Source: Spiroplasma endosymbiont of Aspidapion aeneum
GTDB lineage: Bacteria > Bacillota_I > Bacilli_A > Mycoplasmatales > Mycoplasmataceae
Direction of reading: 5' to 3'
Assembly: GCF_964031045.1 (NCBI RefSeq)
Contig: NZ_OZ034994.1
Span: 496,001 to 560,000, forward strand
DNA: 64,000 bases
Position 1 is the stretch's first letter. Every line of letters begins with the position of its first letter. The translations under genes were made by a program, and so were the position numbers. A model generated the notes under the pieces. The model was not told the DNA's origin. It saw only the letters and a program-made list of their open reading frames with translations, and ran no database searches. This document shows positions 1-64,000 of the stretch, piece by piece.

Positions 1-348
1 CAAGCAAATGATGTCATTGATGCTATGCAAAAGGACTTAAATACTAAATTAAAAATTATAAAAGTAGATGGTGGAGCATCGCGTAATAATCATTTAATGC
101 AATTCCAAGCAGATATTTCCCAAACAACAGTAAATAGACCAGCAAACACAGAAACTACAGCAATGGGTGCTGCTTATATTGCTGGTTTGCATACAAAATA
201 TTGAACAAGCGAAGAAGAAATTGAAAAAAACATTAAAAATGATAAAATTTTCAAAAATAAAATGCCTTTAGAGGTTGCTAATAAAAAAATTAAAGGTTGA
301 AAATCCGCAGTTTCTAGAACATTTTCATGGACAATTGAGACTGAGTAG
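1..348 (+). CDS. glpK: Glycerol kinase, C-terminal 115 residues (5' end outside window)
   Basis: Phosphorylates glycerol to glycerol-3-phosphate in the cytoplasm. The frame is open from base 1 to TAG at 346-348. The fragment contains the family's C-terminal signature [19 protein letters not shown] (residues about 21-39), followed by the conserved [13 protein letters not shown] segment that closes the FGGY kinase C-terminal domain. Two Trp codons are TGA, which sets the genetic code. A terminator follows, so this is the last gene of its transcript. The start and N-terminal domain lie outside the window. Confidence 0.96.
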
Positions 349-446
349 GCGCTTTTATTCACTAAGAGAATATCGTTTTTATTAATAGAATAATGTATAA
401 TATTTATTTTATGTATTATTAAATTTAAAATATAATTTTTATAAAA

Positions 447-486
447 TAAAATGTCATTGCAATAAAGCAATGATATTTTATTTTTA
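447..486 (+). terminator. Intrinsic terminator after glpK
   Basis: TCATTGC (454-460) pairs with GCAATGA (467-473) around an AATAAA loop. It is followed by a T-rich tract to 486. Confidence 0.75.
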
Positions 487-575
487 GCGTGATATTTTTT
501 ATAATATTTATATAATCATAATTGGATTATTACTCAATTTTCTATAAATATGTTGTCTTCTTTGATATATTTGTA

Positions 576-662
576 TATAATAAAATAATGGATAAGGAGA
601 AAAGGAAGAACAGTAATTATTATATACTACTTATTCCAATTTTATTAAATGAGTCTAATTAA
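576..662 (+). promoter_or_regulatory. -10 box and possible leaderless 24-codon ORF ahead of the GH85 operon
   Basis: TATAAT at 576-581 is followed after 6 nt by an ATG (588-590), so transcription should start about at that ATG. The ORF 588-662 encodes 24 residues: a basic N-terminus (MDKEKRK), then a hydrophobic stretch (YYILLIPILL), ending ESN. It overlaps the ATPase start (649) by 14 nt in another frame. The ATPase ATG has no Shine-Dalgarno close by; the only AAGGAG (about 594-600) is 50 nt upstream. Translational coupling from the small ORF is therefore plausible. Promoter position is seen; translation of the peptide is inference. Confidence 0.4.
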
Positions 663-1341
663 AATAGAAAATATAACTAAAAAATATAATAATAATTTAG
701 TCCTTAAAGGGGTTGATCTTGAAATTAGTGATAATAAATCATTAGCTATAATTGGTGCAAATGGGTCGGGAAAAACAACATTAGTTCAAATAATTGCTGG
801 TTTAACGAATCCAACTAATGGTGTTGTTACATATTTCAATAATATTGATAAGCAAATTGGATTTCAATTTCAGGAAGGAAATTGACCAAAAAATTCAACG
901 CCAATAGATTTAATTATCCTATTCAAAGGTCTTAACTGACGGAAAGATGAATATGTTTCAAAAATTTTTGAAATTTTTGAAATTGATGAAATATTAAGGA
1001 AAAGTATAAGCAATATCTCAGGTGGTCAAAAACAGAGATTTAATACATTTATCGCTTTGATTAATAAACCAAAACTTTTAATTGTTGATGAACTTATTAA
1101 TGGTCTTGATATCAGAATCCAAATCAAGATATTAAATTATTTTAAAGCATTAAAAGATAATAAGGAATTATTACTTATTATGGTATCGCATAATTCTAAG
1201 GAAATTGAACTTCTTTGTGATGAAATATTATTATTAGATTCTGGGAAGGTAAAGAAAATTTATAAAAAAACTGAAGTTATAGAAAAGTATTCCAATGTAG
1301 AAAGGTTTCTTGAAGAACATTTTAAAAATTATGATGAATAA
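649..1341 (+). CDS. ABC transporter ATP-binding protein (GH85 locus 1)
   Basis: A 230-residue nucleotide-binding subunit of an ABC-2 type transporter, acting on the inner face of the membrane with the next two permeases. Walker A is GANGSGKTT (about residues 37-45), the Q-loop region reads IGFQFQEGNWP, the signature is ISGGQ, and the H-loop is VSH. Walker B reads LLIVDELINGLD, with Leu where most ABC proteins have Pro (DEP). The same variant occurs in the paralog at 20628. Four TGA-independent segments join into one frame when TGA is Trp. The 3' end overlaps the permease start by 11 nt. The substrate cannot be told from sequence. Confidence 0.93.
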
Positions 1342-2209
1342 AAAAATCTATGAAAGCAAAATTAATAATTGATGATATTTTGTTTTATATCTTTTTAAAT
1401 GTTTTTTTAAAGAAAAAAGAAGTTATGCATATATTTTTGCACTTTCTCCAATTGCAACACTTATATTAATAAGTACATTCGATATATTTTATAATTCTAT
1501 TTTATCACCCCCACAATTATTAATATTCTTTTCGCCAATTTTTATTTTTGGAAGTTTATATTCTGTGACTACTTTTTGTGAATTAAAAAATACATCTATT
1601 ATTAACTCTTTAAAATTAATGTCATTTAAATTCGCTGATTTTTTCTGAGGAATAACAGTTGCTTGTTTGGCCATTTCTTTTTTATCATTTATATTCTCAA
1701 TGTTTTTATTTAGAGTTGTCTTTTACAAGCTTTTATTATTATATATTGATGTTGATGTTCTTTATAATGTAGATTTTATCATTTGGGTTTTTTATTTTAT
1801 TGAATTAGCAATTATGTGTGTAACTTGTATTTTAACTTTTTTTCTAATCACATCATTTACAAAAAATATATGGGTAAATTATTTTTTGTTAATTGCTACA
1901 ACTTTAATCCTTCTATTTATGGGAGATATTATAATTTTGCCCTACTATACAAGTAATAATTTCATATTTTGTGTATTTAGTTATTTTGTTCCAACGAAGT
2001 ATTGTTCGTGGGTAATCTTATATACAACATCATATGCATTTCAAAATAATTTTGGTATTTATCAATTTTTAAGTCAAAACAGCACTATATATGTATCATT
2101 TAAAAATATTTATACCCCAATTATTGTAATTGTAATTTATCAAGTTCTTACATTTGCAGTTATAGATTTTATATATAAAAGAAAAAGGTTTAGAAATGAA
2201 AACTTATAA
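1331..2209 (+). CDS. ABC-2 type permease subunit (GH85 locus 1, first)
   Basis: A 292-residue polytopic membrane protein with about six hydrophobic helices (for example around residues 25-50, 65-85, 105-135, 150-180, 185-205 and 255-280). It starts MMNKKIYES inside the end of the ATPase gene and overlaps the next permease by 14 nt, so the three are translationally coupled. It resembles the permease at 21433 in length, hydropathy and position: both have a PPQ(L/I) segment early and a KYC...LYTTSY / KYC...LLTSSY motif near helix five. Family assignment rests on context and topology; substrate unknown. Confidence 0.85.
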
Positions 2210-3068
2210 TTATATACTATTCTTTATATTGAAAGTCCTTAAGACACCTTTAACATATTTTTATATGACAATATTGCCGCTTTTATCTTATTTAATTATT
2301 TATATGTTTGAAAATAAATTCGATAATATAAAAATAGCGCCACATTATGCATTGTGCTTATTTTTACTTCCTAGTATATTTTCAATATTATTTTTAAATG
2401 GTTTTATTATTGATTGAAATAAGTCAATAGCAAATAGTTATTGTAAAATTTTTAAATCTAATAAAAAAGATCTTGGGTTTTTTATTAGTTTTCTTTTATT
2501 TGAAATTATATTCCAGGTAATATTTATTGTTTTAATTATTATCATTGATTTATTCTTTAAAAATAAATCAATGATTAATATGATTAGTTTTAACCATATG
2601 AAAACTGAGTATGATATATCTTTTTCTTGATTTAACCAAATATGTAGATTTTTCATTATATTACTATTATTTATTTTAAATTACATATTTATATTATTAG
2701 TTATAATTTTGAATGAAAAAATATTCTCAACTCATTGATCAATAAGAGTCTTTCCAAGTTTATTTTTTATCTCATATATTTTTATGAGTGGAATGATAAA
2801 TTTTACGATTAACAATAATGCTTTTTTTAAAGTTGTAGCTTATCTCTTGCCACAAAGGGCGATAACGTGATTGTTGGGGTCGATATACTATGGTTCTTTT
2901 GTAAATAGGGAACTTATATATCTTACTCTTGAAAATTATTATGATATATTACTATTTACTAATAATTATGTTCCATTTATATTAATATTTACATACATTA
3001 GTTTATTAATTACATCTTGCATTTTTATTGAAAGGAAAAACGTTTTTTATGAAAAAAATAAAAATTAA
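2196..3068 (+). CDS. ABC-2 type permease subunit (GH85 locus 1, second)
   Basis: A 290-residue membrane protein with six or seven predicted helices, overlapping the previous permease by 14 nt. It begins MKTYNYILFFILKVLKTPLTY. The paralog at 22330 has a similar FKTPKTY stretch after its first 25 residues. The C-terminal segment after LPQRAITWLLGS corresponds to NPIDSSQWLYLFS in the paralog. With 649 and 1331 it forms an ATPase plus two unlike permeases. The gene for the exported protein starts within its last 20 nt. Confidence 0.84.
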
Positions 3069-4158
3069 ATTTAAAGCTTTAGTTGCTGTTGTTATATTTA
3101 CAATATCATCGTTGTCATTTGTATTCTTTGCACTAGCAAATGTAAATACATTTTTTAATTTTTCAGAAAGTAAAATTGATCAAATTTTAGATATTTCTAA
3201 AGCTAAAAGTGGCTCTATCTACAAAAAACAATGAAAAGACATGGCAGATAAATCTGGTTCAGAAGTTTCAAAATGCTTAAATAATTTAGCCTATTACTTG
3301 CCAATTGATATTAGCAAACCAGCTAATCATTTTAAAGATTACAAACCATTTAAAACAGTTAAACACAGTGACCCATATTTTACAAAGCATATTTTATTAG
3401 ATATGGAGATGGATGAATCTAAAACATCACAACATTTAAATAACTATGGGATAAACTTATCGTGTTCTATATTACATGAGAGAGAATTTTTTCAAGTATA
3501 TAATTATCAAGACTTAATAAATGATGGATGAAAAGTTTCTGTTACGTCTGACTCATCTTCTGTTGTTGTTGAAACCCCAAATAGTAATGGTGATATATAC
3601 TATTGTAATAATAATGGCATTATTCCAGATACATATGCAAATATTAGTATAACTGCAACTAAAGGTGATGATAAATTAGATATGGTCAATTTAAAGATTG
3701 ATGTAGTAAAACCATCTGATAATTCATATTTAATATGAAGAGCGTATCAATATGTAAAATATGAATTTCATGATAGTAGTATTTATCAAGAAATGGCAGC
3801 TCACACAGCAGTGCAATTATATAGTGAAATAATGTACAAATCTTCATTATATAATGGAGAAAAAAAACAAAGAATTTATATTATATCTGAAAATGATTAT
3901 CAAACATTGAAATTTATGGCATATAATTCTGGTCTTATAGGGTATACAGAGTTTTGGCCAAGCGGTAATAGTCCTCTAAAAGGTTATTTCTTTCCAATAT
4001 CTTGTGATTATTATGATAATCCTTATTTAGAAGACAATAAAGATTGAAGTGGCATCCAAACTCATACACCATTGATTCAAATCAGTTCTAAAATAAGAGA
4101 TTTTGCATTAAATACAATTAAGGTTTTAGATGATGTCAGTATAAAGGAGACTAAATAA
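3049..4158 (+). CDS. Exported protein of unknown function (GH85 locus 1)
   Basis: A 369-residue protein with one N-terminal hydrophobic helix (about residues 9-31) after a KKIKIKFK basic start. There is no lipobox Cys, so it is either signal-anchored or cleaved. ATG 3049 is preferred over an in-frame TTG at 3028 because AAGGA lies about 10 nt upstream. Its C-terminal half looks distantly like that of the lipoprotein at 19271: a K-Y-E segment, then a Gly-Tyr-Phe-rich stretch, then a hydrophobic final helix region. The stop (4156-4158) abuts the ATG of the GH85 gene. I do not recognise a family; a glycan-binding or accessory role is inference from context. Confidence 0.85.
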
Positions 4159-6711
4159 ATGAAAAAGAATTTATTTACATATGCTGGATTTATTTTAACT
4201 AGTTTTTTAGTTGTAATATTTTCACTTTCTTTTGTAGAAAAAGTTAAGGAAAACAACTTATTAACCAAAATAGGGGATTATGATTGGTCTTCTGGTGCAG
4301 CTGATGATTTGGATTATTCTTATGAAAATAAAGGGGCTAAAATAGATTCTTCAAATCTATCAGAAATTAACAAGGGAACTATAAACCCTAATATAGAAAA
4401 AAAATATTTTGATTATGCTGATGCTAGTACTAATTTTAAGGAATCTAATGCTATTCCTAAACAAGTCGCAACTGGTTCTCCAATTAATTCTATTTTTTCT
4501 GCTGGCAATGATTGGAGTGATTTTGGTATAACAAGCAGAGCAAAAGCTTTTACTAAAGCAAATTCTATTTATCAGTGAGATGATAATAATATTGATATTA
4601 AGTATTCAAAAGCTACAAAAAAACTTAGAAAGACAACAAAAACAGCACTTAAATCTGTTTCATCACAAGATGATAGAATTAAATTTGCAGAAATTAGAGA
4701 TCATGCAAGAGTTAACGGTTCTGCTACATCTTCAAATTTAGGAACTAGAAACCCTTATGAAAAAACAATAAGTAATTTAGCATATCGAGATTACCTTTAT
4801 GACTGAGGACAGCACGGAAATATATCTCCTCCTAGTGGAGATATGATCGATCTTGCCCACCAAAACGGTACGCCTATTTTTGGTTTAATATTTTTATCAC
4901 AATTTGGTGGTTTAACTAAAAAGGACACAAAAATTTATGCAGAAAAAAATAATGATGGTACATACAGAATAGTTGATATAATGATCCAAATGTGTAAAGA
5001 AATTGGTTTTGATGGTTGATTCTTTAACGATGAGGCAAATGGTGGAATGCCAGATGGTACCATAGTTCCAAAGAATTTTTCATTAGACATTGTCAAACAA
5101 TTTCATGATAAAGTCTCTGCAAGTAGTGACCCTGAAGTTAGAAAACTTAAAATAGTTTATTATTATTATTTAGAAACTTTCGAAACACTTCCAAGTGGGG
5201 ACCCTGTTGATGTAAACTCAGTTGAAGTATCAAAATACGCTGATATGATGCAAAATAATTTTAGGATATCTCCAAATGCCAATAAAACATATTTTAAGAA
5301 TAATCCAAATTATGATACAAGCAAGAATTATTCATTAACAGAGTTATCTGCAACACCAACATTTATTGGAAATTATGATTGAAAAAATGAAGTTTATGAA
5401 AAACAAGATAATAAATTTAAAACTGATGGATTTTATCAATCGTTTACATCATTTTCAGGTGGGGGTTCTGGAAATTTTGGAGATGTTGCATATAAAAAAG
5501 CAATAGATTCGGGAAAGGATAAAATGACAGCTTGATTATTTGCCCAACAAATAACCAACTACTATGAAAATTTAATGTTTTCTGGATTAAATGGATTTAT
5601 GAGCGAAAACGATACTGGATCTGATTCAATTAGAACCGATAGTATTTCAGATATCATTAATAATGATGATAGAATTGACACTAATACAAAAAACGCTAAA
5701 CAATCTAATAATAAGATCGCAAGTTATGGTGTTGGTAACTTGATTCACGAAAATACTATTATTAATGATTTGGATGGTAATGACCCCTCAGTAGAAACAT
5801 CTTTTTCTACTGGTAATGGAACAAAATTTATATCAAGAGATAATGAAGGCGAAGAATTATCAAATATTAAAGATTATCCATGGACAAATAGGAGATTGAG
5901 TGATGTATTGCCAACATACACTTGAGATTTAAAAGATGGTAGTGATAAAAAGGTGGATAATATTTATGGATATTATGATTATTATAGACCTTATGAAAAA
6001 GGTAATTCTATTTGCTTGGGAAATAAGATAGAGTTAGATGGTTCTATAAGTAATGCATCTTGAAAAGCTAATAGTAAATACAATTGAAATATCATGGGAA
6101 CAAATGTAAATAAATATAAGGATTATATTTTAAATTTGTGAGTTAAGGCGGGAGATAGTAAATCATTAATTAATGATATTAACCCATCAATATTATTAAC
6201 TTTTGCAAATAATGGTCAAAAACAAGGGGTCGAATCTTTCACTCCGAAGATAACAAAATCATATGATGGTTGAAATAAACTAAGTTTTGATTTATCAAAT
6301 ATTAATCAAAGTTATTCATCATTAGCAAAAATTGGTATTCAATTAAACCCAAGAAAAGATTGTGATTGTACATTTAATCTAGGGAAAATGACATTTACAA
6401 AAAAATTAAATATAAATAATGAGACAAAATTATATTTAGATAATGCTTCATTTAATTCTGAATATGTTGTAAACCGTGGTCCTAATAATATAAATATAAG
6501 ATTTAATTGACAAATAGATGATAATGCTTCATATTATAAAATTGTTTGATATAAAAACAATGAGGTTTATGAGGTTGGTGATACAAGCCTAAATTGTTAT
6601 TTTTTACCTAAACTTTCAAAAGACGCTAATTCAAAAATAAAATTAGGAATAATTCCAATCGGAGAAAAAATAAACAATAAAAAAATTTATACATTCGAAA
6701 TAAATGTATAA
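4159..6711 (+). CDS. GH85 endo-beta-N-acetylglucosaminidase, membrane-anchored or secreted
   Basis: 850 residues. GH85 enzymes cleave the GlcNAc-beta-1,4-GlcNAc core of N-glycans. Visible family hallmarks: DMIDLAHQNGTPIFGLIFL (strand with the substrate loop), FDGWFFNDEANGG carrying the Asn-x-Glu catalytic pair (N290, E292), then SFSTGNGTKFISRDN and PWTNRRLSDVLPTYTW, matching the conserved 'FntGhG ... pW.n.slQdilPtw' region. The C-terminal 200 residues look like a beta-sandwich carbohydrate-binding module. The N-terminus has one hydrophobic helix (residues 7-25) and no lipobox. It is the last gene of the operon and converges with the FtsX gene. Residues are intact, so an active enzyme is likely; substrate choice is inference. 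Confidence 0.92.
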
Positions 6712-6745
6712 TTTTTTGTTTACATATTTAAAATAATGATATATA

Positions 6746-9700
6746 TTATTCTGTTATTCTTGTTATTGAATATTTTCTATTTTTAAAATCACAAGCAAAG
6801 TAACCAATAATTAGAATCGTAGACGTTAGGAAAAAGTTTATTAAAGCTGGTGAGAAAGTAATTGGTAATGATAGTAATAATTGTTCATGATTTCATAGGT
6901 ATGCAATTACAATTTTTCAAATAATAAAATTGCAAAACCAACTCATTATAAAGAAGATAATCCCAGATACTATATAATTTCCTAAAACAATAAGGTTAAT
7001 ATTCCTTTTTCGATACCCCATAGCTTTTAGTGTTAAAATAACTTGAATAGATTCATCTATTATTATGTTTAAAACAACTACAAGAATTATGATTACTAAA
7101 AACATTGTTAAGGCTATAAATAAATAAATAATAATTGTAGCCTTAGATGAAATATCATTTATGACAGATTTTTCAATAGATAAAGAATATGTGCTCCTTA
7201 AACCACCTTTTAATAGTTGGTAGTAATTTTTTTTCTGATTTAATAATGAATTATCATTAACGAGAGTCACAGTTTTATCGCCAACCAAATTAGTTTTATC
7301 TTCTATGATATCTGTTAAAAGAACATTATTGTCACCATCTGGTATTTTTATATTTTCAAGAATTGGCATTAACATTGAATAGAATAGAGATGAGTTTTTA
7401 TTAATTCCTATTGACATGTTTTCATAGACATATTTTAATTTAGATATCGATTCTGCAATGTTTGTAATATCTATTTTTCCAGTATATGTTTGTTTTTGTG
7501 AATATATTGTTGTAAATGGTAGGTTGTTGAAAAAGTCATTATTATCTTTATTAGTATTGTTAACTGGCAGATATGTTTTTGATTGTGAGTCATAATTTAT
7601 TATATTTGACCCGCTATGTGCAAGAAATGTTTTATAATCAACAAAAATTGACTTAAGAAAATTCATTTTTTTTGATATCCCAACTACCTTAATTTTTATA
7701 GGAAGATTGTTTATTGTTTTTATGTTACATTCGTCTCCAACAGATAAGTTTGCATATTTTGCAACTAACAATGAAACAATACTGTTGTAACTACCATCAC
7801 TATTAACATCGCCCATTTTTTTAAATTGTTTGCTATTAACACCATAAAAATTATAAATACTATTTGGATTTCCCAATTTAAATCTAGAATTATTATTAGA
7901 ATAATAAGAACTAAAATCATATAAACCCATTTTTGTATTTGTCGGAAAGTCATCATTTTCAACACTTATTTCATCTGATAAGACCTCTGTTTTAGAGTCA
8001 TAATAATATTGTCCAATTGTAAGTATGGGATTATATTTATTATCTTGGTTGACCATCTCAGATATGGTCAACAATGATGATAATGTCTTTCCTAATTGGG
8101 ATGTTAACTTTGAAAATGATTCGGATGTTGTTTCGCCATTATTCTTATTATTATTATCCTCATTAGCCTTAAATATTCCCTTAGATATATCCGAATTTAG
8201 TGACCAATTTTCTGGATTAGAAATATCGATTTTATTTTGGTATTTATTTCTAAGATTACTAATTATTTCATCATCGCCTTGCAATTTGCTATTGGATATA
8301 TAATTTTGGACATCAATGTCATATAACATTAGTGTTGATAATCTTGATATATCTTTTAAATAAAAATAACTATCGTCTAATTTTGCTCCCAATAGTGTAT
8401 TATCTAAGTCTAATTTTTCATTTTTAGTTCCAGCACTTATTAGATCCTTAAATTTTTGAATAGAATAATTTCAAAGCGAGGCATAAGGGTCTTTTTGTTG
8501 AAAATAATCGTCAATGTTTTTTATTGGGGCCAATAAAAGAGTAAAAATAACAGGTTTGAATTTGGAAATTGTTGTTATAATCGAAATTGGGTCTGATTGA
8601 TTTAGGTTTGTTGGAACATACAATGATTCAGGATTACTTTTAATGTGGTCACTGATTATTGAAAGTAATTCGCGGATATTTTTTGCATAAACATTACTAG
8701 ATAAATTATTATTAATTATATAAGACTCTAAAGATTGATTCTTTTGTTTAGAACTATAGTCAAGAAACTTAATGCTATCCATTTTCTTAGAATTATCTTT
8801 TTTTAATTGAAGTTTAGAATCTGTAGAAAGATTTCAATTATAATCTGGAACATAACTTGTTGGCATTGAGTTAAATGAAGAAAACTTATCATTGTACTGG
8901 GTGTAGTTTGCATTAATAGTTTCATTAAGCACATCAAGTGCAGATATTTCTAAAAAAGTAATTAAGCTTGTAAACAACATTAAAATGTTTACAACCAGAA
9001 ATTTAGCTCATGATTGTTGAGTAAATCTGTTCATAAGTTTTCACCCAAAAAATTTCATGTTTGATGCTTTTCTTTTCAAAGAAACTTTATTTTCTTTTTT
9101 TAGATTGTAATGTCTTTGTCTTATTCTTTTTGTATTATTGATTAGACTAATTATATTTTCTTTTAAGTAGTGGTAATTTAGACAAAATGCAATTGCAGAT
9201 ATTATTAATGGTACTGCTCCAAAAATTATTAATAAGAATTCTCATTTATAACATATGGGTTGAATATATATAGTTGTTTGTTTTTGCCAAGATGACTGAG
9301 CATAAATTTGTAGGGGAATACTTATTAAATAACCAATAATAATCCCAGTGATAATTGTTATATAGACTTTAATTGTAAATATCCAAGCAAGCTCTCTAAT
9401 TCCATAACCACTAGCCTTAAAGATTCCAATTTGTTTTCTTGTTTGATTTAGTTCTTTTTTAATTATAAAATTTATAAATATTATTGCCAAACCAATAACA
9501 ACGATTGATAAAATAAAGTAAACGATAATTTGTATTGTTTGCAGCTTCAGGTTTGTGTAGTTTACTAAATCACTTTTTTCTAAAATGAGTGAATCATAGT
9601 CTTTTGCATCAATTATATTTTGTTTATTTTTTAATAAAAATAATGATTTAAAATCAGATTTTTTATTTGCAGTCAATGTTAAATAATAATAATCTACCGC

Positions 9701-11005
9701 ATTTGTTGCTTGAGTTGTTTGTTTTGAGGAGCTTCTACTTACACTCTCGCTTATAATTTGGCTCAATAGTTCTGCTGGCATAAAAACATTTCCATAGTTT
9801 TCATATTTATCTTTAGTCATATCATATGCAATAGGGTAGATAAAATCTAGCTTATTTCCAATTCCAACAATTTTGAAATCATTATTATCGTGACCTTTAA
9901 AGTTTAATTTTATTGTTTGGCCAATATTTAAATTGTTTGATTTTGCAAATGCATCAGATATTACAATTTCTTGTTCTTTTTTATTATAGTTTGGTTTTGA
10001 ACCTTTTGTTACAACAAGTTGTGATGTTTCATTTGAACCTCTTGCTTGAATTTTATTAATAAATGAATTTTGTCCAAAGTTATGGTCTGAATTTGAGATA
10101 TTTAATTTTCAATAGTTAGCACCATTAGTTGTGTCATAATCTTGAAATCTTAAAACTTGTTCATAGTTAAAGTTAAAAGCATCTTTTCCATACAAGTCAC
10201 CATATTTTGCAAATAAATTTGTAAAAATGTATTTAATATAATCATAATCATAATCTTTAAGTTCTGTTTTAGCAATAGCCTTGCCACCATCAGTAACATC
10301 TTTTTTATTTACTTTTTTTATATTTTCTTTATTTACTTTTTTATCATCTTCTTTATATTTTTGATACAGTGATAAATTTTGACTATTCCCATCCTCATAG
10401 TAAGATAATATATTTTGACAATGTGTAGCGATTGTCTTTTTAAATTTATCAATTATTGTACTATCATCAATTTTACTGCCAATTTTAATAGCTTCATTTG
10501 GTGGTGTAAGATCTTTATTTATATTATAAAAATTTATCATATTTATAAAATCCTTATTTCCATTAACATCATTATTGTTTGTATCATATAAATACACCAA
10601 GTAGTCTAAATAATCACTATTTTTTTCCTCTGATAAGTCTTTTTCTAAATATACTGTAGCATAAGTTTGGACAAATATAAATTCTCGATATTCATCTGTT
10701 AATCATGAAGTTTTTTCATTTTTTTCTTGTGTATTTACATAGTTTAATTGCGAATTATCTCCCAAAAAGATATATTCATAAACAAAATCACTATTTAAAC
10801 GTCCATTTGTGTTATATTGGTTAAAATATCTGTCATATGTTGTTGTTTCGCGACTTATTTTTTTTGTTTCTATATAGTTCTGTAAAGGTGAAGATATTAC
10901 ACCAAAAAGAGCACAAAATAATGAGATAATAAAAATTAAGAACCCAAATGTTTCCACTCAGTTCTTTATAAAGTTCTTGAGATAATTTTTAAAGATTTTG
11001 TTCAT
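6746..11005 (-). CDS. Giant FtsX-domain ABC transporter permease
   Basis: A 1419-residue membrane protein read without a stop from ATG 11005 to TAA 6746-6748 using TGA as Trp. An N-terminal helix (about residues 17-40) is followed by a large extracellular domain. Next is an FtsX-like helix block (about residues 480-600: IVYFILSIVVIGLAIIF, then the KQIGIFKASGYGIREL motif). A second periplasmic-type domain follows, then another FtsX block near the C-terminus (YLFIALTMFLVIIILVVV, LTLKAMGYRKRNI). The repeated 'K(A)xGY' motif is diagnostic of MacB/FtsX permeases. No dedicated ATPase is adjacent on this strand. It diverges from the exporter at 11140. Likely role: lipoprotein or peptide export, or mechanotransmission. 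Confidence 0.9.
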
Positions 11006-11097
11006 TTTTTTAAAACCTATTTCTATTTTAACATTTTTTAAGAATCTATACTTATTTCCTTTTAAATATCACTAAATTACTTACTTAATTTTAGATA

Positions 11098-11133
11098 TGT
11101 TATAATAATATTATGAATAAAATTGAGGTTTAA
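11098..11133 (+). promoter_or_regulatory. Extended -10 promoter with leaderless mini-ORF
   Basis: TG-T-TATAAT (-10 at 11101-11106) is followed after 6 nt by ATG 11113, giving a six-residue ORF (MNKIEV, stop 11131-11133). The GAGG inside that ORF is the probable ribosome-binding site of the exporter at 11140. The box is visible; initiation at the ATG is inference. Confidence 0.5.
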
Positions 11134-11139
11134 TAGATA

Positions 11140-13014
11140 ATGGAAAAAGAAAATATATCTGAAAATAAAATTGAAAAACCAAGAATTGTAAGTAAAAGTG
11201 GAAACTTTATGAATACAATTTTTGTGTATTATAAAAAATATTGGCAAATGGCAATCTTCATCCTTATTTTTGTTGTTTTAATTGTTTGTTGTGCTATTGC
11301 TATCCCATTGTTGACGTATGAAATGACTACTGATATTTCAATTTCAAATCTTAAAAAAAGCCCATATTCTTCTATTAGTGTTGATGTGTTTGAAAGTAAA
11401 TTATCAATTCCATATTGAGGAATTCATTGACAAACACTTTTATACATTGGTTTGGGGATTGTTTGTTTTGATATGATTGCTTTGTATATGAGTCAATTTT
11501 TACAAATTAAGTTAGGAAAAAAAATCGAGATTCATTTGAGAAATATAGCCTTAGAATCATTGATAAAACAAGATATTTCTTACTATTCTGATAAAAAAAT
11601 TGGAGAAATTATTACAAAAATAATATCAGATACACAAATTATTGGTGAACAATCATCACAAGTCCCAGTTCAACTAATAACAGCACTTTTACAGGTTTCT
11701 GCTGGTGTGACAATGATGTTTATTTTTGATGTTAAAATGACAGCGATAGCATTGAGTTTCTTTGTTATAATGTTGGTTGTTTTATTTTCATCTATGAAAG
11801 CTGTTCGAAGAAGAATTGTAAAGGTAAGAACTGTAATTACAGAGGCAAATGGGGTTGTTACTGATAAAATAAATACTGTGAGATTGATAAAATCTAGTGG
11901 AACTGAAATTTATGAGACACAAAAAATTAAAGAAGAACATGAAAATTATTATCGAGTTAATAAAAAACTAGCAAAAATTCAAGCATTTATGATTGTTATT
12001 ATTTTCGGAGGACTAACAATTTTACAATTCATTACAATTGGAGCTGCAATGGTAATCCATGGAAACTCCTCAGATTCTGCAATGTTTTTTCAAACAACTT
12101 TTGCAGCATATACATTAGCTCAAGGGGTGATGACATCACCACTATTCCAAGTGATTATGGCAACTGTTGGGATTACAACCGCAACTGTTGCTGGAAGAAG
12201 AGTAAGTGAGGTTATTTCCTCAAAACCAATTTTTAACTTCCACTATAATGATGGTGTTATAATTGATGAAATTTTTGGAGATATTATCTTAAAAGATGTT
12301 GAGTTTAGATATCCAGAAAAACCAGACCAATTAATTTTACCTAAGTTTAATTTTACCTTTGAAGAGGGAAAAAGTTATGCTTTTGTTGGTGAAACTGGTA
12401 GTGGAAAATCAACAATTGCAAAAATACTATTAAGATTCTATGATCCCTATTCTGGAGATGTCTTAATTCAAAATGGTAACGTAAATTTAAAAGATGTTCA
12501 ATTATCTTCATATTTAAATAGTGTAGGATATGTAGAACAAGACCCCCAAATTATGTTTGGAAATGTTTATGATAATGTTCGTTATGGAAGATTTGACGCA
12601 TCTAATGATGAAGTTGAAGAAGCTTGTAAAAAAGCAGAACTTCATGAACTTATTAAAACCTGAAAAGACGGTTATAATACAATTTTAGGAGAAAGAGGGA
12701 TGTTATTGTCTGGTGGACAAAAACAGCGACTTGTAATTGCTAGAATGTTCCTAAAAGACCCAAAATTATTAATTTTAGATGAAGCAACTAGTGCTTTAGA
12801 TAATGTTGTTGAAAAAGAGATTCAAGCAAAATTAGAAGATTTGATGAAAGGGAGAACAACAATATCAATAGCGCACCGTTTATCAACAATTAAAAATTGT
12901 GATAAAATTATCGTTTTAGCTCCTGGAATTGGTATTGTACAAGTTGGTAAATTTAATGAACTAAAAAAACAACCAGGGCATTTTAAAAATCTTTATGAAG
13001 CTGGAATCTCTTAA
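11140..13014 (+). CDS. ABC exporter, fused membrane and ATP-binding domains (MdlB/MsbA type)
   Basis: A 624-residue half-transporter that should homodimerise. The transmembrane domain covers about residues 30-330 with six helices. The ATPase domain covers about 375-620: Walker [11 protein letters not shown]-loop VEQDPQ, signature LLSGGQ, Walker [10 protein letters not shown]-loop IAHRLS. All catalytic motifs are intact, and the family transports lipids, drugs or peptides. TGA codes Trp in PYWGIHWQ and KTWKDG. It sits alone under its own promoter, divergent from the FtsX gene. Substrate unknown. Confidence 0.95.
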
Positions 13015-13213
13015 AAACGAAGCTAGTTACTTATAACGCCTATAATTTACCTATATTTGTGATTAAGGGTATTTATCTTGGTATAATTATAAAGATAATA
13101 TATTTATAAATTAAATAAAGATATTTTATTATTTTGTATAATATATCAGATTAAATAACATTTAATAAAGAAAAAAATAAATTAAATTTTTAAAATAATA
13201 GGTTGGTTAATGA
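13015..13213 (+). promoter_or_regulatory. Intergenic region with extended -10 promoter
   Basis: TG-G-TATAAT is at 13079-13087 (-10 at 13082-13087), giving an AT-rich 5' leader of about 120 nt before 13214. No convincing terminator for the exporter gene was seen. Confidence 0.45.
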
Positions 13214-14404
13214 ATGAAATTAAGTTCTGCAAAAAAAATTTTAAGCTTAAAGTATGTAATGTTGCTTTCTACAATTGCAATTTTTATTGTTTTGGGTATT
13301 TATGATAAAACAATTTACACTTATTTTGCAGATAAACAATCATTAGAATCTGAGGGTTATTTTTTTAGTATATATCTTGCAAAATTAGTCCTTTATATTG
13401 ATGCTTATTTAATATATTCACTATTAATAAACTTTTATGTTACAATTTATTTTTATAAATACCGACAAAATGTTATGATTGTTGGAATGATAATCGCAGT
13501 TGGGGTAACTATACTCGCTGTTTGACGTTATATTGACACTTATTATGTTTTTGTAGAAGGTTCTTTAGTTTTTAAATTATTACTTTGAATTATCACAACA
13601 TTGATCGTTGTAACACTATTTGTATATTCATTTATTTTGGCCTTTCACAGACGTTATGCAAATCCATATTTCATTCAATCACTATCCCCACAAATGAATG
13701 CAGCAACATTTTTCTATATGGCAGTACTTTTATTTGGCTGACTGTCAAGGTGTATTTTTGGTCGTGATGCTCAAAATTTAAACAATTTTTCATACCCATT
13801 TTTAATTAATACAAGATCTTATTCGGGAATTACTGCACGTCAATCTTCTTCATTTGTGTGCAATATTGTCGAATATGTTGGTCTTTTGCTCTTTCCATCA
13901 TTCTTATTTACCAAAAAATATGATATTTATCGATATTTATATATTTTAGCCGTCTATCTTCTAATGATTTTAGTTTCTTTTGAGGTTGTTTATTATTGTG
14001 AAGCTTATGCATCTGATGTTTTTGGGGCAATTGCGTTAGTAACTGCTCTATTTATATTAATTCCAATTTTATTGGCAAGAATTCAAAGAGCATACATGGT
14101 GCGAAATGGTATGGGTGGTTATCAAACACAAGAACCATACATTAACAAAGAAGAAGAAAAAGCAAAACGTAAAGCTAAAAAGGATTTAGAAAATATTCAA
14201 AGAAGAAATGAAAAATTAGCTAAAAAACAAGCAAAAACTGCTGAAAAGAATAAGAAAAAAGAAAAATCACAAGCAGATATTGATATTGAAAAAATTTTAA
14301 AAAAAGCTTCAAAAAGTCATAAGAAAAAAATTAAAAAATCAAAAAAAGATAATAAGCACGAAGATTTTGGTGGTGACCCACCACCTTCAGATCTTAAACA
14401 TTAA
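13214..14404 (+). CDS. Polytopic membrane protein with Lys-rich cytoplasmic tail
   Basis: A 396-residue protein with about eight hydrophobic helices in residues 12-300. A strongly basic, coiled-coil-like tail follows (about residues 310-385), rich in KEEEKAKRKAKKD-type repeats, and it ends in GGDPPPSDLKH. It lies 21 nt upstream of hisS with RBS GAAGGAATTAGAG between, so it is probably co-transcribed with the aminoacyl-tRNA synthetases. I recognise it only as a membrane protein of the kind conserved in Spiroplasma and Mesoplasma; no enzyme motif is visible. The basic tail suggests contact with nucleic acid, ribosome or membrane (inference). Confidence 0.85.
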
Positions 14405-14425
14405 TAGAAGGAATTAGAGAAAAAA

Positions 14426-15685
14426 ATGATTACAAAACCAAGAGGAACAGTCGATTTATATGGCAAAAAAGCTAGAATGTATACCACAATGAAGGAATTG
14501 GTATGTCTTTTGATGAATAATTACCATTTTGAAGAGATCATTACCCCAGTTTTTGAAAATGAACAATTATTTACAAATGGAATTGGGCAAGAAACAGATA
14601 TAGTTGGTAAGGAAATGTTTAGTTTTCTTGATCGAAAATCTCGCTCGATGGTCTTAAGACCAGAGTTTACAGCCCCGGTTGTACGTAGTGTAATTGAAAA
14701 TAAATTATATACTAACCCATTGCCATTAAAATTGTTTTACTTTGATAAATGTTTTCGTTATGAACGTCCACAAAAAGGTCGCCAACGTGAATTTTGACAG
14801 TTTGGTGTTGAAATTATTGGTGTAAAATCACAACTAGCAGAGGTTGAAGCAATTCAAATTATAGTTAATTTTTTAACAATTTTAACGATTGAAGAGTATA
14901 AAATAAGAGTAAACTATCTTTTAACTGGTAGTGAACGTGAAAAATACATCACTGAACTTAAAAAATACTTAAAAAACACAAAATTATGTGAAGATTGTAC
15001 AACAAGAATTGAAAAAAACCCACTAAGAGTATTGGATTGCAAAATTGATGTTGATATTCTTAAAAAAGCACCTAAAATGGTTGATTATTCATCAATAAAA
15101 GATAAAGAAAATTTTGATAAAATTATAAAAGTGCTAAAAATATCAAATATCCAAACCACTAAAGATGATAATTTGGTTAGAGGATTGGATTATTATACGG
15201 GTTTAATATTTGAAGTTGATTTAAAATTCAAAGATGGCACATATTTAACAATTGCTGGTGGTGGAAGATATGATGGTTTAATTGAAAAATTATCTGGACC
15301 AGCATTAGAATCTGTTGGTTTTGGACTCGGATTAGAAAGACTATTTTTATATATTGAAGATAGAAATATTGAACTACTCCATGAAAACCCAGTTGAGGTT
15401 TATTTTGTGGGATTAACAGACCAATCAAGAATTTTTACAAGTCTTATAGCAAACGCTTTAAGAATGGGGGGAGTTAGTTGCGAAATTAACCACGACGAAC
15501 GTTCTTTAAAGTCAAGTTTCAAATATTGTGAACAAATAGATGCAAAAAATATTGTTGTCATTGGTGATGATGAGGTAAAATCAAACACTTTTAAAGTAAA
15601 AAATCAAAAAACTAAAAAAGAAAAAACAATTGTTGGTTTTGAGGAACTTGTAAAATATTTTATTGATAATAAGAAAGGGAATTAA
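14426..15685 (+). CDS. hisS: Histidyl-tRNA synthetase
   Basis: A 419-residue class II synthetase that charges tRNA-His. Motif 2 region: FRYERPQKGRQREFWQFGVE (Trp is TGA). Histidine-binding motifs: RGLDYYTGLIFE and GGGRYDGL. Motif 3: GFGLGLERL. The C-terminal anticodon-binding domain covers about residues 325-419. Length is typical. It is followed after 2 nt by aspS, the usual hisS-aspS pairing of Firmicutes and Mollicutes. Confidence 0.98.
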
Positions 15686-15687
15686 CC

Positions 15688-17430
15688 ATGATCAGAACAC
15701 ATAATAATAACCAATTAACATTAAAAGACCTTAATAAAAAAGTAATTTTACAAGGATATATTGATAAAATTAGAAAACTAGGTAAAAAAATATTTGTTGA
15801 TCTTCGTGATATGTATGGAATTACACAAATACTTTTTGAGGATGATTTAGTTGACGAGGCAATGTTGTTAAAAAATGAATATGTTGTTCAAGTTGATGGT
15901 GTAGTTTTAAAAAGACTTAGTGCAAATCCTGGTTTAGTTACTGGGGAAGTTGAAGTAAAATGCAAAAAGTTGCAAATAATTAGTAAATCAATCTTAACAC
16001 CTTTTGAAATAAAAGATGATCTTGATGCTAGTGAAGAAACCAGAATGAAATATCGATATTTAGATTTAAGAAGACCTTTAATTCAAAAAAACTTTATTTT
16101 TAAATCACAAATCTATAAAATAACAAGAAATTTTTTTTATGAGAATGAATTTATAGAAATACCAACACCGATTTTAGGAAAAGCAACACCTGAAGGGGCT
16201 AGAGACTTTGTTGTCCCTAGTCGATTAAATAAAGGTAAATGATATGCTTTACCTCAATCCCCTCAGTTGTACAAACAATTATTTATGGTTTCTGGGTTTG
16301 ATCGTTATTTTCAAATTGCTAGAACATTTAGAGATGAAGATCTAAGAAATGATAGACAATTAGAATTTGACCAATTAGATTTAGAAATGTCTTTTGCAAA
16401 GCAAGAAGATGTTATTTTTATTATTGACACATATATAAAAGAACTTTTTCTAAAAGCTCTTAATTATAAAATTGAAAATATTCCTCATATTAGTTTTTCA
16501 GATAGTATTGAAAAATATGGTTGTGATAAACCAGATATTCGTTATGATTTATATTTACATACACTAAATGATATTTTCAAAGATTCTCAATTTCCAATTT
16601 TTAAAGATACTAATAAATCAATTAGATCAATCGCTGTGAAATATCTTTTATCAAAAAAAGAAATTGAAGCCTGTGAAGAAATTTCAAAGCAAAATCATTG
16701 TCAATTCTTTTCATTTGTAAAAATTACAAATAAAGAATGAAGTGGTCCACTTGCATCTAAATTGAGTGATAAAGAAAAAGCATCTTTAATAAATAAATTT
16801 AAAGTTAAGGATAATGGGACTATTATCATTGCTCACGATGAATACTTAAAAGTAAGTGCAGCTTTGTCTGGAATAAGAACAAAACTAGCTAAAGATTATA
16901 AATTATATGATGAAAATTCATTCAAGCCTTGTTTTATTGTAGATTTTCCTTTATTTGAATTTTCAGAAGAAGAAAACAGATATGTTTCTGCTCATAACCC
17001 CTTTACAATGCCTTCTCAAAAATATATTGACAATTTTGAAAATAATAAACCAGAAGCGATGGCTGCTAGTTATGACTTGGTTATCAATGGCTATGAAATG
17101 GGGTCAGGGGCTGAAAGAATTACAGACCAAGAAATTCAAAAAAGAATGTTTAAAGCAATAGATATGGATAATGAAGAAATCGAAAACAATTTTGGATGGT
17201 TTATTAATGCTTATAAATATGGGGCTCCATATCATGCTGGAATGGGAATTGGAATTGACCGATTAATTATGGTAATGACAAAATCAGATTCAATTAGAGA
17301 AATTATCTCTTTTCCTAAAAATTCAAAAGGAATATGCGCAATGACAAACGCTCCAAGTGAAATTGATGACCAAGAATTTAAAGATACATTTCCTTCATTG
17401 CCAAAAAATAATAATATTATCTTCAAATAA
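15688..17430 (+). CDS. aspS: Aspartyl-tRNA synthetase
   Basis: A 580-residue class IIb synthetase. The N-terminal OB-fold (residues about 15-105) binds the anticodon. Motif 1/2 segments include ETRMKYRYLDLRRP, PQSPQLYKQLFMVSGFDRYF and ARTFRDEDLRNDRQLEFDQLD. The bacterial insertion domain follows, then motif 3 GMGIGIDRLIMVM. Three TGA-Trp codons occur. GGGAATTAACC precedes the ATG; the gene is coupled to hisS. Whether it is discriminating cannot be judged here. Confidence 0.98.
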
Positions 17431-17461
17431 GATAATAATTTGGTTCAAAAATCAATATTTT

Positions 17462-17470
17462 TGATATAAT
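17462..17470 (+). promoter_or_regulatory. Extended -10 promoter
   Basis: TG-A-TATAAT (-10 at 17465-17470) lies 58 nt upstream of the 17529 start and begins a new transcript after aspS. No clear -35 is seen. Confidence 0.5.
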
Positions 17471-17528
17471 ATTACTATATTTTAAAAATAAATAAATATA
17501 TTTAGTAAAAGGCGTGTGATAACCAAAA

Positions 17529-17981
17529 ATGAAATTATTTGAGACAAAAGATCTTGTTATTTTTCAAAACTATGATTTGGAAAATGGTATTTCTTATAAA
17601 AAGGCGTTAGTAATTGAGAAAAATAAACGAATGCATGTAATGTTAGAAATTATTGAATTAATCTTTGATGATCAAAATAAAGCAAGATTAGAAGTTTTAG
17701 AAAGACAACTTATTAATAAAGGTTTTGCTGTTCGTGGTGCTAATTTAGATGGTCTAACAGAAAATAATCTTATTATTTGTGGTAATGAATTTAGATTACC
17801 AAATACATTTGAAGGGATTAACATCAAAAAGGTAGGTGTTTTTAATAATGATTATAAATTCAATATCATTATTAACAAGTATTTCACCTTTAAAAATGAC
17901 CAATTTAACGAAAAAATATTAAAACAGGTAATTGATGAAAACAGACACTTGATTAAAAAAATTGAAGGCTTTGAAGATTAA
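17529..17981 (+). CDS. Small conserved cytoplasmic protein, function unknown
   Basis: 150 residues, soluble, with no signal or membrane segment. It starts MKLFETKDLVIFQNYD, has a charged helical middle (IIELIFDDQNKARLEVLERQL) and ends in a helix KQVIDENRHLIKKIEGFED. The reading frame is clean, needs no TGA, and stands between its own promoter and the next gene. I do not recognise a domain. Position before engB suggests a housekeeping role (inference). Confidence 0.8.
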   Translation: MKLFETKDLVIFQNYDLENGISYKKALVIEKNKRMHVMLEIIELIFDDQNKARLEVLERQLINKGFAVRGANLDGLTENNLIICGNEFRLPNTFEGINIKKVGVFNNDYKFNIIINKYFTFKNDQFNEKILKQVIDENRHLIKKIEGFED

Positions 17982-18025
17982 TTTTTACAAATAAAAAAGC
18001 CTATTAATAAAAAGGAGACCTTGTT

Positions 18026-18421
18026 ATGTATATTAAAACTTTTTTAACCAAATATGAATATAAAAACCATAAAAAAGTATTTGCAAATAAGAAATTTAAA
18101 AAAGACAATTTGCCCCTTTATGTTTCTATGCAAATTATTTATGGTGATAGTTTAAGACAATTTGCCAATAATGCAAAAATCCAACAAACAGCAATTGAAA
18201 AAGAATTGCTTATTAATGATGCTTTAGTTGAAAAACTAAAAGCAATTTATAATGTTGATTCAAAGGATAAATTAATCTTTGAAAATAATGAAAAAACTGA
18301 TTTATATGTTGATAAGAAAATACACCAAAATATTTTAAGAGCTATCAAGTGATATAAAAGACATAGTAAGATTCATGAAATATTTAAAAAGAATAAAATC
18401 GACTTAGTTTATGTTTATTAA
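18026..18421 (+). CDS. Small basic conserved protein, function unknown
   Basis: A 131-residue, Lys-rich soluble protein preceded by AAAGGAG. One TGA-Trp lies near the C-terminus (AIKWYKRHSKIHEIF). The last 11 nt overlap the engB start (18411), so the two are translationally coupled. The internal NAKIQQTAIEKELLIND region is helical. No family recognised; coupling to a ribosome-assembly GTPase hints at a translation-related role (inference). Confidence 0.8.
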
Positions 18422-19004
18422 AAATTCAGTCTTTATTAAATCGTGTGCTTCTTTTGATGATTTACCAAAAGATGATGTTAAAGAGGTTATTTTTTTAGGA
18501 AGAAGTAATGTTGGAAAATCATCTTTTATTAATAGTTTTTGTAACCAAAACAAATTAGCAAAAATATCTCAAACCCCCGGTAAAACAAGATTATTAAATT
18601 TATTCTCAATTAACAATAATTTATTTAGACTAGTTGATAGTCCTGGTTATGGTTATGCAAAGATAGCAGTTAGTTTGAAAGATAGCTTTTTAAAGCTTAT
18701 GGATGATTATCTTAAAGAAAGTTCTAATCTAAAACTTTGCTGTTTATTATTAGATATGCGCCGAACACCAAATCAAGGAGATATTGATTTATATAACTTT
18801 TTAAAATATTATAAAAAATCAGTTTTAATTATTGGCACAAAAGAAGATAAGTTAAAAAGAAATGATATTATAAAACAAACAAAAATTATTAAATCAGCAA
18901 TTGGTTTTAATGAAGATGATAAATTCATCATCACTTCATCGTTAAATAAGTTAAATATAATCAAGGTTCAAGAGTATATATTAAATTTTTTAGCCACTTG
19001 CTAA
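18411..19004 (+). CDS. engB: Ribosome biogenesis GTPase EngB (YsxC/YihA)
   Basis: A 197-residue circularly regular Era/Obg-type GTPase needed for large-subunit assembly. G1 is GRSNVGKSS (about residues 30-38), G2 TPGKT, G3 DSPGYGYA, G4 TKEDK and G5 near ITSSL. Length fits the family. It starts inside the previous gene. No terminator is obvious downstream. Confidence 0.97.
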   Translation: MFIKNSVFIKSCASFDDLPKDDVKEVIFLGRSNVGKSSFINSFCNQNKLAKISQTPGKTRLLNLFSINNNLFRLVDSPGYGYAKIAVSLKDSFLKLMDDYLKESSNLKLCCLLLDMRRTPNQGDIDLYNFLKYYKKSVLIIGTKEDKLKRNDIIKQTKIIKSAIGFNEDDKFIITSSLNKLNIIKVQEYILNFLATC

Positions 19005-19061
19005 AAATTATATATATTTTTTTTATTGATAATTTTTAGTATTTAATTATAGAATTAAATC

Positions 19062-19090
19062 TTGACAATTATATAAGATAATATTAATAT
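19062..19090 (+). promoter_or_regulatory. Promoter TTGACA-17-TAATAT
   Basis: The -35 TTGACA (19062-19067) and -10 TAATAT (19085-19090) are 17 nt apart, one of the best -35/-10 pairs in the window. The start would give a long leader of about 170 nt before the lipoprotein at 19271. The leader holds a strong GAAAGGGG ribosome site just before the ATG. Confidence 0.6.
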
Positions 19091-19270
19091 GTTATTTACT
19101 ATAGTACAAAAAAACTCGCTATTTTCTTTAAATTATTATTTTATTTGATAAAATAATAGTATTGCCTATATGAAAATTTATGATATGTTTATCAGTTTTT
19201 AATATTTTATATAAATATTGGAGATTGGTGTACTCAATTAAACTTATGTTTTTAAAGAAAGGGGATTTTT

Positions 19271-20617
19271 ATGAAAAAGTTATTATCTATATCTTCTGTA
19301 ATATCAATAATTTCCTCTTCTTTAGGTTCTGTTATATCTTGTTCGGGCTTAAATGATCTTGATAGCGTTATTAAAATTAGAGAAGTTGATTTTAATAAGA
19401 AAAATCTACCATATTTAAAAAGACTTCAAAAGCAAAATAGTGATAGTATTTCAAAGTTCCAAAACCGAATGAACGATGATATTTCAGAAGAATACGGTTG
19501 ATATTATAAAAATCTTCCTACTGCATACTCTGGAGATAAAAAAATTTTGAATCAGCTTGATGTTGATGTTAAACAAAAAACCCCAAATATCTTAAAATCA
19601 AATATTGAAAATAAAATTTGTGAGGGTCAAGAAGATTTTGGTTATGGTTATCCAAGGTGTAGTCAACTGCATGAGTTAAATAGAATTGAAATTGCAAATT
19701 TTGAACATCTTAAATCAATAGGTTATACAATTTATGCAAATATTAGTGACTGAAATAATGAAGATACATCAAAAAGTGAAATTGTTATAACAAATTTAGA
19801 TAAGAGCAAAGAATATATTAATAAAAACAAAGAAAACAAGGTTTATTTTGCTTTAACAGATGCATATGATACAGGGTGTATATATTTTAAGAGTTCAGAC
19901 CTTATTACAAAGGATAATATATCTTCTGCTAAGGGGCAAACAATTGACCTTATAGCAGTTGATAAAAATAATGGTGATCATTATTTAACTGGGGATTGGG
20001 ATGGTGGAATCCCGATCAATGTTTCAACTAGTTTGGATTATTATGAATATAATAATTCATATCTTGCAAATTTTGATTTTGTCCAATATCGTTTAAATGA
20101 TTGATTAAAATATGAATATTCAGATTCAAACAATTTATATTGTTATATTGGCACACAACTTATAAATTTTTATCTAAGTATAGGTATTGGCTATATTGAT
20201 TATCTTAGTTCTAATAGTTATCAGAAAGATAAGCCTTCTAATTATCCAATATATCTTATTAATGGTTTGCAGGATGTTGTTAATGGTAACTTATCGGGTG
20301 ATAACGGTTATGAAGCGGCGGAGTTATATTTTTTGTATAAATATGGTGTTTTTCAAAATTTGTGGACAGAAAATACGCATTATGCTGGAGATATTAGTAT
20401 GGATGCTAATCAAAATATGCCAATTAAAAATCAATTATCAGTTAATGATAATCTTGTAAATACTAAGTATAATAAATTTAATATTTGTGAATTGGATTAT
20501 AGTCCATATATATCATTAAATAATCAATTATTAGATTTTACAAAAGATGTATGGAATACACTTGTAAAATATGAAGACAAAATAAATACAGATTGGTCAA
20601 AGCCTGATGGTAAGTAG
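19271..20617 (+). CDS. Lipoprotein of unknown function (GH85 locus 2)
   Basis: A 448-residue lipoprotein: basic start MKKLL, hydrophobic core, lipobox VISC with the acylated Cys at residue 24. The mature part is Asn/Tyr/Asp-rich and reads through TGA codons as Trp (for example EEYGWYYKNL, SDWNNEDT). Its C-terminal half shares pattern with the exported protein at 3049. It is followed after 10 nt by the ABC ATPase and so belongs to that operon. Surface-exposed accessory or binding protein is the likely role; no family recognised. Confidence 0.87.
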
Positions 20618-20627
20618 AGGATAGATT

Positions 20628-21443
20628 ATGATTAAAATAGATCAAGTTAAAAAAACATTTAATCGGGGTAAGAAAATAGTTCTAGATAATATTTCTTTCC
20701 AAATAAATGATGGAGAATCTGTTGCTATCCTTGGGGGGAACGGTGCTGGGAAGACAACATTATTAGAAATAATTGCTGGGGTTTTGACCCCTGAGGATGG
20801 CAGAGTATATTTTGTTGATAGTGAGAACGATAGTAAAATAAATAAAAATTTAAGTGAATTAGAAGAAGTCAACATAAAGAACAAACAAAGTAATAAAAAG
20901 CTTAAAAACAAAGAGTGGTTACTAAAAGAGGATTTGGAAAAAAATGTTGGTTTTCAATTTCAAAATGGTAAATGGCCATTTAATACAAGAGGTATTGACC
21001 TATTAAATTTTTTTGGAACAAAAAATTGAAAAAGTAATGAATATATTAATATGTTAATTGATGTATTTGAGGTAAATGAAATTATTAAAAAACGATTAAA
21101 TAAGTGTTCTGGTGGGGAACAACAGAGATTTAATTGTCTATTGTCAATAATAAACAAACCTAAAATTCTTATTTTAGATGAATTGATCACTGGCTTGGAT
21201 TTGAAGATGCAAATAAAACTTATTAATTTTTTTAAAGAATTAAAGAAATCTGAAAATATAACATTAATAATAGTTTCTCATGTGCCAGAAGAAGTTGAAG
21301 CATTATCTGAACGAATAATTTTGCTTAGAGAAGGAAGAATATATTTAGATGATTCTGTTGATAATATTAAGAGTAAATACAAAAGTGTCCGTGAATTATT
21401 AACACAATTTTATGCTAGTGAGAGTGAAAACTATGAGAAATAG
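20628..21443 (+). CDS. ABC transporter ATP-binding protein (GH85 locus 2)
   Basis: 271 residues, about 40 longer than the paralog at 649. The extra stretch is a charged insertion (about residues 63-104, NDSKINKNLSELEEVNIKNK and onward) between Walker A and the Q-loop. Walker A GGNGAGKTT, Q-loop VGFQFQNGKWP, signature CSGGEQQ, Walker B ILILDELITGLD (Leu for the usual Pro), H-loop VSH. It is the first catalytic gene of the second cassette and overlaps the permease start by 11 nt. Confidence 0.93.
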
Positions 21444-22329
21444 TATTTTAAATCAAAAATGGAAGTTCTATTTAAGATCAAGAAGCAGCACATTTAAAAG
21501 AACATTAGATTTTGTTTTTTATTATTTTCTTAAATTTGATAAAGCTTGAGTATTTAATATCCTTATTCCACTTTCATTTTCATTACTTTCAATTTATGCT
21601 TATGTAAACTATTCTCAAATATTTTCAGTTCTCCCTCCTCAAATATTAGCCTTTGTATCATTTACGTCTTTTTTTGTTCCAACATTTTTTTCAATATCAC
21701 TTTTAGAGTGAAGAAATTCCCATCTTTTAAAAAGAATGAAATTTGTTGATGTGAAAAAAAATGATATTATTATTAGTTTTATCTTTGTTTCATTTTTTTT
21801 CTCCTTTATTTCAATAGCGATCCAATATTTTTTTATATGAATAGAGGCACTATCTTTTAGCAAAATTTATAATGTATTTACTAATTTGGTAAATATAAAA
21901 TATTATATATGATTTTGATATATTTTTGCAAACTTGCTAATAATTACCTTAGTCTTTTTATTAGAAATTGTATTAAGTAGCTTTTCTTATTCGCAAGCAA
22001 TTAATATAATAATAATTATTGTACTATTTATTGTCTTAGTGTTGTTTTCTGATATTTTAATATGATCTTTTAGCTCATCGAGAAGTAAATTTTTAACATA
22101 TGCTGGTTATTTGATATTAACAAAGTATTGCGTTTATTTGATTTTATTAACAAGTTCATATACATTTATGGATAAAAACGGAATTCAGCAAATCATCTTA
22201 GACAATACTTACACTAGAACTTATATTTTTACCTATAGTATATACTTATGTATTGGAGTTTCAATTATTTCAATAGCAGCTCTTAATTTTCTATCAATTA
22301 AAATGTTTAAGTGAAAGGGGAATGAATAG
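21433..22329 (+). CDS. ABC-2 type permease subunit (GH85 locus 2, first)
   Basis: A 298-residue membrane protein with six hydrophobic helices. It counterparts the permease at 1331: similar length, PPQI in the first extracellular loop, and LTKYCVYLILLTSSYTFMDK matching TKYCSWVILYTTSYAFQNN. Start ATG 21433 lies inside the ATPase gene. The stop TAG (22327-22329) abuts the next ATG. Six TGA-Trp codons. Confidence 0.86.
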
Positions 22330-23226
22330 ATGAACAAAATTACAAATATCAAATTTATTGAAAAACAAATACTCACTTATGCTTTTAAGACATATTTTAA
22401 AACACCAAAAACATATTTATATTCAATTTTTTTACCAATTCTTTTCTTTTGTCTTTTTTATTTATTAAAGTCTTCCTTTGGAAATGAAAATTGAGAAACA
22501 CTCTATAGCCAAGCTTGATCTCTTTTACCAATATCTTGCATTTGTAGTTTATTTACAATATCAAATATTATTATTAACTGGCGTGAATCTAATTTTATTT
22601 CCAAGATTAAAATATTAAGAATTAAAAAAATTCATCTATTTATATCATTTTTAATTTTATCATTAGTAATAACTTATATATCAACAGTAGTAAATATAAT
22701 TTGCGGTTTGATAATTGATTTGTTTCTTGTTAATAAAAATTTTACATTTGGAATTCAACAATTAATATATTTTGACCAATATGTGGGAATATTTTTTACA
22801 ATATCAATAATGCAAATTATTATTTTTTCAATAACATATATTTTTTCATTTTTTATTAATTCACCATTTAGAATTCAAGTTTTAAATCTTATATTTTGCT
22901 TGTACATGTTATTTTTTGGAGGCGTATTAATTAATCGTACAAATTTTACAGATTCATTTAATAATTCAATTATTTCACAAGCAATATTTTATATTAACCC
23001 AATCGATTCATCACAATGATTATATTTATTTTCTTGTGGAAGAATTATAAACGATTCTTCAAATATTGTATACATATCAGACAGTCTATTTTCAACTATA
23101 CCATATTCAATTCAAGATAAGTATCAAGATCTTACATATGAGATTCCATTATGTTTAACAATTTCGGGGTTATGGATATCTATCTTTGCAGTTATTTCTG
23201 TGAAACTAGACATAAAAAAATTATAG
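22330..23226 (+). CDS. ABC-2 type permease subunit (GH85 locus 2, second)
   Basis: A 298-residue membrane protein with six to seven helices. It is the counterpart of 2196, sharing the early FKTPKTYLYSIFLPIL / LKTPLTYFYMTILPLL segment. AAGGGGAATG before the ATG serves as ribosome site. It ends 11 nt before the lipoprotein GH85. The two permeases of each locus differ strongly from one another, so the transporter is probably heteromeric. Confidence 0.86.
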
Positions 23227-23237
23227 AGGGGTAAAAT

Positions 23238-26036
23238 ATGAAAAAAGTTATACAAACATCATTATTAGTTTTCATGGCATCAATTTTAACAATGCCAGTT
23301 TTTTCATGTTCAATCGGTAACATAACGTGTCGACCATATTTTGAAAGTATGAATAATTTCAATTGAGCTGATGAAAAATATGGAGATATGTTTAATTGAA
23401 AATATGATGAAAAAGATAGTACACCATTATCAGAAGGTAACACCGATGAAACTGATATTAGTAATAAAGTTTTAAATGGTCATGTAGATGATATTTGAGA
23501 CTATGATAATTATAATACTGGTTTTCAAATGCGTGACTACTTAAATAAACAAGGAACAACAGGTGTTCCAACATCAAAAGCATATAGTCCGGATGGAAAT
23601 TCTGCTAGTGACTTTGGGGTCAAATCTCTCGCTCAAACATTTACGAGAAAAAATCTTGTTAATGATTGAGATAAAATTGGAGACGAAGATATAGCTTACA
23701 ACACTTCATCTCAAAAGCTAGCAAAAAGAAATTTTGTTGCTCAAATTCCATCAACAAATTTCCAAGAGGGAGAATCATTTTTTAATCAATATCGAGAACA
23801 TGGTGTTCACCAAGGAACATACAATAATAATTGTGTGGGACTTAAAAATCCTTTTTCAAACAATATCTCTAGTTTCTCTTATGTTAATGAATATATAGAT
23901 TGACAAGGTATGACTAATGAAGGAATTCTTGAGCTTCCATCAATGGATTTTGTTGATGCAAATCATAAGAATGGAATTCCAGCATATGGAATGATTTTTT
24001 TAGATGGTTGACAAAATTTAACTAAAAAAATGATGGATAAATTTTTAGAAAAAGATGCTAGTGGAAATTTTATGGTCTCAAAAATTCTATATGATATGTG
24101 TGAAAAATGTGGTTTTGATGGTTTTTTTATTAATAACGAAGGAAATGGGTCTAGACCAAATGGTGCAATTGTAGATTATAAAGATATCGGAGAACTTATG
24201 CAACAATTTAAAGATATTGTGGCTTCTCATCATAAGAACTATAAAATCATATGATATCGTAATGGAGCAAATGTTGTTTGTAATGCAAATGGTTCTTGGT
24301 ATTCTCCCGAAACAATAGAAATGTCAAAAAAAGCTGGGGAAATTCAGTTAAATTTTGGTTTATCTGAAAATGCTAATTCTCAAGCTACATTTATAAAAAG
24401 ATATGGTGATAAATGAAAGCAAAATTTATTTAATTTCTATGAGTTTGGTCAAAAAATTAATTCTATTGGTAATCAAGATTTTCGTAGTTATATTTATAAA
24501 AATAATAACTCTAGATCTAGCCTTGATTTAGACAGTTATAACCCAAGTAATATAATGAATGGCTTATCATTTTTTGAAAATGATGGAAGTTCTAAATTTG
24601 GTTCTGGAATTGAGAAAAACTTGTTGGGTAAAAACCCATCTGAAAAAGATAAAGCAATTTCATGATTACAAGCCCAAGAGACAACAAATTTATATAGTGC
24701 CTACCAATACTCTGGTCTTAATGGTTATATAAGTTCGGATGACAAAGGGATTACATCAGAAGTAGACCTAGGTGCATCAATTCAACAATTGGTTGCTAAC
24801 AATCCAAGAATAAAATCTAAATTACTTAATAAATTTAAAGACGAAAAACCAAATTTCTTACCCCGTTATACTTATAATAGTAATGGTTACTATCCTTCTA
24901 GTTTTGGTATTGGAGATATTTTTTTACCACAAACAACAATAACAGATTCAACAATTCCTAATGATACCCCTTTGTCAAGTAGTAAGGAAAAAGAAATAAA
25001 AAATGACCCAACAATGTCTACATGTTTTTCAACTGGTAGTGGGATAATGTATATAAATCGCGATATAAACAAAAGCAAAATTGAAGAAGAAGACTACTAT
25101 CCGTGAACAAATATTCGTCTTGAGGATGTAATGCCAACATATCAATGAGATTTTTGAGACAGTCAAAAAGAAGAAGGTAATATTTTAAAATCAGAAGGTA
25201 ATCTAGATAAATATCGTAGTAAAATCACATCAGATGGTCAATTATCTGGTTATTTTGATTATTATGACCCTTACGAAAAAGGAAATTCAATTGCAATTGC
25301 AAATAGTTATGATTTTGATAATCAAGGAAAATTAACACCTGGTAAATGAGGTAAAGGACCATATTATTTTAATCTTATGGGAACTAATCTCCAAAATAGT
25401 AATTATGATGTTTCTTTTGTTGTTAAAGCAACAAAAGAAGACCAACCAAAAGAATCAACTAAAGATGAAACAAAAATGAACAAAATTGTTAATGCAACTA
25501 ATTTATCAGTAACAATGTCAAATTCTAATATTCCAAATAATATTCCAATTAAAAGTGCAGTACAATTAGAAGATGGATGATATAGGTTAACATATAACCT
25601 AAAATCAACCAATGCAAATAATAGCAATCGAATTGCTAAATTAGGGCTTAAAATTGATCCTCAAAATCAAGATAATTTTATCTTTAATGTTGGAAAATTT
25701 GCAATAAACAAAGCTCAACCCCTTATTTTCCAACCTCAATCAACAATAACTAGTGTTCAAAATAAATATATAGTTAAGAGAAGAAAAGGGGATTATAATT
25801 TAAATATACGTTTGGGATGAGATGTTGTCAATGATATTAATATTGATTATTATACAATATATACATACTATGATAATAAATGATACCGTATTGGTGAAAC
25901 TAGTCAAAAACTTTATTATGTTCACGAACTAAAAGAGAATAGTCCAAATAATCTTCGTATGGGAATTAAGATTAAGTATAAAAATGGAACGGAAAGCAAG
26001 ATAAATACATTTAATTTTAATACAAAATATTCATAG
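23238..26036 (+). CDS. GH85 endo-beta-N-acetylglucosaminidase, lipoprotein form
   Basis: 932 residues. The N-terminus has a lipobox VFSC (Cys about residue 24), so the enzyme is lipid-anchored outside the cell. GH85 features: FVDANHKNGIPAYGMIFLDG, FDGFFINNEGNG with the catalytic Asn-x-Glu pair (N299, E301), CFSTGSGIMYINRD and YYPWTNIRLEDVMPTYQWDF. A GYFDYYDPYEKGNSIAIAN region corresponds to GYYDYYRPYEKGNSICLGN in the first enzyme, then a C-terminal beta-rich module of about 220 residues. Both catalytic residues are present. Known GH85 members release N-glycans; host glycoprotein attack is inference. Confidence 0.93.
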
Positions 26037-26638
26037 TTTTAATATTAATATAAATAACCCAATAAATATAGGGATATGAATACTTTTCAAGCAGATTATA
26101 GAAAAAAAATAGCTACTAGTCAATATTGTGTAAAATCAACCTAGTCTTTTAATTTATTTATTATCAATAAAAAAATACCTACAGTTTTTCTTAGATATTT
26201 ATATCAACAAAAATAAAACTAATTTTCTTACATTTAACAAATATTATAAAATAATACCTTAAATATTGGGTATAAGGAGGCCTTTATCAATACTTTTTAG
26301 TTAGTGGCAAATATCATTATAATGTTATTTAAAAAAGTGATTTCCTATAAAGATTATATCTATACTAAATAAAAGCAATAATAGTTTTAATTTATATTTA
26401 TTCAAACTAATGCTTTCATTTCTTATTAAGAGCTAAAAATTCTTATAATTACTGAAAAAAATTTAGGAGACCTAAAAAAAGTATCATATTGACCTTTTTT
26501 AATATTTTCATTAAAAAAAGCATTTTATTTATTAAAAATATGTAAAAATATGTAAAAAAAACATGTATTTTTATAGATTATTATGTATAATATTTATAGG
26601 GATATGCTCAAGTATATCCTACAAAAAGGAGAAAATAT
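26037..26638 (+). promoter_or_regulatory. 602-bp intergenic region with spiralin promoter and 5' hairpin
   Basis: No gene is seen. A -10 TATAAT lies at 26586-26591, giving a start near 26598. The transcript would begin with an 8-bp stem, TAGGGATAT (26597-26605) against ATATCCTA (26614-26621), with one bulged G, just before AAGGAG and the spiralin ATG. A 5'-terminal stem of this sort usually protects mRNA. The rest is AT-rich with no other clear signal. Confidence 0.5.
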
Positions 26639-27649
26639 ATGAGAAAACTATTAGGATTATTAGGAGCCCTAGGGTTAGTGGCTTCAAGTAGCTCAGTTGT
26701 TGTTTCTTGTGGAAAATCAGATGATAAAGCAATTGATCTTTCTGCTGTTAAACTAACAACAGATAAAGATACAACAGGTGCTACACTTGCAAAAGATGCA
26801 GATAACGATTCAAATTTTACTGGATCAATCACAGCAGATGCAACAAAAATTACTCTTGATTTTTCTGGAATGACAGATAATAAAGATAAAAATGTAACAG
26901 TTGATGCTGATAAAACAATCGTGCACCAATCAACAGCTTCAGATACAAAAGTTGATGCTTCTAAACTTACTGCAAATGTTGCATCTCCAGTAGATACTAA
27001 TAAAGGACCAGTAATCACAGCTGAAGTTTCAGGGATAGCAGAAAAAAATGTTGTTGTTATCGCATTTACAGTTGACGGATTTAAAGAAAGCACTGTAACT
27101 TTAACAGTTGCAAAAGCTGGTACACCATCAGCTAAAAAAGATTTATCTAAAGTGGTTGCAACAAAAGCACTTGGTGAAATTACAGAAGAATCAGCAACTA
27201 CATTACCATCTGCTGAACATTTAGCAACAGCTCTTAATGAAAAAAATTCTGGTCTTGGAATAACAAAAGATGACTTTGATATAGCGACAGATCCTGCACA
27301 ATCTACCACAACTGCTACTATTACTGCAAAAGGTAATAATTTCACTGGAACAGTTGCTGTTACTTATACAGTAAAAGCTGGTAGTACACCATCAGCTAAA
27401 AAAGATTTATCTAAAGTGGTTGCAACAAAAGCACTTGGTGAAATTACAGAAGAATCAGCAACTACATTACCATCTGCTGAACATTTAGCAACAGCTCTTA
27501 ATGCAAAAAATTCTGGTCTTGGAATAACAAAAGATGACTTTGATATAGCTAAAACTCCTGCACAATCTGCAACAGGTGCTACTATTACTGCAAAAGGTAA
27601 TAATTTCACTGGAACAGTTGCTGTTACATATACAGTAAAAGTAGGTTAA
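26639..27649 (+). CDS. Spiralin-type repetitive surface lipoprotein
   Basis: 336 residues. Signal peptide MRKLLGLLGALGLVASSSS followed by lipobox VVSC (Cys 24). The mature protein is Ala/Thr/Lys/Asp-rich and contains no Trp. Residues about 162-249 and 250-336 are near-identical 88-residue repeats beginning TPSAKKDLSKVV and ending FTGTVAVTYTVK, the repeat style of Spiroplasma spiralins and related adhesins. Strong RBS AAGGAG. GC content is visibly higher than in neighbours, suggesting codon selection for high expression. A terminator follows. Spiralin identity is from resemblance only; it may be a spiralin-repeat protein rather than the orthologue. Confidence 0.88.
   Translation: MRKLLGLLGALGLVASSSSVVVSCGKSDDKAIDLSAVKLTTDKDTTGATLAKDADNDSNFTGSITADATKITLDFSGMTDNKDKNVTVDADKTIVHQSTASDTKVDASKLTANVASPVDTNKGPVITAEVSGIAEKNVVVIAFTVDGFKESTVTLTVAKAGTPSAKKDLSKVVATKALGEITEESATTLPSAEHLATALNEKNSGLGITKDDFDIATDPAQSTTTATITAKGNNFTGTVAVTYTVKAGSTPSAKKDLSKVVATKALGEITEESATTLPSAEHLATALNAKNSGLGITKDDFDIAKTPAQSATGATITAKGNNFTGTVAVTYTVKVG
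27121..27646 (+). repeat. Two tandem 264-bp coding repeats in the spiralin gene
   Basis: The unit begins TACACCATCAGCTAAAAAAG at 27121 and again at 27385, a 264-nt (88-codon) period. Copies differ mainly at the NEKN/NAKN and TDPAQSTTTAT/KTPAQSATGAT positions. Confidence 0.92.
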
Positions 27650-27709
27650 GTATTTAACAATATTTATTATTAATTAAGTTTTCTTTTTTTAAAAGAATAA
27701 CTCAAATTT

Positions 27710-27742
27710 TTAAAAACCATTCATATTTTGAATGGTTTTTTA
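27710..27742 (+). terminator. Intrinsic terminator after spiralin gene
   Basis: AAAACCATTCA pairs with TGAATGGTTTT around a short loop and runs into TTTTTATT. This is an 11-bp stem. Confidence 0.88.
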
Positions 27743-27814
27743 TTATTAATAAAAGATATAGTAATTCTAGTTAATTACAAATATTCTATAATTAAATAGC
27801 CACTAATAATATTA

Positions 27815-28060
27815 TATACCGATGCAACATATTTAGTTTTGAGTAGAAAAACTGTATATGTCAACTGTTATTGATGCTGGAACAAACGAAATTATTAATT
27901 TTAGAATTAGTAAAAAAAATACAAGCAATTGGTAATTTTCAAAATTGAAACTTATGGTAAAAAGACTAAATAAATAAAAAATGATCAAAGCAAAATTGTC
28001 ACACACTCTGATCATCGCGTAATATATTCCACAAAAATATCAAAATTTGTGTAATAAATA
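27815..28060 (+). pseudogene. Decayed IS3-family transposase (OrfB) remnant
   Basis: Three frame-shifted pieces of an rve/DDE integrase core can be read in order: TDATYLVLSRKT (27818 on), then LYMSTVIDAGTNEIINFRIS (27852 on), then THSDHRVIYST (from about 28001). These correspond to the first catalytic Asp region and the 'HSD.G.QY.S' region of IS3-family transposases. Intervening stops and frameshifts show it is dead. The matching parts are short, so subfamily cannot be named. Confidence 0.6.
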
Positions 28061-28852
28061 CATTTAATCCATCACAAAGTTGCTATATTAGTTGTAAAAT
28101 AATGTTGTAATTGCAATTTTTCATTCAATATTAAAAAAAACACAATCAATAATAATAATTACAAAACTTTATATCAATGCACAATAGATGTCGTTAATTG
28201 CTGTTGCTGATACAATAATAAAAAAAGTCTAAATTTTTCTAAAAAACATATTAACCACTATCTAGAAATTTTTTAGTAAGATTTTTTTTTTTTTTTTGTT
28301 AAATTTCCAAAATTTAATCTTTTTTTGATTTAAAGAGGTATTATCTAATTAGACATAGTTTGAGTAACTTCTTATAACCTCACTAAACTTCTTGAAAAAA
28401 TGTCCCAATCAAACTTCATTCTAAACATCTTATTAACAAGAATTAAGTTAATTTATACAAAAAATAGTAATAAGAAGAAAGAAGAAGAGGTATTTAGGCT
28501 ATGTCTGGGTGATTAGTAAATTTAATCTTTAAAAAACATTAACTGAAATAAAGTTGTAATAAGAAGGTCTAGCAAATAAAAATTAGTTTATAATACGATA
28601 ATTTCACTTGAACTTTATGAATGAAAACAAAAACAAAAGAAATTGTGAAAATAAATTTTTAAATATAAAGAAGTAAAAAATTTATGGAATTAACTTTAAG
28701 TCAAACATTTTAAATGTTTGATTTGAATAATTGGATAAGATAATTGCAATTACGCTTTATACAGATTTTTTTGATAAAAATTGGGTTTAGGATTAAGAGC
28801 TTACAATATACTAATCGTTGTATTAGAAACAAAAGCGCTAAGTTTGTAAAAG
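28061..28852. other. Non-coding, decayed region with T16 tract
   Basis: About 790 bp without an open gene. It contains a run of 16 T (28282-28297), a purine-rich stretch near 28455-28490 and scattered short open stretches in changing frames. These look like further decay of mobile or viral DNA, but no segment is recognisable. Confidence 0.4.
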
Positions 28853-29522
28853 GGCGATAAACTTAAATTTGATAAATCAACAGAATTAATTAATAAATTT
28901 GAATAAAGCTCTGAAAAGGTACAAAAAACTTTTGAATATTTAATCAATAAACAAATTTGTATGCCAAAAATCAATATTTAACAGAAGAAGATTATCTTAT
29001 GTATTTACTTCTTCGAATAAGAGCTAAAAATAATTATATTGATTATGCCTTTATTTGTTTTGAAAAAGATTATCTAGATATGTTTGGAGATAACCATTTC
29101 TATGACTTTATAATGAAAATGAAAACAAAAGAAGATTTTGTTAATAATGGCCAAGAATGAAAAGATACATATCAAGTTGATTGAGAATTTGCAAAAAAGG
29201 AATTTGATTATGATCATTGATTTAAAAATACAATCTATAAAAGAGACTTAATCAAGAAACAATTTGAATATGATCAATGAGTAAGAATATTGAATGAAGA
29301 AGTCAAGGAATGACAACCTGGGATTTTAAAAGAGGTTGAACAGTAGTTAGTTGTATAAAAAAGAAAATGAGCTAAGAAATTGCAAGATGAGCAATATTGA
29401 CTTGACAATTATAATGAGAACAAAATGAAAGAAAATTAGATTTTATAAATAATATCAATGATGCTAAAAATAAGAAATTTGTTATTGCAAATAAAATGGC
29501 AAAAGTACGAGAGAAAGTTTAG
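28853..29522 (+). pseudogene. Frame-shifted gene remnant of unknown family
   Basis: One coding-like protein is spread over three frames. First segment: GDKLKFDKSTELINKFE, a TAA, then SSEKVQKTFEYLINKQI (from 28853). Second segment: YAKNQYLTEEDYLMYLLLRI to WQPGILKEVEQ (28960-29346, the longest, 129 codons, no upstream ATG). Third: WEQNERKLDFINNINDAKNK to REKV (29415-29522). The charged, Tyr/Trp-rich middle part with repeated (E/D)YDHW / EYDQW has no family I recognise; plasmid or plectroviral origin is possible. Three frame breaks argue for a pseudogene. Confidence 0.55.
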
Positions 29523-29535
29523 GTAGGTAAAAAAT

Positions 29536-31392
29536 ATGAAAAAATTTTATATAGGCAATTTTAGAAATATATTTGAGGAAATAGAAATAGATATGGAAGA
29601 AGAAAATTCATTGGTATTTATTGGCCCAAATGGAATTGGTAAGACAAATATATTAGAAGCGATTGATTGATTTGTGGAGGAAATAAATCATAAGGATAAA
29701 ATTTATGAAAATGTAACAACAAAAAGCATTGATAATACTTTAAATATTCTTGGTGAAAACGATCGAACATATGTTACATTTGTATCTGATATTAATAATG
29801 ATATGATAAAAGATATAAATAATGTTATAGATTCAAATAAAGAATGCAGTATTAAATTTAAATTAAGTAATGATCACTTAATGGATTATAAAATTATAAT
29901 TGAAAGAAGTTCCAAATCATCAAGTGGATTATATTATAATAAAAACTTCAAAGATAAAAATAATATTGAAAATAAAAATATATTAAGATATTGTATTGAC
30001 AAAATAATATCTGAATTTGTTGAAAATCACAATAAGGCCGGTATCTCATTGAATGATTTTTTTAATAAGGATACAGATGGATTATATGTTACATTAAATA
30101 ATAAAATTGATGATTATGAAAATTATATTTCTAATGTTAAGGCTGTTGAATTGTATAATAACAAAGTAAGAGAAAATGAAAACATTAATGTTGAATTGAA
30201 AACTAAACCAAAAAAGCCATATGAAGAAATTAAATACACTGAATTGATGCGCGTTAAAAAGTTAATAGGTGATGTAGAATTAATATTTAATATTAATAAC
30301 TTGATCGCCATTGATTATGTGGTAAATGCAAGTAATGAAAATAATACAGCTTATAAATATTCTATTGGGAGGCTAAAGAATTCTAATATATCATATTTTT
30401 TGAATGGTTTTTTTAACTTTTCAGGTTATTTAGATGAGTTAGAGATAGCAGACAAAAGTGGCACCGATGATAATTCCATGGGAACCATAAAGACTATAGT
30501 TGATAAACTGTCCAAAGATACACAGGAAGCCATATCAAAATTGTTTGATAAATTTGATATATCAATGAAGCCTGATTTTGACTATATAAACAATCAGTTA
30601 CTTATATCTGTAAAAAATAAGCATGATTTCAATATCGGTGTCACAAAAACTGAATTAAACAGTTCTGGGTACAAAGCTTTTTTTGAAATTATGTTAAGAA
30701 TTAAAAGTATACTTCAGAAAGCAGAGCACAATAATAAGAAGTATTTATTATATTTATTATTGGCGGATGAACCTGAAAAAAATTTACATATAAAACTTCA
30801 AATTCAATTGAGAAAATTTATTTTAGATAATATAAAAGAAATCCCAAATATATATTTTCTATATGCAACACATTCACCATACTTTATCGACCCTTATAAT
30901 TCATTGGTATTTACATGTTCAGCAATTGATGCAGGAAAATCCTCAGGTTCACTAGTTGTTGACCCAATTCCTAAAGAAAATTTTAGTGATAATAATTATT
31001 TAATATCTAAGAAAATTTTAACATTATTAGAGGCTTGTGGCGTTATTAATAATTATAGTAAAAATGAAATATTAAGTATTGATGATGCATGTAGGAATAG
31101 TGCTTATTATCAAGAAAAATTAATTTTAATTGATGAGGAAATTGCAAATAAACAGAATTCTGACTATGATCATAAAAAGACATATATGGATATTATAAAA
31201 GAAAATATAGATAAATATTGTGATGAATATCATATCAGAACTTTTAAAAAAAAGGATGATATACTTAAAGTTTATAAAAAAGAAGAATATATCATTATAG
31301 AAATTGAAGAATTTATTAAACATATAAGCTTTATTAACTCTATAAAGAAATCAAAAGAGAATTTTCTTCCCATTGTTATTTTTAATAAATAA
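29536..31392 (+). CDS. OLD/RecF-like AAA (SMC-type) ATPase
   Basis: 618 residues. Starts MKKFYIGNFRNI, the typical 'f.i.nFr.i' strand of RecF/OLD ATPases. Walker A is GPNGIGKT (residues 30-37), Walker B is LLADEPEKNLH (D411, E412), and the H-loop is ATHSPYF. Between them is a long helical insert (about residues 100-330). The C-terminal 170 residues are charged and helical and do not show a clear TOPRIM motif, so this is an AAA_15/21-type protein rather than a classic OLD nuclease. It is intact although both flanks are decayed, and is preceded by a good RBS. Relatives are often in phage defence or mobile elements. Function here is inference. Confidence 0.85.
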
Positions 31393-31460
31393 TTTTTCTT
31401 ATTATTTTTAATAAATTTTAAAATATAGAATGAGTGACAGCATAAGGGAAGCTAAGTGTA

Positions 31461-31486
31461 CTGGAGGATAAAACCTCCAGTTTTTT
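31461..31486 (+). terminator. Intrinsic terminator
   Basis: CTGGAGG-ATAAAA-CCTCCAG followed by TTTTTT: a perfect 7-bp GC-containing stem. It ends transcription from the ATPase gene and sits directly before the RBS of the transposase remnant, where it would also limit read-in. Confidence 0.88.
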
Positions 31487-31501
31487 ATAAAGGAGAAAAT
31501 A

Positions 31502-31754
31502 ATGAAAAATAAGCATTATGATAAAAATATTAAAAAAAATTGTGGTAGAAAGATTTAAAAATGGTGAAAGTGCAAAAATGTTAGCAGATGAACTAAATAT
31601 ATATTCTGGTCCTCAGCTGGTATATATTTGAGCAAAGAAGGAAAAATTTTGTTATCCTAAAGATAAGGTAAATTGTAAGGAGAATAAAATTATGGCAAAA
31701 AAATTAAAAGATGTTCTTGATCAAAAACAATTAAAATTAAAGAATAAAGAATAA
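31502..31754 (+). pseudogene. Transposase OrfA remnant (IS3-like helix-turn-helix protein)
   Basis: AAAGGAG precedes ATG 31502 (MKNKHYDKNIKK). The frame then breaks in a run of eight A (about 31530-31537) and continues one frame over as IVVERFKNGESAKMLADELN, with QLVYIWAKKEKF and a Lys-rich tail to TAA 31752-31754. The N-terminal HTH pattern (KxIVxxFKNGESAKMLADELN...) is that of IS3-family OrfA. One base fewer in the A-run restores a single frame. Confidence 0.65.
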
Positions 31755-32503
31755 AGAATAAAGAAATAAAAGAATTAAAAAAGGAAAATGAAAGACTAAA
31801 AAAACAAGCAGACAAAGCGTGACTAGATAACTTATTATTAAAAGGGAAATATGAAGTATTGGAAAAGTCCATGCCTTCTTGCACAACCACAGTGATGATG
31901 AATTTGATGAGGATGAGTAAGAAGGATAAAATTAACATACAAAAATCAAAAATTTATAAACATTACTCATGTTCACAAATATATTTATATGTAGCAAATT
32001 TTAATTTAAACACAAATTATTTAATTAAATACTTCAATATTAGTAGAACAACATACTACAGATTTAAATCAAAATTTAATCTTCTTTCCCCTTTAGATAT
32101 ATTTAAGAATAATCTTCCAATTCCAGCATTACCATTATATTTTAGTAAGAAATATTTACGAGCAAAGATTTATTTTAACGAATTTATTAGAAAATATAAG
32201 GATTTTTGTATTAGTTATAGTGGTATTTCTAATTGAATTAAGGTTTATAAACAAGAAAATGTTTCTATTAAAATGATTAGAAAAATTGCCAATGAAAACC
32301 CAAATGTTTTTAAAACTGCATTAAGAAAAAGAAAGAAACATAATTTATCAAAAAAACATAACAAATTTGTTAATGATGATTTAGTAAAAACAAATTATAA
32401 AACACCAAATGTAATTGGTGTTGATGGAACAAACATGAAGATTTTCTTAGAAGATAAAAACTCATATAAAAAATTAAATTGTAATCTTACACCTTTTCTT
32501 TAA
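31748..32503 (+). pseudogene. Truncated transposase OrfB remnant
   Basis: The frame is -1 relative to OrfA and opens at 31748: a coiled coil (NKEIKELKKENERLKKQADK), then a Lys-rich helical segment with ISRTTYYRFKSKF, ending at VIGVDGTNMKIFLEDKNS and TAA 32501-32503. An IS3-type OrfB would continue about 150 residues through the DDE core. Only the region of the first Asp (VIGVDGTN) is reached, so the element is 3'-truncated and inactive. The Trp codons are TGA. Terminal inverted repeats were not found. Confidence 0.6.
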
Positions 32504-32579
32504 AAGAGATAAAATTTTAATATTTAAAATAAATTTATACTATAATAAAATAGGTGCAATTATTTTAAGGAGTTTTTAA

Positions 32580-33059
32580 ATGTCAACTAAACAAATAATA
32601 AATGAATTTTATTCTGCTTTTAAAAAAGGAGATTATCAAAAAATGAATAGTCTTTATGGAGAAGATATTATCTTTAATGATAGTATCTTTAAAGATTTAG
32701 ATTATCTTCAAGTAACATCAATGTGAGAGATGCTTTTATCTAAAAAAGAAGAATCAAAATTTTCAATTGAATATGAAGTATTACTTGATCATAATGATGA
32801 ATATTATGTTATGTGAAGTGCACATTATCTATTTGGACCTAAACGTAGAAAAGTTTCAAATATTGTTAAAAGCGAAATGGTTATTAAAGATAAAAAAATA
32901 GCTCTTCATACAGATGTCTTTGATTTTTATAAATGATCTAAACAAGCAATTGGAATTGCATCAATTTTATTTGGCAAAAGAAAATTTTTTCACAATAAAA
33001 TTTGCAGTGTTGCAAATAAAAATTTAATGAATTATATATCTAATAAAGACCATAAGTAA
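32580..33059 (+). CDS. NTF2-like (SnoaL fold) protein
   Basis: A 159-residue soluble protein. It reads as the common nuclear-transport-factor-2-like family: IINEFYSAFKKGDYQKMNSLY with the following DIIF.D..F, TSMWEML, VMWSAHYLFGPKRRKVSN, then IALHTDVFDFYKWSKQAIG. These proteins are small cone-shaped domains with diverse or unknown roles. ATG 32580 has AAGGAG 8 nt upstream. Three or more Trp are TGA. A terminator-like stem follows. Function here unknown. Confidence 0.88.
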
Positions 33060-33091
33060 CCTTAAAAGGAGAAAAATTTGGTTAACTTTTT

Positions 33092-33126
33092 AAAAGGGAG
33101 ATAAACAGGTAATTTTTCCTTTTTTT
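33092..33126 (+). terminator. Probable terminator
   Basis: AAAAGGGA (33092-33099) can pair with TTCCTTTT (33116-33123, one G-U) and is followed by TTT. An RBS plus an 8-codon TTG-started frame ending TAA (33080-33103) overlaps it and may be the leftover start of a lost gene. Confidence 0.45.
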
Positions 33127-33195
33127 GTTTATAAAATATATTCGTAATAAAGTTTTAAATATTTGTAAAAATTGAGCAAATTGCTGGGTTTTTAA

Positions 33196-34299
33196 ATGAT
33201 AAATAGAAAAAAAGATATACCTGATTCAACCGTTGATATAATAAATACTATTAACAATCAAAAATATACATTTTATTATAACTCATTTTTCGGTGGTGAT
33301 GCTAGTAATGGTAATATACTTCCAGAGGATATTGGTCCATGTGATGCTTTTATAAGTAAAAATGCATCTAATCGTGCTATCCAAGTAGGTAATGATTGAA
33401 ATTCTTTACTTGAAAATTTGGAATTTGGTGATGGATATAGTTTTACTGGGTCTAATTTAATAGAGTTTAAAAATCAGAATACTGTTTTTAAAACAAACAT
33501 TACATTTGATGGAGATTTAGACGCTTCTTGTCAATCGATAATTAAATTTGAAAGCGGTATTTTGTATAATGGGACTGTTGAATTTAAAGGAAATGTTAAC
33601 TTTAAACCACTCTCTTCTAGCAAAAATACTGGATGTGCGGTTATTAACAATATTTCCTCTGAATATAATGAAAAAAACTATTCAGCAGTTACACCTTTAA
33701 ATAAAGTTATTTTTGATAAAAATGGCAATATAACAGCAAAACAAGATTATACCTCATCAAAACCAATTGGTCTATTGGCAATGGGCAGAAATTCATATAT
33801 TGGCGATGTTGAGGTTAAAGGTGACTTAACAATCAATGTCAATGATCTAAATCATGTTATAGTTGCTGCTGGTGTTGTTATTGGTGACAATAATGACACT
33901 AAAAATGGTACAGAAAGTTTTGGTAATATTGATATAGATGGAAAAACAAGTATAATTTATGGTTCTAAAGCACAAAGATCATCGATAATATGAGACAAAA
34001 ACTCTTTATATGCACCAAATTCTACAATAACATTACACGATGTTAATATTAGTGGTGATTCAGAATTTAATTTTATTTTTGAGGATGGTAACTCATCAAT
34101 TTGGTCAAATAGTATTGGTTTAAAAAATCTAGATATAAAAGGGGATGTTACTGATAAATCAGACTTTGAAAGCAAAGCAATTTATTGAAGAACTAATATA
34201 ACCAATATTATCAACCTTTCAGTTACTTATAATAAAAAATCAGCAAAAATTCAATATCAACTACCTTCATCTACATTTAACTATGTCCCATTGGGATAA
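33196..34299 (+). CDS. Beta-rich surface-type protein without signal peptide, probably 5'-truncated
   Basis: 367 residues rich in Gly, Asn, Ser and Ile. Repeated strand-turn patterns (ITFDGDLDAS, TVEFKGNVNF, DVEVKGDLTINVND, GNIDIDGKTSIIYG, LDIKGDVTD) resemble a beta-helix or adhesin passenger. An in-frame TAA immediately precedes ATG 33196, there is no RBS, and the N-terminus (MINRKKDIPDST) is not a signal. A protein of this composition should be exported, so the 5' end has probably been lost next to the IS-rich region. Two Trp are TGA. Family not recognised. Confidence 0.6.
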
Positions 34300-34607
34300 A
34301 TATTATTTTTAATATATTTATAAAGTCTAATAAAGAATATTTTATTTTAGATAAAAAGCCAAATTTAATTAGATTTAAAAAAATCTGGGTTATTAAAAAA
34401 TAAGTAAAATGTTGTTAAAATTTTAACCCAAAATTTATTATTTATAGTATTTTTTTAGAGTAAATAATCAAATGATTAGATTTTATGATGTTAAAGAATA
34501 AATTGTGCTAAATTTATTTATAATGTGGTAGATATTGAAATAATTACCTCAAAAAAATTACATTTATATAAAAATTTTAATATTGACCAGTATTCATAAT
34601 TAAAATA

Positions 34608-34616
34608 TGATATAAT
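34608..34616 (+). promoter_or_regulatory. Extended -10 promoter of the miaA leader
   Basis: TG-A-TATAAT (-10 at 34611-34616) predicts a start near 34623. TTGACC at 34583-34588 is 22 nt away, too far for a regular -35. Confidence 0.6.
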
Positions 34617-34622
34617 AATATT

Positions 34623-34741
34623 GTCCTTAGGGATATTTGATTAATTGTTTAATCTTTTGTTTGCATGAGTGTTTAAAACCCGCTTTATAAATTAATATTT
34701 CCGATCTCATGCAATTCATAGCGGGTGGGAATATTTTTTTA
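34623..34741 (+). promoter_or_regulatory. Structured RNA leader with interlocked helices and terminator upstream of miaA
   Basis: After a small hairpin (GATTAA/TTAATC, 34639-34654) three helices are possible. A is 34661-34669 with 34706-34714 (9 bp). B is 34678-34684 with 34720-34726 (7 bp). C is 34694-34702 with 34727-34735 (9 bp, one G-U), running into TTTTT (34736-34740), so C is an intrinsic terminator. The order A-B-C-A'-B'-C' makes A and B an H-type pseudoknot, incompatible with C. This is a riboswitch or attenuator layout. It does not match a riboswitch class I can name; alternatively it is a small RNA with its own terminator. 420 bp upstream (34300-34620) hold no gene. Confidence 0.5.
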
Positions 34742-34766
34742 TTTAAAGGATAAAAAGAAGCGAATT

Positions 34767-35672
34767 ATGACAAAAATTATTGCAATTGTAGGTCCAACGG
34801 CTAGTGGTAAAACAAAGTTATCAATTGAAATTGCAAAAAGGTATAACGGTCAATGTGTTAATTTTGATTCCACACAATTATTTTCTGGAACAGATATTGC
34901 AACTAACAAAATAACCGATAGCGAAAAAGATGGCATAGTCCACCACATGCTATCTGTTAAAAAAGTTAATCAAACAATTGACGTGGTTGAATATCGCAAC
35001 ATAACAAGAGAAATAATTAATAAACTTTTAAATAAAAAAATATCCCCAATACTTGTTGGTGGAACCGGATATTATCTTTTGGGTGTAGTTAAAAACTACA
35101 CATTTTTTGGTTGTAAAAGAAAAGAAGATATTTCAAAACAATTTTCAAAGTTAAACCAAAAAGAAGTTAACGAACTTCTTTTCGAAGATCTTTTAATAAA
35201 AGGAACTGATAATAAAAGAATCTTGCGAAAATACCAACTAAAACAAGAAGTAGATATGTCAAAAATTAACTTTCAACAAGAAGAAGAGTACATTTATAAA
35301 AACCTTGTTATCATTGGTTTAAATCCAGATAGAGAAAAACTTTATCAAAGAATAAATGATAGGGTTTTAGAACTAGTAAAAATTGGTCTATTTGACGAAA
35401 TAAAAAAAGCATATCTTGATAATGATAAAAATAAAGATGCTCAAGCATTAAAATGTATTGGGGGAAAAGAAATTATTGCTTATTTGAATAATCAACTAAG
35501 TTATGAAGATGCTATCACTGCGATGCAAAAAAATAATCGAAATTATGCAAAGAGACAAATAACATATTTTAAAAATAAATTCCAAGATAAAATAAAATGA
35601 TTCAATCACCAATTTTTAGATATTGATAGGGTATATGCAGATATTTTCTCTTATATTGATTCATTAGATTAG
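34767..35672 (+). CDS. miaA: tRNA dimethylallyltransferase
   Basis: 301 residues. Transfers dimethylallyl from DMAPP to A37 of tRNAs reading U-initial codons. P-loop GPTASGKT (residues 8-15), then NFDSTQLFSGTDIATNK, HHMLSV and VGGTGYYL, and later QALKCIGGKEI and RNYAKRQITYFKNKF. These are the family's ordered motifs. The start is taken as ATG 34767 (AAAAAGAAGCG upstream), not the in-frame ATG inside the leader near 34725. Two C-terminal TGA are Trp. Length is typical. Confidence 0.97.
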
Positions 35673-35754
35673 TCTACCTCTTAATCAATTTTTTCATTTT
35701 CTATTATCTGATAAGTGAATAAATGGTATAATAATAAAAGTGGGAGTTAATCTT

Positions 35755-36633
35755 GTGATAAGTAATTCTGGTGTATTATTAATTGATAAAGAAATGGGTT
35801 TAACAAGTCACGATGTACTTGTAAAATTGAAAAAAAAATTTAATTTAAAGAAAATAGGGCATGCAGGGACTTTGGACCCAATTGCAACCGGCTTATTAGT
35901 TGTGCTTATAAATCAAGCAACTAAAATTTCTGATTTTCTTTTAAACGAACAAAAAGAATACATATTTAAAATGAAATTTTTCCTTGAAACAGATTCTTTA
36001 GATATTAGTGGGAAAATACTAAAAGAAGAAGTACCATATAAATTATCTAAAAAAAATGTTGCTTCTGTAATTGAAAAATTTAATGGCTATATATATGAAC
36101 AAGAACCACCTGTTTTTAGTGCAATTAAAGTTAAAGGTAAAAAGTTGTTAAATCATGTTTTAGATAACACAATTGAAACAATTGAAATAAAAAAAAGAAC
36201 TGTTGAAATTGATAAATTAGAATTAATTAAGTATTATAAAAAAACAAATGAAATAGAACTTAGAGTTTTATGTTCAAAAGGGGCTTATGTTAGATCTCTT
36301 TGCCGAGATATTGCTTTTGATTTAGGGACAATTGCAACAGTTAGTCAATTAAGAAGAATAAAATCTGGTGTATTTTCAATAAATGATGCTAAAACCATTG
36401 CAGATGTAAAAGAAACTGACCTTATTAGTCTCTATTCTACGATTGAGATGAATAATTATGCACTTTTACAGTATGCAAATGAAAGAGATATTATTCATGG
36501 GAAAAGAATTAAATTAATTAACATTAAAGAAGATCTAGTCTTTATTATTAATAAAAACCACGATGTTTTGGCAATTTATGAACGAGTTGTTCGAGATACT
36601 TATGAATGTAAAAGGGGTTTTATTAATGATTAA
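35755..36633 (+). CDS. truB: tRNA pseudouridine-55 synthase
   Basis: 292 residues. Makes pseudouridine 55 in the T-loop of tRNAs. Catalytic Asp41 lies in GHAGTLDPIATGLL; further motifs are KEYIFKMKF, EPPVFSAIKVKGKK and SKGAYVRSLCRDIA. A GTG start at 35755 is chosen because GGGAG lies 8 nt upstream; an in-frame GTG at 35740 would overlap that site. Overlaps ribF by 8 nt. Confidence 0.96.
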   Translation: MISNSGVLLIDKEMGLTSHDVLVKLKKKFNLKKIGHAGTLDPIATGLLVVLINQATKISDFLLNEQKEYIFKMKFFLETDSLDISGKILKEEVPYKLSKKNVASVIEKFNGYIYEQEPPVFSAIKVKGKKLLNHVLDNTIETIEIKKRTVEIDKLELIKYYKKTNEIELRVLCSKGAYVRSLCRDIAFDLGTIATVSQLRRIKSGVFSINDAKTIADVKETDLISLYSTIEMNNYALLQYANERDIIHGKRIKLINIKEDLVFIINKNHDVLAIYERVVRDTYECKRGFIND

Positions 36634-37354
36634 TAAAAAAATACCCCACTTTAACAATGATACTATTTCTAAAAATGGTGCCATTGTTTGTATTGGTTTT
36701 TTTGATTTAGTCCATAAAAGTCATGAAAAGATATTTACAGAAACAATAAATTTAGCTAAAAAAAACAATAAAAAATCAATATGTTTTACTTTTGATTTAA
36801 AACCAATTGACTATATTAAAAAAGAATATAATAATTGTTGAGATGGAGAATTTAAAGTTGCTTTTATTAAAAAAGAATTTGATTTTGATGAGGTAGTTTT
36901 ATTTAAATGTTCACCAGATTTTATCAAAACCACCGCTGTTCAATTCATAGATATTTTAAAAAAAAGATATAATGTTGAAGGTGTAGTTTGTGGGAGTGAT
37001 TTTAAATTTGGCTATGAAAATCAAGGCAAAGTATCTGATTTGGTTGAAAATTTTAAATATGTCTTAATTGTTGATCGAATCAATGAATTATCAACAACAT
37101 CAATTAAAAAACTACTTTTTGAGGGAAAAATTGACACTGTTAATAAGTCACTTGAAAAAAATATAGCTTTTCCTCTCTTGCTAGAAAATAATAAATTAAA
37201 AATAAAGACAAATTTCCTTCTAAGAAATGGGTTTTATTTAGTATCTTTTAATGATGATGATGATGAGAAAATTGAGATTAATTTGGTCGATAACTACATC
37301 ATAACTGAAAAAATATCCAACAAAAATATAATATATTTACATAAAAAATATTAA
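36626..37354 (+). CDS. ribF: RibF-like FAD synthetase / nucleotidyltransferase
   Basis: 242 residues. FAD synthetases adenylate FMN. Visible features: CIGFFDLVHKSHEKIF (the GxFDxxHxGH-type nucleotide-binding motif, here with HKSHE), SICFTFDLKP, VVCGSDFKFGYENQGKV and a TTSIKKLLFEG segment matching 'sSs.IR..l..G'. The C-terminal riboflavin kinase domain is short and lacks the usual GxYAV/NxG motifs, so kinase function is doubtful. Overlap with truB is the standard truB-ribF arrangement. Confidence 0.87.
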
Positions 37355-37428
37355 TTTATGATATTATAAGAATGTATAAAATTTTTGCTTTGTTTAAATT
37401 AGTCCCAATTTTTTACATTGCATTGATA

Positions 37429-37457
37429 TCTTTAATAATCTAATTATTAAAGATTTT
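37429..37457 (+). terminator. AT-rich hairpin between ribF and rpsO
   Basis: TCTTTAATAA / TTATTAAAGA, a perfect 10-bp stem with a 5-nt loop, followed by TTTTA. It is weak as a terminator because it is all AT; it lies just upstream of the rpsO RBS and could take part in S15 autoregulation. Confidence 0.45.
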
Positions 37458-37478
37458 ATATATAGAGAGAGGGAAAAA

Positions 37479-37745
37479 GTGGTTAATAAGGAAAGAAAAA
37501 TTGAATTAATTTCCAAGTTTGGTAAAAGCAAAACAGATAGCGGTAAAGCCGAAGTCCAAATTGCGATTATAACTGAAGATATTAATAATTTAACTGCACA
37601 CTTAGCGATTCATAAGAAAGATATCATTTGTCGTCGTAGCCTTTTAATGAAGGTTTCTAAAAGAAGACATTTACTATCATTCTTATTAAAGAATGATGTT
37701 GAGAGATATAAGAAAATAATTGCAGAATTAAATCTAAGAAAATAA
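37479..37745 (+). CDS. rpsO: 30S ribosomal protein S15
   Basis: 88 residues, the exact family length. Contains TDSGKAEVQIAIITEDINNL and a basic C-terminal half, IHKKDIICRRSLLMKVSKRR followed by HLLSFL. S15 binds 16S rRNA helices 20-22. The start is GTG with a GAGAGAGGG ribosome site; no upstream ATG is available. Confidence 0.97.
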   Translation: MVNKERKIELISKFGKSKTDSGKAEVQIAIITEDINNLTAHLAIHKKDIICRRSLLMKVSKRRHLLSFLLKNDVERYKKIIAELNLRK

Positions 37746-37945
37746 ATTTTATTATAATAGGATAAATAAAGCATTATTATTGTAATTTTTATAAAAATAA
37801 TCTATAATTGTAATAAGAAAGCATATCAAAAAGCTGGATAAGCTGTATATACTTTTCAAATATATATTATTGACAAAAATTGCATATTAAGCATTTTATG
37901 GTGTATAAATATATAAAGCTCAAAAAACAAAGGAGAGTAATAAAA

Positions 37946-38446
37946 ATGGCTCAAAAAGTTCAAAATACAAAGGTTAAAAAAAATCCAAATGGAACAGAAA
38001 AACCAGATAAAATTGATGGAGGAATGTTAGTAAACATTTCTTCAACCCAAGAAAAATTTCTTTGAGATAAAGCGGAACCAATTTCATCTGCAAATCAAAC
38101 AATTTGAAGAAAGGATGTTGCTGGTGCAATAATCAAAAACTCAGAACAAGGATTAAAATCTGAATTTGGTTGACAATTTACTTTAATTGACCCCGAAGGT
38201 CCAAACAATGATGTAAATAATGTTTGTGCAATGCATTGAAAAAATGCAGAAGTTTTACGTAAACACAATCAGCCATGAATAGCAACAGTAACTGGTAGCA
38301 CTAATGCTAAAGAGATGTATAACTATTTAAAGGAATCTCGTGTTCCTGGTGATCAGTTATCAAAACTAAGAAAAACTGTTTTGTTCCAATCGTCTCGTGT
38401 TTATCCTAAAAAAATTAATACATTTATTAGAAAAGACCCTAAATAA
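37946..38446 (+). CDS. Conserved small protein, function unknown
   Basis: A 166-residue soluble, basic protein starting MAQKVQNTKVKKNPNGTEK. It needs TGA as Trp in several conserved-looking places (EKFLWDKAEP, QTIWRKDVAG, EFGWQFTLIDPEG, AMHWKNAEVLRKHNQPW). RBS AAAGGAGAG. It is single-gene, with a TTGACA-like element upstream (37870-37875) and a strong terminator after it. I do not recognise the family; a small, well-expressed cytoplasmic protein is a fair description. Confidence 0.8.
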
Positions 38447-38465
38447 TTTATTTAATCAATCACAG

Positions 38466-38488
38466 AAAAGGAGTTAACTCCTTTTTTT
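38466..38488 (+). terminator. Intrinsic terminator
   Basis: AAAAGGAGTTAACTCCTTTT is a 20-nt perfect palindrome with a T-run to 38488. Confidence 0.85.
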
Positions 38489-38534
38489 AATTTTATAAAA
38501 GATAATATGAATTTTAGTTGGCAATAGATAATTA

Positions 38535-38543
38535 TGCTATAAT
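38535..38543 (+). promoter_or_regulatory. Extended -10 promoter, long leader to the Cys-rich ORF
   Basis: TG-C-TATAAT with -10 at 38538-38543. The leader to 38777 would be about 225 nt, AT-rich, with no obvious folded element. Confidence 0.45.
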
Positions 38544-38776
38544 ATTTATGTAATTGGATATGAGTTGTTTAATTTTAAAACACCCATTAAAAAATAAATA
38601 AATAATTCAATATATTAATATTATTTTGTTTATTTTATAATCTATATACTAGTGTAGATATACATTTTTTCTGAGTTAAGGTTGAGTAAACATCAATGAC
38701 AAAAAAGACAGTTCATAAATGGTTATAAAATTACTCGTTATAGTTATTATTTTTACAAAAAGACAGGAGAAATAAT

Positions 38777-39097
38777 ATGTTTGAAATAAGTGATACATCC
38801 TTTACAAAGGTTATTAATAACAAAGTTGATTTAATGGATTCATCATTTTCTTTTTGTGGATGTTGTTTTTATGGGTTTTGCTCTGCTTATTGTCCATCAA
38901 CTATAAATACAATATTACAGGGTGGCAATATTAATAATAATTCTAACACTTTTGATAAAATTTATTCCAAGGTTAACAATAAAATATCAATAACAAATAT
39001 TAACAATAATAAAATAGTTTTTATTCCTTCATATGTTCAAAAATATAACAATTTTAATAAAAAAATATTAAGTAGTTTTGTTCACCCATTAGCCTAA
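38777..39097 (+). CDS. Small Cys-rich protein, candidate peptide precursor
   Basis: 106 residues with no signal peptide. Five of the first 39 residues are Cys, in FCGCCFYGFCSAYC (C27, C29, C30, C35, C39). It is preceded by a charged 20-residue segment with few hydrophobics (MFEISDTSFTKVINNKVDLM) and followed by a Gly-Gly and an Asn/Lys-rich tail. RBS CAGGAG. It sits 1 nt before the ABC ATPase, so it is co-translated with a transporter, the layout of bacteriocin or RiPP precursors with an export/immunity ABC. No modification enzyme is nearby. Alternatives: a metal-binding or membrane-associated regulator. Peptide precursor is inference. Confidence 0.6.
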   Translation: MFEISDTSFTKVINNKVDLMDSSFSFCGCCFYGFCSAYCPSTINTILQGGNINNNSNTFDKIYSKVNNKISITNINNNKIVFIPSYVQKYNNFNKKILSSFVHPLA

Positions 39098-39098
39098 A

Positions 39099-39779
39099 AT
39101 GATAAAAATTAAAGATTTGAATTATGATGTTAACACAAATTTAAAAATAAAAATTGATAATTTTGTGTTTGAGGATGGAAATGTTTATGGGATTATTGGT
39201 AATAATGGTGCAGGTAAATCAACGTTTATTGATTTAATTTTAGGATTTCATAAAAATAAAACAAAAGATAATTTTCTATTTACTAGAAATTATATAAAGG
39301 GTTGTATTTTTTAAGAAAGTGGTTTTGATTATTCAATTAAGGTTGACCTAATTGTTAATCTTTATAATTCAATTTTAAATAAAACAAAACTTTCAAAAGA
39401 TGAACTTGATAAGTTATGAATTGAATTTAAGTTAAGTGATAAAAGGAATAAAAAATTTTATCAGCTATCTGCTGGAGAACGTCAAAAGTTAAAAATATTA
39501 ATTTGTTTTTTAAATAATCCAGATTTAGTATTTGTTGATGAAATTACAACATCTTTAGATTATTTAACATCAATGGAAGTTTTAAGTTATTTAGAAAATT
39601 ATTTTAATAAAGAAAAACTGTGTATATTTGTTTCACATAGCCCAAAAGAACTAAGAGAGGTTTGTAATAAAGTTTTGATATTTAAACACGGTACTATTAG
39701 CAAAATTCTGTACCAACCGAAAATATATTCTGAGAATGATTTTGAGGAAATGATAAAGGGGTATCTTGAAAATGATTAA
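39099..39779 (+). pseudogene. ABC ATPase with in-frame nonsense codon
   Basis: One 226-codon frame is broken only by TAA at 39312-39314 (codon 72). Before it: Walker A GNNGAGKST. After it: ESGFDYSIKVDL (the Q-loop expected as FQESGF, so CAA to TAA would explain it), signature LSAGERQ, degenerate Walker B VFVDEITTSLD and H-loop VSHSP. The rest of the frame is clean and has coding character, so the mutation looks recent, or the site is misread. As written the protein would end after 71 residues. The permease overlaps the 3' end by 8 nt. Confidence 0.75.
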
Positions 39780-40503
39780 GGCTGTTTTAAAGTTTGAAAT
39801 GATTAGGTTTTTTAAGCAACCAATAAATATTATTTTTAGTATAATAATGCCTATTTTGCTTCTGGTCCTAATGAATTCTCTGACACAAAAATATGTGAAA
39901 GATTATAATATTGCTGACTACTATTTGCCAATGTTTATGATTATCTTATCAATTATATTTGTTCTTACCACAATTCCTATGCCCTGAATTGTTGGGAGAT
40001 TATACAAAGAATTTAAGTTAATATGTATTTCTAGATTGGGAATCAAAAAATACATATTATTGTTGTTTGCATTTAACCTAATATTATTTTTCAGTGAAGG
40101 ATTTATTTTATTTATAATATCGCTTATATTTTTTAAATTAAATATTACATTTTTATCAATTTTAGATATTTTTATTGTTCCTTTTATATCATTTTGTTGT
40201 TGCTTTTCAATAGCAATGGTTATTCCCAATTTCTCTAAAACAATTAAAGGTACTATGTCAATGTCAATGCTCGTTTTGTATGTCATTATGCTTATAAGTG
40301 GTGTTACAATTCCTATTTTTGTTTTTCCAGATTGGTGAAAATATATTCAAATTATTATCCCAATTGGGGGATGTGCTAAAGTATCGTACGATCTTTTAAC
40401 AAATTCTGCAAACTACTTTGATATTTTATATATTTCAATCCAACTTTTATATATAAGTGTATTTACAGTATTGTTTGTTAAAAAACTTTATGCACAAATT
40501 TAG
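39772..40503 (+). CDS. ABC-2 type permease (Cys-rich peptide cassette)
   Basis: A 243-residue membrane protein with six helices. Typical ABC-2 features are the N-terminal FEMIRFFKQPINIIFSIIMP, VGRLYKEFKLICISRLG (cytoplasmic loop) and the LISGVTIPIFVFPDWWKYI segment before the last helix. Starts inside the ATPase gene with a natural AUGA-like overlap. It remains open although the ATPase has a stop, consistent with a young mutation. Probably exports or confers immunity to the neighbouring peptide (inference). Confidence 0.85.
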
Positions 40504-40848
40504 ATCCTAATCAATCTTGTTAATGTTGTAATTTTACATATATTTAAAAAAACTTTATAAGTAATCTTATAAAAAAATTCAATTTATGAATAAATTTATT
40601 ATAATTTCATTCTGCAATAGATATAATTATAGTGTAAATGAGATAATATTATAAAAATAATATCAATTTTATTATCAACTATTGATGTGCAAGTTTTAGT
40701 CTGGAAATAAATTGCTTAATATTAATTTAAAATAATAATAATTTTTACTTTAATTAATTAAATACCTTATATAATTTTTTGTAGAGATTTTATTAGTGAC
40801 AATATTTATATATTCAAGTTAGATTTTTTAATTATAGAGAGAAAAGAT
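40504..40848. other. 345-bp intergenic region, no gene seen
   Basis: AT-rich. A stem TTTATAAG-TAAT-CTTATAAA is at about 40552-40575 with A-run rather than T-run downstream. An AGAGAGAAAAG ribosome site precedes 40849. Confidence 0.4.
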
Positions 40849-41565
40849 ATGATTGAAATTAAAAAAATAACAAAAATTTATGATAGAAAAAATGTAAACT
40901 CTGGAATAAATTTAAATCTCGAACCGGGTGATTTTTTGGCAATAGTTGGACCAAATGGTGCTGGAAAAACAACGTTAATTCGTCAATTAATGGGGTTAGT
41001 CAAACCAGATTCTGGTAATATTGTTATTGATGGAATTGACTCTTGAAGAAATACTCATAAAATTTTACAAACAACAGCTTATCTTCAAGGTGAAACATAT
41101 TTTTATGATCATCTAAAAGTATCTGACCATTTTGATTTTTTTACAAAAGCAAATAAATTAATAGATTTATCATATTTATCAGATTTAGTTGATTATTTTG
41201 AATTAGATACATCTAAAAAAATAAAAGATCTTTCAAAAGGAAACAAGCAAAAAGTTGCTATTATTACAACTTTAATGACAAAACCAAAATATATTATTCT
41301 CGATGAACCAACTTCTGGTCTTGACCCGATTATGCAAGAAAAATTTTATAACGCAGTTAATGAAGCAAAAACAGAAGAAACAATAATTATTTATTGTACA
41401 CATATTATTAGTGAAATTGCAAAAATTTGCAATAAAATTGCATTTCTAAAAAACGGAAAAATTATTAAAGAGGAAAATATTCAAGGATTAAATTCTGAAC
41501 AATTAGAAGAAATGTTTAAATCTCTTTATTCAGTTGGAAAGATCGGTGTTCATCGTGAAGCATAA
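40849..41565 (+). CDS. ABC transporter ATP-binding protein (cassette 3)
   Basis: 238 residues. Walker A GPNGAGKTT, Q-loop LQGETYF, signature LSKGNKQK, Walker B IILDEPTSGLD (canonical DEP, unlike the GH85 loci), H-loop CTH. It closely resembles the ATPase at 59840, sharing KKIKDLSKGNKQKVAII and LDEPTSGLDPxMQxKF. Overlaps the first permease by 11 nt. The three-gene layout is the same as at 59840-62399. Confidence 0.94.
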
Positions 41566-42529
41566 CAATAGCGGATTTAGCATTTGATATGGGATATGCA
41601 AGACATTTAAGCTTAATAAAAATTTAATAATATTTTATGGACTTTTATGAGCGATTATAATTATTCTTATATTTACAATAGTTATTCTTGTTCAAACAAA
41701 TGATATAGGTATTTTTGTATTTAATGTTACAGGACTTGAAGTGAGTAATTCTAGTGGAAATATTTCCACATTATCACCTTTTTCTCTTAGCAATACTATT
41801 GGTAGAATTTTGTTGTATGGTTTTGGAATTATTATTTTTTCAATATTTTCTTTTTCGCTACTTAATAAAATTTTATATTCAGAAATTAAAAATAATAGAA
41901 TAACAATATGATTTTCTTCCAATTTATCAAGAAGTAAAATATTTATTATTAAGTTTTTAAGTGTTATTATTATTGATCTTTTATACTTGTTTATATTATC
42001 TATTATTTGTTGCATTTTTCTTCCTTTTTCAAAAAAATTTAATTATATTTATCTATTTAAAATATTTTTTCAAGAATTAAATATGCTTTGAGTTGTTTTT
42101 TTTGTTATGACTATTTTTACTGCATTATTTTTTCTTAAAGAAAATAAAACAACTGTTAATTGCTTATTTGCAACTTTTATTGTTTTTTACTTTCTTATCT
42201 ATATTTTTCACATCTTGCATCTTACAAATTATGATGGTGGGCAAATTAACAATAATGATACAAATAATGACTCTTTTGGTGTAAAGATTGGAAATATTTT
42301 AGAAAAAATTGATTTTTCAAGCTTGGTATTTGATTTATTTCAACAAAATCCATATTCCAAAGAAGTTGTGCAATCTGATTTTTCTAAAAAAAGTACTATT
42401 TGGGCATACTATTTTAAAAAAACAAACATGCTAAATTTAGCAATTTCATTCTTTTTGGTAAATAGTTTAAGCTCTTGTCTATTTTATTATAGTTTTAGAC
42501 GATTTAATACTCGTGATTTTAATATTTAG
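41555..42529 (+). CDS. ABC-2 type permease (cassette 3, first)
   Basis: A 324-residue membrane protein with six helices, starting at GTG 41555 within the ATPase gene (MKHNNSGFSIWYGICKTF). A cytoplasmic SEIKNNRITIWFSSNLSRSK loop is shared in kind with 60561 (ELNNKTIFYWLTSTKSRKN) and 61473 (EIKSNRISYWLTTENSRNK), a family signature of these permeases. Coupled translation. Confidence 0.86.
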
Positions 42530-42567
42530 ATTTTTCTATATTATAATCAAAAAAAGGAGTGATGTAT

Positions 42568-43479
42568 TTGAAAAATATTAGAAACATTTTCTTTATTTGT
42601 AAACATTCGTTTTTGTCTTGTCAAAAGATAATATATTTTTTTACAGGATCATGATTTATTTTAGTTATTTTCATATTATTGCTTAGAAATATTTCCGAAA
42701 TTGGATTTCCAGCAGAACAAAAGACATATTGGTATAATTGGTTTAATTTTATGTCAAAATCTAATTCAAATAAAAAAGGTTTTATTGGTTCTAGTTATTA
42801 TTTGAATAATATTATTTATAACACACCGGGATTAGTTTTTTATGGATTGATATCTTTTACTTTGTTATTTTTAATTGTTATCTTGGATATTGAAACGGGG
42901 AGAATAAATTATTTCTTATCCTTAAAAATGTCTAGAAGAACTATAATTATGGCAAAAGTTTTTACAATAATTATTATTAACATAATTATTATGATTTTTC
43001 AATTTATTTTAGTAGTAGTAGTTTTAAAGATTGCTTCTGATAATTTTCTTGCAAGAAATATTTATAGAATATTCCTATCTTCTTTAAATATGTTATTCAT
43101 TGTTATTTTTGTAAATATGTTGTTGTTGGGAATTTATTTTATAAATTCAAAAAAATTAAATATTATAATTTTTGGAACTTCAATATTTTTAACCATCTTC
43201 TTTATTTATATACTTAATGAAATAGTAATAATTCTAAATATTGAGAATAATAAGCTTGATTTTTTACAAAAAATTGATCTTGATGGTTATATGTTTTTGC
43301 CAGCAAAATGTGATTTTACAATTGAACATGCAAAAAAACAAAATAACTATATTTTGTTTGCCTTTATGAGGATAGATTATTTAAAATTCTGATTATCATC
43401 TTCCATATTTTTTGGCTTAGGTCTTGGATTATTTGGTTTTTGTATATACAAATTTAATAATTTAAATTTCAATATTTAA
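42568..43479 (+). CDS. ABC-2 type permease (cassette 3, second)
   Basis: A 303-residue membrane protein with six helices. TTG 42568 is preferred because AGGAG (42555-42559) lies 8 nt before it; ATG 42562 is too close. The loop IETGRINYFLSLKMSRRTII corresponds to the same conserved cytoplasmic segment as in its partner. A large extracellular loop lies between helices 1 and 2 (EIGFPAEQKTYWYNWFNFMS). Confidence 0.83.
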
Positions 43480-43660
43480 AAAAATTATGTTTTAAATAGA
43501 TATTTTTTTATTAAAATATTAAAGATATTTAGTGATAAAATGACGTTAAGGTGATTTTTTATCCTTAAATCAATCTAAATTATATTAAAAAAGTAGTAAT
43601 AATATAAAAAATAATGTATAATAATCTTGTCTATTGTAATAACATAGGAGGTTATATAAT

Positions 43661-44680
43661 ATGTGAGATGAAATATCGCTAAAGTTTCAAAAATACGTTG
43701 AAACTGGTGAATTTAATGGTGATCAACTATCAGAAATTATGGAAGGTCTTAAAGAGGGTGTAGAAATAATTGTTTTTGCAGACCCTATTTATTCTGCTGG
43801 TCAAATGCATGAAATAAGATTGGGTCTTCAAAACGGAATCTCAACACTTATTTATAGTGATAAGAAATATAATGAGGGTCAAATGAGAGAATTAAGATTG
43901 AGTTTAGAGGATAATCTAGACCCTGTTGAAGTTCGTTCAATTGCAACAACTAAATATACTTGAGAACAAATGAAAGAAATACGTGAATGTTATAAAGAAA
44001 GAATATCTTTAAATGATATGCGTATTATTATGAACCCAGAATTTTCTTGAGAACAAATGAAAACTCTTAGATTAATATGTAAAAATAGTATGGTAACAAA
44101 TAATGTGTTTAAAAATATTGCAAATCCAAAATATGATGCAAATAAAATGATGAATTTTGCTAAATATTTTAAATACGGGTATGATTTAACAGTATATTGT
44201 GACCCATCATATTCAATCGAAGAAATTGAGTTTTTCTTTGAGTGTTTAGAACATGGTTTACAAAGCGAAGACATTAAAGCTTTATTATCTAAAGCTTTAA
44301 GTCATGAAAGAAGACAAAGAATTTATGAGGCATATTTGGTTATGGGGGATAAATATGCTTTTATTGGTTGTAATCCAGAGTATGATGATGAGCAAGTTGA
44401 TGAAATTTACTTTATGTTAAAAGAAAAAGAAAAAATATTGTATGAATTTAAAAATATTTGATCAAATGATAATGAAAATAGACTTTTAAACTTGTTAAAA
44501 ACAAATAAAAAAGGTGGAACATCAAAATTATATCAACTTAACAAAACTAATAATTTAGAGTTAACTGATGGAGACCCAATTAAATGAAATATTACTAAGA
44601 TAAAACAATGAAAACAAAAATTATCTAAAATATTTAAAGATGTTGAAAAAAATTATATTATAAAACCAGATAGAGCTTAG
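43661..44680 (+). CDS. Repeat protein with about 26-residue 'adPxysxxQMxEIRxgL' units
   Basis: A 339-residue soluble protein with strong RBS AGGAGG. From residue about 25 to 250 it consists of imperfect repeats: VFADPIYSAGQMHEIRLGLQ, IYSDKKYNEGQMRELRLSLE, TKYTWEQMKEIRECYK, NPEFSWEQMKTLRLIC, then more diverged DPSYSIEEIEFFFECLEHGL and NPEYDDEQVDEIYFMLKEKE. The helix-turn-helix periodicity suggests an alpha solenoid for protein binding. Such repeats occur in Firmicute and phage proteins of unknown function. It has its own promoter (-10 TATAAT near 43618) and terminator. Confidence 0.83.
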
Positions 44681-44708
44681 TTTGTGTTTTTATAAATAAA
44701 GAGAGATT

Positions 44709-44745
44709 AACATAAAAAAAACCTTAATATGGTTTTTTTTATGTT
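44709..44745 (+). terminator. Intrinsic terminator, 15-bp stem
   Basis: AACATAAAAAAAACC (44709-44723) and GGTTTTTTTTATGTT (44731-44745) pair perfectly around TTAATAT. Confidence 0.85.
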
Positions 44746-44802
44746 AAAAGAAACCATTGCTATAGTATAATCGTGTTTTATAGAGTAATTTTATTAAAAA
44801 TA

Positions 44803-44821
44803 TGATATAATATATTAAATG
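44803..44821 (+). promoter_or_regulatory. Extended -10 promoter
   Basis: TG-A-TATAAT with -10 at 44806-44811. ATG 44819 (then GTG TAA) falls at the predicted start; the lipoprotein GTG follows only 12 nt later, so the leader is almost absent. Confidence 0.5.
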
Positions 44822-44830
44822 GTGTAAAAA

Positions 44831-45808
44831 GTGAAAAAATTCTTATCGATATTATCATCTATATCTATCTTACTTTCATTTGCAAATCAAACAGTTGCTT
44901 GTAATAACGGCAATCTAGGTGAGAACTATGGTTTTATAACTGGAATTGATGTTGTTACATATTCGGGTGAAGATATTAAAAGAGACAAAAATGTCATTGT
45001 CAAATCTGATTCAACAGAAACAGATTGTACTTCTTTAGTAACAAATGGAACCCAAGAAGAAATTGTTGTTGTTAAACTTACCGAAAGAATGAAGGTTTTT
45101 TGGTCACATAAAGATATGAATTCTTTAGCTTTTGTAGCTAATGATATTATTGATTATAGTAAATGAGATTTTTTGATGCCAAATGCAAACGATTTTTCAA
45201 CAAACTCCTACCAATATTTATTGATTCCCATAACTCAGAATACAATTGATGGAGAATATATTGAAGTTATGGATCAGAATTTAAACTATTATACATTTGT
45301 ATTAAATGTTAATGCAATAAATCAAACAGGGTCAATAAATGTAGACCTATCAGAGATCGCTTCTGAAAGCGATATCAATTATAGTTTACCAAAAGACATA
45401 TCTGACCCAAATGTTGTCAAACGAGAGGTTTCTAAACTATTTCAACTAATGATGGCTGAGATAATTAAAAGTAGTCTCGCAATAAAACAAACAAATCAAA
45501 GTATTAGATTATTGGGACAATTAACAAATTCATTGTTACAAGTTAAGGAATATCAAGAACCAATAGTTAGTCAATTATTTACTTATTATTGGAGTACTGA
45601 AGAGGATCAATTGCAAAATATTGTTAGTAAAAAGGATGATAATCACAATTTTATCACCCATCCACCATTAGCTGCCGGAAAATATTTTATAGCAGCAGAA
45701 TCTAATCAAGATGCTATTAAAAAAACACGTTTATTTGAAAATAAAATATCAAATATTGACAATTATACATTAAGAAATTATACAAAACTTATATTAAACA
45801 TAACATAA
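44831..45808 (+). CDS. Lipoprotein of unknown function
   Basis: 325 residues, GTG start. Signal MKKFLSILSSISILLSFANQ with lipobox TVAC (Cys 24). The mature part is mainly beta-like N-terminally (DVVTYSGEDIK, IVVVKLTERM) and helical C-terminally (VKREVSKLFQLMMAEIIKSS). One TGA-Trp (YSKWDFLMP). It is followed by an APC permease after 18 nt, probably one operon. Binding-protein role possible but not shown. Confidence 0.86.
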
Positions 45809-45826
45809 AAATAGAAGGAATTTGTT

Positions 45827-47431
45827 GTGAAAGATATTCTCCTAATCACCAAAAAGCAAGAAGCTAATAAAAGTAGAACTAATAAGTTTTATTTTTTAAC
45901 AATTTTTTCTGTTGTTTTTGGAAATTCTGTTGGTATTGCCATCTTCACTGAGAATCGAGAAGCATTATTAGCTTGTAGAAATCCTCTTGTTTTGATTATT
46001 GCCTATGCTTTTATTGGAATTACATGTCTATCATTATTATTGGTGTGTATTGAATTAATGTCATCAACTGAAAATAAATTTAATACAATTCCACATTGAT
46101 TGCGTAATTTTTATGGAAGAAGAATGGGTTCGATTTCGGCGATATTTTATTCATTTATTTATATGCCAGCAATTATTTCAACCCTAGCATTAATGAGTTG
46201 GGGATTATTCTTCAATGTTATTGATGCGATTATGTTAAGGGATAATTGAATGCCAGATGATTGAAAAGCGGCTTTAATTTTTATATTAGCAGCAATTTCT
46301 ATAATTACTTTAATTATCTTTAATGCCTATAGTTCAAAATATAAGGAGTTTGTAATTATTATTTTAAATTCATTTAAAATAATTCCCATAGTTTCAATTT
46401 TTGTTGTTTGTGGAATTGCATTTTTCACATCAAACACATATGATGGAACATATCACAATGAGGAATATAATAACAACAACGTGTTTACAATGATTTTTTC
46501 TACAAGTGGTATTGGAACAGATATTTGGTCTTTAAAATATATGGTCCTAGCGTTACCAATTGTTATGTTATCTTATGATGGATTCTTACATGGGGTTAGT
46601 GTTTCAAATGATAAAGAGTATTCAAAAATAGTGACAAAATCATCGATATTGGCTGTTATTTTAATGATAATTATCAATATTTGTGTAGCTTCTATGCTTT
46701 TGGGAGTGACAACTGATGCAAACTTAATTACATTATATGGTAGGGTATTTCCCCAATGGGCAACATATACAATTGGGATGTTGATTAGTTTTTGTGTTCT
46801 TGGTTCAATTATTGGTTTTGGTAGTTTTGGGTCAAATAACTATTACACAGCAACAGACCCTAATGTTGAAGGGGGACAAATCCTTGCAACAAAGTCTGGT
46901 TGACAATATAGCTATGAGAAAGCAGCGTGAAGACAATTGTTCTTTTATATGATCTTTCTAGTCTTTATTTTCTTTTGCTCATATCCATTTTTTAAAAAGT
47001 TTATTTCATATGATCAAAATGTTGTTACGAAGAGTTTTTTAACAGGTGATGCTGTTTCACAAATTCCGCTTCAGTTTTCAATTGTAGTTGCAACTTTCTC
47101 ATTTCTTTTTTATACAAACCTAATATTTGCGCTGGTAATAAATCGGTTTACAAAAAAAAGAGATGTCAATAAAATTATTGGTATTGGTATTTTTGGAATT
47201 ATTTTGGTTCCAGTATTGTGATCTGCATGTTTTTATTTGCTATATGATAATTTTTCCAACATCCGGTTTATTATCCAAATATCAACCAGTATTGATGATA
47301 TGTCGAGTCTTTCAAAAGGGATAGTTGCAGCGTTTACGTTTTTACAAATAACAATTTGATTAACAGGATTTTTTTATAATGAATGACGTCTACGGAAAAA
47401 CATGTTTAGAAAAATATTTGCCAATACCTAA
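45827..47431 (+). CDS. APC-type amino acid permease
   Basis: A 534-residue membrane protein with about 12 helices, GTG start after AGAAGGAATTTG. Helix 1 contains VVFGNSVGIAIF, the family's broken GSxGxGI-like stretch. Helix 6 region: LPIVMLSYDGFLHGVSVSND, typical of APC transporters (F/Y-D-G). Amino acids or polyamines would be imported; the exact substrate is not predictable. In operon with the lipoprotein before it; terminator after. Confidence 0.88.
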
Positions 47432-47445
47432 AATAATTATTAACT

Positions 47446-47492
47446 AAAAAAATAACTAATTATATTGATAAAATATAAATGTTATTTTTTTT
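47446..47492. terminator. Bidirectional terminator between convergent genes
   Basis: AAAAAAATAAC (47446-47456) and GTTATTTTTTTT (47481-47492) form an AT-rich stem with about a 24-nt loop. It serves the APC permease (+) and the kinase-like gene (-), which converge here. Confidence 0.6.
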
Positions 47493-47527
47493 ATGCTAAT
47501 TTTCTTAAATAATAAAAGAAAAAAATT

Positions 47528-48307
47528 CTAATCATTTACATTTATATTTCTACTTGTCATTTTTTTAACTTTATTGGTGTAAATATCTAAAAAAATATTA
47601 TCATTTGTAAGTTCATAACAGAATTTAGCTCAAACAATTCAAAGTCTATCTTGGTAATATATTTCATCAATAAAGTTATCCATATTTTTAGAATTTATAA
47701 TATTTAGCTTTTTTAATGAGCTAATATAATTGTTTACATCTATTTGATTTTCTATAGATTCACATAAAAAACTTGCATAATCAAAAAGATAATTATTATT
47801 CATGGCATAATCATAATCTATAATATATATTTTTTTATCTTTATTGGAGACAAGGATGTTGTTTGGAACTAAATCATTATGAGAAAAAACTTTATTTTTT
47901 ACTTTGGATAGTTTTTTTATAATTTTATCAAGATAGACAAGATTTATTGGTATATTTTTATCTAAAATTTTATTGTATAGATTGTAAAAAAAATCATGAT
48001 AATTAAATGTTTTAACATCTTTTATATTTATTTTATGGAATGCTTGAATTATTCTTATCAGCGACTGGTAAAATGAAGTATTATTATGATTAAAATGTGA
48101 AAAATCTTCTATTCTTTTAAATCTTGAGACTAAAATATTTGATGTAAAATATACATTCTCAGTTTTTGCTAAAAATGAAAAATCATTTTTTTGTAAATAT
48201 TTCAAAATTATATTCTCATTTTTTCGATCAAGATATTGGTCGTGAACTGGGTTACTTACTTTAATTATTGATTTATCTAATTTAAAAATATTATTTGTAT
48301 AATGCAT
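47528..48307 (-). CDS. Choline/ethanolamine-kinase-like phosphotransferase
   Basis: 259 residues with an APH/LicA kinase fold. Catalytic loop VFSHNDLVPNNILV (HxDxxxxN) and metal-binding IYIIDYDYAMNNN, followed by LFDYASFLCE typical of choline kinases. A likely role is phosphorylating choline or a sugar-like alcohol for lipid or surface modification. Two C-terminal Trp are TGA. The upstream gene on the same strand ends 4 nt before its ATG, so they are co-transcribed. Confidence 0.87.
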
Positions 48308-48310
48308 AAA

Positions 48311-48958
48311 CTACCAATTGAAGTTACTATTAACAATTGTAATTGATTTTGAGAAAAGTTTTATTTGCTTATTTCTAAATTCTTCTAAATCTAATTCAAA
48401 GCTTTTTTTTCCTTTAGTAACTAATGACTTAAATTTTATAATTTCAGTATATAATTTTTTAATTTTATTTTCAATTTTAAATGTAAAATAACAACCAATT
48501 TGCATTAAACAAGATTGAAATAAGATTAAGAATAATAGAAAGACATATTCAGTACATTTAGACTCTATACAATTATTAACATATGATGTTGGGGTTAAAT
48601 TTGTTATACTCGCAATATTTTTCTCAGATAATCAAACATTGTAAAAAGTTGTAACATTTTTTAACAGTTGTTCAGAATGATTCTTAAATGGTAATGAATC
48701 TTCTATAAATCCAAATTCATAAACCTCAGTAAAATCGATAGTTAATGATGCATTTGCTAACATTGAATTTTCGAATAAATTTTCAAACCCTTCGATTAAA
48801 CTAATCAGTGAAAGTTCTAGTTTTGATATAATTGTTTTATCTGAATGAAAAACTGATTCAAAATCATAATTATCTTTATCCATTACATTAGTAAAAAATA
48901 AATTAATCATAGAGCTGTTTATTTTTATGTACTTATCTGAGAAATTCTTAGTATCCAT
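48311..48958 (-). CDS. Protein of unknown function with one membrane segment
   Basis: 215 residues, start at ATG 48958 (an in-frame TTG at 48976 is less likely). Helical N-terminal two-thirds (MDTKNFSDKYIKINSSMINL, LELSLISLIEGFENLFENSM). A hydrophobic helix (EYVFLLFLILFQSCLM) comes next, then a charged tail (KIKKLYTEIIKFKSLVTKGKK). One TGA-Trp. Same operon as the kinase-like gene. Family unknown. Confidence 0.78.
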
Positions 48959-48976
48959 ACTTTTTATTCTACACAA

Positions 48977-49029
48977 AAAAAATCATTTTTTATTGTTTTT
49001 AGATTAAAATTAATAAAAAATGATTTTTT
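48977..49029. terminator. 18-bp perfect inverted repeat just upstream of the minus-strand gene
   Basis: 48977-48994 (AAAAAATCATTTTTTATT) is the exact complement of 49012-49029 around a 17-nt loop. On the minus strand it is followed by TT and acts as a strong terminator 19 nt before the ATG at 48958. It lies between two divergent genes. Confidence 0.65.
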
Positions 49030-49142
49030 AGATATTTTATTAGAATGTATTTTTATTAACGACAATATTAAGTATTTTTAAAATATGCAAATTTAATCTA
49101 TTTTTTAATTAATTTTCTATAATATAAATTATAATAGTAGTA

Positions 49143-49658
49143 ATGAGTAAAATAAATATAGTTTTATATGAACCAGAAATTGCTGAAAATGTTGGTTCAA
49201 CAATGAGAACATGTTTTTTAACAAATAGTAAGTTACATATTATTGAACCAACGGGTTTTATTTTTGATCACCGCTTTTTAGCTAGAAGTAGTGCAAACAC
49301 ACACAAACATTGTGAATATGAACTTTACGATGATTGGCAATCATTTTGTCAAAAGAATGAAAATGGAAAGTTTTTTTATTTAACCAGATATGGTAATAAG
49401 CCAATATCTGATTTTGATTTAAAAGAAGTCAAAGAAGATATATTCTTTATCTTTGGTAGAGAATCAACCGGTATTCCGAAAGACATTTTAATTGATAATA
49501 TTGATAATTGTTTTAGAATTCCAATGGTAACAGAGGGAAGAAGTTTAAATATTTCTAACTGTGTAGCTATTGTTGTTTATGAGGGTTTAAGACAATATGA
49601 CTATTTAGATTTGTGTAAATTTGAAACTCAAAAAGGTAAAGACTATTTAAAAAAATAA
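49143..49658 (+). CDS. trmL: tRNA (cytidine/uridine-34 2'-O)-methyltransferase
   Basis: 171 residues of the SpoU/TrmD knotted family. Motifs: YEPEIAENVGSTMRTCFLT near the N-terminus, FIFGRESTGIPKDIL and IPMVTEGRSLNISNCVAIVVYEGL (motif 3, knot). TrmL methylates the wobble base of Leu tRNAs. ATG 49143 follows -10 TATAAT (about 49129). The length fits TrmL, which is a stand-alone catalytic domain. Confidence 0.95.
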   Translation: MSKINIVLYEPEIAENVGSTMRTCFLTNSKLHIIEPTGFIFDHRFLARSSANTHKHCEYELYDDWQSFCQKNENGKFFYLTRYGNKPISDFDLKEVKEDIFFIFGRESTGIPKDILIDNIDNCFRIPMVTEGRSLNISNCVAIVVYEGLRQYDYLDLCKFETQKGKDYLKK

Positions 49659-49679
49659 AAAGAGATTGGAAGTAACATT

Positions 49680-51047
49680 ATGAAATTTAATGATTTTGGA
49701 TTTAAAAAGTTTATTAATGATTGTTTACAATCTGAAAATATTACAACTCCAACCCCAATACAAGAAAAAGTAATTCCTTTATTTAAAAAAAATCACAGTA
49801 TTATTGGAAAATCAAATACAGGCACTGGAAAGACGTTTGCTTTTCTTTTACCAATTTTAAATAATATAGATTATGATAAAAAAAACCAAATCCAGGCAAC
49901 AATTATTGCACCTACTAGAGAACTTGCATATCAGATTTATCAGGTTTGTAAAAAATTTACTAAATATGAACCAAGAATAAATGCAAAACTATTCACAGGT
50001 GGTGATTCAATCGAAGACCAAAGAAGAAAACTTTTAATCGAACAACCAATGATTTGTATTTGTACACCCTCAAGAATGTCTACTTTGTACAATGAAAATA
50101 CTTTAAAGATAACAACGAGCGATTATCTTGTTATTGATGAGTGTGATATGATTTTTGAGCTTGGATTTATTGATGATATTGATTTAATTGTTTCAAAAAT
50201 AAAAGATGATGCTAAAAAATTAGTATTTTCTGCCACTATTTCAGAGGAGTGTCGAATTTTTTTAGAAAAATATTTTACCAATTGTCTTTATCTTGAAGTA
50301 AAAGAAAAATCAATAAATAATACCAATATAGAAAATATTTTAATTTGAACTAAAAATCGTGAAAATAAAGAAGTAATTCAAGCACTATTAAAAACTTTAA
50401 ACCCATATATTTGTTTAATATTTGTAAATCATAAAAAAAATATTAACACTGTTAACAATTGGCTCCAAGAAATTGGTCTCCGTGCAGCGATTATTTCTGG
50501 AGATATTGAAGCTAATAAGCGATTAGTAATATTTAAAAAAATAAAAAATTTAGAATTTAAATATGTAATTTGTACAGATTTAGCAAGTAGGGGGGTTGAT
50601 ATTGAAGCAGTTAGCCATGTCATCTCAATTGACCTTCCCAATGATTTATCATATTATATCCACAGATGTGGAAGAACGGGCAGAGCAAACAATACAGGAA
50701 TAAGTTACGTTCTTCAAAATTCAAAAAACCAAGCACAAGTAGAGGAGTTAAAAAAACAAGGCATTACTTTTACCAATTATCGTTTTGTTGATTCTCAATT
50801 AGTTCCAGTTGATACTAAAAAAATAAGACATTCTAAAAATAAAGTTTTTAAACCAAAGGACAATGAGATTTCTAGAATTCAAAATAAATATAAAAAACAA
50901 AAGGTCAAACCAGGTTACAAAACAAAGATTAATAAAGAAATTGAAGAATACAAGCTTAAAAAAAGACGTCAACATATTAAAGAGTCTATTGATAAAATTA
51001 AAAAAGATCGCTATAAAAAGCGTCGTGAAGATATTTTTGAAAAATAA
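49680..51047 (+). CDS. DEAD-box RNA helicase
   Basis: 455 residues. Q motif PTPIQEKVIP, motif I SNTGTGKT, Ia PTREL, Ib TPSR, II DECD (variant of DEAD), III SAT, IV LIFVNHKK, V TDLASRGVDIE, VI HRCGRTGRA. Motif II is DECD rather than DEAD. The C-terminal tail (residues about 390-455) is very basic. Two TGA-Trp. It sits 21 nt after trmL, probably in one operon; RNA metabolism or ribosome assembly in the cold is the likely role. Confidence 0.95.
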
Positions 51048-51141
51048 ACCAAAAAATGATATAATTAATCTTTAAATATGTGTATAATTAAATATGAATA
51101 GTAATTACATTAATTTATATAATAAAATAAAGGACATATAG

Positions 51142-52602
51142 ATGAGTTTATCACAAAGAATTAAAGACTTAACAAAGGCAATTTCCTATCAAGTTTATGA
51201 AAAGGATGAAATATTCTTCTTAGCGATGTTGGCAATGTTAGCAGAAGAATCTATTTTTTTACTTGGTAGACCTGGTATAGCCAAATCTCTTGTTTCTCGT
51301 CGTTTAAAATTTGCAATCCGTGGTGGTATTAATTTTGAATATTTAATGTCAAGATTTTCTACCCCAGAAGAAATTTATGGACCAATTGATCTTCGAGAAC
51401 TACGAGAAGGAAGATATGTAAGAAATGTTAGTGGATATTTACCAAGTGCGCATGTTGGGTTTTTAGATGAAATTTGAAAAGCTGGTCCAAGTATTCAGAA
51501 TACACTACTAACAATTATTAATGAAAAATTATACAGAAATGGGGGAAAGGATATTCATGTTCCCTTGAAATTGTTAATTTCTGCATCTAACGAGCTTCCA
51601 GCTGAAGGTGAAGGTTTAGAGGCTTTGTATGACCGTTTTATTATTAGATATATTGGTCAAGGTTTAAAAAACCAGGATAATTTTGAACAACTGTTGGATG
51701 GAGAATCAGATCTTAATGTAGATGTAGACCCAGAGTTACAAATTACAATTGAAGAATTAGAAGCTTGAAAAAAGAAAGCTAAGAAAATATCTATATCAAG
51801 AACATGTTTTGATTTTATTCAATTTTTTAGGCAAAAATTAGAAAGAGAAACAAACGGCGAAGCATATATTTCTGACCGCCGTTGAAAGAAAATAGCTGGT
51901 TTGATGAAGACATCTGCTTTTTTTAATGACCGTAATGTTGTTGATTTGCCAGATTTATTTGTAATCCCTCATTGTATATGAGATAATGAAGAGCAAGCCG
52001 AAAAATATAATAAATATTTTATTGATGCATTTTTAGAACAATTTGGTCTAGAATGACGTCATGAGAAAAACAATCTTTTAAATCAATTAGATGATGTTAA
52101 TGCTGAGATTGGTCAAATTGAGGCACAATTTTTAAGATTAACAGTATATACAAATCCATTTAAAGGTAAAATTCCCCCAGGGATATATTATCATATTTTT
52201 ATGAATGATGGTCCAGAGAATAGTCGTTTTTGTTTAATTGAAGCATCACAGTGAAATCGACTTGTTTCATTACCAAATGAAGAAATCGAAGTTGACCTAT
52301 TATTTGGCCCAAATGTTAATAAACTTACTGGTAAACAAACTATCAAGGTACGCGCATATAAATCAGATCAAATTTTGTTTGTAGAAACTAACAAAAAATA
52401 TCTTATTGAAAATGATAACCCAGAACAATATAACCAAGAAATGAACGCCTTAAAAGATAAGGTTACAGATCTTGAAAAAGGTGTAAAAGAGGTTTCTACT
52501 AAGATGTATAAAATGTATAAAGAATATACCCAAAAATCATGTATTTTCTTTCAAACTATCTATGAAGATACTATAGCCGAAGCTTTTGATAACGATGAAT
52601 AA
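51142..52602 (+). CDS. ravA: MoxR-family AAA+ ATPase (RavA-like)
   Basis: 486 residues. AAA+ core about residues 20-200: Walker A GRPGIAKSL, Walker B GFLDEIWKAG, sensor 1 ISASNELP, arginine-finger region YDRFIIRYIG. The C-terminal half has a LARA-like beta region (IPPGIYYHIFMNDG) and ends with a coiled coil. RavA normally pairs with a VWA-domain protein (ViaA). No such gene follows here; two PQ-loop genes do. Good RBS AAAGGAC. Confidence 0.93.
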
Positions 52603-52657
52603 TTATATTATTAATTATTTTTATAAATAAAATTATATTTTATATTTAGAGGTATAA

Positions 52658-53080
52658 ATGAATCATCCATATAATGTTTTAATTTTAACTTTAACCATTA
52701 TTGGCTCTTTTTGTTGTTCATTATTTCTCTTACCACAATTTATTAAAATAGTTAAAAATAAATCTGCATCAGATTTGAGCTTATTTGCAAATATTTTAGC
52801 ATTAATTTGTGGAATATGTTGGGTAGTATATTTAACATGAAAAGCGCTATACTTTGAGAATGATCGCTTTGAAAAAATCATTTTAATTATTTCTTCAATT
52901 TCTGATTGGGGAATATGTATTATTGATACAATGATTTTAATTTATCAAATAAATTGGCTTAAGAAAAATAAGGATCTTTACAGAGTTAAATCAATAGTTA
53001 AAAAAATGACCAACAAGGAATTACTAGACAAAATTCATGAATTAGAACAAGAACTAGGAGTTGAGGTTGAACATGGATAA
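52658..53080 (+). CDS. PQ-loop (SemiSWEET/MtN3-type) membrane protein
   Basis: 140 residues, three predicted helices plus a charged tail (residues 110-140). The PQ motif is in LFLLPQFIKIVKNKSASDLS. Such proteins are half-transporters for sugars or amino acids that act as dimers. Its last 8 nt overlap the next PQ-loop gene, so the two may form a heterodimer. One TGA-Trp each in helix 2 and helix 3. Confidence 0.87.
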
Positions 53081-53477
53081 TAATTCAGTTGCCTTTATCT
53101 TTTTAAATATTATTGGTTTTTCAGCTTCTTTTTTATCAATAACAAAACAACTACCACAAATTGTTAAACTTATTTTTTATAAAGAATGTAATGATCTTTC
53201 CATACATTCATCATTAATGGCTGTGACTTATGGAATAATATTTTTTATTTGTGGAGTTTTTATTGGCGACCTTCCTTTAATGTTAACAAATATTATTATT
53301 GCTTTTTTTTCAATTGTGACAATAGTTTTTATAAGGATATATACAAAAAGAAAGATATTTAATGAGCGTCATCACTGAGAACAAGAGTGTATTTCTTTAC
53401 TTCTTAAATTAGAAACAAAAGAAGATATTACTTTTCAAAATTTAGTCGAACAAGAGTCTTTAACATACGAAGAATAG
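53073..53477 (+). CDS. PQ-loop membrane protein, partner of the previous gene
   Basis: 134 residues with three helices. PQ motif QLPQIVKLIFYKECNDLS, then a long C-terminal cytoplasmic tail with acidic residues (VEQESLTYEE). ATG 53073 lies within the previous stop. The protein is similar to the previous one, so the pair arose by duplication and would make a heteromeric transporter (inference). Confidence 0.87.
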
Positions 53478-53632
53478 AATGCAGTTTAAATTAAAGATTT
53501 GTTTTTTTATTTAATATTACCTGTTTTTTTTATCTTGTATTTTTGAAATAATTATTTAATATATGATAAACTAATTATAGAATATAAATAAAATTTTTAG
53601 CATTTATAAATTATAGATAAAAAATTTATATT

Positions 53633-53679
53633 CATAGAATGGTATAATGCATTCTATGCAAGAGCAAATGGTCAAATAA
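53633..53679 (+). promoter_or_regulatory. Inverted repeat around an extended -10 box, with mini-ORF
   Basis: CATAGAATG (53633-53641) and CATTCTATG (53650-53658) are perfect complements flanking TATAAT (53643-53648; TGG upstream). ATG 53656 at the predicted start begins a seven-codon ORF (MQEQMVK, stop 53677-53679). The repeat could be an operator, or form a hairpin in either DNA strand. It heads the lipoprotein/permease region. Confidence 0.45.
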
Positions 53680-53774
53680 TTATTGACTCACTGGAATTTA
53701 TATCATAACCTTGTCCTTATATTACAATAATTTATTAAAAATTTATTTATAAAAATAATTTAAAAGGGGTTTAG

Positions 53775-54314
53775 ATGAAAAAAATATCTATTTTTATACT
53801 TTTCTCATTTTTACCATTTATTAGTGCTTTGGTTACATCTTGTGGCGTAAATGGTGTATATATTAAGAATCCTTGTGATGATTATAGCGTTTATTATGTA
53901 AAAAAATCAGAGTTAGTTAATAATCAAATGACAATATCCCAATATTGAGTTGATCAAAGTGGTTGAAATGAACAATCTTATACTACTTATGAAAGAGCTT
54001 ATGTATATTTAAACGATGGTACAAAACCCATATTTGTTTGAGAAAGAAAGATTAAGCCACCAAGTATTTTACTAGTAAGCAAAAATCCTATCCCAATAAA
54101 GATTGTTAATGATTCTGACAAAGATTTTATAAATAAAGTAAATAAAGATATTGACAAGACATCGTATATATGTTATTGATTTTCATTAAATATATTATTT
54201 GATAATGTATCAAAGCTTACAAATCAGTCAAATATTAGTATTCAAATTACAGACAATAATAATAAAACTTTTGAGAAAGGTTTTAAATTAAATTATTCTA
54301 AATTTAATAGTTAA
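53775..54314 (+). CDS. Lipoprotein, copy 1 of a duplicated pair
   Basis: 179 residues. Signal MKKISIFILFSFLPFISALV, lipobox TSC (Cys 23). Paralog of 55432: CGVNGVYIKNPCDDYSVYYV versus CGINSLYIINPCKENSTFYI after the lipobox, and YICYWFSLNILFDNVSKL versus YTIYWFTLNVAFINIDSKL near the C-terminus. Followed by a permease but no ATPase. Function unknown. Confidence 0.87.
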
Positions 54315-54383
54315 TATTTTAAAAAAATAATAATTGAATATAAATAATTATTTTATTAACCATAGTTGTTAAGGGAGAAAATT

Positions 54384-55300
54384 TTGGCTCAAATAAATAA
54401 TGATAAAAATTTTTTAAGATTCAAAAATAGATTTAAAAAATCATTAGCTTTTTTCATTACCGTTATTTCTCTAAATAAAAAATGATATATTTTATCTCTA
54501 CTACTACCGGTTTCTTTAGTTTTGGTTTTTAATTTTAATTTTATCAATAAATTATTTATGCCTTATCAGGCAAGTTTTAATCATCCAGAAAATATAAACA
54601 TCGATAAATGAATCGAACAAATTTATTCAGTTTATGAAATTTATGCTACTGTTTTTTTTGGTATTTTTTATATTGTTATTTTTATTCCATCATTTATTTT
54701 TGGGTATATTCTATTCTTTAAGCAGTTAAAATCAAAATATTATCGATATGCATTTTATAGCGGCTTAAGTCGTAATTGTGTTCTTTATGTGCTTTTGTTT
54801 TCTTTATCATTTTTACTAATTATAAATGCAATTGTTGTTCTTGGAATTGTTAGTGCAATTGGTTTTCCAATATATGAGAATAGGCTAACAGCTTGTTGGG
54901 AAATATTTAATATTTATATAAATGTATTTTTATTTATTCTATTAATAATTATTGGGGGGTATTTATTGTGAAATAAACCAAATACATTGTATTTAGCTAT
55001 AATTGCTATTTTTTCAATTTTATTAATAATAGTTGCAACTATTAGTAGAATAGATTATTTGATCCTATATATAAAATATTATTGTTGAAAATGATATGGG
55101 AAAGATGTTGTAGTTTTTATAAAACAAATCCTTCAGAATCGGCATTGAGTGTTATTAAATATATTCCATTTGTTTTCTCGTCAATGACAAGTCTGGCTAC
55201 AAATAATATTTATAAATATATTAATCTAGTTTATTTTACAATATTTACACCAGTGCTTATATATACACTTTTAGTTTTAAATAAAAGAGTTATTTTATAA
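54384..55300 (+). pseudogene. ABC-2 type permease, copy 1, frameshifted near the C-terminus
   Basis: TTG start at 54384 after AAGGGAG. The first frame runs through RIDYLILYIKYYCWKWYGKD, then shifts by one base near 55117-55135 (T5 and A4 runs), after which the second frame reads FYKTNPSESALSVIKYIPFV to KRVIL. The paralog at 56737 is in one frame over the same region, and the two align across the shift. Six helices; shared ITAxxLFF-type and YSGL(S/T)R motifs. Without an ATPase gene next to it, it is probably defunct, unless the indel is a sequencing error. Confidence 0.75.
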
Positions 55301-55431
55301 GTAGTCTAAAAATAAATTAAAAAATTATTTTTAATAAAAATATCTAGATTAAAAGACAATCAAGACAAATTAATTTAATTTATTAATTTTTAATCTTAGG
55401 ATGTTATATAATCAATGCGAGGGGTATAATT

Positions 55432-55995
55432 GTGAAAAAGAGATTATTGATAACATCTTTATTATCATTTGCACCATTTGCAAGTAATTTAACAACTTCT
55501 TGTGGAATTAATTCTTTATATATAATAAATCCATGTAAAGAAAATAGTACCTTTTATATTAAGAACTCTATGGTTGATAATAATAAAAGTTTGACCATTT
55601 CTCCATATACATATCATTTTCCCACTTCATTTCCTGGTGAAATTTCACCAACAAATTTTAATAAAATAGAAATTGATGTTGATAATGACCCTGTTTATAC
55701 TTATGATTTAGAACATCCGAATACAATTCCTCCTTCATATAAAGATGGAAAGAAATTTGAACTACAACCTAGTAAATCTCATTCAGGCTTTCAAAACTAT
55801 TTAAATTATGATGATTTAGATATTCATCCATACTCATATACTATTTACTGATTTACATTAAATGTAGCTTTCATTAATATTGATAGCAAATTAACAGAAT
55901 CTAAAATAAGTATAAAAACATATGATGAAGAAAAAAACCAAAAATCGCAAATTGCTGATATTGATTTTAAATTAGATTATAGTGAATATAAATAA
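55432..55995 (+). CDS. Lipoprotein, copy 2 of a duplicated pair
   Basis: 187 residues, GTG start after GAGGGG. Signal MKKRLLITSLLSFAPFASNL with lipobox TTSC (Cys 24). Clear relative of 53775 in the first 35 and last 50 mature residues. In operon with the ATPase and permease that follow (14 nt gap). Possibly a substrate-binding or immunity lipoprotein. Confidence 0.87.
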
Positions 55996-56009
55996 AAAAG
56001 GGGATAAAT

Positions 56010-56744
56010 ATGCAAATTAGTTTTGAAGATGTAAACAAAATGTTTGATGAAGAATCTGGGTTAAATGATATTAACATTAAAATTGATAAAGGTATCATTG
56101 GGTTGCTTGGTGTTAATGGAGCTGGAAAAACAACTTTTTTACGGTTGTTAACTGGTCTTATTATTCCCAATTCGGGAAGTGTTGATGTTAACGATATTTC
56201 AACAAGCGAGAGACATTTTAGACTCAATAAAATAGGCTATGTGTCAAGTGAAGATGATATTCCAAAATCTTTATCTGTTAGAAAATTTATAAAAATTTAT
56301 AAATATATGAATAGTGAAAAAAAGAGTAGAATTAATACATTGGCAAAATTATTAAACTTTAAATTAGATTCTAAAAAGAAAATAAAAGATCTTTCAACGG
56401 GAATGTATCAAAAATTAAAAATATGTATAACTCTAGGATATGATCGAGATATTTATTTATTAGATGAACCAACAATTGGTCTAGACCCTGTGGCTGCTAA
56501 ACTATTAGCAGAGTACTTAAAAGAAATTGCAAATGATAAAATTATTATTTATGCATCGCATATTTTAGAAGAGGTTGCCCACCTTTGCAATAAGGTTATA
56601 ATTATTAAAAATAATGAAATCTTTATAAATGAAGATGTTTCTAATTGAGATAATATTATAAATAAGCAAACTGAAATATATTATGATTTTTATGCCAAGA
56701 ATCAAAATATTAAAGATGTTTTGAATGGAGATGCTAATGAATAA
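56010..56744 (+). CDS. ABC transporter ATP-binding protein (cassette 4)
   Basis: 244 residues. Walker A GVNGAGKTT, Q-loop VSSEDDI, signature LSTGMYQKL (unusual Met-Tyr for the Gly-Gly position), Walker B YLLDEPTIGLD, H-loop ASH. Bacitracin/lantibiotic-type BcrA shape. Overlaps its permease by 8 nt. It may also energise the orphan permease at 54384. Confidence 0.92.
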
Positions 56745-57645
56745 TAATGTTGAGATTTTATATGAAAAAAATTTTAAAAAATATTATGGCTTATTTTCTT
56801 CAATTGTATTTTTAAATAAATGATGATTTATATGTTCAATTATAATGCCAATCTTACTGGTGATTGTATTTAGTTTTTGCTATCTTTCAAAGTCATTTAT
56901 TGATGATAATATAAAATGAAATCCACCCGCAAAAGGGAATGTGATAACTAATTGATTATCCCAATTTTATGGAATGCAACAAATGTTTGCTGTTCTTTTC
57001 TTTGGAATCTTTTATTTTTTTGTTTTTATTTCAACAATCCTATTTTCATATTTTCTTTTTTTTCATCAATTAAAGAATAAACGTTACAGATTTGCCTTAT
57101 ACAGTGGTTTAACTAGAGGTGAGGTTTTTTTTATTTTAATTTTTGCATTAGTGTTTTATCTACTTATAAATGCAACCATAGTCTTGTTTCTTGTTGCAAT
57201 TATTAATTTACCAATCTATGAATCTAAGTTTATCGCTTGCTGGGAAATATTTAATATTTATTTAAATATATTTATTTTTTCATTATTTTTTATACTAATT
57301 GGATATTATATTTGAAACAGATCACAAACATTATATATGATATTGTTTACTATTTTCGCTTTCATTTATATATTATTAATGGCAATTATACGTGCAGATT
57401 ATCTCATTTTATACCTCAACTATTATGCTCAAAACAAATATTCTGGGAACATATTAATAATTTGACACACTAAATGTCCTGTTTCTTTTTTAAATATTTT
57501 AAAATATTTACCATTAATTACAACATCAATGACAAGTTACGCCACATCAGATATTGAAAAATATCTGAATTTAATATATTCTGTTATCTTTGGTTCTATA
57601 ATTATTACACTCTTATATTTTAAAAATAAAATACTCTCACTATAA
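56737..57645 (+). CDS. ABC-2 type permease, copy 2
   Basis: A 302-residue membrane protein with six helices and many TGA-Trp codons. FYGMQQMFAVLFFGIFYFFV and ALYSGLTRGEVFFI correspond to YSVYEIYATVFFGIFYIVIF and FYSGLSRNCVLYV of copy 1. ATG 56737 starts in the ATPase gene's end. The intact version of the pair. Confidence 0.86.
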
Positions 57646-57727
57646 TTATAAATTTCTATTATTATTCACCAAATTATTAATTTTTAATTTAAACATTGGT
57701 TGAAAAGAAAAAATATTTTAACATTTT

Positions 57728-57750
57728 TGGTTAATAATCAACCATTTTTT
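57728..57750 (+). terminator. Intrinsic terminator
   Basis: TGGTT-AATAATC-AACCA followed by TTTTTT; it ends the cassette-4 operon. Confidence 0.6.
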
Positions 57751-57816
57751 TAAAATAATTTTAAAATTTATATATAATAAGTATAATATTAATAAATTAT
57801 AAAAAGGAATATTAAA

Positions 57817-58146
57817 ATGAAAAATATATTAAAGTTATTTGCCTCTTTAACTATTGGTTCAACAATATGTACTACTGTTACATCTTGTGGGCAACATTAT
57901 ATTGCGATTAATGTTGCTAATATATCTAGTTTAGATGAAATGAAGAAGATAAATAAAAAGAACAATATTGAAGAAGTTAATGCAATATTGAAAACAATCG
58001 TTGTTACTGGGGTTGAAAAAATGACCGCTGAGGTTAATAATCAAATAATAACATCCGTTATTGTGACTGTAACACCAAAAGATGGGTTTTATATATTAGA
58101 CCAGATGGACCATTTTGATATTAATAACGCAATTAAAGCTAATTAA
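57817..58146 (+). CDS. Small lipoprotein
   Basis: 109 residues. Signal MKNILKLFASLTIGSTICTT with lipobox TSC (Cys 24). The mature part of 85 residues (DEMKKINKKNNIEEVNAILK, IITSVIVTVTPKDGFYIL, HFDINNAIKAN) has the alternating helix/strand character seen in small spiralin-like lipoproteins of spiroplasmas. RBS AAAAGGAA. No family certain. Confidence 0.8.
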   Translation: MKNILKLFASLTIGSTICTTVTSCGQHYIAINVANISSLDEMKKINKKNNIEEVNAILKTIVVTGVEKMTAEVNNQIITSVIVTVTPKDGFYILDQMDHFDINNAIKAN

Positions 58147-58190
58147 TTTTTTTAAAATTTTATATATTATTTATAAATAACAAAAATTAC

Positions 58191-58219
58191 TTGACTAAAA
58201 TATATATATTGTGTATATT
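58191..58219 (+). promoter_or_regulatory. Promoter TTGACT-17-TATATT directly before an ATG
   Basis: -35 TTGACT at 58191-58196 and -10 TATATT at 58214-58219, 17 nt apart. Only 6 nt lie between the -10 and ATG 58226. The transcript should be leaderless or nearly so; no ribosome site is available. Confidence 0.6.
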
Positions 58220-58225
58220 AGTAAT

Positions 58226-58945
58226 ATGAATAAAAAACATTTACCATTTTTCATATATTTTGCAGTTATACCATTATTATCTGTTATTTCTGATTTAATA
58301 TTTTCTGTTACAAACCCGCCAAAAACTGATAGTACGTATTATTTTGATTTTTCACTTATTAATCAAATAGTATATTTTTCTGTTTGAGTCTCAATAACAA
58401 CATCTGTTGTGGGTATATATTTAATAATTTGATATTGTAAAGGTGAATATGAAAAAATTTCAAATTTTAATGTAATGATGACAACAATTATAAGTTTTAA
58501 TTCAGTTATATTTCTTGTTTATTGATTGGGGCTTGTTTTCTCACCTAAATCAATTCAAGGTTTTAGTACCCCATATAAAATAATAAAGTCAATTGTTGAA
58601 CATGGAATAACACCATTATTATTTATTTTTTATTATTTTTTCATATGAAAAAATGATAAAAAATATAGTACAATAGATTATATTAAATATAAGTCTTGAT
58701 ATTTAGCAATTATTCCAGGTATATATATTATATTTTATGTAACAAGATCTCTTATGATTCACAATTATGGAAGAGAAAATGACTACATATTTAATTCTAA
58801 CCCATATGCTCAAACAAATATGTGAGATAATCCTATTTATAAATGACTACCAATAATGATTCTGCAAATAATTGTCCCAGCCGCATTTGGTATTTTTTAC
58901 AACTATTTAAGTAATATTAATAACATCAAATTCCTTGACAATTAG
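58226..58945 (+). CDS. Membrane protein of unknown function
   Basis: 239 residues with six helices (MNKKHLPFFIYFAVIPLLSV, ISDLIF, then VSITTSVVGIYLIIW, FNSVIFLVYWLGLVF, TPLLFIFYYFFIW, YLAIIPGIYIIFYV, plus LQIIVPAAFGIFY). Nine TGA codons read as Trp break the frame into small pieces under the standard code, so the gene is easily missed. Pattern resembles the YdcF/'Tic20-like' small integral proteins, but no family can be named. Single gene with its own promoter. Confidence 0.78.
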
Positions 58946-59268
58946 CTAAAACCATACTAAGAATAGTTAAAATATAATATAAAATCCTAAATATAATACT
59001 AAATAAGTAAAGCATTATTTTATTTTATTTTTAATTATTTAGTAGTTTTTTGCTAATTTATTGAAAAATAAATTAAATTTATCAATATCACTTTATAGAA
59101 ATTAAAAGATTATTTTTTCCCCCTTTTCCCCCCTTTTTTACACAAACAAAATATAGTGGTATAATAATATTGTAATATAGTTAATTGGTTATCAACTATA
59201 AATTACTTTTCTTCCTATCGGCTATATTATAAAAAGATTAATAAATTTTTATTAAAAAAGGAGAAATT
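58946..59268 (+). promoter_or_regulatory. Intergenic region: C/T tract, extended -10 and hairpin
   Basis: A tract T6-C5-T4-C6-T6 spans 59113-59139 in otherwise AT-rich DNA. TG-G-TATAAT follows (-10 at 59160-59165), so the tract ends about where a -35 box would sit. The leader then holds a 7-bp stem, TATAGTT (59176-59182) with AACTATA (59194-59200), and AAAAGGAG before the gene at 59269. Slippage in the tract could alter promoter strength. Confidence 0.5.
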
Positions 59269-59820
59269 ATGAAAAAAATAATATCATTACTAGGAATAAC
59301 ATCAATATTTTCAATAACACCTTTACAAGTTATGTCTTTTAAAGAAAAAAATACCCCTCTAACTCAAACAACAGATGAGTACACAATTAAAAGTAATTAT
59401 GTTTATAAATCTGGGTCATCAAGCAGGGATTTTGACGATTCTTCTCTTATAGATTCTATTTATGGAGAAATAAATAAATTAATTGAAGAGAATAAACAAA
59501 ATATTACAACCGGTTCTATTCAAATAAAAAGTGGTAGTAGTTCATATACAAATTTTGATAATTTTGAAAAAATAATGGACCCTGCTGAAATTTATGCACA
59601 AAATAGAGTTATAGATGCATCAAAATATGAGTACTTAAAATTAAGTGGCCACGAAGAATATTCATGATCGTGGAGTCACGCTTGTCCTTCATATGAATGG
59701 GGATGAAAATATAAAGATAACTATAATCGAGAAACAGGACTTTATTCTTTTAGCGATAGAGGATATGGTTCTGCTGAAATAAATATAGATTTTAGATATT
59801 TCTTAACATACGCATCATAA
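59269..59820 (+). CDS. Secreted Trp/Tyr-rich protein heading an ABC cassette
   Basis: 183 residues. Signal peptide MKKIISLLGITSIFSITPLQ without lipobox Cys, so it is probably cleaved and released. The mature protein has a Ser-rich repeat (KSGSSSRDF and later IKSGSSSYTNF) and a Trp-rich segment, YSWSWSHACPSYEWGWKYKD (W133, W135, C139, W144, W146). It ends FRYFLTYAS. Three or more Trp are TGA. It is followed by an ATPase (19 nt) and two permeases. That context and size suggest a secreted peptide or bacteriocin with a self-immunity transporter (inference). No family confirmed. Confidence 0.75.
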
Positions 59821-59839
59821 GTTATAGATAGGGATTAAT

Positions 59840-60568
59840 ATGATAAAAATAAACAAGGTTTCTAAAATTTTTAATGAACACTATGCAAATAAAGACATTT
59901 CTTTTAGTGTTGCAAAAGGACAAATAACTGGTATATTAGGACCAAATGGGTCTGGGAAAACAACATTGTTTAGACAGATAACTGGGTTTATTAAATCGGA
60001 TGAAGGAGATATTGTTATTGACCAAATTAATCCTTGAAATAATCAACATAAGATATTTAGTAATGTTGGATATATATTGGGAGAAACTGTATTTTTTGAT
60101 AATTTAAGGCCCAATATATATCTGAAAAATTATTTGTCTTTAAGAAATTTTACAGATTTTGATTTTCTAAACTATTTGATTGATTATTTTGAATTAGATC
60201 TTAATAAAAATATAAAGAATTTATCAAAAGGTAACAAGCAGAAGGTTGCAATTATCGCAGCTCTTTGTGTTAAACCTAAAATTTTAATTTTAGATGAACC
60301 AACATCTGGACTTGACCCATTTATGCAAAAAAAATTTGTAAATATGTTGAGAGAATTTAGTAAAAAATATATGACAACTGTATTAATTAGTTCTCACACA
60401 TTACCAGAAATTAGAGAACTATGTGATAATGTCATCCTTCTAAAAAAAGGGGAAGTTGTTTCAAATGTTAATATAAAAGGTATTTCGGAAAACAAACTTA
60501 ATGATTTATTTAATAAAACATATCCAGAGCTTGTTGAAATAGAGCTTCCAAAAGAGAAAGATGAATAA
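59840..60568 (+). CDS. ABC transporter ATP-binding protein (cassette 5)
   Basis: 242 residues. Walker A GPNGSGKTT, Q-loop ILGETVF, signature LSKGNKQK, Walker B ILILDEPTSGLD, H-loop SSH. Clear paralog of the ATPase at 40849. Overlaps the first permease by 8 nt. Probably works with the two permeases and the secreted protein before it. Confidence 0.95.
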
Positions 60569-61454
60569 TTTTTTTAAATCATATAAAATATTTTCCCAAC
60601 ATCTTCAAATGTCTAAGTGGTATTTGATATCATTTACATTAGTTATTTTAATATTTTCAGTAACGATTGGATTGTTTTTATTGTTAAATCTAGAATATTT
60701 ACCAAATCCATGTCTGATTGCAAATTATAGTATGGAAGGTGCCCCACAAATATTTACAATTTCAAAAATGTGTAATATATGTTTATTATCTGCACCGTCT
60801 TTTATTATTATATCTTTAATTATGATTTTTATAATTAATAAGTATTTAGTATTTGAGTTAAATAACAAGACAATATTTTATTGATTGACATCAACTAAGT
60901 CTAGAAAAAATATAATTATTTGAAAAATAGTCTTTATTAATTGTTTTTTATTAATATTATTATTACCGATCACAATTGTATTGACTTTTCTTGGTTTAAA
61001 ATCACTCGATAAAGATATTTATATTCAAAATCTGTTTAAAAGTCTTTTTACTTATATGTTTATGCTTTTCTCTTTTACTAACTTATATATCTTAATGGGA
61101 GTTCTATGACATAAAAAAGTTTTTTTATACAATTCTATCCTAATTATATTTTTATTTTTAGTTCTTTCCTTATTTCTATTTGATACTATCTATAAACCTA
61201 GAGAAAGTAATAATAAAACAATGATCGCTATAAGTTATCTATCAATAGAAACTTTTTATTATAATTGTCTTCATTTTGGTATGGAATATGTAGATAGTAA
61301 AATATATATTAGGGATTTAGTCTTATACCAATTTAAATTAGAGGAAAATAATGTAATAATTTATTTAATATTGTTATTTATTCAAATATTATGTTTAATA
61401 CTATCATTAATTTTATCTGTTAAAAAATTTATTAATTTAGAATTTTATATTTAA
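60561..61454 (+). CDS. ABC-2 type permease (cassette 5, first)
   Basis: A 297-residue membrane protein with six helices; starts MNNFFKSYKIFSQHLQMSKW. Conserved cytoplasmic loop ELNNKTIFYWLTSTKSRKN, as in 41555 and 61473. First extracellular loop carries Cys/Asn residues (PNPCLIANYSMEG). Coupled to the ATPase by overlap. Confidence 0.87.
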
Positions 61455-61472
61455 TATAATGAAAGGTAAAAC

Positions 61473-62399
61473 ATGAAAAATTATTTTATTTCAAGAAAAA
61501 TTATTTGACAACATATTAAATTGGCAAAAAGATATTTAATATTCTTTTTTGTTTTTTGAATTATTGTATTGATACCAGTATATCTTTTCCCAATCTGGAC
61601 AATTGATTTAGATTACCCTTTTGGAATATGTTTGGGAGCCTATCGTTACCATGCTGGCAGATTAGGTGGTACTCATGCTGAATTGTACGATATTTTAAGG
61701 TATTTTGTGTTTTCAACGCCATCATTAATTTACTTTTCTATAGTTTTTATTTTCCTAATTAATAAATTTATAATTGGGGAAATAAAAAGTAACCGTATTT
61801 CATATTGATTAACCACAGAAAATTCTAGAAATAAAGTGTTGTTTAGTAAATATTTATTCATGTTACTTGTTGTCCTAATGTTATATTTACCAATCTTTAT
61901 TTTTTCAACAATAATGGCTTTGCTAGCATATGATGTGAAGATATATTTTTGATATGTATTTTGGTCAGAGTTCAATTTTTTAGCAGCAATTATATTGTTT
62001 TTATCACTATTTTTTTTAATGGGAGTTGTTCTTGCTAATCGAAAAAATTTATTTGATGCAATTTATTCATTATTTGTAATATATTTTGTAATAACATATG
62101 TTTTAGAATTGTTAGTACATGTTTCTACTTTATTTCACGACATATTTTGGGTCTTTAAATATATATCTTTTTCTGGTTTATCGCAATTTGTTTTAAATTT
62201 TGACAAACCAATTGAAGACCAATTAGTTTATATAAAATATGTTGCGTATAATTCAGAACCTGGTGAATACTATTCTTATAAAGAAGTAATAACTAGTGCT
62301 TGAATTGTTATTCTTGTAGTGTTTACAAATTTATCGCTTGCATGTGGGTGTGTATTTCTTGCATTGAAAAATTTCAAAAATAAACATATATATGCTTAA
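61473..62399 (+). CDS. ABC-2 type permease (cassette 5, second)
   Basis: A 308-residue membrane protein with six helices. Starts MKNYFISRKIIWQHIKLAKR, similar in plan to 60561 (HLQMSKWYL versus HIKLAKRYL), so the two permeases of this cassette are themselves paralogs. Loop EIKSNRISYWLTTENSRNK. A GAAAGG ribosome site precedes the ATG. Confidence 0.87.
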
Positions 62400-62488
62400 A
62401 AAAAATTTATATAACCGTGGTGAAAATTAAGATAATATAATATTAGACAACCAACTAATAATCAGATTTAACAAAACCTTATTAAATG

Positions 62489-62497
62489 TGCTATAAT
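62489..62497 (+). promoter_or_regulatory. Extended -10 promoter
   Basis: TG-C-TATAAT with -10 at 62492-62497 in the 247-bp gap after cassette 5. The leader to 62647 is about 145 nt with no recognised structure. Confidence 0.45.
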
Positions 62498-62646
62498 ATT
62501 ATTGGTTTGCAAAATCTATTATAATAATTTTATTCAAAAATTTTATTTATTATAAATTGACCATATCATGCTATAAATGCTTATTGAGCAAAAGGAAAAG
62601 GTTGATTAAAAATTAGCCAAATTTATTTCTCATAGAAAATATAAAT

Positions 62647-63426
62647 ATGCTTAAAGTAATATATTTACATACATTAAAAACTGCATTTGTAAGACTTCGT
62701 TATATAATAGCATGAAGTCTTACTTTTTTGATCTCTCTTTTATCAATTTTGATGGCGTTTTTAGGTTCAAATATGCAAGTTTGGATTATCATATTTTTAA
62801 TTATTAACATATTGTTTATTTCAATAATTAATATTATTTATTCAAATATTTTTTTTATAAAGCATAAAATTAATGGTTTATTAATATTAGAACAAAGGAG
62901 CAAGGTCAAATTGATTAATTCTTTTTTTGCTAGACTTTTAGCAATTAAAACAATGACAATTTTTTACCTATTGATACTAATAGGCTTATATTTTATAATT
63001 GCAACCTCTAAAACTAATTATTGAGATTCATATATTTATGTTAATGATTATGGAACGGGTTTATTTTATTTAATAATATATGATCTTTTCTTTGGTTCAT
63101 TATGTACTTTATTGTCGTGTGCTTTATATAAAAAAGGTTCGATTATATTTCCAATGATTTTTACAATATTCTTGTGTTTTTTCCCATTAATTAATATGAT
63201 AATAGCTGCTAAAGTTAATCAAGAAGATGGGAATGTAAATGGGTCGGTTTTTAGTGATTTTGTTAATAATTCATTAACAAATGAACAAATATCAGACTTG
63301 CATGATTTATTTGATGCTAATCTAGTAAATAAACAAAATAGTCCATTAAAGTTTAACGGAAATGAGGATAACTATAGAAATAAAATATTAGCATTACTAC
63401 ATGAAGATGAATATTACTTAGAATAG
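62647..63426 (+). CDS. Membrane protein, probably ABC-2-like; stop then coding-like DNA
   Basis: 259 residues with about six helices. Loop GLLILEQRSKVKLINSFFAR resembles QIILLEKRSKVKKQQIFWSR in the next gene, so the two are paralogs. It ends at TAG 63424-63426 after HEDEYYLE, but coding-like codons continue in the same frame to TAA 63520-63522 (SNIINIGANIGEKYSVLDI and onward). It is preceded by a weak ribosome site. No ATPase is seen yet; one may lie beyond the window. Confidence 0.65.
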
Positions 63427-63519
63427 AGTAATATAATCAACATTGGTGCAAATATAGGTGAAAAATATTCTGTTTTAGATATTATGCCAGATTTAATTAA
63501 TGCGCGCATTAATATGTTA
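63427..63519 (+). other. Possible read-on remnant of the preceding gene
   Basis: The frame after the TAG continues for 31 codons without a stop, including INIGANIGEKYSVLDIMPDL. Composition is coding-like, suggesting the TAG is a nonsense mutation in a longer original gene. Confidence 0.35.
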
Positions 63520-63587
63520 TAAAAAATATTTTTCTAACTAAGAAGATTTTAATCTATTTTTTATCATGTGTTTTTTTACAATTATTA

Positions 63588-64000
63588 ATGATTTTAATAT
63601 TAACAATGACAATTAGTTTTTGGGCTGGCTTTTATTGCTGATTATATAGTTGTGTTTTATTTATTACATTTTATGGTTTATTTTCAACATATAGTATGTT
63701 TATTAGTGATTATCAAAAGCAAATTATTTTATTAGAAAAGAGAAGTAAGGTAAAAAAACAGCAGATATTTTGATCCCGGGTCCTTGCGCAAAAAACGGTT
63801 TTATGGTCTTATCTATTAATTATAACATTATCATTTATATTTTTTTCTGTAGTTAATCCAAAAAAAACTAGTTATTATGATGTAAATTTATCTATTTTAC
63901 CATATACATTTTTTATTTTTTTGTATGAATTTTTATTATTATTAGTTTTTCTAGCTTTTGTATTATCAAAAAACTCTATATTTTCTTTGGTGTGTCTTTC
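63588..64000 (+). CDS. Membrane protein, paralog of 62647 (3' end outside window)
   Basis: The frame is open from 63513 to the window edge. ATG 63588 is the first start codon, but homology-like sequence (KNIFLTKKILIYFLSCVFLQ) extends upstream without an ATG, so the true start may be lost or non-standard. Conserved loop QIILLEKRSKVKKQQIFWSR. At least five helices visible. Partial; function unknown. Confidence 0.6.

Follow-up and report, generated by a model that had tools for sequence, protein, structure and literature searches.

The window, by which we mean the whole stretch of 64,000 nucleotides analysed from the Spiroplasma endosymbiont of Aspidapion aeneum, carries a structured RNA element of about 115 bases directly 5' of miaA (34767-35672, + strand), which encodes the tRNA dimethylallyltransferase (Pfam PF01715 IPPT, E = 1.7e-51, with TGA read as Trp). 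The order after miaA is truB, a ribF-like FAD synthetase gene and an rpsO-like gene. The genome (G000) is a single contig of 1.21 Mb and holds no further full copy of the RNA. Directly 5' of the RNA, a 367-aa protein with no Pfam match is encoded (33196-34299); the genomes of the genera g8 and g7 have other genes at this place. Another protein with no Pfam match (137-201 aa; window 37880-38446; L096 3014-3427; L023 1680-2285, strand -) is encoded after rpsO in the window, about 3 kb from the RNA, and its gene is the immediate 5' neighbour of the RNA in G005, on the G224 contig and, as judged by eye, in g8. The ancestral order may have been rpsO, this protein gene, the RNA and miaA.

Architecture of the element

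All parts of the element lie on the + strand, and the conserved block exceeds the pseudoknot, since it also includes a -10 box and two hairpins. The -10 box TATAAT (34611-34616), or a close match to it, is found 6-7 nt 5' of the first hairpin in nearly all copies. This hairpin, P1 (34623-34634; GTCC/GGAT), was defined by the alignment and RNAalifold; its tetraloop is TTAG in the window and of the UUCG or GNRA type in many relatives. The second hairpin, P2 (34639-34654; GATTAA/TTAATC), was assigned because relatives keep it despite other sequence, such as AAGAATA/TATTCTT and ACGTT/AACGT. The pseudoknot core of about 75 nt (34661-34735) then follows with the strand order A-B-C-A'-B'-C'. Helix A pairs TTGCATGAG (34661-34669) with CTCATGCAA (34706-34714) in 9 bp that are Watson-Crick throughout; helix B pairs ACCCGCT (34678-34684) with AGCGGGT (34720-34726) in 7 bp; and helix C pairs AATATTTCC (34694-34702) with GGGAATATT (34727-34735) in 9 bp, including one G-U. 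The B-to-C linker (34685-34693; (T)ATAAAT) is conserved and mostly invariant, and measures 9 nt in all copies but one; it was modelled as unpaired, and nested folds suggest a possible pairing with the U-tract. The junction from C to A' is 3 nt long in 42 of 42 copies. A U-tract of 7 Ts (34734-34740), which includes the last two bases of C', ends the element, and 26 nt separate it from the miaA ATG.

The three pairings and their order, as given in the preliminary description of this DNA, were confirmed. With fixed-length helices, a 9/7/9 set in this order occurred in none of 4000 dinucleotide shuffles and in none of 1059 other 119-nt windows across the 64 kb, and the weaker 7/7/7 set in 2 of 4000 shuffles. 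The nested folding energy of the element is ordinary (z = -1.09), so the signal is the interlocked order and not the energy. Chance pairing within AT-rich DNA would agree with such an energy; however, it is contradicted by the shuffles, by the conservation boundaries and by the covariation described below, and this reading is already refuted, with practically no probability left to it.

The helices had also been described as partly mutually exclusive. The six strands are disjoint, no base being common to two helices, and there is no competition for bases; mutual exclusion is thus an assumption on sterics that the pairing itself does not support. A and B had been proposed to form an H-type pseudoknot; the more classical H-type pair is A with C, connected by the 3-nt junction, with B pairing their two large loops. 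A coarse rigid-helix model (A-form geometry, linkers limited to 6.3 angstrom per step, sterics treated with beads) accommodated the three helices simultaneously, with every linker and steric limit respected. Placements were found for the lengths of G000, g8, g7 and g9 types, and an over-tight control failed. The model suggests that simultaneous formation is sterically possible, which speaks to feasibility and not to occurrence. Across nine genomes, a simple duplex calculation put each of A, B and C at about -7 to -13 kcal/mol, the exception being helix B of G024 (-2.6 kcal/mol).

Conservation and covariation in relatives

The covariance model detected the RNA in 41 of 320 genomes of the order. 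It is present in all genomes of the genera g1, g4, g5, g7, g8 and g9, which belong to one family, and on one contig of G224; no further genomes with the RNA were found by the model among 395 sampled from the class. The copy number is one per genome and two in G014 after a duplication, giving 42 copies in total. The second G014 copy (L098; G014:C1:648500-656000) is followed by a broken miaA, seen as a two-piece protein match with a stop, about 11 kb from the intact pair. In the 20 genomes of the family's remaining genera the RNA model gave only noise and the protein search no miaA match, and the IPPT family had no match in the 6 of these genomes that were tested. The only copy outside the family (L096; G224:C22) may be a contaminant from a Spiroplasma, since its sequence is g7-like, its contig measures just 4.7 kb and the assembly is 85% complete. 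A pattern search revealed no exact viral matches in the set searched, from which near relatives were possibly omitted.

In a DNA search of 60 family genomes, the element was located 5' of miaA in nearly all g8 and g9 members and in g4, with 74-84% DNA identity to relatives, whereas the MiaA proteins are 43-50% identical. In the best genomes, 82-84% DNA identity of the RNA stands against 46-50% protein identity of MiaA.

A fixed-field structural alignment took in all 42 copies (39 distinct sequences). Among the distinct sequences, canonical pairing in register was 100% for A (8 core pairs), 99% for B (5-bp core) and 99% for C (9 pairs). When one strand was slid by 1-3 positions, pairing dropped to 17-65%, 27-69% and 48-68%, respectively. 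The 39 sequences hold 40 double-change cells in A and 55 in C, counts from which shared ancestry is incompletely removed. In 30 distinct cores, A and C beat 1000 of 1000 column shuffles in both pairing and double changes. Column covariation ranked over the whole alignment is dominated by the deep split between g7 and g8; therefore, register slides and changes within and between genera were used.

For example, helix A reads TGCGTGAG/CTCATGCA in g8, TGTGTAAG/CTTATACA in g9, TGTGTGGA/TTCATACA in G004 and TGTTTGGG/CCCAGACA in some g7 genomes, and helix C, AATATTTCC/GGGAATATT in the window, reads AATGCTTCT/GGGGGCATT in g9, AGCGCTTCC/GGGGGCGTT in G004 and AATAACTCT/AGGGTTATT in g7. P1 shows a double change from C-G to G-C in g9. 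Helix B is nearly invariant, and double changes in it are confined to one case each in G000, G005 and G045; with so few variable columns, its covariation support appears thin. The B core is broken in two copies, G024 (A.A) and G224 (A.C), and helix C of G224 is weakened as well. The compensatory changes on which the preliminary proposal had been made to depend are thus present in relatives, richly in A and C and with little variation in B.

The L-type order ABCABC is therefore represented here by three ordered helices that each covary, although thinly for B. This order has been enumerated as the 'pseudotrefoil' (PMC3390330), and the L-type pseudoknot was termed rare in the structure-prediction literature (PMC11203014). 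The element resembles these pseudoknots in its strand order and its three real helices; what differs from the literature cases is that covariation in a natural RNA family backs the order, with the coexistence of the helices as our own inference. It is a real RNA family, confined to this clade and seemingly new, whose three interlocked helices co-evolve.

Boundaries, 3' ends and the link to miaA

The column identity in g8 is 0.89-0.96 from P1 through the U-tract and falls to 0-0.65 immediately 3' of it, and it is low and uneven directly 5' of the -10 box. The g7 values are 0.93-1.00 between the -10 box and C'. The RNA is more conserved than the neighbouring coding sequence, including the start of miaA. 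Conservation thus ends at the element's own promoter-like sequence and 3' end, as is expected of a stand-alone RNA; the RNA is predicted to have its own promoter, and its transcription start is expected near 34622-34623.

The preliminary description of C as an intrinsic terminator was borne out in part. Helix C and the U-tract together resemble a terminator at the 3' end of the RNA in the window as well as in g8, g9, g4 and g5, whereas g7 keeps a covarying C without a U-tract after C'. A separate terminator hairpin lies between the RNA and miaA in g7, most often about 36 nt after C', and has nothing in common with A, B or C. Its energy is -6 to -11 kcal/mol in most of the genomes folded and weaker in G024 (-4.5). 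These observations indicate that C is kept as a helix in its own right, beyond any part in termination. Ten g8 and g9 genomes (G036, G044, G035, G027, G029, G030, G032 and G047-G049) contain an almost pure A/U hairpin of 16-22 bp, in which the U-tract serves as the 5' arm and the 3' arm is placed a little 5' of the miaA start or ribosome-binding site. Its sequence varies but the hairpin recurs, and it might be a processing site. The 3' end is therefore solved differently by lineage, with a long T-run, the AU hairpin or a separate terminator, while the core is unchanged.

As the preliminary description had it, the element precedes miaA, and it does so in 39 of the 42 copies. The spacer from the U-tract to the start is about 16-26 nt in G031, G046 and the window, which leaves no room for another promoter, so transcription of miaA has to pass through the element in these genomes. 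In g7, a candidate promoter-like sequence is visible by eye 5' of miaA. The exceptions to adjacency are G005, G024 and G224. In G005 the RNA runs directly into tRNA-Gly(TCC), the gene next after miaA in g9 and beyond miaA in G004, and no IPPT match was found in the genome; miaA was thus apparently excised and the RNA kept. The bases after the RNA in G005, an 85%-complete assembly, resemble a leftover ribosome site and start codon, which suggests that the loss was perhaps recent and that the RNA has perhaps persisted there only briefly. In G024 the RNA is located 47 kb from miaA, 5' of a thymidylate synthase-like gene, and in G224 an unrelated gene follows it. The RNA is thus kept independently of one downstream gene, and the expectation that a purely free-standing occurrence would speak against the preliminary proposal applies in part, with 3 of 42 copies free-standing and the g7 RNA apparently a separate unit.

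Both copies with a broken B core (G024 and G224) belong to the three that are not next to miaA, and no copy adjacent to miaA (39) shows such a break, an association of 3/861 = 0.0035 in a hypergeometric calculation done by hand that ignores ancestry. This suggests relaxed constraint after parting from miaA and, as a hint, keeps a role in cis alive.

A probable stand-alone RNA and its alternatives

The reading we favour, and consider reasonably probable, is a stand-alone small non-coding RNA that is genomically linked to miaA in Spiroplasma-like mollicutes, a placement of these genomes that draws on genetic code, genome sizes and gene content. It is directly supported by the conservation, by the helix covariation (thin for B), by the boundaries and by the independence from miaA in several lineages. 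What speaks against it is that miaA adjoins 39 of the 42 copies and that the family members without the RNA also have no detectable miaA; the joint absence could be explained by one loss in a common ancestor.

The preliminary description had taken the element for a riboswitch or attenuator. What remains of this is a pseudoknotted RNA before miaA that is conserved, covaries and has a 3' end resembling a terminator; as a riboswitch of miaA it was not upheld, for there are no base-sharing helices and no visible family-wide antiterminator, and the RNA persists in genomes that have lost miaA, carry it elsewhere or do not have it after the RNA. As a cis attenuator, an A and B pseudoknot stabilised by a ligand or by tRNA status would hinder C and let the polymerase pass, and otherwise C with the U-tract would terminate. 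The adjacency to miaA, the read-through forced by the short spacers, the placement of A' and B' inside the loop of C, the U-tract that closes C in most genera, and the loss of B only in copies away from miaA all agree with this mechanism. However, its supposed alternative helices share no bases, the partners of C or C' suggested by single-sequence folds are not conserved across genera, and a conserved expression platform is not found, since g7 has an independent terminator in place of the U-tract. The RNA is also kept without an adjacent miaA in G005, G024 and G224, and the literature searched shows no regulation of miaA by such a leader. We therefore regard an attenuator as rather unlikely. 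Transcription-attenuating riboswitches and leaders share with the element a common plan of promoter, structured RNA, terminator-like helix with U-tract, and metabolic gene; the element differs in that it has no base-sharing antiterminator, is separable from the gene, keeps C without the U-tract in g7 and matches no Rfam model. A dual role, in which a stable small RNA also tunes miaA and, in some species, the long AU hairpin acts as a site for RNase III or for RNA stability, is improbable: the hairpin before the miaA start in ten genomes (z of about -2 to -5 against mononucleotide shuffles, a weak control) speaks for it, whereas it is absent from window-type, short-leader and g7 genomes, and A/T-rich hairpins arise easily.

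Rfam 15 gave no match for the element, either at the gathering score over the whole window or at E up to 10 for the element, nor within the elements of five relatives up to E 5. A T-box leader, and a 6S or SRP RNA at this locus, were rejected in the absence of Rfam model matches. T-box leaders, like the element, are 5' leaders of tRNA-related genes in Firmicutes relatives; however, the GGGTGG-like stretch of the element belongs to C' and immediately precedes the Ts instead of being part of an antiterminator, and no Stem I was seen. A diverged housekeeping RNA (6S, SRP, RNase P RNA or tmRNA) would fit a single-copy, highly conserved element, and the 6S model had no match in five of these genomes, which leaves an empty slot. 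6S RNA is likewise a single-copy stand-alone bacterial RNA, but it is a long bulged hairpin unlike the pseudoknotted core found here, and SRP RNA was found elsewhere in the genome; with the comparison to RNase P RNA and tmRNA covering the window and the elements of the five relatives, this origin is very improbable. The MCS series of Mycoplasma capricolum comprises small stable RNAs of a related mollicute, to which the element is comparable in kind; in the 20 family members with no detectable miaA, the RNA model gave nothing above noise. Nothing relevant was found in the literature on Spiroplasma or miaA-leader RNAs and mollicute MCS RNAs.

For the stand-alone RNA, the mechanism may be outlined as follows. 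We infer that the element is transcribed as two 5' hairpins and a compact core, in which A, B and C would be interlocked as an L-type pseudoknot, A and C forming the H-type pair with its constant junction and B joining the two large loops. During transcription, A' would meet A, then B' would meet B, and C' would finally close C, after which the U-tract would stop RNA polymerase in many lineages. In this scheme miaA would be a long-standing downstream neighbour, transcribed by read-through where the spacer is short and probably from its own promoter in g7. The folded RNA, recognised by a protein or ligand, would exert its effect in trans; antisense pairing is the less likely mode, since the RNA has no long conserved unpaired stretch besides the 9-nt A/U linker. 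That the three helices form at once, as a covariation-supported L-type fold acting in trans as a Spiroplasma structured RNA, is a tentative proposal that we hold at somewhat less than even confidence.

To our knowledge, few structured RNAs are known from mollicutes, whose genomes are otherwise stripped. The RNA is previously uncatalogued, with no paper describing it in the literature searched and no Rfam match. Its conservation exceeds that of the adjoining coding sequence, and its strand order is one that structure-prediction work counts among the rare ones. Its core of about 75 nt is a concrete test case for a three-way interlocked fold, and the linkage of a small RNA to a tRNA-modification gene, and its separation from it, can be traced over some 40 genomes.
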